Assembly: GCA_017472695.1 (NCBI GenBank)
Contig: JAFUOQ010000003.1
Span: 1-64,000, forward strand
Direction: 5' to 3'
Source of the DNA: Clostridia bacterium
GTDB taxonomy: Bacteria > Bacillota > Clostridia > Oscillospirales > CAG-272
DNA length: 64,000 nucleotides
Below, piece by piece: positions 1 to 64,000 of the stretch; the first letter of the stretch is position 1; the number at the start of each line of letters is the position of its first letter. Below the pieces are notes generated by a model. That model did no database searches and was not told the origin of the DNA. It worked only from the letters and a program-made list of their open reading frames with translations. Made by a program: the position numbers and the translations under genes.

Positions 1-77
1 CTCATCCACCGCTTTCGTTTGCTTAGCTTTGTTCATAGCACCGTTCTGCGGTCCCCCTTCCCCCACCGGGGAAGGCT
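1..77. repeat. Dispersed repeat R1 upstream of uvrA
   Basis: The segment opens with CTCATCCACCGC, contains GCGGTCCCCCTTCCCC and closes with a short GC-rich hairpin (CCTTCCCC/GGGGAAGG). A second copy with the same ends but a different middle lies at 41242-41316, so this is a dispersed family. It ends about 70 bp before the uvrA start. No gene is visible in 1-149. What lies to its left is outside the window. Confidence 0.75.
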
Positions 78-149
78 TGAATAAAGGCGGCTTACTTACG
101 CGACCAAATAAAGGAATTAAGAATTACAAAGAAGTAAAGATAGGTAAAA

Positions 150-2984
150 ATGAAGGATAAAATAGAAATTAAGGGTGCAAGAGTTAACAACCTAAAGAAC
201 ATTGATGTTACAGTACCTCGCGATAAGCTTGTTATTTTAACAGGACTTTCCGGCTCTGGTAAATCCTCTCTTGCATTTGATACAATTTACGCAGAGGGAC
301 ACAGGCGCTTTGTTGAGTCCTTGTCCTCATACGCGCGTCAATTCTTGGGTCAGCTTGACAAGCCCGATGTTGACACAATAGAGGGACTTTCTCCTGCTAT
401 TTCAATCGACCAAAAAACTACATCTAAAAACCCTCGCTCAACCGTTGGTACAGTTACCGAGATTTACGATTATTTAAGACTTCTCTATGCTCGCTTGGGC
501 ACTGTTCACTGCCCTGTTTGTGGCAAGGAAATCGAGCAACAAAGCGTTGACCAAATAATTGATAAAATTCTTGCTTTGCCAGAGGGCGAAAGATTTTTGG
601 TGCTTGCGCCTGTTGTTCGTGGCAAAAAGGGTCGTCATGAAAAGGTCATTGCCGATGCCCGTAAAAATGGCTATGGCAGACTATATATAGATGGCGTAAC
701 ATATGATTTAAGCGAGGACATAGAGCTTGAGCTTACTAAAAAGCACAATATTGATATAGTTGTCGACCGTCTTGTTATGAAGGAGGGCTTGCGTCCTCGT
801 CTTGCTGACTCTGTCGAGAGTGCTTTGCGTGCAAGTGATGGAAAGGTTAATATTTTGACTATGCCTCACGATGGTGATGGTAAGCTTTACGAGTTTTCCA
901 CAAACTATGCGTGTGAGGAGCACGGAATTAGCTTTGGCGAGCTTGAGCCTCGCTCATTCTCCTTTAACAACCCCTTTGGTGCGTGTCCTCATTGCCTGGG
1001 AATAGGCGAAATGCGAAACATTTCCCCTGATAAAATTATTCCAGACAAGAGCCTTTCTCTCTCCGAGGGTGCAATTCAAGTAAATGGATTTAAAACCATT
1101 GAGCCTGAAAGCTGGACAGGTCCACTTTTTGCTGCAGTTTGTGAAAGAATAGGCGCATCTCTTGATACTCCTATCAAGGACTTTTCAAGCGAGCAATTAC
1201 ACGCGATTTTGTATGGAACAGGCGACGAATATTATACTGTTGACAGGTATTTTGCGAAGCAACATAAGCGCCAAACTGTAAAGTTTGAGGGTGTTATTAA
1301 GACTATTGAGCAAAGAATGGCTATGATGGGTAGCGAATATTATGAGCAGTTTATTGAGGAAACTCCCTGTCCTGTATGTAATGGTCAAAGGCTCAACAAG
1401 CAAGCATTGTCTGTTAAAATTGCTGGAAAAAACATTGACGAGTTTTGCCGTATGTCAGTAACTAGTGCACTTGAATTTGTAGAAAACTTAAAATTCGAGG
1501 GTGGCAAAGCAGAAATAGCAAAGGAAATCCTTAAGGAAATCAAGGCACGTCTAGGCTTTATGAAGAGCGTTGGACTTGAATATCTAACTCTTGCAAGAAA
1601 AAGCGCAACACTTTCCGGTGGTGAGGCACAAAGAATACGCCTAGCTACTCAAATTGGCTCTTCTCTTGTTGGCGTATTATATATCCTCGACGAGCCGTCA
1701 ATAGGTCTTCATCAACGCGACAACTCAAAGCTTATAAACACACTAAAGAACCTACGCGATGTCGGAAACAGCGTAATTGTTGTCGAGCACGATGAGGAAA
1801 CAATGCTTGAATCCGACTATATAATTGACATAGGTCCAGGTGCTGGGGTACACGGTGGTGAGGTTGTCGCTTCGGGCACTCCTGCCGAGATTATGCAAAA
1901 TAAAAAATCCATAACCGGCGCATATTTAAGTGGTAGAAAAAAGATAGAAATACCAAAGGAAAGACGTAAGGGCAACGGCACCTCGCTCAAAATTATTGGT
2001 GCAAAGGAAAACAACCTAAAGAACATTGATGTTGAAATTCCACTAGGCTGTTTTGTTGCTGTTAGTGGTGTTTCCGGCTCGGGAAAATCCTCTCTTATTA
2101 ACAAAATTCTACTCCAAAATTTAGCAAGAAAGCTAAACCGCGCAATAACATATCCTGGTAAGTGTGACAGAATTGAAGGCTACGAAAATCTTGACAAGGT
2201 TATCGCCATTGACCAATCCCCTATTGGACGCACTCCTAGGTCAAATCCAGCCACTTATACGGGTCTTTTTTCGGAAATCCGCGATTTATTTGCGAAAACT
2301 CCTGATGCAAAAATGCGTTCGTTTGGCCCTGGTAGATTCTCCTTTAATGTAAAGGGAGGAAGATGCGAATCATGTGAGGGTGATGGTGTAAAGAAGATAG
2401 AAATGCACTTTTTACCAGACGTTTACGTTAAGTGTGACGTTTGCAAGGGCAAGCGCTACAACAAGGACACCTTGGAGGTTAAATTCAAGGGCAAAAACAT
2501 CTCTGATGTTCTTGAAATGACGGCTGAAGAGGGCGTTATATTCTTCAGTGAAATTCCTTCAATTTCAAAGAAGCTTCAAACCATTTGTGATGTTGGTCTT
2601 GGATATGTTAAAATCGGTCAATCATCAACTACCCTGTCAGGTGGTGAAGCACAAAGAGTTAAGCTCGCAACCGAGCTTTCAAAGCGTTCAACTGGAAAGA
2701 CTATTTACATTCTTGACGAGCCAACAACAGGTCTACACACGGACGATGTAAAGAAGCTAATTTACGTACTACAAAGACTGGTTGATGCAGGTAACAGTAT
2801 AATTGTTATTGAGCACAACCTTGATATTTTAAAGACTGCCGACTATATTATAGACCTAGGTCCCGAGGGAGGAGACAATGGTGGAACTGTTGTAGCAACA
2901 GGAACACCCGAGGAGGTTGCAAAAAATCCTAACTCCTACACAGGTATATATGTTAAGAAGGCGCTAAACGACTATAAGGACTAA
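150..2984 (+). CDS. uvrA: Excinuclease ABC subunit A
   Basis: Damage-recognition ATPase of nucleotide excision repair; it works in the cytoplasm as a dimer that loads UvrB. The 944 residues match the family length. Two ABC ATPase modules are visible: Walker [10 protein letters not shown] near residues 32-40 and GVSGSGKSS near 643, with signature motifs [12 protein letters not shown] near 490 and [12 protein letters not shown] near 829. Cys pairs CPVC (about 124), CPHC (about 280) and CESC/CDVC (738-766) are the zinc-binding elements; the last is the essential C-terminal finger. The Shine-Dalgarno is weak (AGGT). It stands alone, with uvrB not adjacent, and ends in a strong terminator. Confidence 0.98.
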
Positions 2985-3013
2985 AAAAGGAACGGATTTT
3001 CCGTTCCTTTTTA
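2984..3013 (+). terminator. Terminator of uvrA
   Basis: Stem AAGGAACGGA/TCCGTTCCTT with a 3-nt loop, an A-run before and a T-run after, starting at the uvrA stop codon. The A-run lets it also serve the leftward gene at 3048-4106. Confidence 0.9.
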
Positions 3014-3047
3014 CATTTTACAAAAAGTGATACCCAGTGGATGATTT

Positions 3048-4106
3048 TTATGAGTTTCTTCTTATATAACCAAGAATTTCGTTTGTGTCCTTTGCAAGCT
3101 TTTGGCTGTTTTTAGATATGTTAGCACTATATGCATTTTGAACAACCTGTGCATTTGCAATATCACTCATACGCTCATTTGCTTGTTGAACACTTGAATT
3201 AATACCGCTGAGCTTATCCATTGTCTGTGCGTGTTGCTTATTAAGCTGTTTTTCAAGACTACTAAAGCCCAGATGAATTGCGGTTGACATTGAAGCAAAG
3301 CCACTATCAATTGAGTTTCTTATTGCCGCTGATTCTCTTTCAAAAATGCTAATTGCCTCTTGATAGCGAAGCTGTTGGTCTGTCAATAAAAGCGCCTCTT
3401 TTACACTATCTGCACGACCTGTGTAAATACTATGTATTATTAGGTCAACATTTGCAAAATCAAACTCCCTTATGTGGTTTTGACAATTTGATATCATATA
3501 CTCATAGGTTGTTGTAACAATAGGGGTGCTTTTTCTTATTTGCTCGTTTAATTGCTGCTCTAACTTTAAATTTTCAGCCTCGAGCTCGTTCTTTATTTCA
3601 AGATAGTTGTTTTTCGCTTCTTGTCTATCATTAATATATTCATTCGCTTCCTTTAAATCTTTTAAGCAATATCTAAGTGTGGAAAAACGAGGTGGAAGCT
3701 TAGGAAATAGCAAAATAATCAAGCCAACAATTGGTAATACTGTAGCGAGTAGTATGCTTGTTGCAAATGTGGTTGTGTCAAAATATTCCATGCCACCTGT
3801 TATCTCGTTTATTACATTTTTTGCAGAAACAAGCGCGATAACAAAGCAAGCCAAAGCAATTAACACCTTGATTGCCAATTTTATAGAAAACGCAACTATT
3901 CCCTTTATTGCTCGATTCTTTTTTTCGACGTTGTTAGGAATAAACTTATCAGTACCATTTAGGTAAAATTCATTTTTCTTTTGTTCTTTTTCGTTTTCTT
4001 CAATTTTTTGCTTTATTGAATTAACCTTTTCAGCCTCGCAAGAAATAACTGAAAGTCCTGCCTTAATGGTATAAAGCTCACCCATTACCGATTCTATATT
4101 TTCCAT
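3048..4106 (-). CDS. Coiled-coil membrane protein of unknown function
   Basis: I do not recognise a named family. From ATG 4106 the product is about 352 residues. An N-terminal charged coiled-coil region (residues 1-60) is followed by two hydrophobic membrane segments (about 88-110 and 118-140), then a long alpha-helical, Gln/Glu-rich coiled coil that ends with repeated small-residue helices. The topology suggests an inner-membrane hairpin with a large cytoplasmic tail. This start has GGAGG 5 nt upstream and a consensus promoter; an upstream in-frame ATG lies inside the promoter -35 and is rejected. Monocistronic. Function unknown; a membrane scaffold is only a guess. Confidence 0.85.
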   Translation of the reverse strand: MENIESVMGELYTIKAGLSVISCEAEKVNSIKQKIEENEKEQKKNEFYLNGTDKFIPNNVEKKNRAIKGIVAFSIKLAIKVLIALACFVIALVSAKNVINEITGGMEYFDTTTFATSILLATVLPIVGLIILLFPKLPPRFSTLRYCLKDLKEANEYINDRQEAKNNYLEIKNELEAENLKLEQQLNEQIRKSTPIVTTTYEYMISNCQNHIREFDFANVDLIIHSIYTGRADSVKEALLLTDQQLRYQEAISIFERESAAIRNSIDSGFASMSTAIHLGFSSLEKQLNKQHAQTMDKLSGINSSVQQANERMSDIANAQVVQNAYSANISKNSQKLAKDTNEILGYIRRNS

Positions 4107-4134
4107 AGTACCTCCAAAAAATTTCGTCATTGGA

Positions 4135-4163
4135 ATTATACCACAATTTGGATGTTTTGTCAA
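4135..4163 (-). promoter_or_regulatory. Sigma-A promoter of the 3048-4106 gene
   Basis: Reading leftward: TTGACA (4163-4158), a 17-nt spacer and TATAAT (4140-4135), about 30 nt before the start codon. Confidence 0.9.
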
Positions 4164-4192
4164 CAAAAATAGGAGCTACAAAATAGCTCCTA
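4164..4192 (-). terminator. Terminator of the SPOCS-LysM gene
   Basis: Perfect 9-bp stem TAGGAGCTA/TAGCTCCTA with a 5-nt loop, followed on the minus strand by a T-run, just downstream of the stop at 4202. Confidence 0.85.
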
Positions 4193-4201
4193 CTGTATAT
4201 T

Positions 4202-5740
4202 TTATATTATCAAGCTCTTTATGTTGAGTGGTGAATCGGGTGAAATTCCATTAACCTCTGCCAGTTTTGAAACTGTGGTATGATATTTTTTTGAGATATC
4301 CCAAAGGGTTTCGTTTTCGTGTGGAAAGCAGACTCTTACACAAGCTGGGTCGCGCTTAAACTCTATATCCTTCTTTAAGGTTGCGCGATCAAGCACCTCA
4401 CATGAGCTCCTTTCGTATATAGAAAACGCAGGGAAAATCTCTGCAGTTACATAAAATCTTTCATTATCATACCTTGCGTTTATATTTCCTTGAGAAAAAT
4501 TACATCTTGTTATAACGTCGCCATTGATTTTGCCAAGGTCGCTTTCGTATTTTATCGGTAGTTCATAGGAATCATGAAGGTATTCGCACACGCCCTCCTC
4601 GTTTGCCTTGCTCTTACCGATTATATTAACTAAAAGTGTTCCTAAAAGCTGTGCACGTGTGCCTTTAATTTCTGTTTTTTCGTACACAGGGTCGACTATT
4701 ATTTCAATTATTTCATTAATTTCCTCATTTTTGCGCTTAAGTGCCTCACTAACTGTAAATGATGCATTTTGACTCTTTAATCTTTTGTAGATATCTATTT
4801 TTTTGTAGGTTGCTTGTGTTTCATTTTTGGTCGAGTAAGCGTCCTTGGTCAAAAGCACCTCGCTATTTCTTGTGACCTCACCCTCAAGCTCACAATTCAG
4901 GTCGAAAAAGAGCTCGTTTTTATCACCGTTTTCCTCGTTTGAAATTGAAAGTGACACGCATCTTGCTTTAAGCATTGCCATATCGCCTATTGACGCGCCC
5001 TCTGCCTCCACCTCCTCGACTAGTGGCATTGTTTTTGTTATTATGCTTTCTCCCTCGCTTGAAACACACAAGCATTTTACAGTAGCCTCTCCGCGTACGC
5101 TAACCGAGCAGTTTTGCGCCTTTACATCATTTAAAATTATTGTTGCATCGCACCAAATAGGCTTTGCTCCCTCCAAGCCTGCCATATCAAGCTTTTCACT
5201 CATTCTAATGTTTTGTAGGCTAACCGGAATTATGCCAAGAGTCATTACTGCTTCTTTTTTTCTTTCAATGTACATTTCGTCAGCACTTGAGCGAGGTGTG
5301 ATGTTTTCCTCCTCGACCTTTTCTTGAAAGCCTAATATTCTGCTCTTTAATTTTGATTTTACAGTTAGTTTCCTCGGTGCTGTAACTCTTGTGGTACAGC
5401 TCTCAACTGTTGTATCAATAAAAGAATCACCCATTGAGGAAATTGGCGACTTCACCTCGTAAGCACTGTTTAGTGGAAGTGCGCAAAGCTTGCCCTCCTC
5501 GTTTGTGTAAATTATTGAATAGGTAACTGTTCCTCCAAGCTCGATGGTTGGGGGTGTTGTGCTATCTGATACATACTTGCTCTCTGGCAAGACCTGTGCT
5601 CTTGTAAAAAGAACTCTTCTCACCTCCGGAACGTAATCTGGCAAGGAAAACTCCTCGCTCACCTCGTGGTTTATCACCGTATCGTCTGAAATTGTAACAA
5701 GTCCTTGCGCCTCGTTTCTTTGCTCGCTGGAATTTTCCAT
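4202..5740 (-). CDS. SPOCS (DUF3794) and LysM domain protein
   Basis: 512 residues from ATG 5740, which has AAGGAGAAGG just upstream; a longer reading lacks a ribosome site. The N-terminus and middle carry repeated DUF3794/SPOCS-type segments (motifs such as SLPDYVPEVRRVL near residue 30 and DIYKRLKSQNASFTVSEALK in the middle). The last 45 residues form a LysM domain (ETLWDISKKYHTTVSKLAEVNG) that binds peptidoglycan-type glycans. Proteins of this architecture (SafA/SpoVID-like, DUF3794-LysM) are associated with the spore coat or morphogenesis in clostridia. It is the clearest sign here of a spore-forming organism. Divergent from serS. A sporulation sigma promoter could not be picked with confidence. 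Confidence 0.88.
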   Translation of the reverse strand: MENSSEQRNEAQGLVTISDDTVINHEVSEEFSLPDYVPEVRRVLFTRAQVLPESKYVSDSTTPPTIELGGTVTYSIIYTNEEGKLCALPLNSAYEVKSPISSMGDSFIDTTVESCTTRVTAPRKLTVKSKLKSRILGFQEKVEEENITPRSSADEMYIERKKEAVMTLGIIPVSLQNIRMSEKLDMAGLEGAKPIWCDATIILNDVKAQNCSVSVRGEATVKCLCVSSEGESIITKTMPLVEEVEAEGASIGDMAMLKARCVSLSISNEENGDKNELFFDLNCELEGEVTRNSEVLLTKDAYSTKNETQATYKKIDIYKRLKSQNASFTVSEALKRKNEEINEIIEIIVDPVYEKTEIKGTRAQLLGTLLVNIIGKSKANEEGVCEYLHDSYELPIKYESDLGKINGDVITRCNFSQGNINARYDNERFYVTAEIFPAFSIYERSSCEVLDRATLKKDIEFKRDPACVRVCFPHENETLWDISKKYHTTVSKLAEVNGISPDSPLNIKSLII

Positions 5741-5844
5741 ATTCCTTCTCCTTATTCCATACATTTTTAAATGGCTATGTATAGCAAAAGCATACCTACA
5801 ACGCCGTTTGGTATAACTTATGCGAGGAATGAAATAATTATTAC

Positions 5845-5873
5845 TTGACACCTATGCTTTTTAGTGCTATAAT
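5845..5873 (+). promoter_or_regulatory. Sigma-A promoter of serS
   Basis: TTGACA (5845-5850), a 17-nt spacer and TATAAT (5868-5873). The leader to the start codon is only about 27 nt, too short for a T-box. Confidence 0.93.
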
Positions 5874-5907
5874 TTTATTAATTACGTGAATATTATAGGA
5901 GAATGTT

Positions 5908-7191
5908 ATGCTAGACATAAAATTTTTAAGAGAAAATCCAGAAATTGTTAAACAAAATATCAAGAATAAATTTCAAGATTCAAAGCTTCCTCTAGTTGAC
6001 GAGGTTATTAAGCTCGACCTTGAATATCGTGCTTATAAAAACGAGGCTGATGCTCTTCGTGGTGGCAGAAACAAGCTATCAAAGCAAATCGGTATGCTTA
6101 TGGCTCAAGGCAAGCGTGACGAGGCTGAAGAGGTGAAAAAGCAGGTTACTGCTAATGCAGAGCGCCTTGTTGAGCTTGAAAAGCTTGAAGAGGAATATTC
6201 AGAAAAAATCAAAAATATCATGATGGTTATCCCTAACATTATCGACCCATCTGTTCCTATTGGCAAGGACGACTCCGAAAATGTTGAGGTTCAAAAGTAT
6301 GGCGAGCCAACAGTTCCTGACTTTGAAATTCCTTATCACACAGAAATTATGGAAAATTTAAGTGGACTAGACCTTGATAGTGCAAGAAAGGTTGCAGGTA
6401 ACGGCTTCTACTACCTAATGGGTGATATTGCCAGACTCCACTCTGCTATTATTTCTTACGCGCGTGATTTTATGATTAACAGAGGCTTTACCTACTGTGT
6501 TCCTCCTTTCATGATTAGAAGCGAGGTAGTTACTGGTGTTATGTCCTTTGCTGAAATGGATGCTATGATGTACAAAATAGAGGGCGAGGATCTTTATCTC
6601 ATCGGCACTAGTGAGCACTCTATGATTGGTAAGTTTATTGATACAATCATCCCAGAGGAAAGCTTACCACACACCTTGACCTCATATTCACCTTGCTTCC
6701 GTAAGGAAAAGGGTGCGCATGGTATTGAGGAGCGTGGTGTTTATAGAATTCACCAATTTGAAAAGCAAGAGATGATTGTTGTTTGTAAGCCAGAGGATAG
6801 CCCTGTTTGGTTTGACAAGCTATGGCAAAACACTGTCGACCTCTTTAGAACTCTTGATATTCCTGTTAGAACTCTTGAGTGCTGTTCAGGCGACCTTGCA
6901 GACTTAAAGGTTAAGTCTATCGACGTTGAGGCTTGGTCACCAAGACAAAAGAAATACTTCGAGGTTGGCTCATGCTCTAACCTTGGTGATGCTCAAGCAC
7001 GCAGACTCCGTATTAGAGTTAACGGCAAGGACGGAAAATATTTCGCGCATACACTAAATAACACTGTTGTAGCGCCACCTCGTATGCTTATTGCTTTCCT
7101 TGAAAACAATATGAATAGAGACGGCTCTATCAACATTCCTGTTGCTCTTCAACCATACATGGGTGGCAACACAATTATTACAAAAAAATAA
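5908..7191 (+). CDS. serS: Seryl-tRNA synthetase
   Basis: Charges tRNA-Ser with serine; class II synthetase, cytoplasmic homodimer. Length is typical (427 residues). The N-terminal arm (about 30-105) is a long antiparallel coiled coil that reads the tRNA-Ser variable arm. Motif 2 (FRKEKGAHGIEERGVYRIHQ, about 270) and motif 3 (SNLGDAQARRLRIRV, about 360) are intact. A good ribosome site (AGGAG) precedes ATG. It heads a small cluster with the phosphoribosyltransferase and acyltransferase genes 15 and 45 bp downstream of one another. Confidence 0.97.
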   Translation: MLDIKFLRENPEIVKQNIKNKFQDSKLPLVDEVIKLDLEYRAYKNEADALRGGRNKLSKQIGMLMAQGKRDEAEEVKKQVTANAERLVELEKLEEEYSEKIKNIMMVIPNIIDPSVPIGKDDSENVEVQKYGEPTVPDFEIPYHTEIMENLSGLDLDSARKVAGNGFYYLMGDIARLHSAIISYARDFMINRGFTYCVPPFMIRSEVVTGVMSFAEMDAMMYKIEGEDLYLIGTSEHSMIGKFIDTIIPEESLPHTLTSYSPCFRKEKGAHGIEERGVYRIHQFEKQEMIVVCKPEDSPVWFDKLWQNTVDLFRTLDIPVRTLECCSGDLADLKVKSIDVEAWSPRQKKYFEVGSCSNLGDAQARRLRIRVNGKDGKYFAHTLNNTVVAPPRMLIAFLENNMNRDGSINIPVALQPYMGGNTIITKK

Positions 7192-7205
7192 TTCGGGTAT
7201 GAGCT

Positions 7206-7763
7206 ATGAAATACTATAAAATGAACATTGCAGGGCTTGAAAGAGCCTTGCCTATATGTCGAGTTACTGACGAGCTTTATATTGCCGGCTTTGTTATTTT
7301 TGGCGACCCAGAATTAACTACTGCTTGCGCAAAGAAGCTACTTGACAACGCGCCAGAATATGATTATATGATTACTGCCGAGGCAAAGGGCATCCCACTA
7401 ATTCACGAAATGGCAAGACTAAAAGACAATCAAAAATATATTCTTGCGCGCAAGGGTCCTAAGCTTTATATGACTAATATTCTTTCATCAACTGTTAAAT
7501 CAATCACCACCGCCAAGGAGCAAACACTCTATCTCGACGGCAAGGATGCCGAGCTTATGAGGGGCAAAAGAATACTTATAGTTGATGATGTTATTTCAAC
7601 TGGAGAATCTCTCCGTGCGCTTGAGGCACTAGTTGAAAAGGCGGGTGGCAATGTCGTTGGCAAAATGTGTATTTTAGCCGAGGGCGATGCTATTTCGCGC
7701 GATGATTTATATTATATTGAGGAGCTTCCACTCTTCAACAAGGACGGCGAGGTATTGTCGTAA
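7206..7763 (+). CDS. Phosphoribosyltransferase, adenine PRTase-like
   Basis: 185 residues of the type I phosphoribosyltransferase fold. The PRPP-binding loop LIVDDVISTGESLRALE lies near residues 124-140. The N-terminal half has the EAKGIPLIHEMA segment that in apt-type enzymes contacts the purine. Likely converts a purine base plus PRPP to the nucleotide (purine salvage). It may be Apt itself or a close paralogue, so no symbol is given. It follows serS by 14 bp with a poor Shine-Dalgarno, suggesting translation from the serS transcript. Confidence 0.85.
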   Translation: MKYYKMNIAGLERALPICRVTDELYIAGFVIFGDPELTTACAKKLLDNAPEYDYMITAEAKGIPLIHEMARLKDNQKYILARKGPKLYMTNILSSTVKSITTAKEQTLYLDGKDAELMRGKRILIVDDVISTGESLRALEALVEKAGGNVVGKMCILAEGDAISRDDLYYIEELPLFNKDGEVLS

Positions 7764-7807
7764 GCTCCTAAAATCAAGGAGTTAAGATTAATAATCAAGG
7801 AGACTTT

Positions 7808-9130
7808 ATGGAGCTTAATAAAATAAAGTACAAGAGCCACGTAAAGCCTCTTGATACTTCTCAAAAGCCACCAAAGGTATGGCACTTTATGACCTGGTTT
7901 GTTAAGGTCATGAGCAAATATTTAATGCGTGGTAAAATCAGAAAGCTTGAAAAAATTAATATGAAGGAGCTAAAGCCTCCTTATCTGCTTCTTTCAAACC
8001 ACCAAACCTTTTGCGATATGGAAGTAAATGCTATTTTAACATATCCATACGATTTTCATAGCATCACCTCCTTTGAGGGCTACTATGGATTTTGGGGTAT
8101 TCGTGGTTTGCTTATGAAATGGGTGGGATGTATTCCTAAAAGAAGGTTCACAACCGACCCACATCTGGTTCCATCATGTGAAACTGTGCTTAATGAATAT
8201 GGCGATATTCTAAACATTTATCCAGAGGCGGCATATACCAACATCGGTACAATTTCGCCCTTTCCCGACTCTTATGGTGCGCTTGTTAAAAAGCTTGGCA
8301 AGCCTCTTGTTATTGTGGTACATAGGGGCAACTATTTGCGCGCTCCATTTTGGGATTGGCAAAGAAAGAGAAAGGTTAAGACCTATTCCACTATGAAAAA
8401 GGTGCTCGATGTTGAGGACATTGAGAGAATGACACCAACCGAGATTAACGAGGTTATTCGTCGAGAGATGGACCACGATGAATATAGATACCAAAAGGAA
8501 AACAGCATCGTTATTGACGAGCCATGGCGTGCCGAGGGACTCCACAAGGCGCTCTATCAATGCCCACATTGTAAAAAGGAGCATCAAATGCTTTCAAAGG
8601 GCATTACTCTTTGGTGCATGAATTGTGGCAAAAAATGGGATATGACAGAGTTGGGTGAGATGCGTGCGCAAAATGGTGAAACAGAATTTTCACATATTCC
8701 TGACTGGTACAATTGGCAAAGAGAAAATGTAAAAAAAGAGGTTGAGGCGGGCAGATATAATTTTGAAGATGATGTTGATGTTTTCGCTATGCCTAACTAC
8801 AAAAAAATCATTCCTCTTGGCAAAGCGGTAATCAAGCAATCCATCGAAAACGGTCTTACAATAGAAGGGCACTATAATGGTGAGGACTACAAAATTTCTC
8901 GACCATCAAGAGGTCTTTATAATATTCATATGGAATATAACAATTGCTTTAAGAGAAAGGACCCATGCCTTCAAATTTCAGTTGCCGACAATACTTTCCT
9001 TTGCTATACTACAAAGAAGGATGTTGTTACCAAGGTTTATTTTGCAACGCTTGCTATTCACGAAAAGCTAATGCGTGAGCGTGCAGAAAAAAGACAAAAG
9101 AAGGCAGAAGCAGAAAAACTAAATAATTAA
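7808..9130 (+). CDS. PlsC-like acyltransferase with inserted zinc ribbon
   Basis: 440 residues, much longer than a bare PlsC (about 240). The acyltransferase motif HQTFCD (HX4D, about residue 61) is followed by IYPEAAYTN (about 137), the phosphate-binding block. After the catalytic domain comes a Cys4 zinc ribbon (CPHC and CMNC, about 254-281) and an approximately 150-residue tail with a Lys/Glu-rich C-terminus. Likely a lysophospholipid or related acyltransferase at the membrane surface. The ribbon and tail are unusual for phospholipid synthesis enzymes and leave the acyl acceptor open. Strong AAGGAG site before ATG. Confidence 0.85.
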   Translation: MELNKIKYKSHVKPLDTSQKPPKVWHFMTWFVKVMSKYLMRGKIRKLEKINMKELKPPYLLLSNHQTFCDMEVNAILTYPYDFHSITSFEGYYGFWGIRGLLMKWVGCIPKRRFTTDPHLVPSCETVLNEYGDILNIYPEAAYTNIGTISPFPDSYGALVKKLGKPLVIVVHRGNYLRAPFWDWQRKRKVKTYSTMKKVLDVEDIERMTPTEINEVIRREMDHDEYRYQKENSIVIDEPWRAEGLHKALYQCPHCKKEHQMLSKGITLWCMNCGKKWDMTELGEMRAQNGETEFSHIPDWYNWQRENVKKEVEAGRYNFEDDVDVFAMPNYKKIIPLGKAVIKQSIENGLTIEGHYNGEDYKISRPSRGLYNIHMEYNNCFKRKDPCLQISVADNTFLCYTTKKDVVTKVYFATLAIHEKLMRERAEKRQKKAEAEKLNN

Positions 9131-9153
9131 AAGCAGGGTTTTCCCTGCTTTTA
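9129..9153. terminator. Bidirectional terminator
   Basis: Stem AAAAGCAGGG/CCCTGCTTTT with a TTTT loop between the convergent acyltransferase and nth-GNAT genes. Confidence 0.88.
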
Positions 9154-9156
9154 ATT

Positions 9157-10224
9157 TTACTTGTATTTCATTGGGGTGAAAATAACTCCATTAACATTCT
9201 TTTGGCTATCGGTTGGTACAAAGCCAAGGCGAGTATATACAGGCACGCCGTATGGTGCTGCGTTGACAGTAAACTCCTTTAGGTCATAATCCTCTTTCAT
9301 ACGATTGAAAAGAGCTTTTCCTATTCCTCTTTTATGGTATCTACTATCTACATAGAAATAGCCGATGTGGTTATTTTCTCTCATTCCAAGAACGCCGACA
9401 ACCTTGCCATTTGCTATTGCACCATAAAAAGAGATGTTCTTTTTTTCTCTTGTTTCTTCTATAATTCGTTTGTATTCTGCTCCACCCTCTGGTGGGAAAA
9501 CAGGAACCTCAAACTGGGAGAAAACCTGCCATACAAGGTCAAGACATTCGTCAAGTCTTTTAATGCCTAGCTTTTGTATCTTAATCTCATCCTTGCAGAG
9601 CGTTTTTAGGGGACACGTGTCGCATTTTGGACTTTTAGCAGTACAAAACTCGCGTCCAAAAAGCACCATTCTATGACAGAAATCGCTTTGCTCCTCGGGA
9701 ACTATTAGCTCCTTCATTATCATCTCGGTCTTAAATGGGTCCTTCATCCCCTCCTTATACATACCAAGACGACCACAAATACGCATACAATGAGTGTCCG
9801 CAACTATTGCGGGCTTTTTATATAAATCACCCAAAAGAAGATTGGCAATTTTTCTGCCGACTCCTTCAAAGGCTAGCAGCTCCTCTATCGTGTCGGGCAC
9901 TACGCCGTTATACTCGTAGTGAAGCTTTCTTGACTCCTCCTTGATGCTCTTTGCTTTCATTTTGTATAAGCCACAAGGCTTAATAATTTCTTCAATATCC
10001 GAAAGTGGCGCATCAGCTAATGCTTTTGCGTTTGGATAAGCCTTAAAAAGCTCACGGCAGACAATATTTACTCTTTCGTCTGTACATTGAGCGCTTAATC
10101 TACCCATTACAAGTAGCTTCCACCCGTCGCCCTCGTACTCAAGTGAGCAAAGTGCCTCAGGATATTGCTTTTTTAGTATTTCAACTACCTTATCCATTTT
10201 GGCTTTCTTTTCTTTTTTAGTCAA
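9157..10224 (-). CDS. Endonuclease III fused to GNAT acetyltransferase
   Basis: 355 residues. Residues 1-213 are a full endonuclease III (Nth). The helix-hairpin-helix FEGVGRKIANLLL carries the catalytic Lys, ADTHCMRICGRLG carries the catalytic Asp, and a CX6CX2CX5C iron-sulfur cluster motif ends at CPLKTLC. Nth removes oxidised pyrimidines and nicks the abasic site. Residues 220-355 are a GNAT N-acetyltransferase with the acetyl-CoA loop DSRYHKRGIGKALFNRM and the ending YTRLGFVPT. No stop or frame break separates the two. The start is TTG with AGGAG upstream; ATG at 10197 is an alternative. The fusion suggests N-acetylation linked to base-excision repair or mere co-expression; the substrate is unknown. 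maf lies upstream. Confidence 0.92.
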   Translation of the reverse strand: MTKKEKKAKMDKVVEILKKQYPEALCSLEYEGDGWKLLVMGRLSAQCTDERVNIVCRELFKAYPNAKALADAPLSDIEEIIKPCGLYKMKAKSIKEESRKLHYEYNGVVPDTIEELLAFEGVGRKIANLLLGDLYKKPAIVADTHCMRICGRLGMYKEGMKDPFKTEMIMKELIVPEEQSDFCHRMVLFGREFCTAKSPKCDTCPLKTLCKDEIKIQKLGIKRLDECLDLVWQVFSQFEVPVFPPEGGAEYKRIIEETREKKNISFYGAIANGKVVGVLGMRENNHIGYFYVDSRYHKRGIGKALFNRMKEDYDLKEFTVNAAPYGVPVYTRLGFVPTDSQKNVNGVIFTPMKYK

Positions 10225-10258
10225 AATTCAGACACTCCTCTCGTTGTTTTTCTCTTTT

Positions 10259-10825
10259 TTAGTTCAATTCTATTCCAAACTCATGACGTAAAGCAAGTAC
10301 AAGCTCACAAAGTGGCAAGCCCACTACATTATAAAAATCTCCGTCGATTTTCTCGACAAATGACCCTGCCATTTCCTGTATTCCATATGCACCCGCCTTA
10401 TCGGTTGGACAATATTTTTCTACATATGATACAATCTCGCTATCTGTTAACTCTCTCATTATAACAGCGGTTGTAACCGAGGTTGAATAGCTTTTTTTCT
10501 TGCTTTTAAGCGCAAGACCACTAACAACATAGTGCGTAGTTCCAGAAAGTAGCTTTAACATTCTTATAGCATCTGCCTTGTCATTTGGCTTGCCTAAAAG
10601 TTCATTTTCATATATTACCACTGTGTCACAGCCGATTATTATTTCGTCATCGTTAAGTGATACAGCTTCTGCCTTTCGTTCAGCCAAAATTTTTGGAATT
10701 TCATATAAATCCTTTACGCTATCAACACTTTCATCTGCTCCACTAACACGAACTGAAAAATTAGATGTAACCATTGAAAGAATTTCTTTTCTGCGTGGGG
10801 ATTTTGATGCTAAAACAAGTTTCAT
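10259..10825 (-). CDS. maf: Maf family nucleotide pyrophosphatase
   Basis: 188 residues, normal length. The N-terminal LASKSPRRKEIL motif and the central GCDTVVIYENELLGKPND segment are the Maf signature; the family hydrolyses non-canonical or regular nucleoside triphosphates (dTTP/UTP or modified bases) to monophosphates. GAGG precedes ATG. It follows the U32 gene by 9 bp in the leftward zapA-U32-maf-nth run, a probable operon of cell division and nucleic acid maintenance genes. Confidence 0.94.
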   Translation of the reverse strand: MKLVLASKSPRRKEILSMVTSNFSVRVSGADESVDSVKDLYEIPKILAERKAEAVSLNDDEIIIGCDTVVIYENELLGKPNDKADAIRMLKLLSGTTHYVVSGLALKSKKKSYSTSVTTAVIMRELTDSEIVSYVEKYCPTDKAGAYGIQEMAGSFVEKIDGDFYNVVGLPLCELVLALRHEFGIELN

Positions 10826-10834
10826 TTTTACCTC

Positions 10835-12832
10835 TTATTTTATTCTTCTTATGCTACCATTTGATGGTGTGCCGTTTTTGTATGCTTCAATAATTTCTTG
10901 GCATTTTTCTTTTGACTCGGACGAGAAAATAAAATGATGAGAAAAGCTATTTATCTCGCTCTCTTTATCAGCCATATAAATCGGCACGCTATTATAAATT
11001 ATGTTTCTGTGTCCGTAAATACCGTGTGCGTAAAGCCTTGCGCCTTGACGATCAGTCATATAGCCCTTACATTTTTCACAGCCAACTGTGTCCTTTAAAA
11101 TACACTTGTGGGTTGTCATCATAGGAATATGGCCGTAGGCAATTACCGAATAGCCCTTATAGTTACGTATCTGAGCTTGGGTTAGCTCCGGCGAAAGTAT
11201 TACGTTTTCTGCTCCACTTTTCATCAAATAATCGACACAGGGTGCGTTAAAAGCATTAAAACGATAGTCAAATATCATTTTGAAGCCCTTCTCTTTTACT
11301 CGTTTAATTTGACCTATATTTGAAACTAAAGCCCACTCTATTCCACTATTTCTTGCATAGTCAAGCATAGCTTCAATTTCTTGCCATTCGCTATCAAAAA
11401 CAACGGGTGGCATCTGCACACCATTAGCGCGTGAGCCCGTCTTATATTTATCAAGTGGCAAAAATATCACGTCAAAATAGTTAGCATTTAAAGGAATTTG
11501 CTCCTCCTCTAAAAAGATAGCGGTTTTGATTTTTTCAGGGCGCAGTAATTCGCGCTTTTTGTATATTTTAGGTTCTACCTTATTTTGAACCTCAAAAAGC
11601 TTTTCAATTGCTTGTCGGCGCAAGTCGTTAATTGACGAAACCCTAACCATTATATCGTTTGACTTTAAAACCTCAATCTTACCTTGTGAAAATGGGGTTG
11701 AACCAAGCTTTGATAAATTTTTAATTATGTTCTCGCGCGAAAGAGGTGCGTTTATTGATTTTTCAACAGTGTCACCATAGACTGTGACCTCTTTGCCGTT
11801 ATGCTTTATTGTGAGCTTTGCTTTTTCGCCTAGATAAAGCTCTGCCACCATATCAATTTTAGGCTTTTCAAGGTCTATATCCTTTGTCTCTTGACCCTTT
11901 GAGGCATCCTTGTCCTTTTGCGTGCGAACGCCAAGCATTGAGCCATCTATTTTGCCAAGATAATATCCATCTGTAAAGCCTTGACGAGAAAAAAGCTCAC
12001 CCAGTGTCGTTTTTTCGACCTTGCTTGCGTTTCTTTTTTCATCAATTAGCCTTCTCCAAATTACGACCGTTCCACTAACATATTCCTCATTTTTCATTCG
12101 TCCCTCGATTTTAAGGGAAGCAACACCCGAATTTAAAATTTCGAGAATGTGTTGGTTCAAGCTCATATCCTTAAGGCTCAAATGGTAACCATTTTTGCCA
12201 TTTATTGTGTAAGGCAAGCGACAGGGCTGAGCGCACTCGCCACGATTACCGCTTCTGCCACCTTGAAAATAGCTCATAAGACATTGACCAGAAACGGACA
12301 TACAATGCGCGCCATGAACAAATATTTCAGTTTCACATTTTGCATTTTTAGAAATATATTCTATATTTTCTCTGTCAAGCTCGCGCGCCAAAACTACTCT
12401 TAGCATACCAAGGGTTTCGCTTATGAAATTTGCACCATCTAAATTGTGAATGGTTGCCTGTGTGCTAGCGTGCAATTCAATCTCGGGGTAGTTCTCTCTT
12501 ATTACCGATGCAACACCGAGATCAGCTACTATAAATGCATCTGCGCCTAGATTGTAAAGAGTGGCAACGGAGTCAAGCATTTTTTGCACTTCTCTATCGT
12601 AAAGACAAGTATTAAGGGTTATATATACCTTTGTGCCATGCGCGTGGGCGAGTCTAATTGCATCACCTACTGATTCAAGGGTGAAATTCTCTGCCCTTAT
12701 TCTTGCGTTAAATTCGCCTATTCCAAGATAAACTGCATCTGCGCCTGCGTAGATAGCGCCCACAAGCGCATCATAATCGCCCGCGGGTGCTAGAATTTCG
12801 ATTTTAGTATTGACCATATCCAAGCTTTTCAC
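10835..12832 (-). CDS. U32 family protein (RNA hydroxylation type)
   Basis: 665 residues. The signature HCMSVSGQCLMSYFQGGRSG followed by NRGECAQPCRLPY (about residues 176-208) is diagnostic of the U32 family. Characterised members (RlhA, TrhP) are needed for hydroxylation of 23S rRNA C2501 or tRNA U34; others were called collagenase-like peptidases. An N-terminal TIM-barrel-like domain (EILAPAGDYDAL) and a C-terminal Cys cluster (CILKDTVGCEKCKG) are present. The start is GTG 12832, with AGGAG nearby inside the end of zapA; ATG 12817 is possible but lacks a close ribosome site. Overlaps zapA by 29 bp, so translation is probably coupled. Confidence 0.9.
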   Translation of the reverse strand: MKSLDMVNTKIEILAPAGDYDALVGAIYAGADAVYLGIGEFNARIRAENFTLESVGDAIRLAHAHGTKVYITLNTCLYDREVQKMLDSVATLYNLGADAFIVADLGVASVIRENYPEIELHASTQATIHNLDGANFISETLGMLRVVLARELDRENIEYISKNAKCETEIFVHGAHCMSVSGQCLMSYFQGGRSGNRGECAQPCRLPYTINGKNGYHLSLKDMSLNQHILEILNSGVASLKIEGRMKNEEYVSGTVVIWRRLIDEKRNASKVEKTTLGELFSRQGFTDGYYLGKIDGSMLGVRTQKDKDASKGQETKDIDLEKPKIDMVAELYLGEKAKLTIKHNGKEVTVYGDTVEKSINAPLSRENIIKNLSKLGSTPFSQGKIEVLKSNDIMVRVSSINDLRRQAIEKLFEVQNKVEPKIYKKRELLRPEKIKTAIFLEEEQIPLNANYFDVIFLPLDKYKTGSRANGVQMPPVVFDSEWQEIEAMLDYARNSGIEWALVSNIGQIKRVKEKGFKMIFDYRFNAFNAPCVDYLMKSGAENVILSPELTQAQIRNYKGYSVIAYGHIPMMTTHKCILKDTVGCEKCKGYMTDRQGARLYAHGIYGHRNIIYNSVPIYMADKESEINSFSHHFIFSSESKEKCQEIIEAYKNGTPSNGSIRRIK

Positions 12833-13115
12833 GAAGCTCCTCGTTTTCCTTTTTAAGTCTATTTAAGTTTGCTTGATAAAGCGCAATTTGAGTTTCCAAA
12901 TTTCTAACCTTTATGGAGTCTTGTCCACCTTGACCCAGGTGATTCATAGCGCAAAATAGCGCAGCCTCAACAAGCGAACAGCCTCTGTTATTTTTCAAAA
13001 TTCCTTGAATTTCGCTCTCAACGGTATTTGCAACCTCTTCAACATATTCCTTACCGTCCTCGGTTACAATGCCAAGCTTAATTCCTGCAATTTCAACATA
13101 AATCTTTTCTTTCAT
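12804..13115 (-). CDS. zapA: Cell division protein ZapA
   Basis: 103 residues from ATG 13115, which has GGAAGG 8 nt upstream; an upstream in-frame ATG has no ribosome site. ZapA binds FtsZ and bundles its filaments at mid-cell. The N-terminal beta region (KIYVEIAGIKLGIVTEDG) and C-terminal coiled coil with repeated Leu/Lys (QANLNRLKKENEELREKLG) fit the family. First gene of the leftward zapA-U32-maf-nth run, divergent from proB. Confidence 0.88.
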   Translation of the reverse strand: MKEKIYVEIAGIKLGIVTEDGKEYVEEVANTVESEIQGILKNNRGCSLVEAALFCAMNHLGQGGQDSIKVRNLETQIALYQANLNRLKKENEELREKLGYGQY

Positions 13116-13243
13116 TCTCTTTTCCTTCCCAAACCTCTTGCAATTTTCAAAATAAGAGGCTATAATAAAATATAACTTACATTTCAATTATATATTAAGA
13201 TAAAATTTTTATCAAGACAAATTTTGATTTTTGGAGCATTATT

Positions 13244-14026
13244 ATGATTAAAAATTGCAAAAGAATTGTTATAAAAATTGGAACATCCACTCTAACCTAT
13301 CCAAATGGCGCATTAAACCTACGCAGAATTGAGGTTTTGGTGCAAACAATTGCTGATTTTAAAAACGCAGGACACGAGGTTGTTGTTGTTAGCTCTGGTG
13401 CGGTTGGCGCCGGTTATGCCAAGCTAGCTCTTGCTGAATACCCAAAGACCTTGGAACAAAAGCAAGCATGTGCTGCAGTTGGACAAAGCCAGCTTATGAA
13501 AATTTATGAGAACTTTTTTGCAAACTACTCCCATACAGTTGCGCAAATTTTAATGACAAAGGATGTTGTTGATGACGAGCATCGTCTATCGCTTGTTAAA
13601 AACACCTTTAATACACTTTTGAAAATGGGTTGTATTCCTATTGTAAACGAAAATGACTCCGTTTCCTGTGATGGTATTCGCTTTGGTGGAAACGATACTC
13701 TTTCTGCCTATGTTGCAATAGCATGTGATGCGGATATTATTATTAACTTATCTGATATTGACGGGCTTTATGACGCTGACCCAAGAAAGAACCCGGACGC
13801 AAAGCTTATCGGTAGAGTTGACGAAATTACTGACGACGTAATAGCTTATGCCGGTGGAGCTGGTAGCGAGCGTGGAACCGGTGGAATGCTCACCAAAATT
13901 AATGCAGCAAAAATTGCCACTGAAAATGGTATTCCTATGATAATTTTGAATGGTGAAAACCCACGCATTCTTTATGACATTTTAGACGGCAAGCATACTG
14001 GTACTTACTTTGCCGCAAAGAAATAA
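13244..14026 (+). CDS. proB: Glutamate 5-kinase
   Basis: First step of proline synthesis: ATP-dependent phosphorylation of glutamate. 260 residues, a bare amino-acid kinase domain without the C-terminal PUA domain found in E. coli ProB, as in many Firmicutes. Motifs: VIKIGTSTLT at the N-terminus, VVSSGAVGAG near 50, NENDSVSCDGIRFGGNDTLS near 138-157 and GTGGMLTKINAAKIA near 213. proA follows by 18 bp. GGAG precedes ATG. Confidence 0.97.
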   Translation: MIKNCKRIVIKIGTSTLTYPNGALNLRRIEVLVQTIADFKNAGHEVVVVSSGAVGAGYAKLALAEYPKTLEQKQACAAVGQSQLMKIYENFFANYSHTVAQILMTKDVVDDEHRLSLVKNTFNTLLKMGCIPIVNENDSVSCDGIRFGGNDTLSAYVAIACDADIIINLSDIDGLYDADPRKNPDAKLIGRVDEITDDVIAYAGGAGSERGTGGMLTKINAAKIATENGIPMIILNGENPRILYDILDGKHTGTYFAAKK

Positions 14027-14044
14027 TTTAATTTAGGAGAAATT

Positions 14045-15295
14045 ATGACTCTTAACGAAGAAATTAAAGCTCTTTGCCTAGGTGCAAAGGAAGCTTCCTT
14101 AAAAATCGGACTTGCCTCAAGTGAGGAAAGAAATAATCTTTTAACCACTATTTCCGAAAATTTAAAGAAGAATTATGAGGCTATAATCGAGGCTAACAAA
14201 ATAGATTTAGCAAAAGCTAAGGAAAACGGAATCGCCGATGCTATGCTTGATAGACTTATGCTCAACAAGGATAGGATTTATGCAATTTCCGATGCTATTA
14301 TGCAAATTGTTAATTTACCTGACCCACTTGACAAATGCGAGATAAATACTCGCCCTAATGGTCTTGTTATAGAAAACCACCGTGTCCCTATTGGCGTTGT
14401 TGGTATGATTTATGAGGCACGCCCAAATGTTACTCCGGATGCTGCTACCCTTTGCTTAAAGAGTGGTAATGCGGTTGTTTTGCGCGGCGGCAAGGAAGCT
14501 ATCAACTCAAACAAATGTATGGTGAAGCTAATTGGCGATTCACTTGAGGCTTGTGGCTTTGACAGACGCACAGTTTCCCTAATTGAAAACACTACCCGTG
14601 ACAGTGCAAATGAGCTTATGTCTATGCGCGGTTATATTGACGTTTTAATTCCACGCGGTGGCAAGGGATTAATTAAAAATGTTGTTGAAAGCTCTCGCGT
14701 ACCTGTAATTGAAACAGGAGCCGGTAACTGTCACCTTTATGTTGATGAGTCAGCAGACATTGAAATGGCACTAAAGGTTGCACTTAATGCAAAGTGTCAA
14801 CGTCCTTCCGTTTGCAATGCTATTGAGACTATTTTAGTACACAAAGCAGTAGCAAACGAATTCTTACCAAAATTCTATGAAATGACACGCAAATTTTCTC
14901 TTGAATTCCGTGGTTGTGAAAAGAGCCTTGACATTTTGCCAGGAATTTCTCTCGCAACTGACGAGGACTACAACACTGAATATGACGACTATATTGTCAG
15001 CGTTAAGGTTGTTAGTGACGTTTATGAGGCAGTTGAGCATATAAGAAAATACTCAACAGGTCATAGCGAGGCTATAATTACAAAAAATCAAGAAAATGCG
15101 GACTATTTCACAAAGGCTATTGATTCCTGTGCTTTATATGTTAATGCATCTACTCGCTTTACTGACGGTGGTGAGTTTGGCTTGGGTGCGGAGATTGGAA
15201 TTTCCACACAAAAGCTCCATGTACGTGGTCCTATGGGCTTATCTGCCCTTACAACTCAAAAATACATCATTAAGGGTGAGGGACAAATCAGATGA
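14045..15295 (+). CDS. proA: Glutamate-5-semialdehyde dehydrogenase
   Basis: NADPH-dependent reduction of glutamyl-5-phosphate, the second proline step; it usually works in complex with ProB. 416 residues, normal. The catalytic Cys lies in KCQRPSVCNAIET (about 250-262). Other family blocks are PIGVVGMIYEARPNVTPDA (about 118) and FGLGAEIGIST near the end. TAGGAG precedes ATG. The stop overlaps the thiI start (ATGA), so the three genes are cotranslated. Confidence 0.97.
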   Translation: MTLNEEIKALCLGAKEASLKIGLASSEERNNLLTTISENLKKNYEAIIEANKIDLAKAKENGIADAMLDRLMLNKDRIYAISDAIMQIVNLPDPLDKCEINTRPNGLVIENHRVPIGVVGMIYEARPNVTPDAATLCLKSGNAVVLRGGKEAINSNKCMVKLIGDSLEACGFDRRTVSLIENTTRDSANELMSMRGYIDVLIPRGGKGLIKNVVESSRVPVIETGAGNCHLYVDESADIEMALKVALNAKCQRPSVCNAIETILVHKAVANEFLPKFYEMTRKFSLEFRGCEKSLDILPGISLATDEDYNTEYDDYIVSVKVVSDVYEAVEHIRKYSTGHSEAIITKNQENADYFTKAIDSCALYVNASTRFTDGGEFGLGAEIGISTQKLHVRGPMGLSALTTQKYIIKGEGQIR

Positions 15296-16491
15296 AGGAA
15301 GTAATTTTATGTAAGTACGGTGAGGTCATTTTAAAGGGCGCTAACCGTTCTGATTTTGAAGTCAAAATGCTAAAGCAATTAAGACAAAGAGCAAGACGCA
15401 TTGGCAACTACAAGGTTTATTACTCTCAAAGCACAGTATATATTGAGCCACTTGATGAGGAAGCAATTGAAAACATTGACGAAATGACATACCAAGCAAA
15501 GCATGTTTTCGGATTTGTTGGTGTTTCTCGTGCGTTTGCTTGCGAAAAAAATATGGAAACTATTTTACAGGTGGTAAAGACAGAGCTTGCACCAACCTTA
15601 AAGGGCTACAAGACCTTTAAGGCAGAGGCAAAGCGCTCTGACAAGAAGTTCCCAATGAAGTCCCCTGATATTTCTGCTGAGGTTGGTGGGGCTGTGCTTT
15701 CAAGTGTGCCAGGTATTAAGGTTGATGTTAGAAGCCCTGATGTCGTTGTGCGCGTTGAAATCCGTGAAAACGAGGCGTTTATTCACGCAGGACAGGAAAA
15801 GGGCGCAGGTGGTATTCCTTACGGCTCAAGCGGAAGAGGCTTACTCTTGCTTTCCGGTGGAATTGACTCCCCTGTTGCAGGATTTATGATGGCAAAGCGC
15901 GGAGTTCAACTAGAGGCTATCCACTTTGAGAGCTATCCATACACCTCCGAGCGCGCAAAGGAAAAGGTTTTAGACCTTGCAAAAATTTTAACCAACTACA
16001 CAATGCGTTTGCGTGTGCACATTGTTTCTCTCACCAAAATTCAAGAATTGCTCCGTGATAACTGTGAGGAGGAATATTTCACATTAATGCTCCGTCGTTA
16101 TATGATGGCAATTTCCTTGAAATTAGCTCACGATTACGACTGTGAGGCGATTATCACAGGTGAGAGCTTAGGACAAGTTGCTAGCCAAACAATGAAGGCT
16201 ATTAATGTTACAAACTCAATGACTGATATTCCTATTTTCCGTCCACTTATCGGTATGGATAAGGAGGAAATTATAAAAATTTCAAGAAGCATTGGAACTT
16301 TTGATACATCCACCTTGCCTTTTGAGGATTGCTGTACAGTATTTACTCCTCGCCACCCAAGGACAAGACCAGAGCTTGACAAGGTAATCGAGCAACAAAA
16401 TAGACTCCCATTCGACGAGTTAGTTGAGGAAGCATATAAAACAAAGGAAATCATTGTCGTTAAGCAATTTGGCGAGAATAAATTCGAATAA
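15292..16491 (+). CDS. thiI: tRNA 4-thiouridine synthase ThiI
   Basis: Adenylates and thiolates U8 of tRNA and takes part in thiazole sulfur transfer. 399 residues, with the N-terminal ferredoxin-like and THUMP domains (about 1-165) and the PP-loop ATPase (LLLLSGGIDSPVAGFMM, about 183). The C-terminal rhodanese domain of E. coli ThiI is absent, as is usual in Firmicutes, where a dedicated cysteine desulfurase (NifZ/IscS type) supplies sulfur. The conserved CC pair in FEDCCTVFTPRHP (about 343) is kept. Starts on an ATGA overlap with proA. Confidence 0.95.
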   Translation: MKEVILCKYGEVILKGANRSDFEVKMLKQLRQRARRIGNYKVYYSQSTVYIEPLDEEAIENIDEMTYQAKHVFGFVGVSRAFACEKNMETILQVVKTELAPTLKGYKTFKAEAKRSDKKFPMKSPDISAEVGGAVLSSVPGIKVDVRSPDVVVRVEIRENEAFIHAGQEKGAGGIPYGSSGRGLLLLSGGIDSPVAGFMMAKRGVQLEAIHFESYPYTSERAKEKVLDLAKILTNYTMRLRVHIVSLTKIQELLRDNCEEEYFTLMLRRYMMAISLKLAHDYDCEAIITGESLGQVASQTMKAINVTNSMTDIPIFRPLIGMDKEEIIKISRSIGTFDTSTLPFEDCCTVFTPRHPRTRPELDKVIEQQNRLPFDELVEEAYKTKEIIVVKQFGENKFE

Positions 16492-16492
16492 T

Positions 16493-16518
16493 AAAAAGCC
16501 TCCCCAAGGAGGCTTTTG
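16493..16518 (+). terminator. Terminator of proBA-thiI
   Basis: Stem AAAAAGCCTCC/GGAGGCTTTT with a CCAA loop directly after the thiI stop. Confidence 0.9.
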
Positions 16519-16530
16519 CTTTACAAGATA

Positions 16531-16560
16531 AAAAAGAACCGCAAGCGCGGTTCTTTTTAT
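16531..16560 (-). terminator. Terminator of the 16567-18975 BspA-like gene
   Basis: Stem AAAAGAACCGC/GCGGTTCTTTT with a 4-nt loop. The terminator at 29692-29721, behind the other large BspA-like gene, has the same stem and differs only in the loop. Confidence 0.9.
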
Positions 16561-16566
16561 TGTTAG

Positions 16567-18975
16567 TTATTCATCTGTTCTCTGAATATCATTATAGCAA
16601 ACAGTTGTTGAGGTCTTGGAAACTGTACCATCTCCGACATATGAAACCTCGCCATCAACAATTACATATGCGCAGGTGTGTACGCGCAACGCCTTGTTTT
16701 CATCAGTTTTGATGCCATTAAGCTTAACACGAATCTTGCTATATGAGGTGTCATTGAGTGATACCTTTAGAACACCATTATTTACTACTGTACCGTCTGC
16801 ATTTAATAGTGTTGTGAGAGATTCATCTCCTGAAACAACAAGACCATAGCTAATGTTTACATCTTGACCAAAGGTATTCTTGAAGAACGTCTTATATTCT
16901 TCAACAGCCGTATAGTCAACCTTGATGTCATACATAAATGCATCCTCGCTCTTTGAGTAGCCAAGTGGAATAAAGAGTGGATCGATTAATTCTGTTTCTT
17001 CTGTTTTAGGACATCTGTTGCATCCTGCATATGAGCAGAATGGAGAAATATAATCATCGCCGCTAAAGCCGTATGTTAACTCTGCTTTTTTATCATGTAC
17101 GCCGTTGTAGAAGGTATCACAAACATTGCATCCAGAGATAACATATTTGCCATTTTCATATTGGCTTGGATCCTTGATATAGTCTTCATATTTAACAATA
17201 TCGTTAGTTGAGCTTGTTTTTGCATATATTGTTGCAAGATAATCAGCGTCGTCACTTGTTACAAAGAAGTAAACGCCTATTCCATCCTTGAATGGGTTGT
17301 CACCAATTGTAGTAATTGTGCCTGGGATATAAACATTTTGCAGATTTTTACATGCTGTAAATGCTTCATTACCAAGGGTTGTAAGATTTGCACTCAAGTA
17401 CATATTTGTCATTCCAACGTCAGCAAATGCGTAGTCGCCTTGTATTGTTTCAACTGTGTTTGGAAGAATGATAGTTTCAGGTGTCCATTGTGATTGACCA
17501 CGGAACATTGAAGCAACTATTGTTGTGATTTTAGTGTTTTCAAGACCAGTTACGGTTTTAAGCTTATAGTCGTCTGTAATATTCTTTTGACCCCAAACAT
17601 TAAAGGTACTGTTTCCGTTTACTGTAGTCAATGTGGTTGGTAAAGAAAGATTTGTAACACCTGCTGAAGCAAATGCACAGTTGCCAAGAGTTGTAACTCC
17701 CTCAGGAATATAAACATTACCAATAGTGTAGCAACGTTCAAAAGCAGCTTGGTCAATTACTGCATTTTCACCAGCGTTTCCACGGAATTCAAGAGATGTG
17801 ATTCCCGTGCAATCCTGAAATGCGTAATCGTCAATAAGTGTAAATCCTGCAGGAATTGATACACTTGTTAAATTAGCGCACTTTTTGAAGGTGCTTGAGT
17901 TAATAGCAGTAACACCATTTGGAATATTTGCAGATGTTATATTAGTGCTTGCAAAAGCGCTAGAGCCAATTGACTCAAGACCCTCTGGGAAAGTAACAGA
18001 TGTTATAGCAATGGTTGAGAATGCACCATCGCCTATTGTTTTTAATGAGCTTGGTAAAACGATATCGCCTGTCAAGCCTGTTTTTTCAAAAACATATGTG
18101 CCTATTGTCTCAAGCTGGCTATTTTCAGCAAATGTAACAGATGTAAGAGTAGTAACGGATTGGAATGCCTTTTCTTCAATCTTGGTTACTGCTGCTGGAA
18201 TATTAATCGAAGTAATTTTTGTTTCAAGAAAAGCTTTGCTTCCTATATAAGTAGCAGTTTCTGGAATAGTAACCTCTGTGAGGCTTGAGCAACCGCTAAA
18301 CATACCACCAGCAATGCATTTTGCCTTTTCCATACTTACAGTTGTAAGACTTGTGCAACCTAAGAACGTATTAACTTCAACTGTAATTTCACCTAAAAGT
18401 GTTGCTTCTTTTAGTGATGTACAGCCATTAAACAAGTTATGCTCTACATATGTAAGATTTTCTGGTAAAGTAACCTCTAAAAGTGATGTACATGCTGCGA
18501 AAGCTTGGTTTTTAATTTTTTGGGTGCTACCAAAATCGATATATTGAAGTGATGTCCATCCCTTACAGAAGCTACCACCGATTTCTTTAACTCCATCTTC
18601 TTGATTAGGGAATTTAATCTCTGTTACATTAGCATAATCGGTTGCTGAGCCCGCACCTAATACACCAATATAGGTTACGCTAACACCGTGAGCTTTTGCA
18701 TTTGACATATCGATTTTTACAATCTTTGTTTTGTCAACTGTTTCAGTTTGGTTTAGCTTAGAATAAATTGTGTCCGAAAGACGAAGCTCTGGGTTGTTCT
18801 TGTTGTTATAAAGATAAACTGGAATATATTCAGTTTCACCCTCGAGCAACACCTTGAATTCAATGTACTGTGTCATATCTGCTGGCTCTTCTGTTTCCTC
18901 AGCGCTTATGCCTATTGCGAGGAGACAAGCAAACAATAGTACAAGGGTAAGTGCTAATAGAATCTTCTTTTTCAT
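16567..18975 (-). CDS. BspA-like leucine-rich-repeat surface protein
   Basis: 802 residues from ATG 18975 (AAGGAG 6 nt upstream). A Sec signal peptide (KKKILLALTLVLLFACLLA) opens the protein. Residues 80-560 are tandem BspA/LRR_5 repeats of the form LTSVSIPAGFTLIDDYAFQDC, about 23 residues each, a fold used for host or protein adhesion. The C-terminal 220 residues form a separate domain with a Cys pattern (CNVCDTFYNG, CSYAGCNRCP) and a beta-rich tail, shared with the protein at 29732-32017. No sortase motif or membrane anchor is seen, so retention at the cell surface is unexplained. Monocistronic. Confidence 0.88.
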   Translation of the reverse strand: MKKKILLALTLVLLFACLLAIGISAEETEEPADMTQYIEFKVLLEGETEYIPVYLYNNKNNPELRLSDTIYSKLNQTETVDKTKIVKIDMSNAKAHGVSVTYIGVLGAGSATDYANVTEIKFPNQEDGVKEIGGSFCKGWTSLQYIDFGSTQKIKNQAFAACTSLLEVTLPENLTYVEHNLFNGCTSLKEATLLGEITVEVNTFLGCTSLTTVSMEKAKCIAGGMFSGCSSLTEVTIPETATYIGSKAFLETKITSINIPAAVTKIEEKAFQSVTTLTSVTFAENSQLETIGTYVFEKTGLTGDIVLPSSLKTIGDGAFSTIAITSVTFPEGLESIGSSAFASTNITSANIPNGVTAINSSTFKKCANLTSVSIPAGFTLIDDYAFQDCTGITSLEFRGNAGENAVIDQAAFERCYTIGNVYIPEGVTTLGNCAFASAGVTNLSLPTTLTTVNGNSTFNVWGQKNITDDYKLKTVTGLENTKITTIVASMFRGQSQWTPETIILPNTVETIQGDYAFADVGMTNMYLSANLTTLGNEAFTACKNLQNVYIPGTITTIGDNPFKDGIGVYFFVTSDDADYLATIYAKTSSTNDIVKYEDYIKDPSQYENGKYVISGCNVCDTFYNGVHDKKAELTYGFSGDDYISPFCSYAGCNRCPKTEETELIDPLFIPLGYSKSEDAFMYDIKVDYTAVEEYKTFFKNTFGQDVNISYGLVVSGDESLTTLLNADGTVVNNGVLKVSLNDTSYSKIRVKLNGIKTDENKALRVHTCAYVIVDGEVSYVGDGTVSKTSTTVCYNDIQRTDE

Positions 18976-19220
18976 AATTTTCTCCTTATACAATGAAAAA
19001 TTACATCAATATATTAACACACAAGTGAAAAACTGTCAAGTTTAACAAAAAAACATAAAAAATGAATCAAATTTGGTGAATTTGCACAAAATCCCTCCTT
19101 TTTTTCGACTGCAAATAAATTTTAAATTGCTTTTTAGAGTCCTTGACTTGTTCAAATTATACAAATTAATTTTAATTGTGAATTTTTTGTAAATTTGTTT
19201 TTTAATTGAAGAGTTGCAAC

Positions 19221-19246
19221 AAAAAAGAGCCACTTTTGTAGCTCTC
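19221..19246 (-). terminator. Terminator of the 6S-like RNA
   Basis: Minus-strand stem GAGCTAC/GTGGCTC with an AAAA loop and six T residues, about 12 nt after the end of the RNA core. Confidence 0.88.
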
Positions 19247-19448
19247 TATTTTTATATTAGCCCACCGTGCCGTGTAGAATAACCATTTGAACCTTGTTCT
19301 AAACAAGGGGGAGTCCGCATAATACCTTTACTGCTTCCAACATCTATCGCACCCTCGTCCGACTTTCATCTCATTAAGAGGAGGGAGATAGGAGGCCTGC
19401 ACACCGGTATAGGATATAAGACTCCATTTAATAAGTGTAGCTCGAATA
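19247..19448 (-). ncRNA. ssrS: Probable 6S RNA
   Basis: No ORF is supported in this interval. The minus-strand transcript ends with GTTCAAATGG, then CACGGCACGGTGGGCT, closely like the 3' arm of known 6S RNAs, and the hairpin CCTTGTTTAGAACAAGG precedes it as in the 6S central bubble. The 5' part can pair back in steps (CCUAU, CCG-UGU, CUAUC/GAUAG, CCCUC/GAGGG), giving the long rod with an open middle expected of an RNA that mimics a melted promoter and binds sigma-70 RNA polymerase. A strong terminator follows, and TAGAAT near 19455 is a candidate -10. About 190-200 nt, the usual size. The 5' end is approximate. Confidence 0.7.
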
Positions 19449-19498
19449 CATCATTCTATCACAAACATAGCAGGTTTAAATCAATATTAAATTGTTTA

Positions 19499-19525
19499 GA
19501 GATCCCTCGACAAGCTCGGGATGAC
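19499..19525. repeat. Solitary REP-like hairpin (GAGAT...ATGAC type)
   Basis: GAGATCCCTCGACAAGCTCG followed by GGATGAC. Its ends resemble those of the repeats flanking the GIY-YIG gene at 33789-34348 (GAGATTC...GAATGAC), so it probably belongs to the same broad class of short palindromic intergenic repeats. Confidence 0.5.
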
Positions 19526-19580
19526 GTTTTAAAGCATTGGTGTTTTAAAGTAAATTTAGTTTATGTGGCAAATAAACTAA

Positions 19581-19832
19581 TTATTCATCATCGTGGTCAA
19601 CAATGTTAATTTTCGCATCAAAAATTGGGCAGACCTTGTTTAATTCCTCGCCTTCGACTGGCACATAGGTATCTTCCTTTTTGCCCGATTTGATTTTTTT
19701 AAGGACATAGTATTCGGTTGGGGTAACGGCAACATAAGTATTGCCATTTATTTCACACTCGGCAACAAGCTCATACACGCTCTCACTACCATCGTCATTT
19801 TCAAATGTCATAAAATTCTTATTATTTGCCAT
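19581..19832 (-). CDS. DUF1292 family protein
   Basis: 83 residues, acidic, with the family pattern TFENDDGSESVYELVAECEI, then YVAVTP and a C-terminal acidic end. Conserved in Firmicutes, often near yrrB/Holliday-junction genes or standalone; function unknown. AAGGACGG precedes ATG. Monocistronic and probably constitutively expressed. Confidence 0.85.
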   Translation of the reverse strand: MANNKNFMTFENDDGSESVYELVAECEINGNTYVAVTPTEYYVLKKIKSGKKEDTYVPVEGEELNKVCPIFDAKINIVDHDDE

Positions 19833-19909
19833 AGCTTCCGTCCTTTCATATGCTACAATGGTTTGAGTCCATTGTTACATTTATATTTTATCATAAATTT
19901 AGACACGTG

Positions 19910-20617
19910 TCAACATATTTTGTCATTTTTAGGTGCTTGCGCCCTCTCCATTTTTTTCCAGCTGATAAAGCCATATATATCGTTTGCTAAAAACATAACA
20001 AAGCAAAGTATCATTGGGATATATGATGGATTTTCTATTGACGCCATAACCCAAAGAATTATTAGAACTATATCATTTGCAGAATATCCGATTGCATAAT
20101 ACGGGCTACGCATAAACGTCATATACACCGCTAAAAAGCTAGTTGCAACTGAAAGTGTGCTAAAAATTAAGTTTCCCGTGCCAAGTGCCCATAGTATAAA
20201 GTAGAAAGCAATTGTTACTACTACGGTTAAGACTATCATAAGGGCAATTTGATACACTTTCATTTTATGAACCTTAACGCTTTTGCTTTCCTTATATGGA
20301 TGTCTTATCCAAGAAATAGTCGCTGCTACTGCCATAGGTGCACTCATACCAAGATATGTTATCATTTCGCCATAATATTTAAAGTGGAATGAAATAATGC
20401 CATAAAACACAGCAAACACTATGCATAAAATTTGCCCTATGACATAGCCTTTTGCAACGAAAATAAGGGCGGTAACACCTATTAGGGAGCAAACAAGCGT
20501 CAGATAATCCTTTTTGGGAACGCATAAAAATGAAATTGTCACAACGATAAGCGAGGTTATCCACAAAATGCGCTCAAAAATAGTTAATTCTCTAAAGAGA
20601 TTACCAATCCTTCTCAT
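19910..20617 (-). CDS. pnuC: PnuC-type nicotinamide riboside transporter
   Basis: 235 residues with seven predicted membrane segments, as in PnuC proteins, which take up nicotinamide riboside (or related vitamin) by facilitated diffusion. Characteristic stretches are ILWITSLIVVTISFLC near the start and NDIYGFISWKKMER at the C-terminus, the conserved W-containing end of the family. AAGGGG precedes ATG. No NAD riboswitch is visible in the short upstream region. Substrate specificity (nicotinamide versus thiamine or riboflavin relatives) cannot be told by eye. Confidence 0.85.
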   Translation of the reverse strand: MRRIGNLFRELTIFERILWITSLIVVTISFLCVPKKDYLTLVCSLIGVTALIFVAKGYVIGQILCIVFAVFYGIISFHFKYYGEMITYLGMSAPMAVAATISWIRHPYKESKSVKVHKMKVYQIALMIVLTVVVTIAFYFILWALGTGNLIFSTLSVATSFLAVYMTFMRSPYYAIGYSANDIVLIILWVMASIENPSYIPMILCFVMFLANDIYGFISWKKMERAQAPKNDKIC

Positions 20618-20687
20618 ACCATTCCCCTTTCTTGCTATATAGCCTAAAGAATTTTATCATATTAGCATTACTTTGTCAATAAAACTC

Positions 20688-20716
20688 TTGCAAACAAAAA
20701 ATTTTTATGCTATACT
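20688..20716 (+). promoter_or_regulatory. Sigma-A promoter of the tRNA-Ser region
   Basis: TTGCAA (20688-20693), a 17-nt spacer and TATACT (20711-20716). It lies 20 bp before the truncated tRNA-Ser and is the only strong promoter upstream of the intact tRNA-Ser. Confidence 0.85.
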
Positions 20717-20735
20717 GTTTAAGCAAATTGAATAT

Positions 20736-20778
20736 GCAGGATTACTCAAGTGGTTGAAGAGGCGTGACTCGAAATCGT
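20736..20778 (+). pseudogene. Truncated tRNA-Ser (5' half)
   Basis: Acceptor strand GCAGGAT, U8-A9, a D arm (CTCAAGTGGTTGAAGAG) and an anticodon arm with loop CTCGAAA (anticodon CGA) are all in place. Immediately after the anticodon stem the sequence leaves the tRNA: no variable arm, T arm or 3' acceptor strand follows. The anticodon stem already has two G-U pairs. A good promoter still sits in front, so a tRNA fragment may be transcribed. Probably a tRNA gene broken by insertion of the hairpin-rich segment downstream. Confidence 0.75.
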
Positions 20779-20869
20779 GCGCTAATATCAGAAACCACCT
20801 TTTGACAAACCCTTTTGGCATCTGGCTTCATCGCCTCTTGTCGTTCAATTTTCAAAACCTTATCTAACG

Positions 20870-21077
20870 GAAAATCTAACGGATTTTCTCCCAATCTAAC
20901 TAAATACGATTTAATACGCTTCGCGTAGCAAACCTTTGGTTTGTGTCTCAACGAGCCTTTTGCTAGCAAGCTGACAACGGCTTTCGTTGGACATGCGCAG
21001 TGGATTCGCAAAATAAATTTTGCGAGCCACATCTCATTGTTGCGTATTAAATTGCAATAAATCACAATTTAATACGC
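20870..21077 (+). repeat. Hairpin array between the two tRNA-Ser genes
   Basis: Seven short perfect or near-perfect hairpins of unrelated sequence in about 208 bp: GAAAATC/GATTTTC (20870), TACGC/GCGTA (20915), CAAACC/GGTTTG (20929), TTGCTAGCAA (20960), CAACG/CGTTG (20975), CGCAAAAT/ATTTTGCG (21007) and a 13-bp stem GCGTATTAAATTG with its complement (21042-21054 and 21065-21077). The last arm runs 2 bp into the intact tRNA. Nothing coding is supported here. Confidence 0.75.
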
Positions 21078-21163
21078 AAGCGTATCGAAGTGGTCATAAC
21101 GGGGCTGACTCGAAATCAGTTTGCCATAAAGGCACGTGAGTTCGAATCTCACCGCTTGCGCCA
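21076..21163 (+). tRNA. tRNA-Ser (CGA)
   Basis: Acceptor GCAAGCG pairs with CGCTTGC; discriminator G, and CCA is encoded. Anticodon stem GCTGA/TCAGT encloses loop CTCGAAA, so the anticodon is CGA. There is a long variable arm typical of tRNA-Ser, and the T arm is GTGAG-TTCGAAT-CTCAC. 88 nt. A terminator follows at once. Confidence 0.95.
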
Positions 21164-21198
21164 AAAAGGGACACATTTTGTGCCCCTTTATTTTTTGC
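21164..21198 (+). terminator. Terminator of tRNA-Ser
   Basis: Imperfect stem AAAGGGACACA/TGTGCCCCTTT followed by a T-run, beginning one base after CCA. Confidence 0.8.
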
Positions 21199-21387
21199 GT
21201 AAGTGGTGATGATGAGGACTCACCTTTGTATTTGCTCGGCAAATGCAAATTGAGTGCGTAAACAAGGCAAGAGTTATCGGCAAGCTTGCTTGGCAGAAAC
21301 TCGCCGAAGTTCTTTTTCAAAGAAAAAGCATCTTGTCGCTTGCGCCAAACCCTTGTAAGCAAAGGCTTTACAAGGGTTTTTATTTTT
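21199..21387 (+). repeat. Hairpin segment ending in a copy of the tRNA 3' end
   Basis: Contains hairpins ATTTGC/GCAAAT (21230), palindrome GCAAGCTTGC and CTTTTTC/GAAAAAG (21312). It then has CGCTTGCGCCA (21337-21347), an exact copy of the last 11 nt of tRNA-Ser (21153-21163), and a second terminator (AAACCCTTGTAA with its complement, 21347-21387). The order tRNA end, insert, tRNA end copy, terminator looks like a small element integrated at a tRNA 3' end. 21388-21548 holds nothing recognisable. Confidence 0.65.
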
Positions 21388-21548
21388 CAAAATTTGAACC
21401 TATGTTAAACACAGATGAAAAGACTTTTGCGAATAAAATTCTACGAGTTTTGTTTTTGTCCTTTCCTATCGCCATCACTTTTGCTCACTTCGCACGCTCA
21501 CTCTCCCCTGAGTTCGAATCGCCTTTTCTTTGATTACTGCGGCGCAAA

Positions 21549-21577
21549 AAAACGAGTGCAATTTGCACTCGTTTAAA
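21549..21577 (-). terminator. Terminator of the SUKH-like gene
   Basis: Near-perfect stem AAACGAGTGC/GCACTCGTTT. The same GAGTGC/GCACTC stem recurs at 22322, 23976 (decayed) and 24522. Confidence 0.75.
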
Positions 21578-21578
21578 T

Positions 21579-22223
21579 TTATTGTTTCGACCAAATACTT
21601 TTGCTATATTTCTCGGCAACCAAGGGCATTTTTGATACCTTTTCATAAATATCGCATAAGCAGTCATCTAAATTATCCCACTCTGCCTGAATTTTGTCGT
21701 CCTCTCTTTCAAAAGCATATACCCTGTGAGAAACAGTATCTATCATTATTTCAGTTTCAGAATTCCATTCATCGCATCGTCTATATACTCCAATTTTTAA
21801 GTAGGTATTAGGTATATTATCGTGCCTTCCTAAGTCTTCAATTCTTATATCAAAGCACTCTTCCTCGTCACGAGGTCTTTCAAATGGTGGTCTACAAGGA
21901 AGACCAAACAAGGTTAATCCATGACCTGCGAACTCCATCGGTTTTTTGGTTCTTTTATCAATGGAATTCAACAGAACTATTTTATGATTGTATATGGATA
22001 GTCCATTATATTTTTTTAAAAGCTTTATGTATTCCTTTGGAAATTCATTTTTATAGTCACCTATAAGTATTTCCTTAACGGCTCTATCGCCAATAGGCTT
22101 AAATATCATATGTCTTGATTTCGGAATGCCTAAAGGCTCAATCAAAAGAGTGCCATTTTTTCTAACAATTGTGTTGTCTTTATTCTCTTTAATAATCTTA
22201 TCTACAATCTTAAAAAATTTCAT
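21579..22223 (-). CDS. SMI1/KNR4 (SUKH)-like protein
   Basis: 214 residues. The middle NEFPKEYIKLLKKYNGLSIY matches the helical motif of the SUKH superfamily, and the later tryptophan/acidic pattern (RCDEWNSETEIMIDT, then YAFEREDDKI) fits its beta-sheet core. SUKH proteins commonly serve as immunity proteins against secreted polymorphic toxins, or as orphan immunity genes. No toxin gene is adjacent, so this could be an orphan immunity gene acquired horizontally. Lower GC than the housekeeping genes. Own terminator at 21549. Confidence 0.7.
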   Translation of the reverse strand: MKFFKIVDKIIKENKDNTIVRKNGTLLIEPLGIPKSRHMIFKPIGDRAVKEILIGDYKNEFPKEYIKLLKKYNGLSIYNHKIVLLNSIDKRTKKPMEFAGHGLTLFGLPCRPPFERPRDEEECFDIRIEDLGRHDNIPNTYLKIGVYRRCDEWNSETEIMIDTVSHRVYAFEREDDKIQAEWDNLDDCLCDIYEKVSKMPLVAEKYSKSIWSKQ

Positions 22224-22317
22224 ATTTTCCTCTCGAATATTTAACCTAGTAAAAAAATTATATCACACATTCCACGGTATTTCAATAACGCAACAGCTGT
22301 TTTAAAATAAACCACTC

Positions 22318-22355
22318 AAGCGAGTGCCGAAAATCAGCACTCGTCATTTTTATTG
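22318..22355. terminator. GAGTGC-type hairpin
   Basis: GAGTGC (22322-22327) and GCACTC (22337-22342) around CGAAAATCA, followed on the plus strand by a T-run; downstream of the leftward XRE gene. One of three near-identical copies in this stretch. Confidence 0.6.
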
Positions 22356-22370
22356 TAAATATCAAAAATA

Positions 22371-22739
22371 CTATCTTACTATTTTTTCAATTACTACAAC
22401 GCCCTCTGGATGTTGTCCGTCATCTAAATGGTGTGTTTGCAATTCTTTTATAGTCCAGCCACTTTCAAGATATTCATTGATTGTATTTTGGCTTTTTTCA
22501 TCACGAAATTGAAAGCATAAAACCTTTTGTTTTTTAACAGGTGTAGCAATTCCTAACAAGGTATCAACAGATGTTTCAAAATATGATGCAATTGTAGGTA
22601 GCAGCTCTAAGCTTGGCTGTGAGACGCCATTTTCCCATCTGCTTACTATTTGCGGAGATACACCTAAAACCTCTGCTAATTGCTCTTGAGTTAATTCCTT
22701 ATCTTTTCGTAGTGATTTGAATATTTCTGCAAATTTCAT
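22371..22739 (-). CDS. XRE-family regulator with DUF4177-like C-terminus
   Basis: 122 residues. Residues 1-60 form a helix-turn-helix of the XRE type (LTQEQLAEVLGVSPQIVSRWENGVSQPS). The last 50 residues (NTINEYLESGWTIKELQTHH, ending VVVIEKIVR) resemble the small DUF4177-like beta-alpha domain. Probably a DNA-binding regulator; target unknown. AAAGGAG precedes ATG. It lies next to the radical SAM gene, in the same direction, 106 bp downstream. Confidence 0.85.
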   Translation of the reverse strand: MKFAEIFKSLRKDKELTQEQLAEVLGVSPQIVSRWENGVSQPSLELLPTIASYFETSVDTLLGIATPVKKQKVLCFQFRDEKSQNTINEYLESGWTIKELQTHHLDDGQHPEGVVVIEKIVR

Positions 22740-22845
22740 AAAATATCTCCTTTCAAAATTCTATTTTTAGTATAACATAACACCTTATCATTTTGAAATC
22801 GCTTTTTGAGAATATCTATCAACAATTTGTTGAATTTGTGTTGCA

Positions 22846-23907
22846 TTATTTCAAAATTAGATTTTTCACATTAGATTTATCCAAGACATTATAAATACAA
22901 TCAATTGTTGAAGGATAAACAAGTTCATTAGGTGTAATGCAGCTAAAATACTTGTCTAATTGCATAAATGCTTCATCTTGAAAATATGCTGTATAATCAT
23001 AATTTGGCTTCGAATCTATAACCGAATTGATTATTTCACTTTCACTAAGTTGTTTTATGTTTCCTAAAATCTTAGTATGTGAACCCACATTTCCGTAATA
23101 TAAATCCAAATTTCTTGTTATGTTTATGAAAACCCAATTAGGAGCATTGGATTTTTCCTTCGCATAATCAAAGCCCTCTGACAATATTTTTTCTGTTACC
23201 GACTTTTCATTATGGTGTTTACAATGCTCAATAAGACTTGTAATCTCAATATCACAATCTTTGGCAATTTCAGCTATTTTATAGCAATCCGAAGCACTTG
23301 CTCGTATTTGTTGATAGGCTCTCATTCGCTCCGTTGGTACAAATATAGGAATTGTAAGTCTTGCCCTTCCTCCAATTTCCCGAATACGGGCTAAAGTTTT
23401 CTCAAAATTTTCAAGCAATCGCTTACTTACCATTACATTATAGAGAACATCAAAGCCGTTATCCATAACAAATTTTGCTGTTTCAAATATTTTTTCATAA
23501 GCTGTATTGTTCTTTACTATGGCATTGTGATTATTTTCATCACCATGTAGTGCTAACATAAAGCCTTTAGCGCCGGCTACTTTAAGCAGTTCTAATATTT
23601 CGTACTTATCTTTTTTGTTTAGAAGCGCTATTCCCGTTGTAGGAACATAATAATTGCTATATGAAAAATGCTCTCCTAAATGTTCTATACAACACTTTAA
23701 TATTTGTCTTATATTAGGGTTACAAAAAATCTCATTGCCTAATGTTACAGAAGCATCGTTTCCCAATTTATCCAGCAAGGGTATTAACTTTTCTACGCAG
23801 ATTTTAAAATCATCTACAGACATATTTTTATCTATGCCACCATCAACATAACAATGGGCGCAATTTGTAGAGCAGCCTGCTATTGTAATTTCTATTGTAT
23901 ATTTCAT
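22846..23907 (-). CDS. Radical SAM protein of unknown function
   Basis: 353 residues. The N-terminal CX3CX2C (C12, C16, C19 in AGCSTNCAHCY) is the [4Fe-4S]-SAM cluster motif. A TIM-barrel-like body follows, with GNEIF near 58 and MLALHGDENNHNAIV near 118. No SPASM-type Cys-rich C-terminal domain is evident; remaining cysteines are scattered. No precursor peptide gene is obvious next to it. Such standalone proteins occur in anaerobe accessory regions; substrate unknown. The XRE gene downstream may regulate it. Confidence 0.8.
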   Translation of the reverse strand: MKYTIEITIAGCSTNCAHCYVDGGIDKNMSVDDFKICVEKLIPLLDKLGNDASVTLGNEIFCNPNIRQILKCCIEHLGEHFSYSNYYVPTTGIALLNKKDKYEILELLKVAGAKGFMLALHGDENNHNAIVKNNTAYEKIFETAKFVMDNGFDVLYNVMVSKRLLENFEKTLARIREIGGRARLTIPIFVPTERMRAYQQIRASASDCYKIAEIAKDCDIEITSLIEHCKHHNEKSVTEKILSEGFDYAKEKSNAPNWVFINITRNLDLYYGNVGSHTKILGNIKQLSESEIINSVIDSKPNYDYTAYFQDEAFMQLDKYFSCITPNELVYPSTIDCIYNVLDKSNVKNLILK

Positions 23908-23971
23908 TTATTGTTTTCCTAATAGTATATTTTGCTATTATCAACTTGTTTCTCGATAAATAGAAAACCAT

Positions 23972-24010
23972 TCAAGCGAGTGCTGAAAATCAACACACGC
24001 CATTTTTTAT
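23972..24010. repeat. Decayed copy of the GAGTGC hairpin
   Basis: CAAGCGAGTGCTGAAAATCA followed by ACACACGCC and a T-run. It is clearly related to 22318-22352 and 24515-24556, but two stem pairs are lost. The rest of 24011-24137 shows no feature I can support. Confidence 0.55.
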
Positions 24011-24137
24011 TTACTGTCTTTTGCAAATGGTGTGTATTTATTTTAGACATTTAGTGCACAAACGATTGTCCAATTTCACTTAAAAAACTCCCGTATGTAC
24101 AGTAGCCATATTGTAGCCACTTTTTTCACCAAAAGTA

Positions 24138-24166
24138 TTGACAAAAATATAACTAACGGTTATAAT
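24138..24166 (+). promoter_or_regulatory. Consensus promoter of the antitoxin RNA
   Basis: TTGACA (24138-24143), an exact 17-nt spacer and TATAAT (24161-24166): a perfect sigma-A promoter with no ORF behind it. Confidence 0.92.
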
Positions 24167-24172
24167 GGATAT

Positions 24173-24262
24173 AGAAAGAGCCATCCGATGACGGTTAGCC
24201 CTTTCGTGAGAATCAGAAATTAATCGCCTTCTCGGTCAAAAGCAAGGCGATTATTTCTTTTA
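24173..24262 (+). ncRNA. Antisense antitoxin RNA of a type I module
   Basis: A transcript of about 90 nt is delimited by the perfect promoter at 24138-24166 and a strong terminator AATCGCCTT/AAGGCGATT (24222-24230, 24244-24252) with a T-run. Its 5' part holds a small stem-loop (GGCTAACCGTCA complement). It runs towards the toxin gene on the other strand and overlaps the 3' part of that mRNA. This is the arrangement of type I antitoxins in Firmicutes (for example RatA/TxpA, SR4/BsrG). Confidence 0.75.
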
Positions 24263-24374
24263 TTATCGTTTTTTGTTTAAGAATATAGCAATTATTGTTG
24301 CCAACATAATAACGAAGGCAAACATATCGCTGTATGTAACAAACATACAATAAAGGTGCGTATAAATAGTTCAT
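24213..24374 (-). CDS. Possible leader ORF overlapping the toxin
   Basis: 53 codons from ATG 24374, which has AAAGGAG 9 nt upstream. It overlaps the whole toxin gene in another frame. The peptide (MNYLYAPLLYVCYIQRYVC at its start) is not family-like. By analogy with mok in hok/sok, its translation could carry ribosomes to the toxin start. It may also be non-functional, with the SD region acting only as a control element. Confidence 0.35.
   Translation of the reverse strand: MNYLYAPLLYVCYIQRYVCLRYYVGNNNCYILKQKTIIKEIIALLLTEKAINF
24263..24346 (-). CDS. Small hydrophobic (holin-like) type I toxin
   Basis: 27 residues: MFVTYSDMFAFVIML, then ATIIAIFLNKKR. A polar start, one membrane-spanning stretch and a basic tail match the small putative holin-like toxins found in many Firmicutes, which insert in the membrane and depolarise it. 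It stops one base before the convergent antisense RNA's terminator ends. It has no Shine-Dalgarno of its own; the nearest strong one (AAAGGAG, 24385-24391) serves an overlapping frame starting at 24374, so expression may be by translational coupling. Too short for standard gene callers. Confidence 0.7.
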   Translation of the reverse strand: MFVTYSDMFAFVIMLATIIAIFLNKKR

Positions 24375-24383
24375 ATCGCACCA

Positions 24384-24427
24384 CTCCTTTCGTATTTATT
24401 TGAAAGGAGCAAAGAATAACTCCTTTC
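24384..24427 (-). promoter_or_regulatory. Alternative SD / anti-SD hairpin in the toxin leader
   Basis: Minus-strand order: GAAAGGAG (24427-24420), CTCCTTTC (24409-24402), GAAAGGAG (24391-24384). The middle copy can pair with either flanking one. Pairing with the first leaves the functional ribosome site free; pairing with the second hides it. This could keep the full-length mRNA silent until processing or refolding. Confidence 0.7.
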
Positions 24428-24477
24428 ATTTTATTGAAAAGAGCATAACCGCCACCGTATGGATGACTCCCAAGGGT

Positions 24478-24506
24478 ATATTATCATAAAGTGCAAAATT
24501 TGTCAA
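24478..24506 (-). promoter_or_regulatory. Consensus promoter of the toxin mRNA
   Basis: Minus strand TTGACA (24506-24501), a 17-nt spacer and TAATAT (24483-24478). The predicted start near 24470 gives a leader of about 125 nt before the toxin. Confidence 0.9.
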
Positions 24507-24514
24507 GTGAATAT

Positions 24515-24556
24515 TAGTTAAGCGAGTGCCGAAAAAATCAGCACTCGCCATTTTTA
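24515..24556. terminator. GAGTGC-type hairpin behind the XRE-TPR gene
   Basis: GCGAGTGC (24522-24529) and GCACTCGC (24541-24548) with an A-rich loop. It sits at the end of the leftward gene at 24554 and directly upstream of the toxin promoter. Confidence 0.7.
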
Positions 24557-25648
24557 TATGCTTAACAATTTTAGTATTTCTTGAAATTCTTTTGTTTCTC
24601 TTATACTATCAAAATCTTTTGCCGAAAGCCAAACATCACGCATTTTTATTCGTGTTGGTCTCGGGTCGGCAGTTTCATAATTGGTCTTTTCCCATTCTCT
24701 GCAACCTAACAATAAGCTTTCACAAAAACCATTTTCGGCTCTGTTATCAAAATCAATAGCCCATTTTGCAGTTGTTTTTAATGTTTCAATAGCCTTATCT
24801 GTCTTTTCAAGTCGTGCATATATTTTAGCCATATCAACGAGAGCACCTTCGTCAAGCCAATTCTCAATTGAATGTTTTCCGTCATAAATCAAACTATCTA
24901 ATTCAATCAATTTTTCAAACACTTTGATTGAATCCTCGTCAGACAGATATTTACCACTTGCTAAATGCCACATTTCATAAGACAAATTTCGAGCAGACCT
25001 GTTTAAATTGTTTCTTATAAATGGCAACTTTTCGCTTTCATTTAATGCCCACCACATTTGATTTTCCCTTGTATTTTCCTCGGATGGTAGTGTTTCATAA
25101 AGTTTTCTTCCTACATCCTTTCTTCCCATTTCGCAATGTTGAAAGGCAAGTCGGCTTGTTGCTTCTAATCTTATATTTTGGTCGGGACAGTATTTTATAA
25201 TACGTTCACCAAGGGAAACAATCTCGGAATCATATTTTTGCAAATTTTCCTTCCATTCTGGTATATCGGCATCGTCTGAGCAAGATATAAATAGTGCATA
25301 CATAAGTTTGTTTAAAAGCTTATAATTGTTAGGAAATTCTTTTACTCCCTCACGAGCAATACGCACACATTCATATACTAACCCCTTACTAATCGCTACT
25401 TGAAAATCATATAAATACTTTTCTACAATTTCATTTTCAAGCTTTTCATCCATTCCCATTAGTTTATCAACCGTTGTGTTGAAAAAGTTTGCAATTATAG
25501 GTAACATTTCAACATCAGGGTAGCAAGCATCAGTTTCCCAACGGGAAATGGTTTGACAAGAAACATTAAAGATTTCGGCAAGTTGTTCTTGCGTAATATC
25601 TCGTTCTCTACGTAATTTTTTTATGTTGTCGCCTATGCTTAATCTCAT
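24554..25648 (-). CDS. XRE-family regulator with TPR-like domain
   Basis: 364 residues. Helix-turn-helix at 1-62 (DITQEQLAEIFNVSCQTISRW), then about 290 residues of paired helices consistent with TPR repeats (EWKENLQKYDSEIVSLGERI; VFEKLIELDSLIYDGKHSIE). Similar proteins sense peptides or protein partners, though no peptide gene is seen here. AAGGAG precedes ATG. A palindrome between promoter and gene (25675-25684) suggests self-repression. Confidence 0.85.
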   Translation of the reverse strand: MRLSIGDNIKKLRRERDITQEQLAEIFNVSCQTISRWETDACYPDVEMLPIIANFFNTTVDKLMGMDEKLENEIVEKYLYDFQVAISKGLVYECVRIAREGVKEFPNNYKLLNKLMYALFISCSDDADIPEWKENLQKYDSEIVSLGERIIKYCPDQNIRLEATSRLAFQHCEMGRKDVGRKLYETLPSEENTRENQMWWALNESEKLPFIRNNLNRSARNLSYEMWHLASGKYLSDEDSIKVFEKLIELDSLIYDGKHSIENWLDEGALVDMAKIYARLEKTDKAIETLKTTAKWAIDFDNRAENGFCESLLLGCREWEKTNYETADPRPTRIKMRDVWLSAKDFDSIRETKEFQEILKLLSI

Positions 25649-25670
25649 AAAATTCTCCTTGTAAAAATTT

Positions 25671-25700
25671 ATTTACAGTACTGTTTACAATTTGATTATA
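25671..25700 (-). promoter_or_regulatory. Promoter and likely operator of the XRE-TPR gene
   Basis: Minus-strand -10 TATAAT at 25700-25695 with a weak -35 (TTGTAT) 17 nt upstream. Just downstream lies TAAACAGTACTGTAAA, whose core ACAGTACTGT (25675-25684) is a perfect palindrome: a plausible autoregulatory site for the XRE protein. Confidence 0.6.
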
Positions 25701-25841
25701 GCAGATAATTAACAACAATACAACAACACATAACGATAGTTTTTTTCAATCATTGCGTGATTTTTCATTGGCTGACAAGAGGAAAATAAAAAAACGTAAA
25801 ACGTTGGTGTTCGTTTTACGTTCCTCTTGGCGCGCCAAGAA

Positions 25842-25870
25842 GGACACCAAACGGTGTCCTTTTATTTTTC
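25842..25870 (+). terminator. Orphan terminator after a hairpin-rich segment
   Basis: GGACACC/GGTGTCC with an AAAC loop and a T-run. Upstream lie a stem AACGTAAAACG/CGTTTTACGTT and GGCGCGCCA, which equals the last 9 nt of tRNA-Arg (37714-37722). The same tail-plus-terminator order occurs there, so this may be the remnant of a tRNA or integrated element. No gene is visible between 25701 and 25913. Confidence 0.6.
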
Positions 25871-25913
25871 TTACAAAGCTGCTCTTTAAGTGATAAAATA
25901 ATAGTATAATCCT

Positions 25914-26164
25914 TTGTGTCTAGACTATGAATTTCAAGACGTCAAATCAAAGCTTGAATACCTAAAGGAATTAAATATTCCTGTTTGGCTTATGGAGCCT
26001 GTGCGCAGTGGCAGACTTGCTAAATCAAGTGAGGGTGAGCTTTCGGCGATAAAGGAAATAAGCGCCCAAATGCTTGTGTTGGCTGTGGTGCTTGCCAAGC
26101 GATATGCCCACAGAATATAAAAATCCCAGAAATTATGAGTAATTTTGTAAATAGACGAAAATAA
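25914..26164 (+). pseudogene. Aldo/keto reductase remnant
   Basis: One frame reads CLDYEFQDVKSKLEYLKELN, then IPVWLMEPVRSGRLAKSSEG, the central part of ferredoxin-type aldo/keto reductases. A different frame then reads NACVGCGACQAICPQNIKIP, their C-terminal [4Fe-4S] motif (CX2CX2CX3CP), to a stop at 26162-26164. The N-terminal half and the segment between these blocks are missing and the frame shifts, so it is dead. The stop codon lies inside the terminal inverted repeat of the element at 26160-26558. Confidence 0.8.
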
Positions 26165-26558
26165 AACAAAAGAGTAAGCGATTTAGCGTGATACTCTTAA
26201 CGGAGTATTCACGCTAAACTATGATTGCCCTTGCGGGCAAATTATGAGTTGTGAAATGCTTACGCATTGTTATGATTGGCTTCGCCAAGTTATAGATTGC
26301 AAAGGCAATCATATCATAACGCTTGCGGTGCAAGCTCATAACGGCGAGCAATGCGAGCCTCATAACTCTAAACTGAAAGCCAACAGAAAAAGAGAGAACT
26401 TTTCGGCTATAAACCGATTTGTTCTCTCTTCTGTCGTTATAAGGGTTTGGGCTTAGCCCATATTTGTGGTTGACTAGTCAAATGCGATGCTTGCACTTTG
26501 TTCAAAGTGGAATTTCTCCGCTAAGGACATTACCCATTGCTTACTCTTTTGTTTTATT
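26160..26558. mobile_element. Hairpin-array element with 20-bp terminal inverted repeats
   Basis: Perfect 20-bp inverted repeats (AATAAAACAAAAGAGTAAGC, 26160-26179 and 26539-26558) bound 399 bp with no coding capacity. Inside are at least nine hairpins of unrelated sequence: TTTAGCGTGA with its complement, TTGCCC/GGGCAA, AATGC/GCATT, TTGGC/GCCAA, GATTGC/GCAATC, GCTTGC/GCAAGC, AGAGAGAAC/GTTCTCTCT, GGGC/GCCC and CACTTTG/CAAAGTG. Linkers repeat TTATGA on the left and its complement TCATAA on the right. Both ends supply the TAA stop of the flanking genes. MITE-like, but with no recognisable transposase end. Confidence 0.7.
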
Positions 26559-27525
26559 CTGCCCATATAACAGGGCGATTTCCTGCGTTCCATGTGTCGT
26601 CCCAGCCGTCCGGCTTTGACTCAGCTTTGCATTCTATAATTATTGAATCACATCCATAGAATGCCCACGCGCCCATTTCGGTAACTCCCTTTGGAATTGT
26701 TATATTTTCTAGGCTTGAGCAACCATAAAATGCGTTATCATCTATTTTTTCTACATTGTTTAAGGAAATTAAAGAAAGGCTATGACAGTTTACAAAAGCA
26801 CTTATGCCAATTGTCTTAACTGTGTTGGCGAGAACTATTTTTTCAAGGCTTTGAGCACTTGAAAAAGCGCATGCACCTATTTTTTCTACTCCATTTGGAA
26901 TTTCAAATGATGTTGCATCTCTGCCAAGCGCGTATTGCATAAGCACCTTGCCGTCCTTTGTATATAAGCTACCGTCAACGCCCTTATATGCAGTATTCTT
27001 TGTGCTTACTGTTATATCCACCAAAAAGGTACAGCTACACAAGGAATAATCCTCAATTTCAGTAATGTTCTTTGATAATGTAAGGGTTTTGATTGAAATG
27101 CAGTTGTAAAGTGAATATGACTTGATTTTTGTTACAGGTAAGCCCTCATAGGTGAGTGGAATTACTAAATCCTCATCCTTGCATGTGCCTATGCCTGTGA
27201 AGGTATATGTATTTGTTGTAGCATCTAGCTCGAAATTAAGTCCTTGGCTCTCCTTCGCGGTCTCGCCACACACTTGACATTTATAGGTGTCATTATAAAC
27301 ATGGCTGAGCTTTTGCACAACCTCTTGCGCAACTATAATATCGTCACAGATTGCACACTTTTTGCCCTCTGTAAGTCCACTTTCTTGACAGGTTGGCGCT
27401 TTTGATGGCATTATTTCTTCAACGTGATTGCCGTCACAATACTCAATTTCATCTTGACAACCACAGCCCACTAATGCTAAAAGCATTAAAATAGCAGTTA
27501 CAGTTAATATAATAAATTTTTTCAT
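26554..27525 (-). CDS. BspA-like leucine-rich-repeat lipoprotein
   Basis: 323 residues. Lipoprotein signal with lipobox ALVGC (Cys21). Residues 30-90 hold two CXXC pairs (CAICDD, CQVCGE) joined by the bacterial-surface spacer PTCQESGLTEGKK, a pattern often seen between domains of extracellular gut proteins. Residues 95-310 are BspA/LRR_5 repeats (KGVTEMGAWAFYGCDSI), presumably for adhesion or ligand binding outside the cell. Consensus promoter upstream. The last codons and stop lie in the inverted repeat of the hairpin element, so the natural end may have been altered. Confidence 0.88.
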   Translation of the reverse strand: MKKFIILTVTAILMLLALVGCGCQDEIEYCDGNHVEEIMPSKAPTCQESGLTEGKKCAICDDIIVAQEVVQKLSHVYNDTYKCQVCGETAKESQGLNFELDATTNTYTFTGIGTCKDEDLVIPLTYEGLPVTKIKSYSLYNCISIKTLTLSKNITEIEDYSLCSCTFLVDITVSTKNTAYKGVDGSLYTKDGKVLMQYALGRDATSFEIPNGVEKIGACAFSSAQSLEKIVLANTVKTIGISAFVNCHSLSLISLNNVEKIDDNAFYGCSSLENITIPKGVTEMGAWAFYGCDSIIIECKAESKPDGWDDTWNAGNRPVIWAE

Positions 27526-27556
27526 AAGTCCTCCGTATGAAACATTTTACTCTTTT

Positions 27557-27585
27557 ATGATACCATTTTCTTTGCGTTTTGTCAA
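27557..27585 (-). promoter_or_regulatory. Promoter of the LRR lipoprotein
   Basis: Minus strand TTGACA (27585-27580), a 17-nt spacer and TATCAT (27562-27557). Confidence 0.85.
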
Positions 27586-27602
27586 TAAAGTGTGTAAGTT
27601 AC

Positions 27603-27631
27603 TTGATTTGATGTGCCTTTTATTGTATAAT
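27603..27631 (+). promoter_or_regulatory. Promoter of the GH5-like/GH43 operon
   Basis: TTGATT (27603-27608), a 17-nt spacer and TATAAT (27626-27631). Confidence 0.85.
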
Positions 27632-27667
27632 TATTATGTAAACTTAATTAGCTAAAGGAGATATGCT

Positions 27668-28771
27668 ATGGAAAAGTGGTCAAAAGAAAAGGCTTGGGAG
27701 TGGTATAACTCTCGCTCATGGATAAGAGGCTGTAACTATATGAGCGCGGACTGCGCCAACAGAATTGACCAATGGCAAGAACTAGGCTTTGAAGAAAGGC
27801 TCAAGACAACAGAGGACGAGCTTAAATTAATGAGTGAACTTGGGTTTAACTCCGTGCGATTAATACTTGAATACGTTGTTTGGGAAAAGGAGCACGACTC
27901 GTTTCTCGCTCGCTTTGAAAGATACCTTTATCTTTGCGCAAAATACGGCATTAGTTGTACTATAGTTTTAGCAAATGACTGTATGCCACCAAAAACGGAG
28001 CTTTGGGAAATGCCTGATGTAGGTGAACAGCACTACGACTGGGGCTATCACGGTGGCAGACGTCACTCCCAGCACGGGGGACACAGCTGCCCTGCTCCTC
28101 ATTATTATTTTGATAGTGACGAGCACCGAGATAATTACTTCAAAATGGTTGAGGAAATTGTTACTATTTACAAAAACGACCCTCGCATTTTGATGTGGGA
28201 TTTATTTAACGAGCCAGGCAACTCAAGAAGACAAAACATTACTATGCCATACCTTGTGCGTATGTTTGAAACAGTGCGCAAAATTAACCCATGCCAGCCA
28301 CTTACTGTTGCTGCGTGGTATTTTGATGTTTACGGTGGTAATTTTGTTATAAATGATGTTGAAAAATACGCACTTGAAAACTCAGATATTATTACCTACC
28401 ACTACTACGGAACATACGAGGAGCATGTACAGGTAATTAAGTATCTAAAGAGGCTTGGACGTCCTATTGTGAATACCGAGTGGCTTGCAAGATGTACAAA
28501 CAATACTGTTTTTGATAACTTCCCTCTTTTCTATCTTGAAAATATCGGCTGCTACAACTGGGGCTTTGTTGCGGGTAAATATCAAACCTATGAGCCATAT
28601 GAGGCGCATTGGCAATGGTATAAGGACGACCCACACGCACCCATCGATTTTACAAAGTGGTTCCATGATTTATATAGACCGAGTCATAAGCCATACGATC
28701 CACACGAAATAGACTTAATCAAAAAGTTTTGTGCTTTGGCTGACAAGGATTTTCAATTAACCAAGAGGTAA
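27668..28771 (+). CDS. GH5-like (clan GH-A) glycoside hydrolase
   Basis: 367 residues, a TIM-barrel hydrolase without a signal peptide, so cytoplasmic. The acid/base Glu is in WDLFNEPGN (about 181) and the nucleophile Glu in PIVNTEWLAR (about 268), the clan GH-A pattern. The region HYDWGYHGGRRHSQHGGHSC is His-rich and unusual. Substrate cannot be named; beta-mannan, xylan or related oligosaccharides are likely. It overlaps nothing and is followed 2 bp later by the GH43-like gene, so the two probably degrade the same imported oligosaccharide. Confidence 0.85.
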   Translation: MEKWSKEKAWEWYNSRSWIRGCNYMSADCANRIDQWQELGFEERLKTTEDELKLMSELGFNSVRLILEYVVWEKEHDSFLARFERYLYLCAKYGISCTIVLANDCMPPKTELWEMPDVGEQHYDWGYHGGRRHSQHGGHSCPAPHYYFDSDEHRDNYFKMVEEIVTIYKNDPRILMWDLFNEPGNSRRQNITMPYLVRMFETVRKINPCQPLTVAAWYFDVYGGNFVINDVEKYALENSDIITYHYYGTYEEHVQVIKYLKRLGRPIVNTEWLARCTNNTVFDNFPLFYLENIGCYNWGFVAGKYQTYEPYEAHWQWYKDDPHAPIDFTKWFHDLYRPSHKPYDPHEIDLIKKFCALADKDFQLTKR

Positions 28772-28773
28772 AA

Positions 28774-29637
28774 ATGAAACTAAGTGATATTAATATACGC
28801 GACCCTTTTATTTTGACACATGAGGGCAAATACTACATGTACGGCACAAGGGCTAAATATACTTGGGATTATAAGGGCTCTAAGTATAATTTCGGCTTTG
28901 ATGTTTATGTTAGCGACGACCTTGAAAACTGGAGCGAGCCTATCCCTGTGTTTGAATACTATGATGGATTTATAGGAGTTAAAGACTTTTGGGCGCCTGA
29001 GGTTCATAAATACAATGGCAAATTCTATATGTTTGCCACATTCCATCCAGAAAACGCACCTCGTGGCACTGCTATCTTAGTGTCAAACGCACCCGACGGC
29101 AAATTTGAATTACATTCAGATGGCTTAATTACTCCAAAGGATTGGTCTTCTCTTGACGGGACATTTTACGAAGAAAATGGCACACCATATATGGTTTTCT
29201 GCCACGAATGGACTCAAATAAAGAACGGAGCTGTTTGTGCAGTTGAATTATCAAAGGATTTGACACGCGCTGTCGGTGAGCCCTTCAAGCTTTGGTCAGC
29301 GGGTGATGCCACTTGGAAATATGATATAAAAGATTATGGTGCTTATGTTACCGATGGGCCGTTTTTAGTCAAGCAGGGAGATACTCTGCTCTCTATTTGG
29401 TCAAGCTTTTATAAGGGCGAATATTGTGAGGCAATCGCAAGAAGCGATAACGGCTCTATCCTTGGCAATTGGACAATTGACGATAAGTTAATTTATGAAA
29501 ATGGCGGTGGCCATGGTATGATTTTTAAAGACCTACAAGGAAAAGATAATTTTGTTTTCCATCAACCGAATGAGACGCCCAAGGAGCGACCTGCTTTTGT
29601 AAAAATCAGCATTGAGGATTTGATTAATAACAGATAA
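28774..29637 (+). CDS. GH43-like five-bladed beta-propeller hydrolase
   Basis: 287 residues, no signal peptide. The general base Asp is in NIRDPFIL (about 9) and the pKa-modulating Asp in SLDGTFYEENG (about 127). At the position of the general acid, usually EGP, the sequence reads TDGPF (about 192), with Asp in place of Glu. Family members are beta-xylosidases and alpha-L-arabinofuranosidases. The Asp change may define a subfamily or alter activity. Expressed with the GH5-like gene. Not followed by a clear terminator on its own strand before 29690. Confidence 0.85.
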   Translation: MKLSDINIRDPFILTHEGKYYMYGTRAKYTWDYKGSKYNFGFDVYVSDDLENWSEPIPVFEYYDGFIGVKDFWAPEVHKYNGKFYMFATFHPENAPRGTAILVSNAPDGKFELHSDGLITPKDWSSLDGTFYEENGTPYMVFCHEWTQIKNGAVCAVELSKDLTRAVGEPFKLWSAGDATWKYDIKDYGAYVTDGPFLVKQGDTLLSIWSSFYKGEYCEAIARSDNGSILGNWTIDDKLIYENGGGHGMIFKDLQGKDNFVFHQPNETPKERPAFVKISIEDLINNR

Positions 29638-29691
29638 TTATCACCAATTAAAATCATAACTAGCAGCCTAGCTGATGGTTTATTTAACAAC

Positions 29692-29721
29692 AAAAAAGAA
29701 CCGCAACTGCGGTTCTTTTTG
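29692..29721 (-). terminator. Terminator of the 29732-32017 gene
   Basis: Stem AAAAGAACCGC/GCGGTTCTTTT with an AACT loop; the same stem as the terminator at 16531-16560. Confidence 0.9.
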
Positions 29722-29731
29722 TTTTATAAAA

Positions 29732-32017
29732 TTACTCTTCACTTGAAGGAATTTCTCCATAGGAGATTGCGGTTGAGGTTGAGGTTGTCACACCGTTGCC
29801 GATATAGCTTATCGCTTTTGTCTCGTCCTTGCTCTCAATTACATATGCACAGGCGTGAACCTTTGCAGTTGTATCTGTTCCTATGTTTGTAATTTTTATT
29901 TGAAGCTTTGTATATTGTGTATCGCCAAATTTAATCTTCAAAACGTCTTCACTTGCAATTTCTTCATCCCCATCTATTAATGATGTGAGGGCTGAATTAC
30001 CAGATACTACAAGACCGAATGTAAGAGTTGCGCCAGCCTTTTCTTCATAGTTTGCTATAGCAGTATAGTTTACTATGAGGTCATACATAATGCTACCATT
30101 GGTTTCATCCTTTGAATAGCCTCTTGATGTAAATACCGCCTCTCCTGCCTTTTTCTCGGTTACAACATTACATCTTTCACAGCCGATATATTCATACAAA
30201 TCAGAGATGTATTTTTGACCACAGAAATCATAGGTTGGTGCTTTGTCCTTGTGAACATTATTATAAAACGCCTTGCATGCGCTATAATCGTAAACAAGGT
30301 GGAAGTCACTTGGTGCTGTTGTATCAGCATCATATTCAGTAGCAGAAACAAGAGTTGCATCATAGAACTTTGAGCTGTTTGGCGCATGTCCTGACGCATT
30401 TGCTTCGGTATATTCTTTAAGGGCTAACTGAAGTGCCTCTGCTTGTGCTTTTGTACCCGTGAAAATAAATGTGATATTGTTAGAGGAGTCATTAGCACTT
30501 GAATAACCAAGAATATGAGCTCCTATGCTTGTAAGAGAAGCTGGGAGATATACTTTTTCGAGTTTTTTCAGCGTAAGGTTGCCATCGCCTAATGTTACAA
30601 GACCATTACCAAATCTAATCTCTTTAAGTGATGTGCAGTCAGCAAAGTTACTTCCACCAATATTTGTCAAGCTGTTAGGGAATTCTATTTTTTCAAGCGC
30701 AGTGCAGGTATTAAAGTTGTTACCACCAGAAATGTTTTTAAGTCCCTCAGAGAATGTTATTTCTGTAAGAGCCGTACAGTCCCAGAAATTGTCGTATCCA
30801 ATTTCTGTAACGAGCGGTGGAACAAAAACACTTTCAAGCTTTGTACAGCCTCTAAAAATGCTTATCCATTTGTTGCTAATTTGAGAATTTGCAGAAATAT
30901 TTACTCTTTTAAGATTTGAACAACCTTTGAAAGCAGCTTGACCAAGAGTGGTAACAGCATCGGGAATTGTAACCTCTGTTAAGCCAGTACAGCCGTCGAA
31001 TACAGAGTTTCCAATTGTTTCCAAGGTGCTTGGCAATGTAACCGATGTTATTACTGTGCTTGCGAAGGCGTTATAGTCTATTGTGGTTACGCTCTCCGGA
31101 ATAACTATATCCCCATTTAAGCCTGAACCTTGGAATGTACGATGTGCGATAAATGTTAATTGGCTATTTTCAGCAAATGTGATGGACTTGAGTGTTGTTA
31201 CGTTTTCAGCCACCTGATAGCCTATTTTTGTTACTGTTGATGGTACATGGAGTGTGGAAATTTGTGTTCCCATAAAAGCGCAAGCACCGATTTCGGTTAC
31301 TCCCTCTGGGATGGTAATTCCAGTAAGACTTGAACAGCCTTGGAACATACTGCTACCAATAATCTGTGGTTGAACAAGATTAACATCTGTAAGTGATGTG
31401 CAGTTTTGGAACACACCGCTACCAAAGTTTGCATTGCCGAGAACTGTTAGCTTTTGCAAGCTAGCACAGCCCTTGAACGCATTGTTATTGAATTGTGTAA
31501 TTTGTGCAGGAACTGTAAACTCTGTAAAGGTGCAGTTTTCAAATGCACTGTCGGAAATTTTAGTTGCACCACCAAAGTCAACCGTTGTAAGTGATGTCCA
31601 GCCCTTACACATATTATTTGGCACAGTATCAACCTTTTTAGGTAAATAAATATGAGTAACATTGGTTAAAGGATTATTTGCATCTCCTACTAATCTTGTA
31701 ATAGTTGATTGTCTAACTGGAGCTGCTGTCGCATCAAGTGTATGCACCACAGGCTCTGACAAATCAAGTATAACTATTTGAGTTTTGTCAAGAACAACTG
31801 TTCTTTCGGAATCGGTATAAAAATCGTATGACATAGTTATACCTGGATTCCAAGTATCGTGGCTGTTTACGGTGTAAACGGTTGTGTATTCCGTATCACC
31901 AGCAAGCATAACCTTGAATTCAACATATTGGTTCTTCTCTTCTGCGCTTATAGCTAGGGTAAAAAGAAAAACAAATAGACAAACCAAGGTTAAGGTAAAT
32001 AAAAGTTTCTTTTTCAT
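29732..32017 (-). CDS. BspA-like leucine-rich-repeat surface protein
   Basis: 761 residues from ATG 32017 (AAGGAG 6 nt upstream). Sec signal peptide (KKKLLFTLTLVCLFVFLFTL), then about 20 LRR_5 repeats (LTEVTIPDAVTTLGQAAFKG), then a C-terminal domain of about 200 residues with the pattern CKAFYNNVH ... YIGCERC, shared with the protein at 16567-18975. Secreted, likely adhesive or glycan/protein binding. Paralogous to that gene in signal peptide, repeats, tail and terminator. Divergent from the AraC regulator, which may control it. Confidence 0.88.
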   Translation of the reverse strand: MKKKLLFTLTLVCLFVFLFTLAISAEEKNQYVEFKVMLAGDTEYTTVYTVNSHDTWNPGITMSYDFYTDSERTVVLDKTQIVILDLSEPVVHTLDATAAPVRQSTITRLVGDANNPLTNVTHIYLPKKVDTVPNNMCKGWTSLTTVDFGGATKISDSAFENCTFTEFTVPAQITQFNNNAFKGCASLQKLTVLGNANFGSGVFQNCTSLTDVNLVQPQIIGSSMFQGCSSLTGITIPEGVTEIGACAFMGTQISTLHVPSTVTKIGYQVAENVTTLKSITFAENSQLTFIAHRTFQGSGLNGDIVIPESVTTIDYNAFASTVITSVTLPSTLETIGNSVFDGCTGLTEVTIPDAVTTLGQAAFKGCSNLKRVNISANSQISNKWISIFRGCTKLESVFVPPLVTEIGYDNFWDCTALTEITFSEGLKNISGGNNFNTCTALEKIEFPNSLTNIGGSNFADCTSLKEIRFGNGLVTLGDGNLTLKKLEKVYLPASLTSIGAHILGYSSANDSSNNITFIFTGTKAQAEALQLALKEYTEANASGHAPNSSKFYDATLVSATEYDADTTAPSDFHLVYDYSACKAFYNNVHKDKAPTYDFCGQKYISDLYEYIGCERCNVVTEKKAGEAVFTSRGYSKDETNGSIMYDLIVNYTAIANYEEKAGATLTFGLVVSGNSALTSLIDGDEEIASEDVLKIKFGDTQYTKLQIKITNIGTDTTAKVHACAYVIESKDETKAISYIGNGVTTSTSTAISYGEIPSSEE

Positions 32018-32040
32018 AATTTTCTCCTTTTGTAAATTAT

Positions 32041-32069
32041 TTGACATTTGCACATTTATATGATATAAT
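32041..32069 (+). promoter_or_regulatory. Consensus promoter of the AraC regulator
   Basis: TTGACA (32041-32046), a 17-nt spacer and TATAAT (32064-32069). Confidence 0.92.
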
Positions 32070-32138
32070 AAGTCACGTAATAAATTATAGACTATTTTAA
32101 CGGGATTTTAGTATTATTTGACGTTTGATGGAGGAAAA

Positions 32139-33005
32139 ATGAAAACCTTTTCTCATTATTTAAAGCCAATTAATGAAAAATACGACTACAAGGATTTGAA
32201 CTTTGGTAGCCGTGAGGACTTATCTGCCCCTTTGGTTGTCAACTGCGCAGGCTATGTTAATGCCAACTACAACCACACAAATATAAACCCCAAGGGGAGA
32301 CTGGATTATTACTTAATTTACTTGGTATCCGGCAAAATAGAGTTTTTTAATGACGAATCGACAACAAAATTATCAAGTGGAGATTTGATAATTTATCCGC
32401 CAAAAACCTCATACAAGTATAGGTGTATAGCGAGCGAACAAAATGTGCAGTTTTTTTGGCTACATTTTACCGGCAGCGAGGCTGGTGCTTTGCTTGAAAA
32501 ATATAAGCTACACCTATTCCCTTACGTTCACAAGATAAGCATAAACAACCATATTGACGCAAGATTTAAAGCATTATTTGATGCGTTTGCTATAAACGAC
32601 AGCTTTAGAGATGAGGACTTATCTGCTCTTTGCGACAGAGTTTTGATTGAGATTGCAAGAGTCTTGTCAACCAAGGGCACGGGCACCGGGCGACTACATA
32701 AATCAGTAAGATATATAAATGAGCATTTTACCGAGCAAATAAAAATCACAGAGCTTGCTAAAATGGAAAATATGTGTATGACAACATATAATTTACATTT
32801 CAAAAAGTATATGAATACTACTCCTACTAAGTATATAATTAAACTACGTATGCAACTAGCTATTGATTTGTTGCTTAATAGTGAGTTGTCTATACAAGAG
32901 ATTTCATCGCGTTGCGGATACAACGACTACAACTTTTTCACCAAGGTATTCAAGAGTGAATTTGGTATTATTCCAACTAAATATCGCAAGAATTTTAAGC
33001 AATAA
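32139..33005 (+). CDS. AraC-family transcriptional regulator
   Basis: 288 residues from ATG 32139 (GGAGG 5 nt upstream; an ATG 21 bp earlier lies before this site). The N-terminal cupin-like sensor domain (about 30-150, YYLIYLVSGKIEFFNDES) is followed by two helix-turn-helix motifs (ITELAKMENMCMTTYNLHFK; SIQEISSRCGYNDYNFFTKV). The ending FGIIPTKYRKNF is classic AraC. It probably activates a carbohydrate gene set in response to a sugar. The cluster on either side (GH5/GH43 or GH30/GH29) is the likely target. Confidence 0.93.
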   Translation: MKTFSHYLKPINEKYDYKDLNFGSREDLSAPLVVNCAGYVNANYNHTNINPKGRLDYYLIYLVSGKIEFFNDESTTKLSSGDLIIYPPKTSYKYRCIASEQNVQFFWLHFTGSEAGALLEKYKLHLFPYVHKISINNHIDARFKALFDAFAINDSFRDEDLSALCDRVLIEIARVLSTKGTGTGRLHKSVRYINEHFTEQIKITELAKMENMCMTTYNLHFKKYMNTTPTKYIIKLRMQLAIDLLLNSELSIQEISSRCGYNDYNFFTKVFKSEFGIIPTKYRKNFKQ

Positions 33006-33158
33006 AAAAGAGGCTGTTGCAAGTTTGGAAAATTTTTAAATTCGATATACAAATAGCACAAAAAAAGCACATCGTTTTAGTAGCGATGCGCTTTTTATAT
33101 TGGCAAAATTATACAAAAATTTTTTTGAAAATCGTTAAATGCAACAGCCCCTTTTTAT
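33003..33158. repeat. Inverted-repeat element after the AraC gene
   Basis: Arms AGAGGCTGTTGCA and TGCAACAGCC(C)CT (33010-33021, 33140-33152) enclose 118 bp that itself holds a hairpin (CATCG/CGATG with flanking A- and T-runs, about 33062-33095). The arms sit between convergent genes and could work as a composite terminator, or mark a small non-autonomous element. Confidence 0.65.
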
Positions 33159-33751
33159 ATTATTCCAGAGCTTCCATGACCTGCGTAGATTTTTACGCCC
33201 TTGTAGGTATAGAGCTTGTTTAGTGACTTTATCATATCGCTTGGACTTGCATATTTTAAATCAACTCGTCCATAGCCATTTGCAAAAAGGACATCTCCTG
33301 TGAACATGATTTTTTCATTTTCATTATATAAGCACATACAGCCCGATGTATGACCGGGTGTATGTATAACCTTAAAAGTCGCATACTCCTCGCCACTTTT
33401 TAGAGAAATCTCGTCGTCATTTTTGACTGTATCAAAGCCTACATCATAGGAGTTATAAAGTCCAAAATAAAGGGATAGATTTCCCTCGGGGTCGCGTACC
33501 AGGTCAAGCTCATTTTCGTGGCAAACAATTTTTGCCTTTGGGAATGCTTTTTTGTAATCTCCTATATAGTTTATATGGTCGTAGTGACCATGAGTAAGCA
33601 CTAAATAATCTACGGTTAACTTATTCTTCTCTGCGTATTCCTTGACAGGCGCAAGCGGTATGCCGAAGTCAATTATCATAGCGTGTCCATCGTTTGTTGA
33701 ATAGACATAAGTGTTTGAGTCGAGCAAGCCGTTATTAAAGGTTTTTATCAT
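33155..33751 (-). CDS. MBL-fold metallo-hydrolase (glyoxalase II-like)
   Basis: 198 residues from ATG 33751 (AAAGGAG upstream). The metal motif THGHYDHINYIG (HXHXDH, about 51), HTPGHTSG (about 125) and TGDVLF (about 146) give the two-metal site. The family includes hydroxyacylglutathione hydrolases and other small thioesterases. The substrate is not evident. Followed closely on its 3' side by the inverted-repeat element. The upstream region is filled with the 33789-33918 repeat. Confidence 0.9.
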   Translation of the reverse strand: MIKTFNNGLLDSNTYVYSTNDGHAMIIDFGIPLAPVKEYAEKNKLTVDYLVLTHGHYDHINYIGDYKKAFPKAKIVCHENELDLVRDPEGNLSLYFGLYNSYDVGFDTVKNDDEISLKSGEEYATFKVIHTPGHTSGCMCLYNENEKIMFTGDVLFANGYGRVDLKYASPSDMIKSLNKLYTYKGVKIYAGHGSSGII

Positions 33752-33788
33752 AATTCTCCTTTGAGAGTCTATTACTAATTTACTATTT

Positions 33789-33918
33789 GAGATTCTATCA
33801 CTTGGCTTCGCTCCGTTCCAGAATGACATTGTTCTCTGTCACCCTGGAGCTTTGCGATAGGGTCTCTTCCAGAATGACATCATTCTCTGTCACCCTAGAG
33901 CTTTGCGATAGGGTCTCA
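33789..33918. repeat. Left copy of the repeat flanking the GIY-YIG gene
   Basis: About 130 bp. It starts GAGATTCTATCACTT, then contains two tandem subunits of about 58 bp, each with AGAATGACAT, TTCTCTGTCACCCT and GAGCTTTGCGATAGGG (ACCCTA/TAGGGT stem). It matches 34207-34348 almost base for base in the same orientation. Confidence 0.85.
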
Positions 33919-34191
33919 TTGCATTAAATCATCCCAATTCGGATTCATTGTGTTGATTAAATCCTCTTTTTTGCGACGCAACAAATTTTTAATTTGTTTT
34001 TCTCGCATGATTGCACTTTTTGCATCTGACGTAGTTTCATAATACACTAATCGGTCAACATTATACCTTTTCGTGAATCCGTCAATCAATTTGTTTTTGT
34101 GCTCATATATTCGTCGCTTTAAATTATTTGTAACACCAGTATATAAAACAGTTTTTGTTTTATTAGTAAGTATATATACATAGTACATCAT
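33916..34191 (-). CDS. GIY-YIG domain nuclease-like protein
   Basis: 91 residues, a stand-alone GIY-YIG domain: YYVYILTNKTKTVLYTGVTN at the N-terminus (the YIG variant reads YTG), the catalytic-type Arg in NNLKRRIYEHK and the Glu in YETTSDAKSAIMREKQIKN. Stand-alone proteins of this size (UPF0213 type) are common in gut bacteria and are thought to be structure-specific nucleases. AAAGGA precedes ATG. It is bracketed by two direct repeats of about 130 bp, which suggests movement as a unit. Confidence 0.88.
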   Translation of the reverse strand: MMYYVYILTNKTKTVLYTGVTNNLKRRIYEHKNKLIDGFTKRYNVDRLVYYETTSDAKSAIMREKQIKNLLRRKKEDLINTMNPNWDDLMQ

Positions 34192-34206
34192 TTTTGTTGT
34201 TCCTTT

Positions 34207-34348
34207 GAGATTCTATCACTTCGCTTCGCTCCGTTCCAGAATGACATTGTTCTCTGTCACCCTGGAGCTTTGCGATAGGGTCTCTTTCAGAATGACATCA
34301 TTCTCTGTCACCCTAGAGCTTTGCGATAGGGTCTCTTTCAGAATGACA
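34207..34348. repeat. Right copy of the repeat flanking the GIY-YIG gene
   Basis: Same sequence and direction as 33789-33918, extended by a third partial subunit (TTTCAGAATGAC). Confidence 0.85.
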
Positions 34349-34356
34349 ATTCTTAT

Positions 34357-35262
34357 TTAAGCTAAATGCTCTCCTAGCCAGCGGAGTTGCTCATGAGTTT
34401 TTGGCGCTATTACCCCCTCTTGGTATGGGGCAACGTTATAGGCAAAGACTCCTCCGCCCTCTCTTACCTTATTTATATAGTCAAGCACCTCTTGGTTGGT
34501 ATAGCGTGGGGTTGGCTCGCCTTCATTTTCGTGCACCCAAAAGTCGTCCATCCAGCAAAGACCAAACCATTGTAGGTCGCCCTCACCTGAAAATCGTCCG
34601 CTTGGATATCTTGTGATATAGTTTTCCTCTCCCGCTTGGTAGTCGGAAATGCCCTTACCCCAATCACAGTCCCATTCCTCTATTCCTTTAAAGTTGAATG
34701 CAACTATTGAGTTTGGATTGCCCGAGCGCAAAGCATTTGCATAGCGCACAAAGTTATAGCTTGTGCCATAGCCCGAGCAAAGCCCCTCTACATAACAGCA
34801 GTCAATCCACCAGCCGTAGATTTTTTTGCCATATCTTTTAGAGATTGCCTCTGCTATGTTATAGCAATATTCTGCATGTGCTTCTCTGTTTGTGTAGGTA
34901 TAGGTTGCCTCTTGCCAAGGCATATCCATACAGCCGTCACCATTGAAATAAAGCATTAGCCTAATGCCGTGTGGCTCGAGGGCATCGGCAAGCTCCATAA
35001 TCAAATCGCGCTTTGATGTATGGTTTGGCAAGATTTCATCAAGCTCGGGGAGTGGAAACGGCACGTGCATCTGGGAATGAGATGCAGTAAAAAACACAAA
35101 TTTTGCACCGCTATCGACAATTTGACTAACAAAAGTATCAAGGTCAAAGTCCTCTACCGCTTGGTGGTAATCCTTTTGTTCTCCATTTTTTGGCAAGGTA
35201 GCAGTTGTCCAGTGGCAAAAAAGACCAAAGCCTGCTTTATAAAACCAATCTGTTCTTTGCAT
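34357..35262 (-). CDS. GH29-like alpha-L-fucosidase family protein
   Basis: 301 residues, no signal peptide. N-terminal WFYKAGFGLFCHWT is the family opening (GLF(I)HWG-like). A probable nucleophile Asp is in GWWIDCCY (about 150). Only the catalytic barrel is present; the C-terminal beta domain of larger GH29 enzymes is missing. Likely acts on short fucosylated or related sugars in the cytoplasm. Third gene of the leftward isomerase-GH30-GH29 operon, 70 bp behind GH30. GGAG precedes ATG. Confidence 0.75.
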   Translation of the reverse strand: MQRTDWFYKAGFGLFCHWTTATLPKNGEQKDYHQAVEDFDLDTFVSQIVDSGAKFVFFTASHSQMHVPFPLPELDEILPNHTSKRDLIMELADALEPHGIRLMLYFNGDGCMDMPWQEATYTYTNREAHAEYCYNIAEAISKRYGKKIYGWWIDCCYVEGLCSGYGTSYNFVRYANALRSGNPNSIVAFNFKGIEEWDCDWGKGISDYQAGEENYITRYPSGRFSGEGDLQWFGLCWMDDFWVHENEGEPTPRYTNQEVLDYINKVREGGGVFAYNVAPYQEGVIAPKTHEQLRWLGEHLA

Positions 35263-35286
35263 ATTTTCTCCGTTTCTGTTTTAATA

Positions 35287-35315
35287 CGGACAGTCTAGGA
35301 CGCCTGTCCCTACAG
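35287..35315. repeat. Small hairpin repeat related to family R3
   Basis: GGACAG/CTGTCC stem followed by CTACA, in the gap between the GH30 and GH29-like genes. The stem-plus-CTACA end matches copies at 37908, 41381, 42041 and 44575. Confidence 0.45.
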
Positions 35316-35331
35316 TTGTTGATTTTCTAAA

Positions 35332-36603
35332 TTAGTCAATTACAATTGTGTTAATAGACTCGGCTGGCAGAGCGTATGCTTTGCCCTCTATTTCTATTGC
35401 TTTGTCAGCCTTATATGGGTTAGAGACAACGACAATTTTTTCGCCATTTGGGTTTTCAAAGCCTACGCACATACTGCTAAACTCGCCATTTATACGTATG
35501 TAGTGTGCGCCACGCTTTACAAAGTGAGCAAAGTGCTTCATTAGGTAAAATTCAGGGGTGTAGTTTGGCTTGCCATCAACCACGTGCATAAGTGAATTTT
35601 GACACCATCCCCATGTGCTTGAGGAGTCTCCCTCTAATGCTATATTCCAATATACATAAGCTGATGCACCGTGTCTAAAATATTGGCGCATAAGCTCAAA
35701 AATGTACATCATATGCTCCCAAGAGTTCTCGCCTCCACCACATTCACTCTCTGTTTGAACAATTTCAAGCTCAGGGTAGTCGTCGCGTGTTTGGTCAAGT
35801 GCGTACTTGCCTGCCCATTGGTAGCCAACGCCCTTGATGTATTTTCTCGCCTTCTCGTCTTGCATTGCATAGCCTAGGTAGTTGTGGTATCTTGTATAAA
35901 ATTTGCGATGGTCTCCCTCTGGTCCGTTTATTGTGCCAAAGAAGATATCAACGCCTGTGCCCTCAAGGGCTGGTCCTAGGTAGCCACCGATAAAGTCAGC
36001 CATCTTCTCGCCAGTCCAAACACAGGATGGAAAAACTTGGTTTGAGCAAGGCTCGTTTTGTGGATGAATATGTACAAGGGGTACACCATTTTCCTTATAA
36101 GCCTCTACATATTTTTTAAAATAAAGGGCATAAGCCTTGTAGTTTTCAGGGGTTGGATTAAATACTCCATTTGAGTATGTCTTTTTGGTCTTAAGCCATA
36201 GTGGTGGACACCAAGGAGATGCAAACATTTGCATATCTGGCTGACGCTTAACTCCTTCTTTTATGAGTGGCAAAAGTAGATTTTTGTCGCGTTCTATCGA
36301 GAAGCTTTTCATCTCGTAATCGCCATCTGTTTCATTATATGAATAAAAATCAAGTGAAAAATCGCTAGCGCCTATTGGTGTACGGCAGTAGTTAAAGTTA
36401 CATTTGTCAGAGTCAAAAAGCTCGTTTAAAAACTTCTCTTTTTCCTTTGGGTCAAGGCTGTTTAGCGCCTTTGCGCCAAGCTCACTAAAGCAAGTGCCAA
36501 AGCCACGAATTTTTTGCTTTTTCTCGCCAAAGGTTAGTTTAATTCCCGCATCAGCTTTCTTGCCGTTTAGCCATCTATTTTCTTTAGTAGTTGAAATAAT
36601 CAT
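35332..36603 (-). CDS. GH30 family glycoside hydrolase
   Basis: 423 residues, no signal peptide, so cytoplasmic. Acid/base Glu in HPQNEPCSNQ (about 184), nucleophile Glu in VQTESECGGGENS (about 286), and a C-terminal beta domain ending LPAESINTIVID. The family includes beta-glucosylceramidases, beta-1,6-glucanases and beta-xylosidases; the tail suggests beta-glucosidase or glucanase rather than xylanase. It follows the isomerase gene by 2 bp. AAGGAAG precedes ATG. Confidence 0.9.
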   Translation of the reverse strand: MIISTTKENRWLNGKKADAGIKLTFGEKKQKIRGFGTCFSELGAKALNSLDPKEKEKFLNELFDSDKCNFNYCRTPIGASDFSLDFYSYNETDGDYEMKSFSIERDKNLLLPLIKEGVKRQPDMQMFASPWCPPLWLKTKKTYSNGVFNPTPENYKAYALYFKKYVEAYKENGVPLVHIHPQNEPCSNQVFPSCVWTGEKMADFIGGYLGPALEGTGVDIFFGTINGPEGDHRKFYTRYHNYLGYAMQDEKARKYIKGVGYQWAGKYALDQTRDDYPELEIVQTESECGGGENSWEHMMYIFELMRQYFRHGASAYVYWNIALEGDSSSTWGWCQNSLMHVVDGKPNYTPEFYLMKHFAHFVKRGAHYIRINGEFSSMCVGFENPNGEKIVVVSNPYKADKAIEIEGKAYALPAESINTIVID

Positions 36604-36605
36604 AA

Positions 36606-37466
36606 TTATACTTCCTTTATAAGCTGTTCTAGTCTTCTTGCGCTCTTGGCAAGCTCACAAACGCCCTCGAAAACGTTTTCCTTGTTATATGCACCTAAAT
36701 ATTGGTCGGCTTCAAGAGTTAGTTCTCCTTGATAGTCGATGTCCTTTAGTGCCTTTGCAATGGCATTAAAGTCTATGTCCATTGAAAATGGGATTTGGTG
36801 GCTATCGTGTAGGCAGTCATTATCGTGAATGTGTAGTGCCTGCAATCTAGAACCGAGTGCGCGTATCATATTTGGTGCACCATCGCCCGAACCACGCATT
36901 TCCGCGTGTCCAAGATCTAGGCAAGCAACAAAATATGGGTCGTTCACTAAATCTATATGGTCGCAAAAGCTTTTAGATGTTGAGCAAGCAGCGGGCGAGC
37001 TTTGGTGCTCTCCATTACCCCAGTTCCACATATTCTCTGTCGCAATTTTCACATCGTGCTCCTTGGCAAATGGTAAAAGCTCGTTATACATTTGAGCATT
37101 TTGTTCAGCATTTGAATTGTTGTCTGGATGAACGATACAGATTTTTCCACCAGCAATAGCAGTACATTCAATTGCGCGCTTTAGGTAGTCCATACCGACC
37201 ACACGGCTTGGAAATGGTGCGTGGGATTGGTTACACTCAATGCCACACTCGTCGGCCACGTGGCGTAATTTTTGCGCAAAAGCTCTCCACTCTTTTCCAT
37301 TTAGTGGATGGCTGCTTTCTATAATTGTCATGTCGCGCCAATCGATGCGCACCATTTCAAACATTGAAAAGTCCCAGCAGTCAAACCCTGCCTTGGCTAA
37401 AAGCTCAATCGCCTTTTCTTCTCCTACGTGTCTTGAAGTTGAGTGAATTTCAGTAGATATTTTCAT
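36606..37466 (-). CDS. Sugar phosphate isomerase/epimerase (TIM barrel)
   Basis: 286 residues of the xylose-isomerase-like AP2Ec fold. Metal-ligand residues are in KIATENMWNWG (E), FVACLDLGHAEM (D, H), LHIHDN (H, D) and ELTLEADQY (E). It may interconvert keto and aldo sugars or epimerise a product of the GH30/GH29 enzymes. First gene of the operon, just downstream of the operator. Confidence 0.88.
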   Translation of the reverse strand: MKISTEIHSTSRHVGEEKAIELLAKAGFDCWDFSMFEMVRIDWRDMTIIESSHPLNGKEWRAFAQKLRHVADECGIECNQSHAPFPSRVVGMDYLKRAIECTAIAGGKICIVHPDNNSNAEQNAQMYNELLPFAKEHDVKIATENMWNWGNGEHQSSPAACSTSKSFCDHIDLVNDPYFVACLDLGHAEMRGSGDGAPNMIRALGSRLQALHIHDNDCLHDSHQIPFSMDIDFNAIAKALKDIDYQGELTLEADQYLGAYNKENVFEGVCELAKSARRLEQLIKEV

Positions 37467-37500
37467 ATTAACCTCGTTTTTATGCCACCTCGAGCAAAAT

Positions 37501-37549
37501 ATGTAACAAGTTACATATAAATTGTAGCATAGATGTTAATTTTTATCAA
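37501..37549 (-). promoter_or_regulatory. Promoter and palindromic operator of the sugar operon
   Basis: Minus strand TTGATA (37549-37544), a 17-nt spacer and TACAAT (37526-37521). Immediately downstream, at the expected start of transcription, lies the perfect 16-bp palindrome ATGTAACTTGTTACAT (37516-37501). A repressor bound here would block initiation. Confidence 0.8.
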
Positions 37550-37593
37550 TAGGAAATAATGAATTTTAAAAATAAGAATTTTGAAAAAAGCTA

Positions 37594-37622
37594 TTGACAA
37601 TTTAAAATTTATGTGGTAATAT
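37594..37622 (+). promoter_or_regulatory. Consensus promoter of tRNA-Arg
   Basis: TTGACA (37594-37599), a 17-nt spacer and TAATAT (37617-37622). Confidence 0.9.
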
Positions 37623-37646
37623 ATTAGACGCACTTAGCAAATAGAC

Positions 37647-37722
37647 GCGCCCGTAGCTCAGCGGATAGAGTGCCCGGCTACGAACCGGTAGGTCGCAGGT
37701 TCGAATCCTGCCGGGCGCGCCA
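37647..37722 (+). tRNA. tRNA-Arg (ACG)
   Basis: Acceptor GCGCCCG pairs with CGGGCGC; D arm TAGCTCAGCGGATAGAG; anticodon loop CTACGAA gives anticodon ACG (read as ICG after editing); T arm GCAGG-TTCGAAT-CCTGC; CCA encoded. 76 nt. Confidence 0.97.
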
Positions 37723-37724
37723 AC

Positions 37725-37758
37725 AAAAAGACAGTACCATTTCGGTACTGTCTTTTTT
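37725..37758 (+). terminator. Terminator of tRNA-Arg
   Basis: 11-bp stem AAGACAGTACC/GGTACTGTCTT with a 5-nt loop and a T-run. Confidence 0.93.
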
Positions 37759-37774
37759 GTTCGTTGGCGTGCTC

Positions 37775-37934
37775 GGTGTATTCGACCTGTCTTCAAGGCT
37801 TTGCCTTGAATTAGGTTCGCAAGCTTGACGAAAGGCGTCTGCAAGCTCGCTTGTAAGCGCCTCGGCAATGCTCATTGCGCTAGCAATGTATCCTGCCTTG
37901 GTTTTTACGGGAGGAGCAAGCCCCTCCCCTACAT
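37775..37934 (+). repeat. Hairpin array after tRNA-Arg, with repeat R3
   Basis: Hairpins TTCAAGGC/GCCTTGAA (37792-37810), CAAGC/GCTTG inside AGGCG/CGCCT (37832-37862) and GCAAT/ATTGC (37865-37878), then the R3 repeat CGGGAGGAGCAAGCCCCTCC (37909 onwards) ending CTACAT. It resembles the arrays around tRNA-Ser. No coding sequence is supported between 37759 and 38032. Confidence 0.6.
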
Positions 37935-38032
37935 TTTTTGTCTATGTTTTGCGACATGATAAATGTCAGCATTGACTTTTTCGCCACTGCCATTTATAAT
38001 GAAATTAAAGGCAGTTGAAATGAGGTGCGATT

Positions 38033-39304
38033 GTGAGTTGCGTTAAAATAAATTATGCTTTAAAGGATGATAAAATTGTTAGCATTTTAGATATTCCATT
38101 GGAAGAACGTGGACTGAAATGCAATTGCGTGTGCCCTGTCTGCCATGAAAAATTGTCTGCCAAGCTTGGCGCAAAAAATCAACATCATTTTGCACACTCC
38201 ACCAACTCCAACTGCGACCCAAACTATGCCACGCAAACTGCACTACATTTGTTAGCAAAAGAAATTATTGATGAAGAAAAAACAATGAAATTTCCACCGT
38301 ATTTCATTGACTTTTCTGAAACAAATATCTATAAAACCTTAAATCTTGAAGATAAAATACGTTTCAAACAAAAGTTTACCGAGCCATATGAAATTATTGA
38401 ATCAAAAAAAGTAATATTTGATTCGGTTTTTTTAGAAAAGAAAGTGTCTTCTATTACTCCCGACATAATCGGAACAGTTAATAACAAACATTGCCTTATC
38501 GAAATTGCCGTTACTCATTTTGTAGATGAAGAAAAGGAAACAAAAGTCCGTGATCTAAATTTGCCTATGATCGAAATTGATTTGAACAACTGCATAAAAA
38601 ATCCACTTAATATACAAGATTTGAAGAACAAAATCATTTTTGATATTGACTGCAAAAAATGGATATTTAACCCGCGAATTCCTTTTGAAATTCACAAGGC
38701 GGATAAATATTTTAAATCTCAAATTGAAGAAATTCAAGCTGTTGAAAAAGAAGAATTTGAATCTCAATGTAAAGTTTATAGTGAGGCAATTACCTCTAAA
38801 CGTGACAATTTTTCGATTGTAAAATTGTATGATAATCTATATTTCGACAAAGATTCTCCATTCTATAAAAAATATCAAGTGCCTCCATTTTTCTTGGATA
38901 TTCCTATTGAAGGCGAAACTATCATTCATTGTGATAGACGAAAATGGCAGTTATTCGTTTTTATGAACGCAAGAGCAAATGACTCTATTGATTTTAAAAT
39001 TTTAGAAAATCTTTTTGTTCACAATATAAATGTAACTTTTTCTCCACCTAATACTTATCCAAATCTCAAAATGGTACTCAAAAAATTTCTTTTCCATCTT
39101 CACTGTCTTTGTCTTATAGAATATCATTGCGATGGAATATTTGATCCAAACAGTTATATTTTAAAAAAATCTAGCGGTTTCGTTGCTCCAACAAATTCTT
39201 ATGCAAAAAAATTGAAAAGTATTATTGAAAGTTCAGACCCTTGCTCTTTAGAAACTGCCAAAAAAGTTGAAGCTTTGCTATCTAAACAATATTTCAAAAG
39301 ATAA
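38033..39304 (+). CDS. CoiA-like competence/nuclease family protein
   Basis: 423 residues from GTG 38033 (GAGGTG 6 nt upstream). The N-terminal zinc-binding segment CNCVCPVCHEKLSAKLG with HHFAHS (about 29-55) is the CoiA hallmark. The central TPDIIGTVNNKHCLIEIAVT (about 142-161) fits a PD-(D/E)XK nuclease core. CoiA helps recombination of incoming DNA in competent streptococci, but stand-alone relatives are widespread. The C-terminal half has no match I can name. The gene is AT-rich compared with its neighbours, sits alone behind tRNA-Arg and a hairpin array, and so may be recently acquired. Confidence 0.78.
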   Translation: MSCVKINYALKDDKIVSILDIPLEERGLKCNCVCPVCHEKLSAKLGAKNQHHFAHSTNSNCDPNYATQTALHLLAKEIIDEEKTMKFPPYFIDFSETNIYKTLNLEDKIRFKQKFTEPYEIIESKKVIFDSVFLEKKVSSITPDIIGTVNNKHCLIEIAVTHFVDEEKETKVRDLNLPMIEIDLNNCIKNPLNIQDLKNKIIFDIDCKKWIFNPRIPFEIHKADKYFKSQIEEIQAVEKEEFESQCKVYSEAITSKRDNFSIVKLYDNLYFDKDSPFYKKYQVPPFFLDIPIEGETIIHCDRRKWQLFVFMNARANDSIDFKILENLFVHNINVTFSPPNTYPNLKMVLKKFLFHLHCLCLIEYHCDGIFDPNSYILKKSSGFVAPTNSYAKKLKSIIESSDPCSLETAKKVEALLSKQYFKR

Positions 39305-39331
39305 AAAGACACCATTATGGTGTCTTTTTAT
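39303..39331. terminator. Bidirectional terminator
   Basis: AAAAAGACACC/GGTGTCTTTTT with a 5-nt loop between the convergent CoiA-like and EamA genes. Confidence 0.9.
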
Positions 39332-40232
39332 CTTTTCTCGGTATTTGTGAAAGGAGCACGGCAATTAGCATAAGAATGCAGCCTATTAATACTCTACCGG
39401 TCGGAAGTGTTTTTTCAAATATACATTCAAATATGGTGGCAAATAGTCCCTCAAGAGCAAAAATTAGTGAAGCTACCGCTGGGGCGGTGTGCTTTTGTCC
39501 TATGTTTTGGAGTGTATAGGCGGCGCCTGCCGACATAACACCACAATATAAAATTGGCACGATATTATTTGTAATTCCTTGCCAATTTAGGTTGCCAAAG
39601 ATAAGCCCTAATGTTAAGCAAATTGCCCCTGCCGCAAAAAACTGTGTGCAGGAGAATTTAAGTGTGCTTACCTTGTTTCCAACCCTATCAACAAAAATCA
39701 TTTGTGAAGAAAAGCCAAACGCGCAAAGAAGCACAAGTAAGTCGCCTAGCTCGATTCTAAAGTCCTCTGTTATTGAGAGAAAATAAAGTCCTAAAAGTGA
39801 AATTGGGATTGCAATCCAAACAAAAATAGATGGCTTTTGCTTGAATATAATTAGCATAGCCACAGGCAAAATAATCAAGTAAAAGCCTGTTATAAACCCT
39901 GCCTTGCCACTTTCTCCTGTTAGCTGTATGCCCGCCTGCTGTAAAACGGCAGAAATAGCAAGGAGTGCGCCAGAAATTGCGCCAAATATAAGTGTGCGCT
40001 TTAATTTTGGTTTCTTTTCTTCCCTTGGTAGTCCCTTTTCACGTTCAAAAATAAATATAACCGGTATTAAGATAATACCACCTATTATAAACCTAATACC
40101 ATTGAATGAAAAGTTATCTATATTGGCAGTATCTCTACCAACTATGTCCTGAAACGGAAAGCCCGAGCCCCATATAATTGCCGTCAAAAGACAAATGAGT
40201 GGACCTAATAATTTAAATTTTTTCTTTTGCAT
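39315..40232 (-). CDS. EamA/DMT superfamily transporter
   Basis: 305 residues with ten predicted membrane helices in two EamA repeats (about 10-150 and 160-300). The first has the typical opening ICLLTAIIWGSGFPF, and the second repeat ends EGLFATIFECIFEKTLPTGR, the conserved motif before the last helix. These are exporters or uptake carriers of metabolites and amino acids; substrate not predictable. It starts 3 bp after dusB ends and is probably cotranscribed with it. Confidence 0.9.
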   Translation of the reverse strand: MQKKKFKLLGPLICLLTAIIWGSGFPFQDIVGRDTANIDNFSFNGIRFIIGGIILIPVIFIFEREKGLPREEKKPKLKRTLIFGAISGALLAISAVLQQAGIQLTGESGKAGFITGFYLIILPVAMLIIFKQKPSIFVWIAIPISLLGLYFLSITEDFRIELGDLLVLLCAFGFSSQMIFVDRVGNKVSTLKFSCTQFFAAGAICLTLGLIFGNLNWQGITNNIVPILYCGVMSAGAAYTLQNIGQKHTAPAVASLIFALEGLFATIFECIFEKTLPTGRVLIGCILMLIAVLLSQIPRKDKKTP

Positions 40233-40235
40233 ATA

Positions 40236-41213
40236 TTAATCCAGTGCACTATAATAATCGTTCAATATTTCTTCAACCTCTTTGTAGGTTAGTGCGTGGT
40301 TAATTGCAACACGCACAGGGGCGTTGCCCTTTAGCCCCCTTAGGTACCAGCTGATGTGCTTGCGCGCCTCAGGAATGGCGGTTTTTTCGCCCTTTTCCTC
40401 GACCATTAGACGAGTGTGGTATAGGGCTAGATTGATTTTTTCTTTTGCAGTTGGTGAAATGTAACTTTCACCTTGCATTTTCGCTTTTATTTCTTTAAAA
40501 ATAAATGGGTTGCCTAGAGCGCCTCTGCCTATCATTACAGAGTCAACTCCTGTTTTCTCTATCATTCTGATTGCATCATTGGCTGAATTAATATCGCCAT
40601 TGCCGATAACAGGAATTTTAACCGCTTTCTTTACCGCTTTTATGTAGTCCCAATTTGCGCTTGGCTCATACATTTGTGCGCGTGTGCGACCGTGAATTGC
40701 AATAGCCGACGCGCCGGAGTCCTCTGCCATTTTAGCAAACTCGACACAGTTTATGCTCTCTTTGTCCCACCCTGCACGGAATTTAACCGTAACCGGAGCA
40801 TTTGAGGCTTTTACGCACTCTTTTATAATTTCGGATGCTAAATCTATGTCACGCATAAGTGCCGAGCCATCTCCTGCCGACACTATTTTTTTGACAGGGC
40901 AGCCCATATTTATATCAATTGTTTCGGGCAAAATTTTACTTTTTGTGTGCTCGTATAGACCTCGCGACAAAAGATATGATGCGTTTGCCATACACCTTGG
41001 CTCGTGTCCAAAAATTTGAATACCTATTGGAGTGTCATCTTCTCTAATTTCAGCAAGAGTGCCTGTTTTTTTATCATTAAATTCCATAGCCTTGGCGCTA
41101 ACCATTTCGCTAACGCAAAAATCAGCACCATATTCTCTCGCTATTTTTCTAAATGCGTAGTCGGTTACTCCTGCCATCGGGGCAAGAATTATTTTATTTT
41201 TGAAATCTATCAT
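40236..41213 (-). CDS. dusB: tRNA-dihydrouridine synthase
   Basis: Reduces uridine in the tRNA D loop using FMN. 325 residues, a TIM barrel plus helical tRNA-binding domain. N-terminal LAPMAGVTDYAFR, catalytic Cys in INMGCPVKKIVSAGDGSAL (about 104), VKFRAGWD (about 148) and GRGALGNPFIF (about 230) are standard; the sequence is nearest the DusB type. AAAGGAG precedes ATG. Its first codons are duplicated 149 bp upstream behind a second, stronger ribosome site (41322-41366). Confidence 0.95.
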   Translation of the reverse strand: MIDFKNKIILAPMAGVTDYAFRKIAREYGADFCVSEMVSAKAMEFNDKKTGTLAEIREDDTPIGIQIFGHEPRCMANASYLLSRGLYEHTKSKILPETIDINMGCPVKKIVSAGDGSALMRDIDLASEIIKECVKASNAPVTVKFRAGWDKESINCVEFAKMAEDSGASAIAIHGRTRAQMYEPSANWDYIKAVKKAVKIPVIGNGDINSANDAIRMIEKTGVDSVMIGRGALGNPFIFKEIKAKMQGESYISPTAKEKINLALYHTRLMVEEKGEKTAIPEARKHISWYLRGLKGNAPVRVAINHALTYKEVEEILNDYYSALD

Positions 41214-41241
41214 TTCTCGCTCCTTTCAGCTTGGGTTACAC

Positions 41242-41316
41242 CTCATCCACCGCTACTAACACTTCTTTTATATTTTTAGTAGTATCTTGCGGTCCCCCTT
41301 CCCCACTGGGGAAGGC
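41242..41316. repeat. Dispersed repeat R1 between two copies of the dusB start
   Basis: Same ends as 1-77 (CTCATCCACCGC ... GGGGAAGGC), with a central hairpin CTACTAA/TTAGTAG. It lies between the working dusB start and a duplicated, truncated dusB start. Confidence 0.8.
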
Positions 41317-41321
41317 TGTGC

Positions 41322-41366
41322 GCCATCGGGGCAAGAATTATTTTATTTTTGAAGTCCATAATCTTA
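41322..41366 (-). pseudogene. Duplicated 5' end of dusB with its own RBS
   Basis: 32 bp (41322-41353) are identical to dusB 41173-41204. On the minus strand the copy reads AAGGAGGTAAGATT, then ATG and codons for MDFKNKIILAPMA, the dusB N-terminus, before running into repeat R1. This strong ribosome site is probably the ancestral one. The copy shows that R1 arrived together with a duplication of the gene start. Confidence 0.8.
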
Positions 41367-41380
41367 CCTCCTTGGAGAGT

Positions 41381-41405
41381 GTGGAGGGCAGACCCCTCCC
41401 CTACA
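41381..41405. repeat. R3-type hairpin repeat
   Basis: GTGGAGGG and CCCTCCCCTACA around a short loop. From here to 41591 there is no supported gene. 41430-41560 holds hairpins (CTTCTTTA/TAAAGAAG at about 41451-41477; CTATC/GATAG at about 41519-41533) in a GC-richer stretch that may be another intergenic element. Confidence 0.5.
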
Positions 41406-41591
41406 GTGTTTAGATAATATTTTAGGCGCACCACAGATAGAGGCGCAGACGCACTTCTTTACCCTTTGGGATTAAAGAAGCAAGTTAGGCTAGGCGCAAC
41501 TGAGAGCCTCAGACGAAGGCTATCTTGACGATAGTCGAGGTTGAGGATTGAGGGGCAACAACGCATAACGTAGCTTATTTAATTCCAAAAT

Positions 41592-41768
41592 TTAGTTCTG
41601 TTTTTGTACAGACTTATACTCATCATAATATTTGTAGTAAGGACATTCTCTGTTCTTTGCTACAAGATAGTCTAAATATTCGTCCTCGTCAAGGTCTATT
41701 TTGCAGACATAATCCTCTATTTCCTCGTCGTAGTCGAAATGTTCACAGCTTTCACAATTTTTTGGCAT
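41592..41768 (-). CDS. Small Cys-containing protein (DUF6472-like)
   Basis: 58 residues: MPKNCESCEHFDYDEEIEDY at the start, then a very acidic middle and a Tyr-rich end (CPYYKYYDEYKSVQKQN). Four Cys (5, 8, 22, 42) could bind zinc. It resembles small uncharacterised clostridial proteins of the DUF6472 type; function unknown. The ATG at 41768 has GGAGGG about 12 nt upstream, supplied by the dispersed repeat that now precedes it. Older copies of the same start lie upstream at 84-bp intervals. Confidence 0.72.
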   Translation of the reverse strand: MPKNCESCEHFDYDEEIEDYVCKIDLDEDEYLDYLVAKNRECPYYKYYDEYKSVQKQN

Positions 41769-42022
41769 AATTTATCAATCCCTCCGTCAACACAGTTGAC
41801 ACCTCCCTTTGCACAAGGGAGGCAAATCACAGCTTTCACAATTTTTTGGCATAATTTATCAATCCCTCCGTCAACACAGTTGACACCTCCCTTTGCACAA
41901 GGGAGGCAAATCATAGCTTTCACAATTTTTTGGCATAATTTATCAATCCCTCCGTCAACACAGTTGACACCTCCCTTTGCACAAGGGAGGCAAATCATAG
42001 CTTTCACAATTTTTTGGCATAT
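41744..42022 (-). repeat. Three 84-bp tandem repeats carrying the start of the DUF6472-like gene
   Basis: Units start at 41744, 41828 and 41912, with a partial fourth at 41996-42022. Each joins about 27 bp of gene start (minus strand ATGCCAAAAAATTGTGAAAG) to a 57-bp dispersed repeat with hairpins CCTCCC/GGGAGG and TCAAC/GTTGA. The outermost copy keeps a plain upstream region with GAGG before ATG (42020), probably the original start, but that frame now stops after 19 codons. The 84-bp period is a multiple of three, so long spurious frames exist on both strands. Confidence 0.88.
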
Positions 42023-42040
42023 TTTTCCTCTATAATAATA

Positions 42041-42067
42041 CGGGAGGAGCAAGCCCCTCCCCTACAT
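42041..42067. repeat. R3 repeat copy
   Basis: CGGGAGGAGCAAGCCCCTCC, then CCTACAT; identical over 27 bp to 37908-37934 and, over most of its length, to 44575-44602. Confidence 0.8.
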
Positions 42068-42126
42068 TTTTATTTTTGCGTAGCAAATATTTCATGTTGC
42101 ACAAGCAAAATTTCATTTTTACACGA

Positions 42127-43569
42127 TCAGTCGATTGTGTAAACTGTTCCCTCTCTTGTGTCCTTAATCGTAACACCCATATCGCTAAGCTCTCCACGAA
42201 TTGCGTCGGCTGTGGCGAAGTCCTTTGCTTTTTTAGCCTCTACTCTTTTTGCGATTAGCTCTTCTATTTTTGCTTTTAGCTCTGGGGCGATGTTATCGTT
42301 TGCGCTTGGTTCGGTGCTCTCTTTTGTTGCTTGTGTGTTTAGCTTCTCGGCTCTATCAATAAGTCCTAATGAAAGAACATAATCAATGCTCTTAATAGCC
42401 TCTAGCTTTGATACATCATTTGTATTTGCTTTTAGTATATCGTAAATGCAAGTAATACCAAGTGCGGTATTTACATCATTACCAACCTTTTCAATAAAGG
42501 TGTTCTTTGCTCTCTCAACAAATGCTTTATCAACCTCGTCGTCCTTTTTAAGAGCAGCAATTCTTTTAATTAGCTTGTTGTAGGTTGCACTAGCCTGGTC
42601 AAGCGCCTCGTATGAGAACACAAGTGGCTTGCGATAGTGAGATTGCAAGCAGAAAAATCTATATGTGATAGGGTCATAGCCCTTGCTCTCAAGCAGGGAA
42701 ACTGTCAAGAAGTCACCCTTTGATTTGCTCATTTTTCCTGTTTCATCATTTAGGTGGTGAACATGGAACCAATAGTTGCACCATTTATCGCCTGTATATG
42801 CTTCACTTTGTGCAATTTCGTTTGTATGGTGTGGAAAAATATTATCAACTCCACCACAGTGAATATCAAGCTTTGCACCTAGGTGCTTCATACAAATAGC
42901 CGAGCACTCAATATGCCAGCCTGGATAACCGATGCCCCAAGGGCTATCCCACTTTAATTCTTGGTCGTCGAACTTGGATTTTGTAAACCAAAGAACAAAG
43001 TCGCTCTTGTTTCTCTTTGACTTGTCTTCAGTTACATCATCACGCACGCCAACCATAAGCTCCTCTGTTGAGTGACCACTTAAATCGTTATAGTTTGGCA
43101 CTTTAGAGGTGTCAAAATAAACGTTTCCATCAGCTAGGTATGCGTAGTCCTTTTCGATTAAGCCCTCTATCATTTCTATAAAGTTAGAAATGCAGTTTGT
43201 AGCAGGCTCAACAATATCCGGATATTTAATGTTTAATTTTTCGCAATCGTTAAAGAATGCTTTTCTATAAAACTCTGCAATTTCAAGCACGGTCTTGTGC
43301 TCTCTTTTTGCACCCTTTAGCATTTTATCTTCACCAGTGTCACCATCACTCGAAAGGTGGCCAACATCGGTTATATTCATTACTCTTGTAACGTCATAAC
43401 CACTATAGCGAAGAAGCTTTTCCAAAACATCCTCCATAATGTAGGTGCGCAAGTTGCCTATATGTGCAAAATGGTAAACGGTAGGTCCGCAGGTGTACAT
43501 CTTTACCTTGCCGTTTTCATTTGGAATAAAATCATCTACTTTTTTTGTAAGTGTGTTGTATATCTTCAT
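42127..43569 (-). CDS. cysS: Cysteinyl-tRNA synthetase
   Basis: Charges tRNA-Cys. 480 residues, class I. MYTCGPTVYHFAHIGNLRTY holds the first zinc Cys and the HIGH-like motif; WHIECSAICMKHLGA carries the second zinc Cys; GKMSKSKGD is KMSKS (about 269). The DALR anticodon domain follows. The start overlaps the CPBP protease stop by 4 bp. GGAGG precedes ATG. No T-box is visible upstream. Confidence 0.97.
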   Translation of the reverse strand: MKIYNTLTKKVDDFIPNENGKVKMYTCGPTVYHFAHIGNLRTYIMEDVLEKLLRYSGYDVTRVMNITDVGHLSSDGDTGEDKMLKGAKREHKTVLEIAEFYRKAFFNDCEKLNIKYPDIVEPATNCISNFIEMIEGLIEKDYAYLADGNVYFDTSKVPNYNDLSGHSTEELMVGVRDDVTEDKSKRNKSDFVLWFTKSKFDDQELKWDSPWGIGYPGWHIECSAICMKHLGAKLDIHCGGVDNIFPHHTNEIAQSEAYTGDKWCNYWFHVHHLNDETGKMSKSKGDFLTVSLLESKGYDPITYRFFCLQSHYRKPLVFSYEALDQASATYNKLIKRIAALKKDDEVDKAFVERAKNTFIEKVGNDVNTALGITCIYDILKANTNDVSKLEAIKSIDYVLSLGLIDRAEKLNTQATKESTEPSANDNIAPELKAKIEELIAKRVEAKKAKDFATADAIRGELSDMGVTIKDTREGTVYTID

Positions 43570-44375
43570 AACTGCCTCCGAGATGTTTTTACAATATCTA
43601 TAATTGAGTAAATTATTAATGGAATACTGATTGCCATAGCTATATAAATACCTATGCCGTTTGGAATATATGACAAATAATTTGATGCGTTAAATAGCAT
43701 ATGGACAATAATGCACGGCAAGAGCGAACCAGTAAAATAGAATAACCAACCGAGCACAATGCCGAGTGAAAATGCATAAATAAAGCCTATTGGAAACGAG
43801 TGAATAAGTCCAAAAATCAGAGCAACACCGATTATAGCTGCCCATTTTGGTGCTTTGCCGTTTAGTGTGGTCAGCATAAGCCCCCTAAAAACAAGCTCCT
43901 CGCAAATTGGTGCAATAACGACAGTATATATAATTGCAACAACCAAATTGCCGTTTAAAATGGATGCGGAGTGAGCATTTTGTGTTTCTATCCAATCCCT
44001 GGGTGCCACAAGTGCTATCAAGGCGACTATCGCTTGAAACGCACCGAGCATACCTATGCCCAAAAGTGCACTGTCAATACCTATTCTTGGCTTGATTTTA
44101 TTTACCGTTGCGATTCTAAAAAGGTTTGTTTTTAAAATCAACGCGATTAACGCAAAAATTAGTATAACCACTATATAGCCAATGGCTACTATAAGAGTAC
44201 CACTTGATTCCTTAATTTTTGCAATTTCGTCAGTGGGTAAGTCCTTATTTATTAGTTCTATTAGTATTTGAATAAGATAGCTAATAGCCGAGGGAACAAG
44301 GAAAAATATCAAAAGATAGATTATACATCGAAATGATGCCAAAAGCGATTCACCAACCGAGTATTCTCTCTCCAT
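43566..44375 (-). CDS. CPBP-family intramembrane metalloprotease
   Basis: About 269 residues with seven to eight membrane helices. The CAAX/CPBP motifs are present: EELVFRGLML (EEXXXR, about 165), HSFPIGFIYAFSLG (FXXXH-like, about 200) and HMLFNASNY near the end. Members process peptides or act as immunity proteins; the role here is unknown. AGGAG fits ATG 44375 (or 44378) better than the upstream ATG 44393, which has none. Cotranscribed with cysS. Confidence 0.85.
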   Translation of the reverse strand: MEREYSVGESLLASFRCIIYLLIFFLVPSAISYLIQILIELINKDLPTDEIAKIKESSGTLIVAIGYIVVILIFALIALILKTNLFRIATVNKIKPRIGIDSALLGIGMLGAFQAIVALIALVAPRDWIETQNAHSASILNGNLVVAIIYTVVIAPICEELVFRGLMLTTLNGKAPKWAAIIGVALIFGLIHSFPIGFIYAFSLGIVLGWLFYFTGSLLPCIIVHMLFNASNYLSYIPNGIGIYIAMAISIPLIIYSIIDIVKTSRRQL

Positions 44376-44404
44376 CATCCTTCTCCTCTCCATAAATTAA
44401 GGTT

Positions 44405-44433
44405 ATTTTAGCACAAAAACACCCTTTTGTAAA
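44405..44433 (-). promoter_or_regulatory. Promoter of the CPBP-cysS operon
   Basis: Minus strand TTTACA (44433-44428), a 17-nt spacer and TAAAAT (44410-44405). Confidence 0.75.
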
Positions 44434-44462
44434 TATATAATAATAATTTTTTAAAAAAAGTA

Positions 44463-44491
44463 TTGCATTTTTAAAATATTAGTGCTATAAT
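44463..44491 (+). promoter_or_regulatory. Promoter of the rimP-nusA-infB operon
   Basis: TTGCAT (44463-44468), a 17-nt spacer and TATAAT (44486-44491). Confidence 0.88.
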
Positions 44492-44509
44492 ACTTACATC
44501 ATACACGGC

Positions 44510-44541
44510 GAGAGAGGGCACACAGTCCTCTCTCATTTTTA
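44510..44541 (+). terminator. Leader attenuator of the nusA operon
   Basis: 8-bp perfect stem GAGAGAGG/CCTCTCTC with a 9-nt loop and ATTTTTA, about 15 nt after the expected transcription start and 110 nt before rimP. A terminator in the leader of the gene for termination factor NusA suggests feedback control by attenuation. A copy of repeat R3 follows at 44575-44602. Confidence 0.6.
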
Positions 44542-44650
44542 TGAACGGTTGGCTTAAATATAGAGGGATAAAGACAGGAGGAGCAAGCCCCTCCCCTACA
44601 TTTTCTGCTCTCTCTATTCAGCCAAATTTTATTCGAGGAGGTATTTTGAT

Positions 44651-45103
44651 TTGGCGAGTATTGTTGAAAGAGTTACCCCTCTTTGTGAAAGAGTCGCTTC
44701 TGAGCTTGGATATTTTATCTGGGACGTTGACTATGTTAAAGAGGGTACTGAATGGTTTTTGCGCATTGAAATTGACAAGGAGGAAGGCATTGACATTGAG
44801 GATTGCGAAAAATATTCTCGTGCGATTGACCCGCTTCTTGACGAGGAAAACTACATTGAGGGCACATACCGTCTGGAGGTTTCCTCTCCTGGAATTGAAA
44901 GAGTTATAAAGAACGATTTTCACCTTTCAAAATGTACTGGTGAGGTTGTTGAAATAAAGCTATTTGCCGCTATTGAGGGCTGTAAGCTTGCACGCGGAAC
45001 ACTCTTCTCCTTTGACGACGAGAATGTTGTTTTAAAGGACGAAACAGAAATTATAATTCCTCGCAAAAACATAGCGAAGATGCATATATATTTTGAATTC
45101 TAA
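44651..45103 (+). CDS. rimP: Ribosome maturation factor RimP
   Basis: 150 residues from TTG 44651, which has GAGGAGG 8 nt upstream. Helps 30S maturation. N-terminal domain with ELGYFIWDVDYVKEGTEWFL and the strongly conserved EVSSPGIERVIK (about 77), then a C-terminal SH3-like domain. First gene of the rimP-nusA-rnpM-ylxQ-infB operon. Confidence 0.95.
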   Translation: MASIVERVTPLCERVASELGYFIWDVDYVKEGTEWFLRIEIDKEEGIDIEDCEKYSRAIDPLLDEENYIEGTYRLEVSSPGIERVIKNDFHLSKCTGEVVEIKLFAAIEGCKLARGTLFSFDDENVVLKDETEIIIPRKNIAKMHIYFEF

Positions 45104-45135
45104 TGTTTGAATAATTATTAAAAAGGAGATATAAA

Positions 45136-46200
45136 ATGAACAAGGAGTTTTTTGAAGCACTTGATGTTCTTGAAAGAGAGCGTCATATTCCAAAGGCGTA
45201 CATGATTGAAAAGATCGAGGCGGCTTTAGCTACTGCTTGTAAGAGAGAGCTTGGCTCTTCTAACATCACAGTTGTTATCGACCCTGAAAAGCTCGATATG
45301 AAGGTGTACAGAAAGTATACTATTGTTGCAGAGGTTGAAGACCCAACAACAGAAATTACCAAGGAGCAAATTGAGGAGCTTGAGGCAAAACAAAAGGCTG
45401 CCGGTATTAAGCACAAGGTTCGTTCTCGCCGTCGCTCTATCGGTAGTGATTATGAATACGAGCTTCACACAAAGGAGTTCAGACGCTTGAGCGCTCAAAA
45501 CGCAAAGCAAGTAATTATACAAGGTATCCGTGAGGCTGAAAGAAGCTATCAAGCGAAGGAATACGAGGATAAGAAGGGCGAGATGCTCTCCGCTATCGTT
45601 ACAAGTGTTGATGACGCTACAGGAAATGTTACTGTTGACACAGGCATTTCACAAGCAGTTCTTCTAAAGAGCGAGCAAATCCCCGGTGAGGTTCTTCGTT
45701 ATGACGATAGAATCAAGGTTTTCGCAACACAAGTAAACACAGAGGCAAAGGGTCCACTTGTTTCTCTAACTCGTGTTCATCCTACTCTTGTTAAAAGACT
45801 TTTTGAGGCAGAGGTACCAGAAATTATTGATGGTACAGTTGCTATAAAGAACATCAGCCGTGAGGCAGGCTCAAGAACAAAGATTGCTGTTTACTCACGC
45901 GACCCAGAGGTTGACGCAGTTGGCTCATGCATTGGTAACAAGGGCTCAAGAATTGGCTCCGTTGTTGCAGAGCTTAACGGTGAAAAAATTGATGTTATTC
46001 CATATAGCGACGATATTTGTGAGTATATTAAGAGTGCACTCTCCCCTGCTTCCGTTAAGAGTGTTGAGCTAGTTGGTGAGCGCCAAGCAAGAGTTATTGT
46101 TGCTCCTGATCAGCTTTCACTTGCTATCGGTAAGATGGGACAAAATGCGCGTTTAGCTGCTAGACTCACAGGCTGTAAGATAGATATAAAAAGCGAGTAA
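45136..46200 (+). CDS. nusA: Transcription termination/antitermination factor NusA
   Basis: Binds RNA polymerase and nascent RNA to control pausing and termination. 354 residues, the short Gram-positive form without the acidic C-terminal repeats. N-terminal polymerase-binding domain (1-130), S1 domain (about 135-200) and two KH domains (IGNKGSRIGSV at about 272; LAIGKMGQNARLAARLTG near the end). AAGGAG precedes ATG. Confidence 0.97.
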   Translation: MNKEFFEALDVLERERHIPKAYMIEKIEAALATACKRELGSSNITVVIDPEKLDMKVYRKYTIVAEVEDPTTEITKEQIEELEAKQKAAGIKHKVRSRRRSIGSDYEYELHTKEFRRLSAQNAKQVIIQGIREAERSYQAKEYEDKKGEMLSAIVTSVDDATGNVTVDTGISQAVLLKSEQIPGEVLRYDDRIKVFATQVNTEAKGPLVSLTRVHPTLVKRLFEAEVPEIIDGTVAIKNISREAGSRTKIAVYSRDPEVDAVGSCIGNKGSRIGSVVAELNGEKIDVIPYSDDICEYIKSALSPASVKSVELVGERQARVIVAPDQLSLAIGKMGQNARLAARLTGCKIDIKSE

Positions 46201-46203
46201 GTT

Positions 46204-46476
46204 ATGGAAAAAAAGGTTCCTTTAAGAAAATGTCTTGGTTGTATGAGCTCTTTTCCCAAAAAGGATCTTGTTAGGGTATTAAAAACACCCGATGGCGAGG
46301 TAATAGTAGATTTGACCGGCAAAAAATCAGGCCGTGGTGCATATATTTGCAAGGATAAGGCTTGTTTAAAGAAGGCTATCAAATCAAAAAGAATCCAATC
46401 TAATTTAGAGATTGAAATTCCTGAAGAAATATACCTCGAATTAGAAAAGGAGCTTGAAAAAGCCGATGAACAATAA
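46204..46476 (+). CDS. rnpM: RnpM (YlxR) RNase P modulator
   Basis: 90 residues. KCLGCMSSFPKKDLVRVLK and KKSGRGAYICKDKACLKKAI are the YlxR hallmarks; the protein binds RNase P RNA and can lower its activity. Starts 3 bp after nusA and overlaps ylxQ by 11 bp. Confidence 0.93.
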   Translation: MEKKVPLRKCLGCMSSFPKKDLVRVLKTPDGEVIVDLTGKKSGRGAYICKDKACLKKAIKSKRIQSNLEIEIPEEIYLELEKELEKADEQ

Positions 46477-46774
46477 ATTTCTATTTATGCTCGGATTATG
46501 CCGTCGCGCAGGGAAGCTGATAACCGGAACGGACTTGGTGACAAAATCTCTCCCAAGTAAAAAAGCATATTTGGTTATCTACTCCGCCGATGCATCGGAT
46601 AATACTAAAAAAAGAGTTACAGATAAATGTAGCTTTTATGGGGTTGAGTGTGTCAAAGTACCCTACTCCTCTTCGGAAATTTCTGATGCTATTGGTAAAA
46701 GCGGAGCAATATGCACCCTTGGCATTACCGACTTAAATTTCGCTAGTGAATTAAAATCACTTTGCCAGGAATAA
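46466..46774 (+). CDS. ylxQ: L7Ae-family protein YlxQ
   Basis: 102 residues from ATG 46466 (AAGGAG 13 nt upstream; a TTG 12 bp earlier is too close to that site). Ribosomal L7Ae-type K-turn RNA-binding fold: LGLCRRAGKLITGTDLV, VIYSADASDNTKKR. Universal neighbour of nusA and infB in Firmicutes; exact role not settled. Confidence 0.9.
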   Translation: MNNKFLFMLGLCRRAGKLITGTDLVTKSLPSKKAYLVIYSADASDNTKKRVTDKCSFYGVECVKVPYSSSEISDAIGKSGAICTLGITDLNFASELKSLCQE

Positions 46775-46810
46775 TTCTTGGCACACTCTCAATGAAATGA
46801 GGTAACTTAT

Positions 46811-49621
46811 ATGGCAAGAATAAAGGATTTTGCAAAGGACTTAGGTCTTGATATAAAGGACGCCATTGAGCTTTTTGCTACTTATGGTCTTGGCACAAAG
46901 CAATCAAGCGGAAACGTTGACGACAATGAAATGGCAATATTCCTAAATAAATATACTCTAGAAAAGCAATTTGGTGGTATTGATGCTTACTTTAATGGTG
47001 AAGCAACAATAAAGAGCCAAAAGAAAAAGGCAGCACCCAAGGCTAAAAAGGAAGAAGCTCAAGAGGTGAAGGTGGAAGAGCCCGTTGTAGCTGAAAAGCC
47101 TGTAAAGAAGGCAGAGTCAAAGCCTGAAAAGGTTGAGCCTAAAAAGGAAGCTGCTCCTGAAAAGCCTACCCCAAAGGCAGAACCAAAGCAAGAGGTTAAG
47201 GCTGAACCAAAGGTTGAGCTAAAGCAAGAGGTTAAGGTTGAGCCAAAGCAAGAGGTTAAGGTTGAGCCAAAGGTTGAGCCAAAGCAAGAGGTTAAGGTTG
47301 AGCAAAGGGCTGAAAAGCCTGTGGAGAAAAAGCCTTTTGAAAAGGAATTCAAGCCACAGGATAACAAATTTAATCGCGATAACAAAAAGCCATTTGAAAA
47401 GCCACAAGGACAAGGTCAATTTACAAAGGGTGAAAAGACATTTGGCAAGGACGGCTTTACAAAGAGCTACGATAACAAGGGTGGCTTTGACAAGGTCGGA
47501 TATAATAAAAACGACAATGGTGGCTTTAACAAGGGCTTTGACAAGGGCTTCTCAAAGGATGGCTTTGACAAGGACTCAGGCGAAAGACGCTACAATGTAA
47601 CTCCAAAGCAGAAAAAGCCTGAATCTAATGTTGTTGAAATTAAGACAAAGACAGGTGCAACTCGTATTGTTGATACAAGAACATCAAATGTTGACCTCTC
47701 TAAATATGATGAAAAGAATGATTCATACGAGTCAAGCTACGGCCATTACAGCCAAGGCTCATCAAAGCAAAAATTAAAGAAGCAAAACAACAAGGATGTT
47801 AACTCCAAGAAGGAAAAGGAACGCTTGGCTATGGAAAAAATCAAGCGTGAGGTATTTGAAAAGGCTAAGAATACTCAGCTTTCAATTACTGTTCCTGACG
47901 AGATTTCCGTTGGCGAGCTTGCAACAAGACTTAAGGTTAATGCAAATGAGGTTGTTAAAAAGCTCTTTATGATGGGCGTTATGGCAACTGTTAATGAGGT
48001 TGTTGACTACGATACCGCTTATCTTATCGCTGACGAGCTTGGTGTTAAGGTTTCTAAAGAGGTTGTTGTTACAATTGAGGAAAAGCTATTCGACGAGGAA
48101 GAGGATGCTCCCGAATCACTTATCGAGCGCGCTCCTGTTGTTTGTGTAATGGGACACGTTGACCACGGTAAGACCTCATTGCTTGATGCAATTAGACACT
48201 CAAATGTTACCACAGGCGAGGCTGGTGGTATTACACAGCACATTGGTGCTTATAGAGTAAATATCAACGGAAAGGATATTACATTCCTTGATACCCCTGG
48301 TCACGAGGCGTTTACCGCTATGCGTTTGCGCGGTGCTATGGCTACTGATATTGCAATTATCGTTGTTGCGGCTGATGACGGAATCATGCCTCAGACAGTT
48401 GAGGCTATCAACCACGCAAAGGCTGCAGGTGTTGATATTGTAGTAGCTATTAACAAAATGGATAAGCCAACAGCTAATCCAGATAACATCAGACAAGAGC
48501 TCACACAATATGACCTAGTTCCAGAGGAATGGGGCGGTGATGTTATGTGTATTCCTGTTTCTGCTCATACAAGAATGGGTATTGACGACCTACTCGAAAG
48601 CGTTCTTCTTATAGCTGAAGTTAAGGAATTAAAGGCTAACCCAGACCGTCTAGCTAAAGGTCTTGTTATTGAGGCGAAGCTTGACAAGGGACGTGGCCCT
48701 GTTGCTACTCTTCTCGTTCAAAATGGTACTCTTAAGTCAGGTGACGTTGTAATCGCCGGTAACGCAGTAGGACACGTAAGAGCTATGACTGACCACAATG
48801 GTAAGGCTCTAAAGGTTGCAGGACCTTCTGTTCCTGTTGAAATTACAGGTCTTTCCGAGGTTCCTTTGGCTGGTGACGAATTTAACGCAGTTAAGGACGA
48901 AAGAATGGCGAGAGAATTGGCTGAGCAAAGACGTGCAAAGGCTAAGGAGGCTGAATTTAAGGCTAACGCAAAGGTTAACCTTGAAGACCTATTTGCTCAA
49001 ATTAGCGATGGTGCAAAGGAAATTAACATCATTATCAAGGCGGACGTTGGAGGCTCTTGCGAGGCTGTTAAGGCTTCACTTATTAAGCTTTCAAATGCAG
49101 AGGTTAAGATTAATGTTATTCATACCGCTGTTGGTGGTATCACAGAAAACGATGTTATGCTAGCTGCTGCATCTAATGCTATTATCGTTGGCTTTAACGT
49201 TCGTCCTGACAAGAAGGCTATTGACTCGGCTGAAAGACAAAAGGTTGATATTAGAACTCACAGAATCATTTACGAAATCATTGAGGAAATTGAAGCCGCT
49301 ATGAAGGGTATGCTCGCGCCTACCTATAAAGAGGTTATCAACGGTCATGCTGAGGTTCGTCAAACAATCAGAGTTCCAAATGTTGGTACAATTGCCGGTT
49401 GTTATATCCAAGATGGAAAGATTACTCGTACCTCACAAATTAGAATTATCCGTGATGGCGTTGTTATCTTTGAAGATAAGATTGCTTCACTTAAGAGATT
49501 TAAGGACGACGCAAAAGAGGTTGCTGCCGGATATGAATGTGGTGTTGGACTTGATAAGTTTAACGACATTAAAGAGGGCGACGTATTAGAGGCTTTCGTT
49601 ATGGAAGAGGTTCAAAGATAA
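46811..49621 (+). CDS. infB: Translation initiation factor IF-2
   Basis: 936 residues. GTPase that brings fMet-tRNA to the 30S subunit. The N-terminal 350 residues are low complexity: a Lys/Glu/Pro run with [11 protein letters not shown] repeats (about 125-175), then a Gly/Asp/Phe/Lys run ([20 protein letters not shown], about 218-260). G1 GHVDHGKTS is near 446, then DTPGHEAF and [10 protein letters not shown]. Domains II-IV follow at normal length. GAGG precedes ATG. The usual next gene rbfA is absent; a terminator follows. Confidence 0.97.
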
Positions 49622-49701
49622 GCACTAGCAGCCATAGAACGAAAAGCACAATTGCACTCTTTCCTATGTGTTGCTAATTCTAAAGTTATTCATTTAATGT
49701 A

Positions 49702-49732
49702 GAAAACAGGCATTTTGCCTGTTTTCTTTTTA
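49702..49732 (+). terminator. Terminator of the infB operon
   Basis: 10-bp stem GAAAACAGGC/GCCTGTTTTC with an ATTTT loop and a T-run. Confidence 0.93.
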
Positions 49733-49744
49733 TGTGCTTTTGTA

Positions 49745-49998
49745 ATTGCGACTGGTATCTCTGCTGTACACAAGTACAGCGACGAGCCTGCCACTCGCAC
49801 TTTCTATAGCTACTCCTGCCCATCAAGATGAAGCATGCTTAGGGGAAAAACTGAAATAAAAATAAAGAAAGGAGGAGGCTTCAGGACGGAGGGAAAATGA
49901 ACGAGTGCGTAGTCGTCGGCGTACTAGTGTACGCCAGAGTAGCAATCGTTTATAGAAATCACAAAAAAAGAAAAACGCACATCTGTGCGTTTTTTCCT
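49745..49998. repeat. Inverted pair of a structured hairpin motif
   Basis: Right copy (plus strand, about 49898-49948): CGAGTG, GTCGTCG, then GGCGTACTAGTGTACGCC and AGAGTAGCAATCG. Left copy (minus strand, about 49796-49745): CGAGTGGC, CTCGTCG, then GCTGTACTTGTGTACAGC and AGAGATACCAGTCG. The two stems differ by paired changes that keep base pairing. Between them is a purine-rich stretch (AAAGGAGGAGG). The segment ends in a terminator (AACGCACA/TGTGCGTT, 49974-49998). No convincing gene is seen in 49733-50080. Confidence 0.6.
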
Positions 49999-50080
49999 TA
50001 TTCTTATTGCTATTACGCTGTCTTGCCTTATTAATTAAAGCTTTGTGATTTCGGTTTCACCCGTATCTGACAGTCTCCTA

Positions 50081-50689
50081 TTATAACGCTTTAACTATTG
50101 CGTTATAAAGGTCGTCATACTCCTCGTATGCTTCGAGGCTTGGGTTATCCCTCTTTATTTGCTCGGTGCTTTTAAAGAGGAAGCCCTTTTTACTTGCGTT
50201 AATCATACCGAGATCATTGTAGCTATCGCCTGCGGCAATTGTTTCAAAGCCAACAGATTGAAGTGCTTTTACTGTTGAATATTTGGACTTTTCCACTCTC
50301 ATTTTAAAGCCGACAATTTCACCATTATCTGCTACCTCAAGGGTATTACAGAAAATTGTTGGCCAGCCGAGCTTTTCCATAAGTGGCTTTGCAAATTGGG
50401 TAAATGTATCGCTAATTATAATTACTTGAGTTTTCGCGCGTAGCTTGTCAAGGAACTCCTTTGCGCCCTTAAGTGGCTCTATTTTTGCAATAGTTTCTTG
50501 AATTTCCTTAAGCCCAAGGCCATGCTCCTTGAGAATTGCTATACGGTAAGCCATTAATTTATCATAATCAGGCTCGTCTCTTGTTGTGCGCTTAAGCTCT
50601 GGTATTCCACTTGCCTCTGCAAATGCAATCCAAATTTCAGGCACTAAAACTCCCTCTAAATCAAGACATACTATGTTCATTTCGCTCAT
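50081..50689 (-). CDS. thrH: ThrH-like HAD phosphatase (phosphoserine phosphatase / homoserine phosphotransferase)
   Basis: 202 residues. HAD motif I CLDLEGVLVPEIW, motif II IIISDTF (about 94), Lys region MRVEKSKYS and motif IV AAGDSYNDLGMI (about 150-161). The variant DLEG instead of DXDG and the overall length fit ThrH, which dephosphorylates phosphoserine and can move the phosphate to homoserine. AGGAG precedes ATG 50689. Monocistronic. Confidence 0.85.
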   Translation of the reverse strand: MSEMNIVCLDLEGVLVPEIWIAFAEASGIPELKRTTRDEPDYDKLMAYRIAILKEHGLGLKEIQETIAKIEPLKGAKEFLDKLRAKTQVIIISDTFTQFAKPLMEKLGWPTIFCNTLEVADNGEIVGFKMRVEKSKYSTVKALQSVGFETIAAGDSYNDLGMINASKKGFLFKSTEQIKRDNPSLEAYEEYDDLYNAIVKAL

Positions 50690-50720
50690 TTTTGTGTTCT
50701 CCTAAAATAAAATATAAATC

Positions 50721-50749
50721 ATTATATCACACCTTTTTTCTCGTGTCAA
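50721..50749 (-). promoter_or_regulatory. Consensus promoter of thrH
   Basis: Minus strand TTGACA (50749-50744), a 17-nt spacer and TATAAT (50726-50721). Confidence 0.92.
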
Positions 50750-50822
50750 CTTTATTATTTTAAAAGGCTAAAGTTTTTTGTATAAATTAATTATAAAAAT
50801 TTTTCCTATTTCGATTTCTCTA

Positions 50823-50851
50823 TTGCTTTTTTATTTTTTGTTTGTTATAAT
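50823..50851 (+). promoter_or_regulatory. Promoter of the DUF1538/PII operon
   Basis: TTGCTT (50823-50828), a 17-nt spacer and TATAAT (50846-50851). Confidence 0.85.
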
Positions 50852-50902
50852 AGATGTAATGTATTTTAAGTTTAATATTTCATATTAAAGGAGGGAAAAT
50901 TC

Positions 50903-52471
50903 ATGAGAATGCTTTTCGGCTCGCTCAAGGAGTCGCTTCAGTCCGTTTTACCAATTTGTGCGATAGTTTTGATTCTTAGTATTGTTCTCTCTACGATAAG
51001 CACTGGAATTATGATTATGTTCCTTTTTGGAGCTTTGCTTGTTATTTTTGGCATGAGTATTTTTACTATTGGTTCTAACATTTCTATGCAACCTCTTGGA
51101 GATGGCATGGGTGTTATTATAGGAAAATCAAAAAAGAGATTTTTGCCAATTTTGGTTTGTTTTATAGTAGGTATTCTTATCACAATTGCCGAACCTGACC
51201 TTACTGTTCTTGCTGAAAAGGTTAAGGGTGTTAACAACTGGCTTCTTATTGGTCTTGTTGCTCTTGGCGTTGGTATCTTTTTGGCAGTTGCTCTTATAAG
51301 AACCAGAAAAAAAATCCCTCTTGCGCGTATTTTAGTTCCGCTATATATCATTGTATTAATTATAGCTACACTTCCATTTATTACCAATGGTTTGGTTGGT
51401 TCAAAGGAATTTATTCCAACAGCATTTGACTCTGGCGGTGTTACAACAGGACCTATTACAGTTCCATTTATTATGGCTCTTGGTGCTGGTATTGCATCTA
51501 TGCGTAAGGATAAGCGTTCGGGTGAGGACAGCTTTGGTCTTGTTTCACTCTGTTCTATCGGTCCTATTTTGTCAGTTCTTATTCTGAGCTTGATTAAAAA
51601 GCCCGATTCCGATGGCGGTGCTGAATCCGCTTTGATTATTCCTGAAAATATACAAGATGCATTTTTGGAATTTCTAAAGATTGATACTGGTATTGTTAAA
51701 TATATGAAGGAGGTTGCACTCGCCTTTTTACCAATTGTTGGAATGTATCTAATATTCCAGTTGATTTTCAGACGTTTTAACAAGCTTCAAAATTTAAGAA
51801 TTTGTGTCGGCTTTGCTTATACATATGTTGGACTCGTTCTGTTCTTAACAGGCGCTAATGTTGGCTTTATGCCAGCGGGTCAACTCCTTGGCGGTCAAAT
51901 TGTTTTGGCTGGTTGGAAATGGGCACTCATACCTATTGGTATGATTCTTGGCTACTTTGTTGTTGCTGCTGAGCCTGCGGTTCACACCCTAAAGAAGCAA
52001 GTTTCTGAGGTTACAAACGGTGCTATTTCCGAAAAATCAATTAGTCTTGCACTTTCTATAGGTGTTGCGATTTCAGTTGGAATTTCTATGCTCCGCATTA
52101 TTACAGGAATGCCAATTCTTCCTGTTGTGATTATTGGTTATATAATTCCGCTTGTAATTACATTCTTTGTACCACCGATTTATACAGGTATAGCATTCGA
52201 CTCGGGTGGTGTTGCATCCGGTCCTATGGCGACAACGTTCATTCTTCCATTTGCTATCGGTGCTTGTAGTGCTATGGGTGGTAACATTCTTACCGATGCC
52301 TTTGGTATCGTTGCTATGATTGCTATGACTCCTCTTATTACTATCCAAGTGCTTGGACTTATAGGCAAGATTAAGCAGGATAAGATGATGAAGAAGATTC
52401 ACCGTGAAATTGAGCAAATTGATGACGGTATGGTTTACTATGATGAAGAGGAGGCTTATATAAATGGCTAA
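50903..52471 (+). CDS. DUF1538 family membrane transporter
   Basis: 522 residues, about 12 to 14 membrane helices in two DUF1538 halves. Each half carries the same motif: FDSGGVTTGPITVPFIMALG (about 175-195) and FDSGGVASGPMATTFILPF (about 434-452). The internal duplication suggests an inverted-repeat transporter fold. No substrate is established for the family. It overlaps the next gene, which encodes a PII-like regulator, by 8 bp, so the two act together. AAAGGAGGG precedes ATG. Confidence 0.88.
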   Translation: MRMLFGSLKESLQSVLPICAIVLILSIVLSTISTGIMIMFLFGALLVIFGMSIFTIGSNISMQPLGDGMGVIIGKSKKRFLPILVCFIVGILITIAEPDLTVLAEKVKGVNNWLLIGLVALGVGIFLAVALIRTRKKIPLARILVPLYIIVLIIATLPFITNGLVGSKEFIPTAFDSGGVTTGPITVPFIMALGAGIASMRKDKRSGEDSFGLVSLCSIGPILSVLILSLIKKPDSDGGAESALIIPENIQDAFLEFLKIDTGIVKYMKEVALAFLPIVGMYLIFQLIFRRFNKLQNLRICVGFAYTYVGLVLFLTGANVGFMPAGQLLGGQIVLAGWKWALIPIGMILGYFVVAAEPAVHTLKKQVSEVTNGAISEKSISLALSIGVAISVGISMLRIITGMPILPVVIIGYIIPLVITFFVPPIYTGIAFDSGGVASGPMATTFILPFAIGACSAMGGNILTDAFGIVAMIAMTPLITIQVLGLIGKIKQDKMMKKIHREIEQIDDGMVYYDEEEAYING

Positions 52472-53138
52472 TGATTCTCGTATAGTAATGCTCCTTTCCA
52501 TTATTCGTCGTGGTAAGGGTGCGCAATATATTAAAATGCTACAGGAAAATGATATTGTTTTGCATTATCAATGCGTTGGTGAGGGTACTGCCCCATCTGA
52601 AATGCTTGACATTCTTGGCTTTGGTAGCAGTGAAAAGGACATTATGATTAGCTTTGCCACTCGTGACACAGCCAATCGTATGGCTAAAAGCCTTAACAAA
52701 AACCTCGGCACAAGCCTAGGCTACCAAGGCTTATTTATGATTATTCCAACTTCGGCATTTAGCAGAATTTCTTCTGAAATTATTAAGAAAAACAGTAATG
52801 ATTACACCAAAGGAGGCGGCGAAGCTATGCATAGCGAATATAAATACAGCTTAATTATGATTTCTGTAAACCGTGGTTACACAGATGCGGTTATGCAAAC
52901 TGCAAAAAAAGCAGGTGCTACCGGCGGTACTATTATAAAGGCAAGACTTGCAGAATCTCAAATTGTTGAGGCTTATGCAAACACAAAGCTTGACGAGGAA
53001 AAGGAAATCGTTACAATTTTAGCTCCCGATAGCATTAGGAATCAAATTCTTGAGGATGTTAACAATGAGTTTGGTTTAAAGAGCGAGGCGCAGGGAGTTG
53101 TGCTTTCTGTTCCTGTTGACAAGGTGTTTAAAATCTAA
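52464..53138 (+). CDS. PII-like regulator with two tandem domains
   Basis: 224 residues made of two similar halves of about 100: each has a beta-alpha-beta start (RIVMLLSIIRRGKGAQYIKM; KYSLIMISVNRGYTDAVMQT) and a Gly-rich end (GATGGTIIKARL in the second). This is the PII/ferredoxin-like fold, here duplicated in one chain. Probably binds a nucleotide or small molecule and gates the DUF1538 transporter, as GlnK does for AmtB. Stop is followed at once by a terminator (53139-53172). Confidence 0.82.
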   Translation: MANDSRIVMLLSIIRRGKGAQYIKMLQENDIVLHYQCVGEGTAPSEMLDILGFGSSEKDIMISFATRDTANRMAKSLNKNLGTSLGYQGLFMIIPTSAFSRISSEIIKKNSNDYTKGGGEAMHSEYKYSLIMISVNRGYTDAVMQTAKKAGATGGTIIKARLAESQIVEAYANTKLDEEKEIVTILAPDSIRNQILEDVNNEFGLKSEAQGVVLSVPVDKVFKI

Positions 53139-53172
53139 AAAGAAGAGGTCGAAATGACCTCTTTTCTTTTTA
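53139..53172 (+). terminator. Terminator of the DUF1538/PII operon
   Basis: AAAGAAGAGGTC/GACCTCTTTTCTTT with a GAAAT loop. 53173-53328 shows no feature. Confidence 0.88.
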
Positions 53173-53328
53173 TGATTTTACACACAATCATTCTCACTTG
53201 CTTCCCTCAAGGTGGAGTTGTGCTCTCTCCGTTTTGTTTATGCGTATCGTTATAGCAAATTAATTTTATATAATAATAAATTTATGTGTGATTTTTTTGC
53301 GACACTTTAAATTTTTTTGATTTTTCTA

Positions 53329-53444
53329 TTGACAAATTTGGGACAAGGTGTTATACTAAATGGGACAAGGCGTACCAAAATAATATGTTTTGCGTTTCAT
53401 TTAGCTTATGGCTAGTGTCCCGTGAAGTGATGCTTTGGTGTCCC
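53329..53444 (+). promoter_or_regulatory. lexA promoter with four candidate operator half-sites
   Basis: TTGACA (53329-53334), a 17-nt spacer and TATACT (53352-53357). GGGACA lies in the spacer (53340-53345) and again just after the -10 (53362-53367), 22 bp apart and in the same phase. The inverse TGTCCC occurs at 53416-53421 and 53439-53444, 23 bp apart. None matches the E. coli or B. subtilis LexA box. The placement over the promoter suggests autorepression. Confidence 0.7.
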
Positions 53445-53469
53445 AAATTAAGTTTTTAAGGAGTTTATT

Positions 53470-54069
53470 ATGAGAAACGTTAGCGCTGACACAATTATTA
53501 TGATAAGAAGATGTATTGAGGAATTTTTCGATGATTTTTCTCGCTCCCCTTCTTTGCGTGAAATTGCAACCTCAACAGGTATTAGCAAGAGCACTGTTCA
53601 AAGATATATTGAAATTATGGAGCGCGTTGGCATTATAACAAGGACTGATGAAGGAATTGAAACTCCTTATATTTCAAAAACCGAAAGACAGATGGTTTCC
53701 GTTGCAAAGCTTGGTCGCATTCCTTGTGGTCCACTTGACGAAAAGGAAGAATATATTGAGGGTTATGTTAAATTGCCACAGTCCTTTGTTGGAAAGGGCA
53801 AATTCTTTATTCTTACAGCCTCTGGTGACTCTATGATTGAGGCTGGAATTGATGACGGAGATATGATTATAATTAAGCAACAGGAAACTGCGCGTAAGGG
53901 TGACATTGTTGTTGCTTTGGCAAACGGACAAAGCACATTGAAGCGCTATATGCCTGACCCAACAATTAAAAAAATCAGACTCCATCCAGAAAACGCCTCT
54001 ATGGAGGATATTATCGTTGATAATTGTGAGATACAGGGTATTGCAATTAAGGTGATTAAATCATTATAA
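53470..54069 (+). CDS. lexA: LexA repressor
   Basis: SOS repressor. 199 residues: winged helix 1-65 (SPSLREIATSTGISKSTVQR), then an S24 self-cleavage domain with catalytic Ser in SGDSMIEAGI (about 120) and Lys in STLKRYM (about 158). The scissile site reads GRIPCGPL, Cys-Gly as in UmuD rather than the usual Ala-Gly. AAGGAG precedes ATG. First gene of a lexA-small ORF-dinB operon, so damage induces its own repressor and the polymerase together. Confidence 0.95.
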   Translation: MRNVSADTIIMIRRCIEEFFDDFSRSPSLREIATSTGISKSTVQRYIEIMERVGIITRTDEGIETPYISKTERQMVSVAKLGRIPCGPLDEKEEYIEGYVKLPQSFVGKGKFFILTASGDSMIEAGIDDGDMIIIKQQETARKGDIVVALANGQSTLKRYMPDPTIKKIRLHPENASMEDIIVDNCEIQGIAIKVIKSL

Positions 54070-54353
54070 TGAAATTTGTTCGCATACCACTTGCCGTCGG
54101 GGTTATATACAGCTCCGACGGCAATTTCAAGCCTAAAACTATTTCGGTAAATGGTCAAATCTTCTCTATTGATAGGGTTTTATATAAAAAGAACTATTGC
54201 CCTAAAAGTGTGCCTGCCATTGCTCCAATTGAGTTTACAGTTATGGTTGAGGGTGAAATAAAAAGGATATATTTTGAGCAGGATACCGGAAAATGGTTTT
54301 CTGTAAAAAAGGTTTTAAAGAGTAATGAAGGACAGAGTAATTTTACACAGTGA
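54069..54353 (+). CDS. Small protein of the SOS operon, unknown
   Basis: 94 residues; its ATG overlaps the lexA stop by one base, and its end overlaps dinB by 29 bp. No family recognised. Beta-rich with alternating charged and hydrophobic residues (FTVMVEGEIKRIYFEQDTGK) and no Cys cluster or membrane segment. Its fixed position between lexA and a Y-family polymerase suggests an accessory factor, comparable in position to imuA-type partners though not similar in sequence. It could also be YolD-like; I cannot show that. Confidence 0.75.
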   Translation: MKFVRIPLAVGVIYSSDGNFKPKTISVNGQIFSIDRVLYKKNYCPKSVPAIAPIEFTVMVEGEIKRIYFEQDTGKWFSVKKVLKSNEGQSNFTQ

Positions 54354-55557
54354 TGCCAACTGTTTTTATGCCTCTTGCGAAATGGTTTTAAATCCAGAAT
54401 TGCGAGACAAGGCAGTTGCCGTTGGTGGGAACGAGGAGGAAAGGCACGGAATTATTCTTGCAAAGAGCGAAAAGGCAAAGCAAGCAGGGGTAACAACTGG
54501 CATGCCTCTTTGGGAAGCCAAGCAAAAGTGCAAGGATTTAATAATCGTACCACCTCGATTTGAATATTATTCAAAATTTTCAAAGCTACTGCACAAAATT
54601 TACGAGCGCTATACCGACTATATTGAGCCATTTGGTCTTGACGAGTGCTGGCTAGATGTTACCGATTGCAATACCGACGGATATTTAATTGCAGAGGAAA
54701 TAAGAAAAACGGTAAAAGAGGAGCTAGGCTTGACTGTTAGCATAGGTGTTTCCTTTAACAAGGTTTTTGCAAAGCTAGGCTCGGACCTTAAAAAGCCAGA
54801 TGCTGTGACGGTTATCACGCGTGAGAATTTTAAGGAAAAGGTGTGGTCCTTGCCTGTTTCAGACCTACTTTATTGTGGCAGGCAAACAAGCCGTACCTTG
54901 GGTAATGTAGGCATACGCACAATAGGCACTTTAGCGCAAGCACCAGAGGAATATTTGACAAGGAAGCTCGGCAAAAACGGACACTCTCTTTGGCTTTTTG
55001 CCAATGGGCTAGACGACTCTCGTGTTGCACACAAGGACCACTACACTCCGCCTAAAAGCGTTGGGCATGGGGTTACCTGTGTTGAAAATTTGGAAAATAT
55101 TGACGAAGCCTCAAAGGTTATTGTTTCTCTATCTCTTGATATTGGTTACAAGCTACGCAAGGAGGGCTTATATGCAGGAGGGGTTAGCCTTGTGGTTAAG
55201 GACGAGGGCTTCACCCACTATTCCTATCAAACAAAATTTGACTTTACAACTCAAGACGAGAGCGTTTTATCAAAAAATGCTATTCTTTTGCTAAAGGAAA
55301 ATTATCCGTGGAATTATAAAGTCCGCGCGCTTACAGTTACTGCCATATCAATAGAAACAACAGACACCCCTGTTCAAGCAGATATGTTTTTCGATTACGA
55401 AAAGGACGAAAAGAAAAAGAGATTAAGCTCGGTTATTGACAACATAAAGGACACATATGGAAAATCCTCGGTTTTACCTGCGACTGTGCTTGACGAAAAG
55501 AAAATGCCAAAAAACAGACAAGCAGATACCGTTCTCCCAGGTATGATGCACAAATAA
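54325..55557 (+). CDS. dinB: DNA polymerase IV (Y family)
   Basis: Error-prone bypass polymerase. 410 residues. Catalytic palm motifs HSDANCFYASCEM (first Asp, about 9) and GLDECWLDVT (Asp-Glu, about 106). Little-finger domain 230-350; the C-terminus (AVLPGMMHK-like, QADTVLPGMM) could be a beta-clamp contact. The absence of strong Shine-Dalgarno fits coupling with the overlapping small gene. SOS-controlled through the lexA promoter. Confidence 0.95.
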   Translation: MKDRVILHSDANCFYASCEMVLNPELRDKAVAVGGNEEERHGIILAKSEKAKQAGVTTGMPLWEAKQKCKDLIIVPPRFEYYSKFSKLLHKIYERYTDYIEPFGLDECWLDVTDCNTDGYLIAEEIRKTVKEELGLTVSIGVSFNKVFAKLGSDLKKPDAVTVITRENFKEKVWSLPVSDLLYCGRQTSRTLGNVGIRTIGTLAQAPEEYLTRKLGKNGHSLWLFANGLDDSRVAHKDHYTPPKSVGHGVTCVENLENIDEASKVIVSLSLDIGYKLRKEGLYAGGVSLVVKDEGFTHYSYQTKFDFTTQDESVLSKNAILLLKENYPWNYKVRALTVTAISIETTDTPVQADMFFDYEKDEKKKRLSSVIDNIKDTYGKSSVLPATVLDEKKMPKNRQADTVLPGMMHK

Positions 55558-55624
55558 AACCATTAACTGAAATTGATAGAAATCGGTTAGACTCTATTTT
55601 TAAGCCAATAATTAGGAGATTTAT

Positions 55625-56305
55625 ATGGAAATAAAAGAAATAGGATATTTAAAGACACTCTTCCCTACAAAATTTGGCGCTCCACGTCAAAGTGGAGTAT
55701 CAAAAAGCTCACCTGCCACCTTGATTTTTAATGAGGAGTTTCGCTCGCCCGAATCACTTGTTGGTTTGGATAAATACTCTCACGTATGGGTGATTTGGGG
55801 ATTTTCCGAGGCAAAACATGAAAAATTCTCTCCTACTGTGCGCCCACCACGGCTAGGCGGTAACACAAGGGTTGGTGTTTTTGCATCTCGCTCACCATTC
55901 CGTCCAAACTCACTTGCTTTATCTGTTTTAAAGCTTGAGGGCATTGAGAAAACCGAAAAATACGGATACATATTGAAGCTTTCCGGAGCTGATATGATGG
56001 ACAACTCTCCTGTTTATGATATAAAGCCATATCTTCCATTTGCAGACTCAATCCCCGATGCTATTGGGGGCTTCACAGAGAAGCTTGAAGATTTTATTTT
56101 AGAGGTTAGTATCCCAGACGAAATTAAGTCTCTTCTCTCAACCGAGCTTTATGATTGCCTGGTTGAGGTATTAAAAAATGACCCTCGCCCATCATACATT
56201 GATGCTCCAGATAGAGTTTTTGGATTTTTCTACGATGCATATGAGGTAAAATTCAAAGTTGATGGCAAGCAGCTCACCGTTATTTCTTGTGAGAAAATTA
56301 AATAA
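55625..56305 (+). CDS. trmO: tRNA (N6-threonylcarbamoyladenosine-37) methyltransferase TrmO
   Basis: 226 residues. TsaA-like beta-barrel methyltransferase that adds a methyl group to t6A37 of certain tRNAs. Motifs: PTKFGAPRQSGV, LDKYSHVWVIWGF, PPRLGGNTRVGVFASRSPFR (about 75-94) and GADMMDNSPVYDIKPYLPFAD (about 122-142). The last 60 residues form the usual C-terminal extension. AGGAG precedes ATG; terminator behind. Confidence 0.93.
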   Translation: MEIKEIGYLKTLFPTKFGAPRQSGVSKSSPATLIFNEEFRSPESLVGLDKYSHVWVIWGFSEAKHEKFSPTVRPPRLGGNTRVGVFASRSPFRPNSLALSVLKLEGIEKTEKYGYILKLSGADMMDNSPVYDIKPYLPFADSIPDAIGGFTEKLEDFILEVSIPDEIKSLLSTELYDCLVEVLKNDPRPSYIDAPDRVFGFFYDAYEVKFKVDGKQLTVISCEKIK

Positions 56306-56325
56306 TTTTCTGTTAAACAAACATA

Positions 56326-56353
56326 AAAACCCAACCACGTGGTTGGGTTTTTG
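56326..56353. terminator. Bidirectional palindromic terminator
   Basis: AAAAACCCAACCAC/GTGGTTGGGTTTTT between the convergent trmO and oligopeptide transporter operons. Confidence 0.93.
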
Positions 56354-56372
56354 TTTTATTTAATTGTGACCA

Positions 56373-56648
56373 TCACTGAAAGTAATATTCAAAGCCACCT
56401 AAAAATACAAACGCCAAGAAAAAGATTACAGTTATTACGCCGAGTGTTATAAACATAGGCACAAGCATACTTCTAACTGCCGCCCAATAGGTATTCCACT
56501 TATCCTTTGCGGTTGATGGCGGGCGCACAAAGTTTTTATCGTCAGTCTTGAAGCCTGAATTTTTACGAAAAGCTGACATATCTGCAATAGTTCTGCCATC
56601 GTCGATATATTTCACCTTTTCATTTTTCTTTTTCTTTTTATCGCTCAT
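56373..56648 (-). CDS. Small single-pass membrane protein of the opp operon
   Basis: 91 residues; a very Lys-rich start (SDKKKKKNEKVKYIDDGR), then a membrane helix near 67-88 and an end GGFEYYFQ. Unknown family. It is the last gene of the opp operon, 10 bp after oppF, and may be an accessory or stabilising subunit. Confidence 0.7.
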   Translation of the reverse strand: MSDKKKKKNEKVKYIDDGRTIADMSAFRKNSGFKTDDKNFVRPPSTAKDKWNTYWAAVRSMLVPMFITLGVITVIFFLAFVFLGGFEYYFQ

Positions 56649-56658
56649 ATTTTACCTC

Positions 56659-57786
56659 TTAAATAAGATGACAAGCAGCAAAGTGCCCGTTTTCATATTC
56701 CTTGTATTCAGGAACTACATGCTTACATATTTCCTTGGCGTATGGGCAACGAGTATGGAAGCGACAGCCCTTTGGTGGGTTCGCAGGGGATGGAATATCG
56801 CCCTTCAATACCATACGATTCATCTTCACATCGGGATTCGGATTAGGAATAGCCGAGAAAAGTGCCTTTGTATAAGGATGTAGTGGGTTAGCAAAAATGT
56901 CATCCTTGCTACCGAACTCCATCATTGCGCCAAGATACATAACTCCGATTTTATCAGAAATAAACTTTACAACTGAAAGGTCGTGGGAAATGAAGAGATA
57001 TGTAAGTCCCATCGACTCCTGTAAGCTCTTTAGAAGGTTGATTATCTGCGCTTGGATTGATACGTCAAGAGCTGAAACTGGCTCGTCACAAACAACAAGC
57101 TTAGGGTTTACTGAAAGTGCTCTTGCTATACAAATTCTTTGACGCTGACCGCCTGAAAATTCGTGTGGGTATCTTTCATAGTAATAATCACGAAGTCCGC
57201 ACTTATCCATAAGCTCAAGCACGTATTCCTTTCTTTGTGACTTTGGTACTATGTTATGAACCTCAACAGGCTCTGAAAGAATACCTCCGACAGTTGAACG
57301 TGGTGGCAAGGATGAATATGGGTCTTGGAAAATTATTTGCATTTGACGGCGAATCTCGCGCATTTGTGAGGATTTATAATTTGTTATGTCCTTACCATCA
57401 AAAATAATTTGTCCACCATTTGACGGGTGAAGCTTCAAAATAGTTCTACCCATTGTAGTCTTTCCACAGCCAGACTCACCAACAATACCAAGAGTTTCTC
57501 CCTTTTTTAGGGTAAACGAAACATCATCAACTGCTATAAGCTCTTGCAAAACCTTACCGGTTAAGGATTTCTTAATTGGGAAGCTTTTGCGTAGGTGTCT
57601 TACCTCTAAAAGTGCATCAGGGTCAAATGGCTTTGATTTATCAGCCTCAATTTGAGCCTTACGCTTTGCCAAGAATTTTTCCTGCTCATATGCATCATCA
57701 TATACCGTTGTTTCATTTTCACAAGGAGCTTTTACAGCATCTGGAACTACTGCTTCTTCCAAATTGGTTATTTGTTCATTAGCCAT
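56659..57786 (-). CDS. oppF: Oligopeptide ABC transporter ATPase OppF
   Basis: 375 residues. Walker A GESGCGKTT (about 117), signature FSGGQRQRICIARAL (about 215), Walker B LVVCDEPVSALD. The C-terminal oligopeptide/dipeptide domain has the GCRFHTRCPYAKEICKHVVP Cys motif, which may hold a metal cluster. The N-terminus is about 55 residues longer than usual. Overlaps oppD by 19 bp. AAGGAG precedes ATG. Confidence 0.93.
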   Translation of the reverse strand: MANEQITNLEEAVVPDAVKAPCENETTVYDDAYEQEKFLAKRKAQIEADKSKPFDPDALLEVRHLRKSFPIKKSLTGKVLQELIAVDDVSFTLKKGETLGIVGESGCGKTTMGRTILKLHPSNGGQIIFDGKDITNYKSSQMREIRRQMQIIFQDPYSSLPPRSTVGGILSEPVEVHNIVPKSQRKEYVLELMDKCGLRDYYYERYPHEFSGGQRQRICIARALSVNPKLVVCDEPVSALDVSIQAQIINLLKSLQESMGLTYLFISHDLSVVKFISDKIGVMYLGAMMEFGSKDDIFANPLHPYTKALFSAIPNPNPDVKMNRMVLKGDIPSPANPPKGCRFHTRCPYAKEICKHVVPEYKEYENGHFAACHLI

Positions 57787-59021
57787 TTGTCATTCTCCTT
57801 ATTCATATCTTCGTATAAGTGACAGGCAACAAAGTGTGTTTCGCTTACCTGTCTCATTTTTGGATAAAGTCCTGAGCAGCCCTTTACGCACTCACTGCAT
57901 CTTTCCTTGAAGTAGCAGTGATTTGGCATATTGATTGGGTTAGGAACGTTACCTGGTATATTAAACAATTCGTCGGTATTTGATTCAAGCGTAGGCTTAG
58001 ATTTTTGAAGTCCCTTTGTGTATGGGTGCAAGGGATTATGAAAAATCTCCTTTACTGTACCCTTTTCAATAACTCTACCTGCGTACATAACAACCACGTA
58101 GTCTGCCATTTCAGCAATAATACCGAGGTCGTGAGTGATAAGAAGGATTGAGCCATCAATTTTTGTTTTTAAATCGCGCAAAAGGTCAAGGATCTGTGCT
58201 TGAATAGTAACGTCGAGCGCTGTTGTTGGCTCATCCGCGATAATTAAACGTGGGTTACATGCGAGTGCCATTGAAATCATAACACGCTGACGCATACCAC
58301 CAGACAGTTCGTGTGGATATGATTTGTATACGCGCTCTGGCATTGCAATACCAACAAGCTCAAGCATTTCAAGGGATTTAGCCTTTGCCTCCTCCTTTGT
58401 AGCGCCTGGCACGTGAATAAATGTAACCTCATCAAGCTGTTGTCCTATTGTAAAAATAGGGTTAAGCGATGTCATTGGCTCTTGGAAAATCATAGCTATT
58501 TGCTTTCCACGAACACGATGTATCTCGCGAATAGGCATTCTAGCAATATCGTAAACCTTTTCCTCTGTTTTTGTTTCCTTGGAAATTACCTGTCCTAGCT
58601 CATTCTTTACAGGGAAACTGATAGGCTTTCCGTTCTTACCTCTTACATAGTCCTTTGCGGCAAATCTGATACTACCAGAATAGATTTGTCCTGTTGGACC
58701 TTGTAAAAGACGCATAATTGACATACTGGTTACACTCTTACCACAACCAGACTCACCAACTACACCAACGGTTTTGTTCTTTGGAATATCGAATGAAACG
58801 CCATTTACTGCCTTTACAACGCCTTGGTCAGTAAAGAAGTATGTGTTTAAGTCCTCTATTTCCAAAATATTAGATGGATCTCTCATTTCGGAGAGAAACT
58901 CACTCTCGTCTGCTTTACGATTCTTATAGTTTTCCAAAACGCGCATGGTTTTGGCGTTTTCTTTTGCAATTTTTCTAATTTCCTTGCCAGTTAGGTAAGA
59001 TTTTGTTTTCTTTTCAGCCAT
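57768..59021 (-). CDS. oppD: Oligopeptide ABC transporter ATPase OppD
   Basis: 417 residues. Walker A GESGCGKSVTS (about 93), signature LSGGMRQRVMISMAL, Walker B LIIADEPTTALD. An insertion of about 35 residues after the Walker A region (FAAKDYVRGKNGKPISFPVK) and an N-terminal extension of about 50 are unusual. C-terminal Cys motif CYFKERCSECVKGCSG. Pairs with OppF to energise uptake. The gap to oppC is 5 bp. Confidence 0.93.
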   Translation of the reverse strand: MAEKKTKSYLTGKEIRKIAKENAKTMRVLENYKNRKADESEFLSEMRDPSNILEIEDLNTYFFTDQGVVKAVNGVSFDIPKNKTVGVVGESGCGKSVTSMSIMRLLQGPTGQIYSGSIRFAAKDYVRGKNGKPISFPVKNELGQVISKETKTEEKVYDIARMPIREIHRVRGKQIAMIFQEPMTSLNPIFTIGQQLDEVTFIHVPGATKEEAKAKSLEMLELVGIAMPERVYKSYPHELSGGMRQRVMISMALACNPRLIIADEPTTALDVTIQAQILDLLRDLKTKIDGSILLITHDLGIIAEMADYVVVMYAGRVIEKGTVKEIFHNPLHPYTKGLQKSKPTLESNTDELFNIPGNVPNPINMPNHCYFKERCSECVKGCSGLYPKMRQVSETHFVACHLYEDMNKENDKWLMNK

Positions 59022-59026
59022 TTCTC

Positions 59027-60199
59027 TTACCTCCTAGATTTTGGGTCAAGCGCATCGCGCAAGCCGTCACCGACAAAGTTGAAGCCAAGCACCGCAATAA
59101 CGATACAAAGACCAGCTGGCACCCAAATCAAAGGATTAGCCATGGCAATTTCAAAGCCATTTTGCTCCTCGAATAGGTTCAGTATCGTACCCCACGCAGT
59201 ATTTGGTGCTTTTACACCAAAGCCGAGGTATGAAAGTGTTGACTCATAAATAATCATTGAGCCAAGACCAAGTGTCATTTGTACGATAAGCTGTGGCATT
59301 ACGTTTGGAATTAAGTGCTTAAATATCTTACGGAAGGTTGAATAACCCATAGCCTCGGCAGCTACCATATATTCCTGCTCACGAAGTGAGAGGATTTGTC
59401 CTCTAACTAGACGAGCTGTGCCTGGCCATGAAATACAGGAGATAAATATCATTAGGAAGTAAATTCTTGATTCGCCACTAATAAAGAAGTATCCCTTACT
59501 AATCCAACCATTTAGAAGCACACCGACAATCAAAAGGATTGGAATACCTGGTAGACACATCAAAATATCACAAATTCTCATTATGATGTTATCAATAACT
59601 CCGCCAAAGTATCCAGCCAAGCCTCCTGCAATTACACCAAGAACAGTGATAATAAATACCGCCAAGAAGCTTACTATAAGTGAAACTCGTCCACCATACA
59701 TAAGTCTTGAAAGCACGTCATAGCCTGACTTATCAGTTCCTAATGGGTGAAGCTTTGATGGCTTTGCTAAAACATTATCCTTCTCATATTTTTCAAGAGT
59801 TTGATAAACTGTGTACTCTTTTCCGTTTACGGTATAGGTATATTCACTAGTTGTTTGCTCCCATCTACCGCTTTCGTCCTTTTCGTCCTGTTGCCAGCCA
59901 TTGCCGTCAAGACCTGGAACTACTGCGTGATAGATAAATGGTCCAACAAACGAGAACAAGAATAGTCCTATTATCATAACAAGACCTACAACGCTGAGCT
60001 TTGAACGGAAGAAACGGCGAATAACCATTCTTGTTGGTGACATAAGCTTTAGGTTCTTGTCTAGAGGTACTTCCTCCTCAAAGGAAGCTTTTTCCCTTGG
60101 ATTTTCTACCCTTACCTCTTCTAGCTCTGTGTAAAAGCATTGATTTGCATCAGTTTTGTGTGCAGTTAAATATACAGTATTCTTTGTTGTCTTTTTCAT
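59027..60199 (-). CDS. oppC: Oligopeptide ABC transporter permease OppC
   Basis: 390 residues. N-terminal cytoplasmic extension of about 60, then six membrane helices with a periplasmic-type loop (YHAVVPGLDGNGWQQDEKDE ... HPLGTDKSGYDVLSRLMYGG). The EAA loop EYMVAAEAMGYSTFRKIFKH, then LIPNVMPQLIV, contacts the ATPases. Heterodimer with OppB. Confidence 0.93.
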   Translation of the reverse strand: MKKTTKNTVYLTAHKTDANQCFYTELEEVRVENPREKASFEEEVPLDKNLKLMSPTRMVIRRFFRSKLSVVGLVMIIGLFLFSFVGPFIYHAVVPGLDGNGWQQDEKDESGRWEQTTSEYTYTVNGKEYTVYQTLEKYEKDNVLAKPSKLHPLGTDKSGYDVLSRLMYGGRVSLIVSFLAVFIITVLGVIAGGLAGYFGGVIDNIIMRICDILMCLPGIPILLIVGVLLNGWISKGYFFISGESRIYFLMIFISCISWPGTARLVRGQILSLREQEYMVAAEAMGYSTFRKIFKHLIPNVMPQLIVQMTLGLGSMIIYESTLSYLGFGVKAPNTAWGTILNLFEEQNGFEIAMANPLIWVPAGLCIVIAVLGFNFVGDGLRDALDPKSRR

Positions 60200-60213
60200 T
60201 TTATCTGCACCCC

Positions 60214-61275
60214 CTACTTCAGCTTTACTCGTGGGTCAACAATTGCGTACATAATATCAGACATAAGTATTCCTATTACACTCAATGTAGCAAGGAACAT
60301 ATTATATCCCATAATGAACGGAATGTCACCGTTATTTGTTAAGTTAAGAGCAGTTGTACCAATACCATCAAGACCGAAAATCTTTTCTGTGATGATAGCG
60401 CCCGAGAATAGCGCAGGTATTAGTCCTGCAAGTGTCGTTACAAGTGGGATTAATGTATTTCTAAAGGCGTGCTTGTATATTACCTTACTTTCCTTTAGTC
60501 CCTTTGCTCTGGCTGTACGAATATAGTCAGAGTTTAGAACCTCAAGCATATTGGTTCTTGTCATTCTCATTCTTCCACCAAGGCTCAAAATAGTTATGGT
60601 GAAGATTGGCAAAATGTAATATTTTAGGTTGCCTAAAATACCCATAATACCCGTTGCACTTTGCGATGCGTCAGTTGTACCAGAAACAGGGAAAACAAGG
60701 AAGCGACTAAAGAATTCATAGGCTGACGAGCCCTCGGTGAATATTTTAGCCAAAATGCTTTCCATAAGTCCACCATCACCAAATCCAGCCTTAAAGATGT
60801 TGGCAAAGAAGAAGGATGGAAGTGAAATACCTACCATTACAAGAACTGTAATGAAGTAATCTCTGAATGAATACTGGTGAGTTGCAGCTGTAATTCCTAG
60901 AGGAATTGCAATCAAGAACTCAAATATAGTCGCAATTAAAGCAACGATGAATGACACTGGTAAGCCTTGGAGAATTACCTGTGAAACCGGTTGATTATTA
61001 AGCTTGAATGAACGACCGAGAGTGATAAAGCCATTCTCAAATTCAAACAAGTTACCGAGCCACTCGAAATAGCCCTTTACAATTCCCCAAAAGCTATTAT
61101 CGCCAATGCCGAGCTGCTCACGGATTTTATCAAGAGTTTCTGGCTCTGAATTCATACCCGCGTTAGCAGCAACGAAGTCTACCGGCATTAAACGTACCAA
61201 AAAGTAAATGATAAGGGATACAGCTACTAATATAAGAACAGATAATCCTACTCTTTTTAGTATATATTTTAACAT
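60214..61275 (-). CDS. oppB: Oligopeptide ABC transporter permease OppB
   Basis: 353 residues with six membrane helices. N-terminal LKYILKRVGLSVLILVAVSL and the EAA loop SDYIRTARAKGLKESKVIYK, then HAFRNTLIPLVT, are standard. GGAG precedes ATG, 14 bp behind oppA. Confidence 0.93.
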   Translation of the reverse strand: MLKYILKRVGLSVLILVAVSLIIYFLVRLMPVDFVAANAGMNSEPETLDKIREQLGIGDNSFWGIVKGYFEWLGNLFEFENGFITLGRSFKLNNQPVSQVILQGLPVSFIVALIATIFEFLIAIPLGITAATHQYSFRDYFITVLVMVGISLPSFFFANIFKAGFGDGGLMESILAKIFTEGSSAYEFFSRFLVFPVSGTTDASQSATGIMGILGNLKYYILPIFTITILSLGGRMRMTRTNMLEVLNSDYIRTARAKGLKESKVIYKHAFRNTLIPLVTTLAGLIPALFSGAIITEKIFGLDGIGTTALNLTNNGDIPFIMGYNMFLATLSVIGILMSDIMYAIVDPRVKLK

Positions 61276-61289
61276 TGTATCACTCCAAA

Positions 61290-63929
61290 TTAGTCTTTAA
61301 ATTCAAGCTCCCAAATTCTATCAAGTGGTGATGAATAAGGATTAGATACATCAGGGAATGACTCTGAGTCAATCACGTCTGAATTGTATGCATAAACTAC
61401 GCTTCTTTGATATACAGGAAGCTCAACAGCTAGGTCAAGAAGCAAGCTCATTGCTTCCTTGTAGATAGCAGCACGCTCTTTCTCGTCAAGAATTTCTCTT
61501 GCCTCATCAATCTTTTCGCTGAGGTCGTCAAGAATAGCCTCTTGCTCTCCGCCCTCTGTTCTCAAGTATGAGTAGCCCCATGCTCTTGTACTTGATGCGG
61601 TTGAGTTCTTGTGGTATACCTGATACATATCAGGGTCAAGTGTTGAGCCCCAAGCAGCTGCCCAAACTGTAAGACCACCGCTTGAAAGCTTTGTAAGTGC
61701 TGTTGCATCAGGAACAACCGTGATGTCCCAGCCCATGCTGTTAAGGAGTGCTGCAGCGTCGATAAAGGTTTGGAAGGTTGGGTGGTCTGTTGATGCACCA
61801 GCTATGGTAAATTCAATCTTTAATTTGTCGTCACCAGCCTTAACGCCTGCATCGTCCATAAGTGATTGAATCTTATTTCTTGCTGCTGCCTCACCATCAG
61901 CCATACCGTCGCCATTAGCGTCCTTGCTCCAGTTACCGATGTAAGGATAGTCCTTACCATTTGCGTTATCAAATGAACCGTCCTCATTTGTTGGGTATGC
62001 CCAGCTTACTGTTGACATTGGCCAATAAATTTGCTCGGCTGTACCAGGACGATAGTAGTTTAGTGATGTTGATGTGTTCATAGCACACATAATTGCTTGA
62101 CGAAGCTCAAGGTCTTGAATAATTGATGCGTTAATACCAATATAACCATAACCGAGCTGCTTTTCTTGAATAAAGTCAAAGCCACCCTTGTTGTCTCTTA
62201 AATTAACTAATTTGTCATAGTTTTCATTTGTTAATTGAGGTGAAATATAGTGTACATTTCCACTCTCAAGAAGTGTAATCGCGTCAGCGGCTGGAAGTGC
62301 TTGATAACGAACCTTTTCAATCTTTGCGTTTTCAATATTCTCGCCTACTGTTTCAAACTTATCGTTAGCCTTGAAGTAAACAACGTTATTTGCAAGGAAG
62401 CCTGTACCTGATGGATTGTCCTCGTTTTTAACGTTTGTTGCCTTGTATGCGCCAGCACCAACAGGAACTGCTGTCTTATTTGGATTTTGAATTATATTCT
62501 TCATAAATTCATATTCACCAAATGCAACACCGAATTGGTTGCTTTCAATATCTACAGGATATTTGCTGTCGCCATAGTAATGTTGAGGTGCAACGGAGAA
62601 AGCGAAGTTCCATTTAGCTTTTGGATCTTGTCCCTCAATTGTAATTTGAAGAACGTCGTACTCGTCATCATTTTTAGGAGTTCCGTCCTCGTTGTGCTCT
62701 TGTGCGATTTTGTATGTTGTGCCGTTTACGTTAATTGATGTTTCGTCTGTGTTATGACCGAGGGAAACAATGCCTGAAATGTGGTCATACTTAAGTGTTC
62801 CGTCTGTGGACTTGTTTTCATCAAGAATTACACCCTTTGCCTCGGCTGTGTACTCTGTCAAGAGCTCTGCTGCTGTTGCCCAAGCGGAAAGAATTATATG
62901 AAGCTCTGTTTCAATCTTTGTATTGTATACATAGTCGATTGCATCTTCCTTTGTAGCTACAACATCCTTGTTGTAGTTTGCAGTTACAGACTCAATAACA
63001 CTCTTATCATCTGTTTCCTTGCCGTTAACTACCTTTTTGCCCCACTTAATTGTAACGAAGCCCTCCTCGTGATACATAAAGCGAGCAATCTCGTCCTTGA
63101 AGAAATCATTTGACTTATATGGCTCGGACTCTGTATAAGCGCTTTGTGCCGCTACATAGTCGTCGTTCAATTCTTCCTTGAATAGCTTGAGTGCATATTC
63201 ATAGTCCTCGATAAGTGTTTCGTTTGTTCCACCACCCGCAACTGCAGATACATATCCTTCTGATAGCTTCTTCTTTTTCTCGATAGCCTCTATCATTTCG
63301 TCATAGGTTGCGTTATAACCGCTTTGTTCCTTACCAATAGACATAAATAGGTTGATAAGCTCGTTGATACGCGCTTGTGCTCTTTGAGTAGCCTGTTCAG
63401 TAATAAGCTCGTCTTGGCTTGTGCCAGATGTTGCATTTGACTGGGTTCTATACTCGGTTAAGCCCTTAATCTTTGTTGAGTAGATTGTTGAAGAGCCCGT
63501 GTAGGATGGGTCAAGATATACATAGAGGTTGAAAAGCACGTCCTCCATTGTAAGTGGCTCTCCGTCTGAATACTTAATACCATTCTTTAAAACGAAGGTA
63601 TAAACTGTTTCATCGTTCTTTTTGTCATAGTCTGAAATTTCAAAGTCCTTTGTTACTGTTGCATGGTCCTCACCATATGCAACGTCAACTACACCCTTGA
63701 CATACTCTGATGAGAGCATACCAATTTGTGTCATTGATACAATTGTACCATCAGCTGCTGTTGTTGAGAAGAATGGGTTGAATACACCATCAAAATCCTC
63801 TGACATAATAACGAAGGCATCTGGCTTTTCACCATCACCTGTGTTACTACCACCACAGCTTGAGAAAAGTGCAACTGTACTCATACACATAGCAAGACAA
63901 AGTACAAGTGCTAAAATTCTCTTTTTCAT
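61290..63929 (-). CDS. oppA: Oligopeptide-binding lipoprotein OppA
   Basis: 879 residues, against about 540-600 for typical SBP_bac_5 proteins. Lipoprotein signal with lipobox LFSSC (Cys25). The N-lobe (about 38-150, YTFVLKNGIKYSDGEPLTMED) is followed by an insertion of about 250 to 300 residues with predicted helices (TQRAQARINELINLFMSIGK; DEMIEAIEKKKKLSEGYVSA), then the C-lobe (VRYQALPAADAITLLESGN onward). Delivers peptides to OppBCDF. It heads the operon. The insertion may alter ligand size or surface contacts. Confidence 0.92.
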   Translation of the reverse strand: MKKRILALVLCLAMCMSTVALFSSCGGSNTGDGEKPDAFVIMSEDFDGVFNPFFSTTAADGTIVSMTQIGMLSSEYVKGVVDVAYGEDHATVTKDFEISDYDKKNDETVYTFVLKNGIKYSDGEPLTMEDVLFNLYVYLDPSYTGSSTIYSTKIKGLTEYRTQSNATSGTSQDELITEQATQRAQARINELINLFMSIGKEQSGYNATYDEMIEAIEKKKKLSEGYVSAVAGGGTNETLIEDYEYALKLFKEELNDDYVAAQSAYTESEPYKSNDFFKDEIARFMYHEEGFVTIKWGKKVVNGKETDDKSVIESVTANYNKDVVATKEDAIDYVYNTKIETELHIILSAWATAAELLTEYTAEAKGVILDENKSTDGTLKYDHISGIVSLGHNTDETSINVNGTTYKIAQEHNEDGTPKNDDEYDVLQITIEGQDPKAKWNFAFSVAPQHYYGDSKYPVDIESNQFGVAFGEYEFMKNIIQNPNKTAVPVGAGAYKATNVKNEDNPSGTGFLANNVVYFKANDKFETVGENIENAKIEKVRYQALPAADAITLLESGNVHYISPQLTNENYDKLVNLRDNKGGFDFIQEKQLGYGYIGINASIIQDLELRQAIMCAMNTSTSLNYYRPGTAEQIYWPMSTVSWAYPTNEDGSFDNANGKDYPYIGNWSKDANGDGMADGEAAARNKIQSLMDDAGVKAGDDKLKIEFTIAGASTDHPTFQTFIDAAALLNSMGWDITVVPDATALTKLSSGGLTVWAAAWGSTLDPDMYQVYHKNSTASSTRAWGYSYLRTEGGEQEAILDDLSEKIDEAREILDEKERAAIYKEAMSLLLDLAVELPVYQRSVVYAYNSDVIDSESFPDVSNPYSSPLDRIWELEFKD

Positions 63930-64000
63930 TTTGTTTTCTCCTTTTGTATATGTAAAATTTTAATAAGCATTAATTATTCGGTTTCCTTTTGCTCGAACAC

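What the first reader, a model, noticed from the sequence alone, without database searches (positions are those of the whole stretch)
24138..24506. Type I toxin-antitoxin module with a built-in SD switch and overlapping frames
Two consensus promoters (plus 24138-24166, minus 24506-24478, both with 17-nt spacers) face each other. The plus transcript ends in a strong terminator at 24262 and has no ORF. The minus transcript encodes a 27-residue hydrophobic peptide with a Lys/Arg tail, like the holin-like toxins of Firmicutes. The toxin lacks its own ribosome site. The only strong one (24384-24391) serves a 53-codon ORF that overlaps the toxin in another frame, recalling mok/hok. Upstream, GAAAGGAG, CTCCTTTC and GAAAGGAG offer mutually exclusive pairings that hide or free that site. 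Convergent overlap is seen directly; coupling and switching are inference.
Basis: partly seen in the sequence, partly recalled or inferred. Interest (0 to 1): 0.82.

Follow-up and report, generated by a model that had tools for sequence, protein, structure and literature searches.

The report
Toxin-antitoxin gene with overlapping leader frame
A likely self-poisoning gene and its antisense RNA in an uncultured gut Clostridia bacterium, in which the only ribosome site belongs to a second, out-of-frame reading frame laid over the toxin; relatives suggest that evolution keeps that second frame open.

Summary
The feature is real. 24138-24506 is a chromosomal type I toxin-antitoxin-like module: convergent promoters, a 27-residue hydrophobic peptide (minus), a short RNA (plus), shared terminator. 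The same module was read in 10 of 194 relative genomes, own included; a covariance model matches 26 of 395 family genomes. Two of eight relatives' peptides pass the Pfam Hol_Tox cut-off; the window's own does not hit. Two architectures share one RNA chassis. In the 'direct' type a strong SD precedes the toxin. In the window's 'leader' type the SD precedes an out-of-frame start inside a GGUGC/GCACC hairpin and the toxin ATG has no SD (16 of 16 selected loci). The leader frame is +1 or +2, never 0, and stays open over the toxin beyond synonymous expectation (0 of 2000 shuffles; third frame 548 of 2000), though its peptide is not conserved. So translating the leader seems to matter, as with mok/hok. 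The SD lies in a covarying hairpin. The proposed hide/free switch is not supported: both alternative folds hide the SD. A ~30-bp 5'-3' complementarity of a read-through toxin RNA is cognate-biased. Expression and toxicity are untested.

The parts
24478..24506 (-). toxin promoter TTGACA-17-TAATAT, TG-extended -10
   Evidence: toxin promoters >=10/12 in 37 of 44 loci
24138..24166 (+). antisense (antitoxin) RNA promoter TTGACA-17-TATAAT
   Evidence: >=10/12 in 32 of 32 testable loci
24447..24457 (-). strongly conserved 5' motif CGGTGGCGGTT of the toxin RNA
24436..24470 (-). 5' arm of the predicted 5'-3' long-distance pairing
24436..24443 (-). element A (CUCUUUUC), pairs with B
24420..24427 (-). 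element B (GAAAGGAG)
24402..24409 (-). element C (CUCCUUUC), anti-SD
   Evidence: C:D standard pairs in 271 of 275 cells
24384..24391 (-). element D (GAAAGGAG), the only strong Shine-Dalgarno site
24355..24382 (-). hairpin GGTGCG...CGCACC enclosing the leader start codon
24213..24374 (-). leader ORF, 53 codons, out of frame with the toxin
   Evidence: selection for openness
24263..24346 (-). toxin ORF, 27 codons (MFVTYSDMFAFVIMLATIIAIFLNKKR); some relatives hit Hol_Tox
   Evidence: pN/pS 0.33 in relatives
24173..24262 (+). antisense RNA (predicted ends): 5' hairpin then terminator
24174..24206 (-). 3' arm of the predicted 5'-3' pairing (opposite the antisense 5' hairpin)
24223..24253 (.). shared terminator hairpin; U-tract good on plus, weak on minus

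Best explanation
A chromosomal type I toxin-antitoxin module of the Hol_Tox kind in its 'leader' form. The minus RNA carries a small membrane peptide whose translation is blocked in the primary transcript because the only SD is paired in a hairpin (C:D). When that SD is reached, ribosomes start at the leader AUG and translate out of frame across the toxin; this passage is needed to open, or bring ribosomes to, the SD-less toxin start (mok-like coupling). The plus RNA is the antitoxin: it overlaps the toxin RNA at the shared terminator, and a toxin RNA reading through that terminator could also pair its 5' and 3' ends over about 30 bp. Shown by sequence and comparison: architecture, lack of toxin SD, SD hairpin, leader frame kept open, toxin peptide under purifying selection. 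Inferred: toxicity, antisense repression, the direction of the leader's effect, and the 5'-3' interaction in vivo.
For: Module read in 10 of 194 relative genomes (own included); model match in 26 of 395 family genomes (34 of its 36 matches inspected as modules); 16 of 56 pattern hits in named genomes are modules, all MAGs titled Clostridia or Oscillospiraceae. Two of 8 relatives' peptides pass the Hol_Tox cut-off, 4 hit below it, 2 do not. Toxin frame pN/pS 0.33, leader frame 0.94 over 15 pairs. Anti-SD energy -6.7 to -11.4 at the leader start and no better than -2.4 at the toxin start in 16 selected loci, against -10.3 to -17.1 at the toxin start of 17 direct loci. Leader frame open over 96% of the toxin against 52% in synonymous shuffles, 0 of 2000; third frame 548 of 2000; 16 direct-type controls 0.16 vs 0.26 and 0.75 vs 0.70 expected. 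With 5 clusters and the worst member of each: 18 of 3000. Leader offset never in frame: 0 of 23 loci, 11 at +1, 12 at +2, many of them near relatives. A:B, C:D and hairpin covariation: 94.5% of cells paired, 18 of 21 pairs with both-side changes, 0 of 500 shuffles.
Against: No expression or toxicity data. The window peptide itself has no Pfam or NCBIfam hit at E<=1. Selection for an open leader frame does not say whether leader translation helps or hinders the toxin. The loci are not independent: at 72% toxin identity they fall into 5 clusters, and one leader (L011_1525) stops about halfway through the toxin. In several leader loci the toxin frame is also open upstream, with GTG, TTG or ATG codons that could give longer toxins. 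Pairing of the antisense 5' region with the toxin 5' UTR is no better for cognate than non-cognate pairs, and over the SD of leader loci near shuffle level (mean z -0.45), so where the antitoxin acts is unclear. The 5'-3' pairing needs transcription past the terminator, which is unproven.
Confidence: 0.6

Rival explanations
1. Decoy or occlusion: the leader AUG captures the SD so that ribosomes run over the toxin in the wrong frame, keeping toxin output very low. A stop in the leader frame would release ribosomes near the toxin start, hence selection for an open frame.
For: Leader start close behind the SD; never in frame with the toxin; stops avoided. Explains why the toxin start has no SD.
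Against: Openness extends over the whole toxin in 11 of the 14 loci, more than is needed to prevent reinitiation at the toxin start. It gives no clear route for toxin translation.
Confidence: 0.2
2. Hairpin bypass: the same SD serves the toxin AUG when the GGUGC/GCACC hairpin folds and shortens the spacer (as recalled for phage T4 gene 38); the leader AUG is the alternative start when the hairpin is open.
For: The stem is present in the 23 leader loci read (L077 included), with one-sided changes only; stem end to toxin start is 8-13 nt.
Against: L006, a degenerate copy, has a mismatch in the stem. The effective SD-to-start distance (about 9-15 nt) is on the long side. It does not by itself explain selection for a long open leader frame.
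Confidence: 0.15
3. Stand-alone small membrane protein with an incidental antisense RNA, not a toxin-antitoxin pair.
For: No toxicity data; the family name Hol_Tox is an annotation, not a test.
Against: Consensus promoter of the antisense RNA in the 32 testable loci, constant convergent layout, SD-hiding hairpin and Hol_Tox kinship are typical of type I toxins; the module is absent beside close homologs of its neighbour gene.
Confidence: 0.05

Closest known systems
hok/mok/Sok (type I, plasmid R1)
   Same: Toxin gene with a leader ORF (mok) in its long 5' UTR whose translation is required for the toxin (PMC4147584, passages read); full-length mRNA inert until 3' processing (PMC4147584, PMC6733600, passages read).
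   Different: Unrelated toxin; here the antisense RNA is convergent at the 3' end and not over the leader; the host is a Clostridia bacterium; the leader role here is inferred from selection only.
Hol_Tox (PF16935) type I toxins; TxpA/RatA and BsrG/SR4 of Bacillus are recalled as likely relatives
   Same: Peptide family (through homologs) and convergent layout with 3' overlap.
   Different: The overlapping leader ORF, its start-codon hairpin and the lack of a toxin SD; no such feature appears in the passages read (PMC4147584, PMC6562991).
Fst / par RNA I-RNA II (pAD1)
   Same: Convergent RNAs sharing a terminator (PMC4147584, passage); a short direct repeat at the SD and in the antisense 5' region (ACGAAAGG) in the window, like DRa/DRb.
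   Different: Such pairing is not consistently better than shuffles in the other leader loci; different peptide family.
aapA/IsoA (Helicobacter)
   Same: SD-hiding hairpins that form in turn during transcription, plus a 5'-3' interaction (PMC6733600, passages).
   Different: No overlapping leader ORF is mentioned in the passages read.

Membership tests
Type I toxin-antitoxin module | small hydrophobic peptide gene plus overlapping antisense RNA from the opposite strand | tested here: met
   (sequence level only)
Type I toxin-antitoxin module | peptide is toxic and the RNA represses it | not testable with these tools
   needs expression in a laboratory host
Type I toxin-antitoxin module | primary transcript not translatable: SD sequestered | tested here: met
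   (prediction plus covariation)
Hol_Tox PF16935 | score above Pfam gathering cut-off | tested here: inconclusive
   window peptide: no hit; 2 of 8 relatives above cut-off, best 2e-10; window peptide 31-67% identical to the relatives of alignment A1
mok/hok-type coupling | out-of-frame leader ORF overlapping the toxin and owning the ribosome site | tested here: met
mok/hok-type coupling | toxin translation depends on leader translation | not testable with these tools
   reporter fusions needed
hok family by sequence | Hok/Gef protein homology | tested here: not met
   no Pfam hit for the window peptide at E<=1; no Hok hit among the 8 relatives
Fst/par | Fst toxin family | tested here: not met
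   no Fst hit in the Pfam scans
Known Rfam RNA family | match above gathering score | tested here: not met
   none overlapping; sub-threshold RsaJ 29.9 bits against 100, E 3.3e-5, reduced to the terminator hairpin at 13.3 bits in a shorter stretch

The most novel reading that the evidence does not exclude
A mok-like obligatory overlapping leader frame arose independently of hok in a Hol_Tox toxin lineage of gut Clostridia: a short insertion between SD and toxin start kept the old start codon out of frame, put it inside a hairpin, and made toxin synthesis depend on ribosomes reading the wrong frame across the toxin gene. Sister loci without the leader, sometimes in the same genome, provide a natural comparison.
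Probability: 0.45. Interest if true: 0.7.

Novelty: new variant of a known kind. Interest (0 to 1): 0.56.

Why it matters
If true, overlapping-frame control of a toxin has evolved more than once, with unrelated toxins in Gram-negative bacteria and in Clostridia, which would say that the arrangement itself is useful. The paired direct and leader architectures let the role of the leader be tested by simple swaps. The separation of signals (open frame kept, peptide sequence not) would be an unusually clean case of selection for the act of translation.

Tried and rejected
The pattern search was mis-typed (one N too many); its hits in 3 of 394 genomes were ignored. Peptide tblastn in phages and plasmids and DNA 'distant' searches there gave nothing. 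Viral contigs: two pattern hits, both unrelated on inspection; a stricter direct-type pattern gave none; 25 stretches carry a 17-base form of the 5' motif, none with the downstream antisense motif. So no phage or plasmid link was found in these collections.

The SD switch by B:C pairing was tested and not supported. A trans antisense:SD interaction was tested: suggestive in direct loci (mean z -1.9), weak in leader loci (plain letter shuffles). A transposon-like reading of the inverted repeat was considered but not tested.

Choices and dropped rows; of the 17 matching genomes I read the module in 10; the other 7 (G002, G015, G037, G047, G054, G142, G170) have short matches of 31-101 query bases that I did not show to be modules, although G002 has a direct-type module elsewhere (L084); matches L089 and L098 were not confirmed. 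One search keeps loci with a GGAG-GGTGC pattern and a toxin that begins with one of four pentapeptides; L077 was added by hand. Several of the 23 are near-duplicates (L066/L065, L078/L108, L008/L021/L091, L075/L076, L004/L020); 16 were selected for, which left out L011_1525, whose leader stops about halfway; one search counts it. L006 (toxin end shifted, antisense part lost) and L027/L073 (toxin interrupted) were left out. The 17 direct starts were picked as the SD-preceded ones, so their having an SD is partly by choice. One search used 36 distinct cores of the 47 matches; one search used all 45 distinct rows, among them three partial matches on the opposite strand. Antisense 5' regions were located in 37 of 46 entries (missed: L071, L078, L108, L096, L159, L037, L088, L098, L036, by pattern or truncation); searches used 28 each, 25, 32, 32 of them; one of the four matches outside the family parses as a direct module, two show the antisense motif only, one shows neither motif.

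Literature: ten searches gave listings, some capped; passages only were read in PMC4147584, PMC6562991, PMC6733600 and PMC8309996. None of the listings or passages seen describes an overlapping leader ORF in a Hol_Tox system; this covers open-licence papers only. The T4 gene 38 analogy and the TxpA/BsrG kinship are recalled.

Full report
What is there. On the minus strand a promoter at 24506-24478 drives an RNA with a 5' motif CGGTGGCGGTT, four alternating elements A (CUCUUUUC), B (GAAAGGAG), C (CUCCUUUC), D (GAAAGGAG, the SD), a hairpin GGTGCG/CGCACC that holds the start codon of a 53-codon ORF, and then a 27-codon ORF for a hydrophobic peptide in another frame. On the plus strand a perfect promoter at 24138-24166 faces it; the predicted RNA folds into a 5' hairpin and a terminator. 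Promoter-like sites at 9/12 or better are no more frequent here than in shuffles (7 found, mean 7.9), so conservation is the real test.

Conservation. A DNA search of 194 relative genomes (own included) gave matches in 17. In 10 of these I read the module, with peptides of the form M(F)VTYEALFAF...; the other seven matches are short and were not shown to be this module. The window genome has one copy. A covariance model of the leader matches 26 of 395 family genomes, 36 places, of which 34 were inspected as modules. In an order-wide sample it matches 8 of 394 genomes: five are family members already counted, and of the four places in three other families one (L159) is a clear direct-type module and two show the antisense motif. 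A pattern scan of the named genomes gave 56 stretches, of which 16 are modules on inspection, all in MAGs titled Clostridia or Oscillospiraceae, several from deer, goat and sheep guts. The phage, plasmid and viral searches that I made gave no module.

Toxin family. Of eight relatives' peptides two pass the Pfam Hol_Tox cut-off (40.8 and 26.5 bits against 23.3), four hit below it and two do not hit; the window peptide does not hit. The toxin frame is under purifying selection in relatives (pN/pS 0.33 over 15 pairs).

Two architectures. Loci fall into a direct type, where a strong SD sits just before the toxin (17 picked loci, -10.3 to -17.1 kcal/mol with the anti-SD), and a leader type like the window, where the SD (-6.7 to -11.4) serves an out-of-frame start and the toxin ATG has none (-2.4 or weaker in 16 of 16 selected loci); random windows average -2.0 with a 5% tail at -9.3. 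Both share the 5' motif, the hairpins, terminator and antisense region. In L133 a direct and a leader module lie in tandem, and G050, G055 and G717 carry both types. In several leader loci the toxin frame is open further upstream, with possible GTG, TTG or ATG starts, so a longer toxin is not excluded there.

The leader is translated, by selection. The leader start codon is ATG in 22 of 23 loci and TTG in one; its offset to the toxin is +1 in 11 and +2 in 12 and never 0 (near-duplicates included). In 14 loci the leader frame is open over 96% of the toxin; synonymous shuffles of the toxin give 52% and none of 2000 reaches the observed value. The third frame is not special (548 of 2000), and direct-type toxins show no clear excess in either frame (0.16 observed against 0.26, and 0.75 against 0.70). 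Collapsing to five clusters and taking the worst member of each, including L011_1525 whose leader stops about halfway, still gives 18 of 3000. Within the overlap the leader peptide evolves about neutrally (pN/pS 0.94), so the act of translation and not the product seems to be kept. Relatedness of the loci, and the roughness of pN/pS in overlapping frames, are the main caveats.

RNA structure. A:B, C:D and the start-codon hairpin covary: 94.5% of cells paired, 18 of 21 pairs with changes on both sides, 0 of 500 shuffles, slid structures at most 66.1% paired. The alignment was fitted to this structure, its 45 rows include three partial opposite-strand matches, and the start-codon helix mixes leader and direct loci. 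In 36 distinct full cores C:D pairs in 98.5% of cells, A:B in 89.9%, B:C in 86.7% and A:D in 85.5%. In the window A:B+C:D (-43.3) and A:D around B:C (-42.6) are nearly equal and both hide the SD; freeing it costs about 8 kcal/mol. So the elements look like redundant covers and not a simple on/off switch. This resembles the successive SD-hiding hairpins reported for aapA3 (PMC6733600, passages).

5'-3' complementarity. The toxin RNA 5' end and the stretch opposite the antisense 5' hairpin can pair over about 30 bp. Cognate pairs beat non-cognate ones by 8.5 kcal/mol on average (best of all in 9 of 25 loci; mean rank 3.8 of 24 where 12 is expected), but in three of the 25 (L020, L095, L084) the cognate pair ranks below the middle. 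Of 32 long transcripts 27 are predicted to form at least 15 such pairs. It requires read-through of the shared terminator, whose U-tract is weak on the toxin strand. A simpler reading, that both RNAs need similar 5' hairpins, is not excluded. The SD stays covered in both short and long forms (0.03 and 0.10 unpaired on average).

Antitoxin action. Pairing of the antisense 5' region with the toxin 5' UTR was no better for cognate pairs (mean difference 0.06 and -0.06 kcal/mol). Over the SD region alone it beats shuffles in direct loci (mean z -1.9; L097 -4.9) but hardly in leader loci (mean z -0.45; the window -1.9). The shared 3' overlap remains the sure contact.

Genomic setting. The module lies just downstream of an HTH-TPR regulator gene (24554-25648). 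The three closest homologs of that gene (83-89% identical, in G018, G011, G012) have no sequence similar to the module beside them in the stretches compared by blastn, so it is a gain or loss relative to them.

Comparison and verdict. It works most like mok/hok in its leader and like convergent Hol_Tox/TxpA or Fst systems in its layout; by Pfam it is not a Hok or Fst protein. The review passages read name leader coupling for hok/Sok and ldrD/RdlD of E. coli (PMC6562991), and none of the searches listed under Tried and rejected showed it for a Hol_Tox system. I rate it a new variant of a known kind; mok-like coupling is the favoured reading, with decoy and hairpin bypass as live rivals.

Noticed in passing
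window 24554-25648 (-); G003:C87, G005:C154, G013:C31: An HTH-TPR regulator gene abuts the module; matches to this gene (19 in the window's genome; 26, 38 and 17 in G003, G005 and G013) also lie within about 1 kb of modules in three same-genus genomes. Not tested against chance.
   Followed up: partly
window 22320, 23976, 24522: Three similar intergenic hairpins (AAGCGAGTGC...), two of them bracketing the intergenic stretch with the module; similar sequence in relatives.
   Followed up: no
window 19255-19479 (-): 6S RNA above Rfam threshold.
   Followed up: no
L019, L006; L065, L020: L019 and L006 carry a roughly 45-nt GC-rich insert between elements C and D of the leader; L065, L020 and others carry a roughly 40-nt GC-rich insert between promoter and 5' motif.
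   Followed up: no
L133 2398-2485: Leader-type module reduced to a single SD-hiding hairpin, in tandem with a direct-type module.
   Followed up: partly
antisense 5' hairpins of L070, L077, L094, L081 and others: The predicted hairpin loop reads GNRA (GUGA, GCGA, GUAA) in these loci and AUGA in the window and others.
   Followed up: no
L027/L073: A copy with an interrupted toxin on the same contig as an intact leader-type copy.
   Followed up: no
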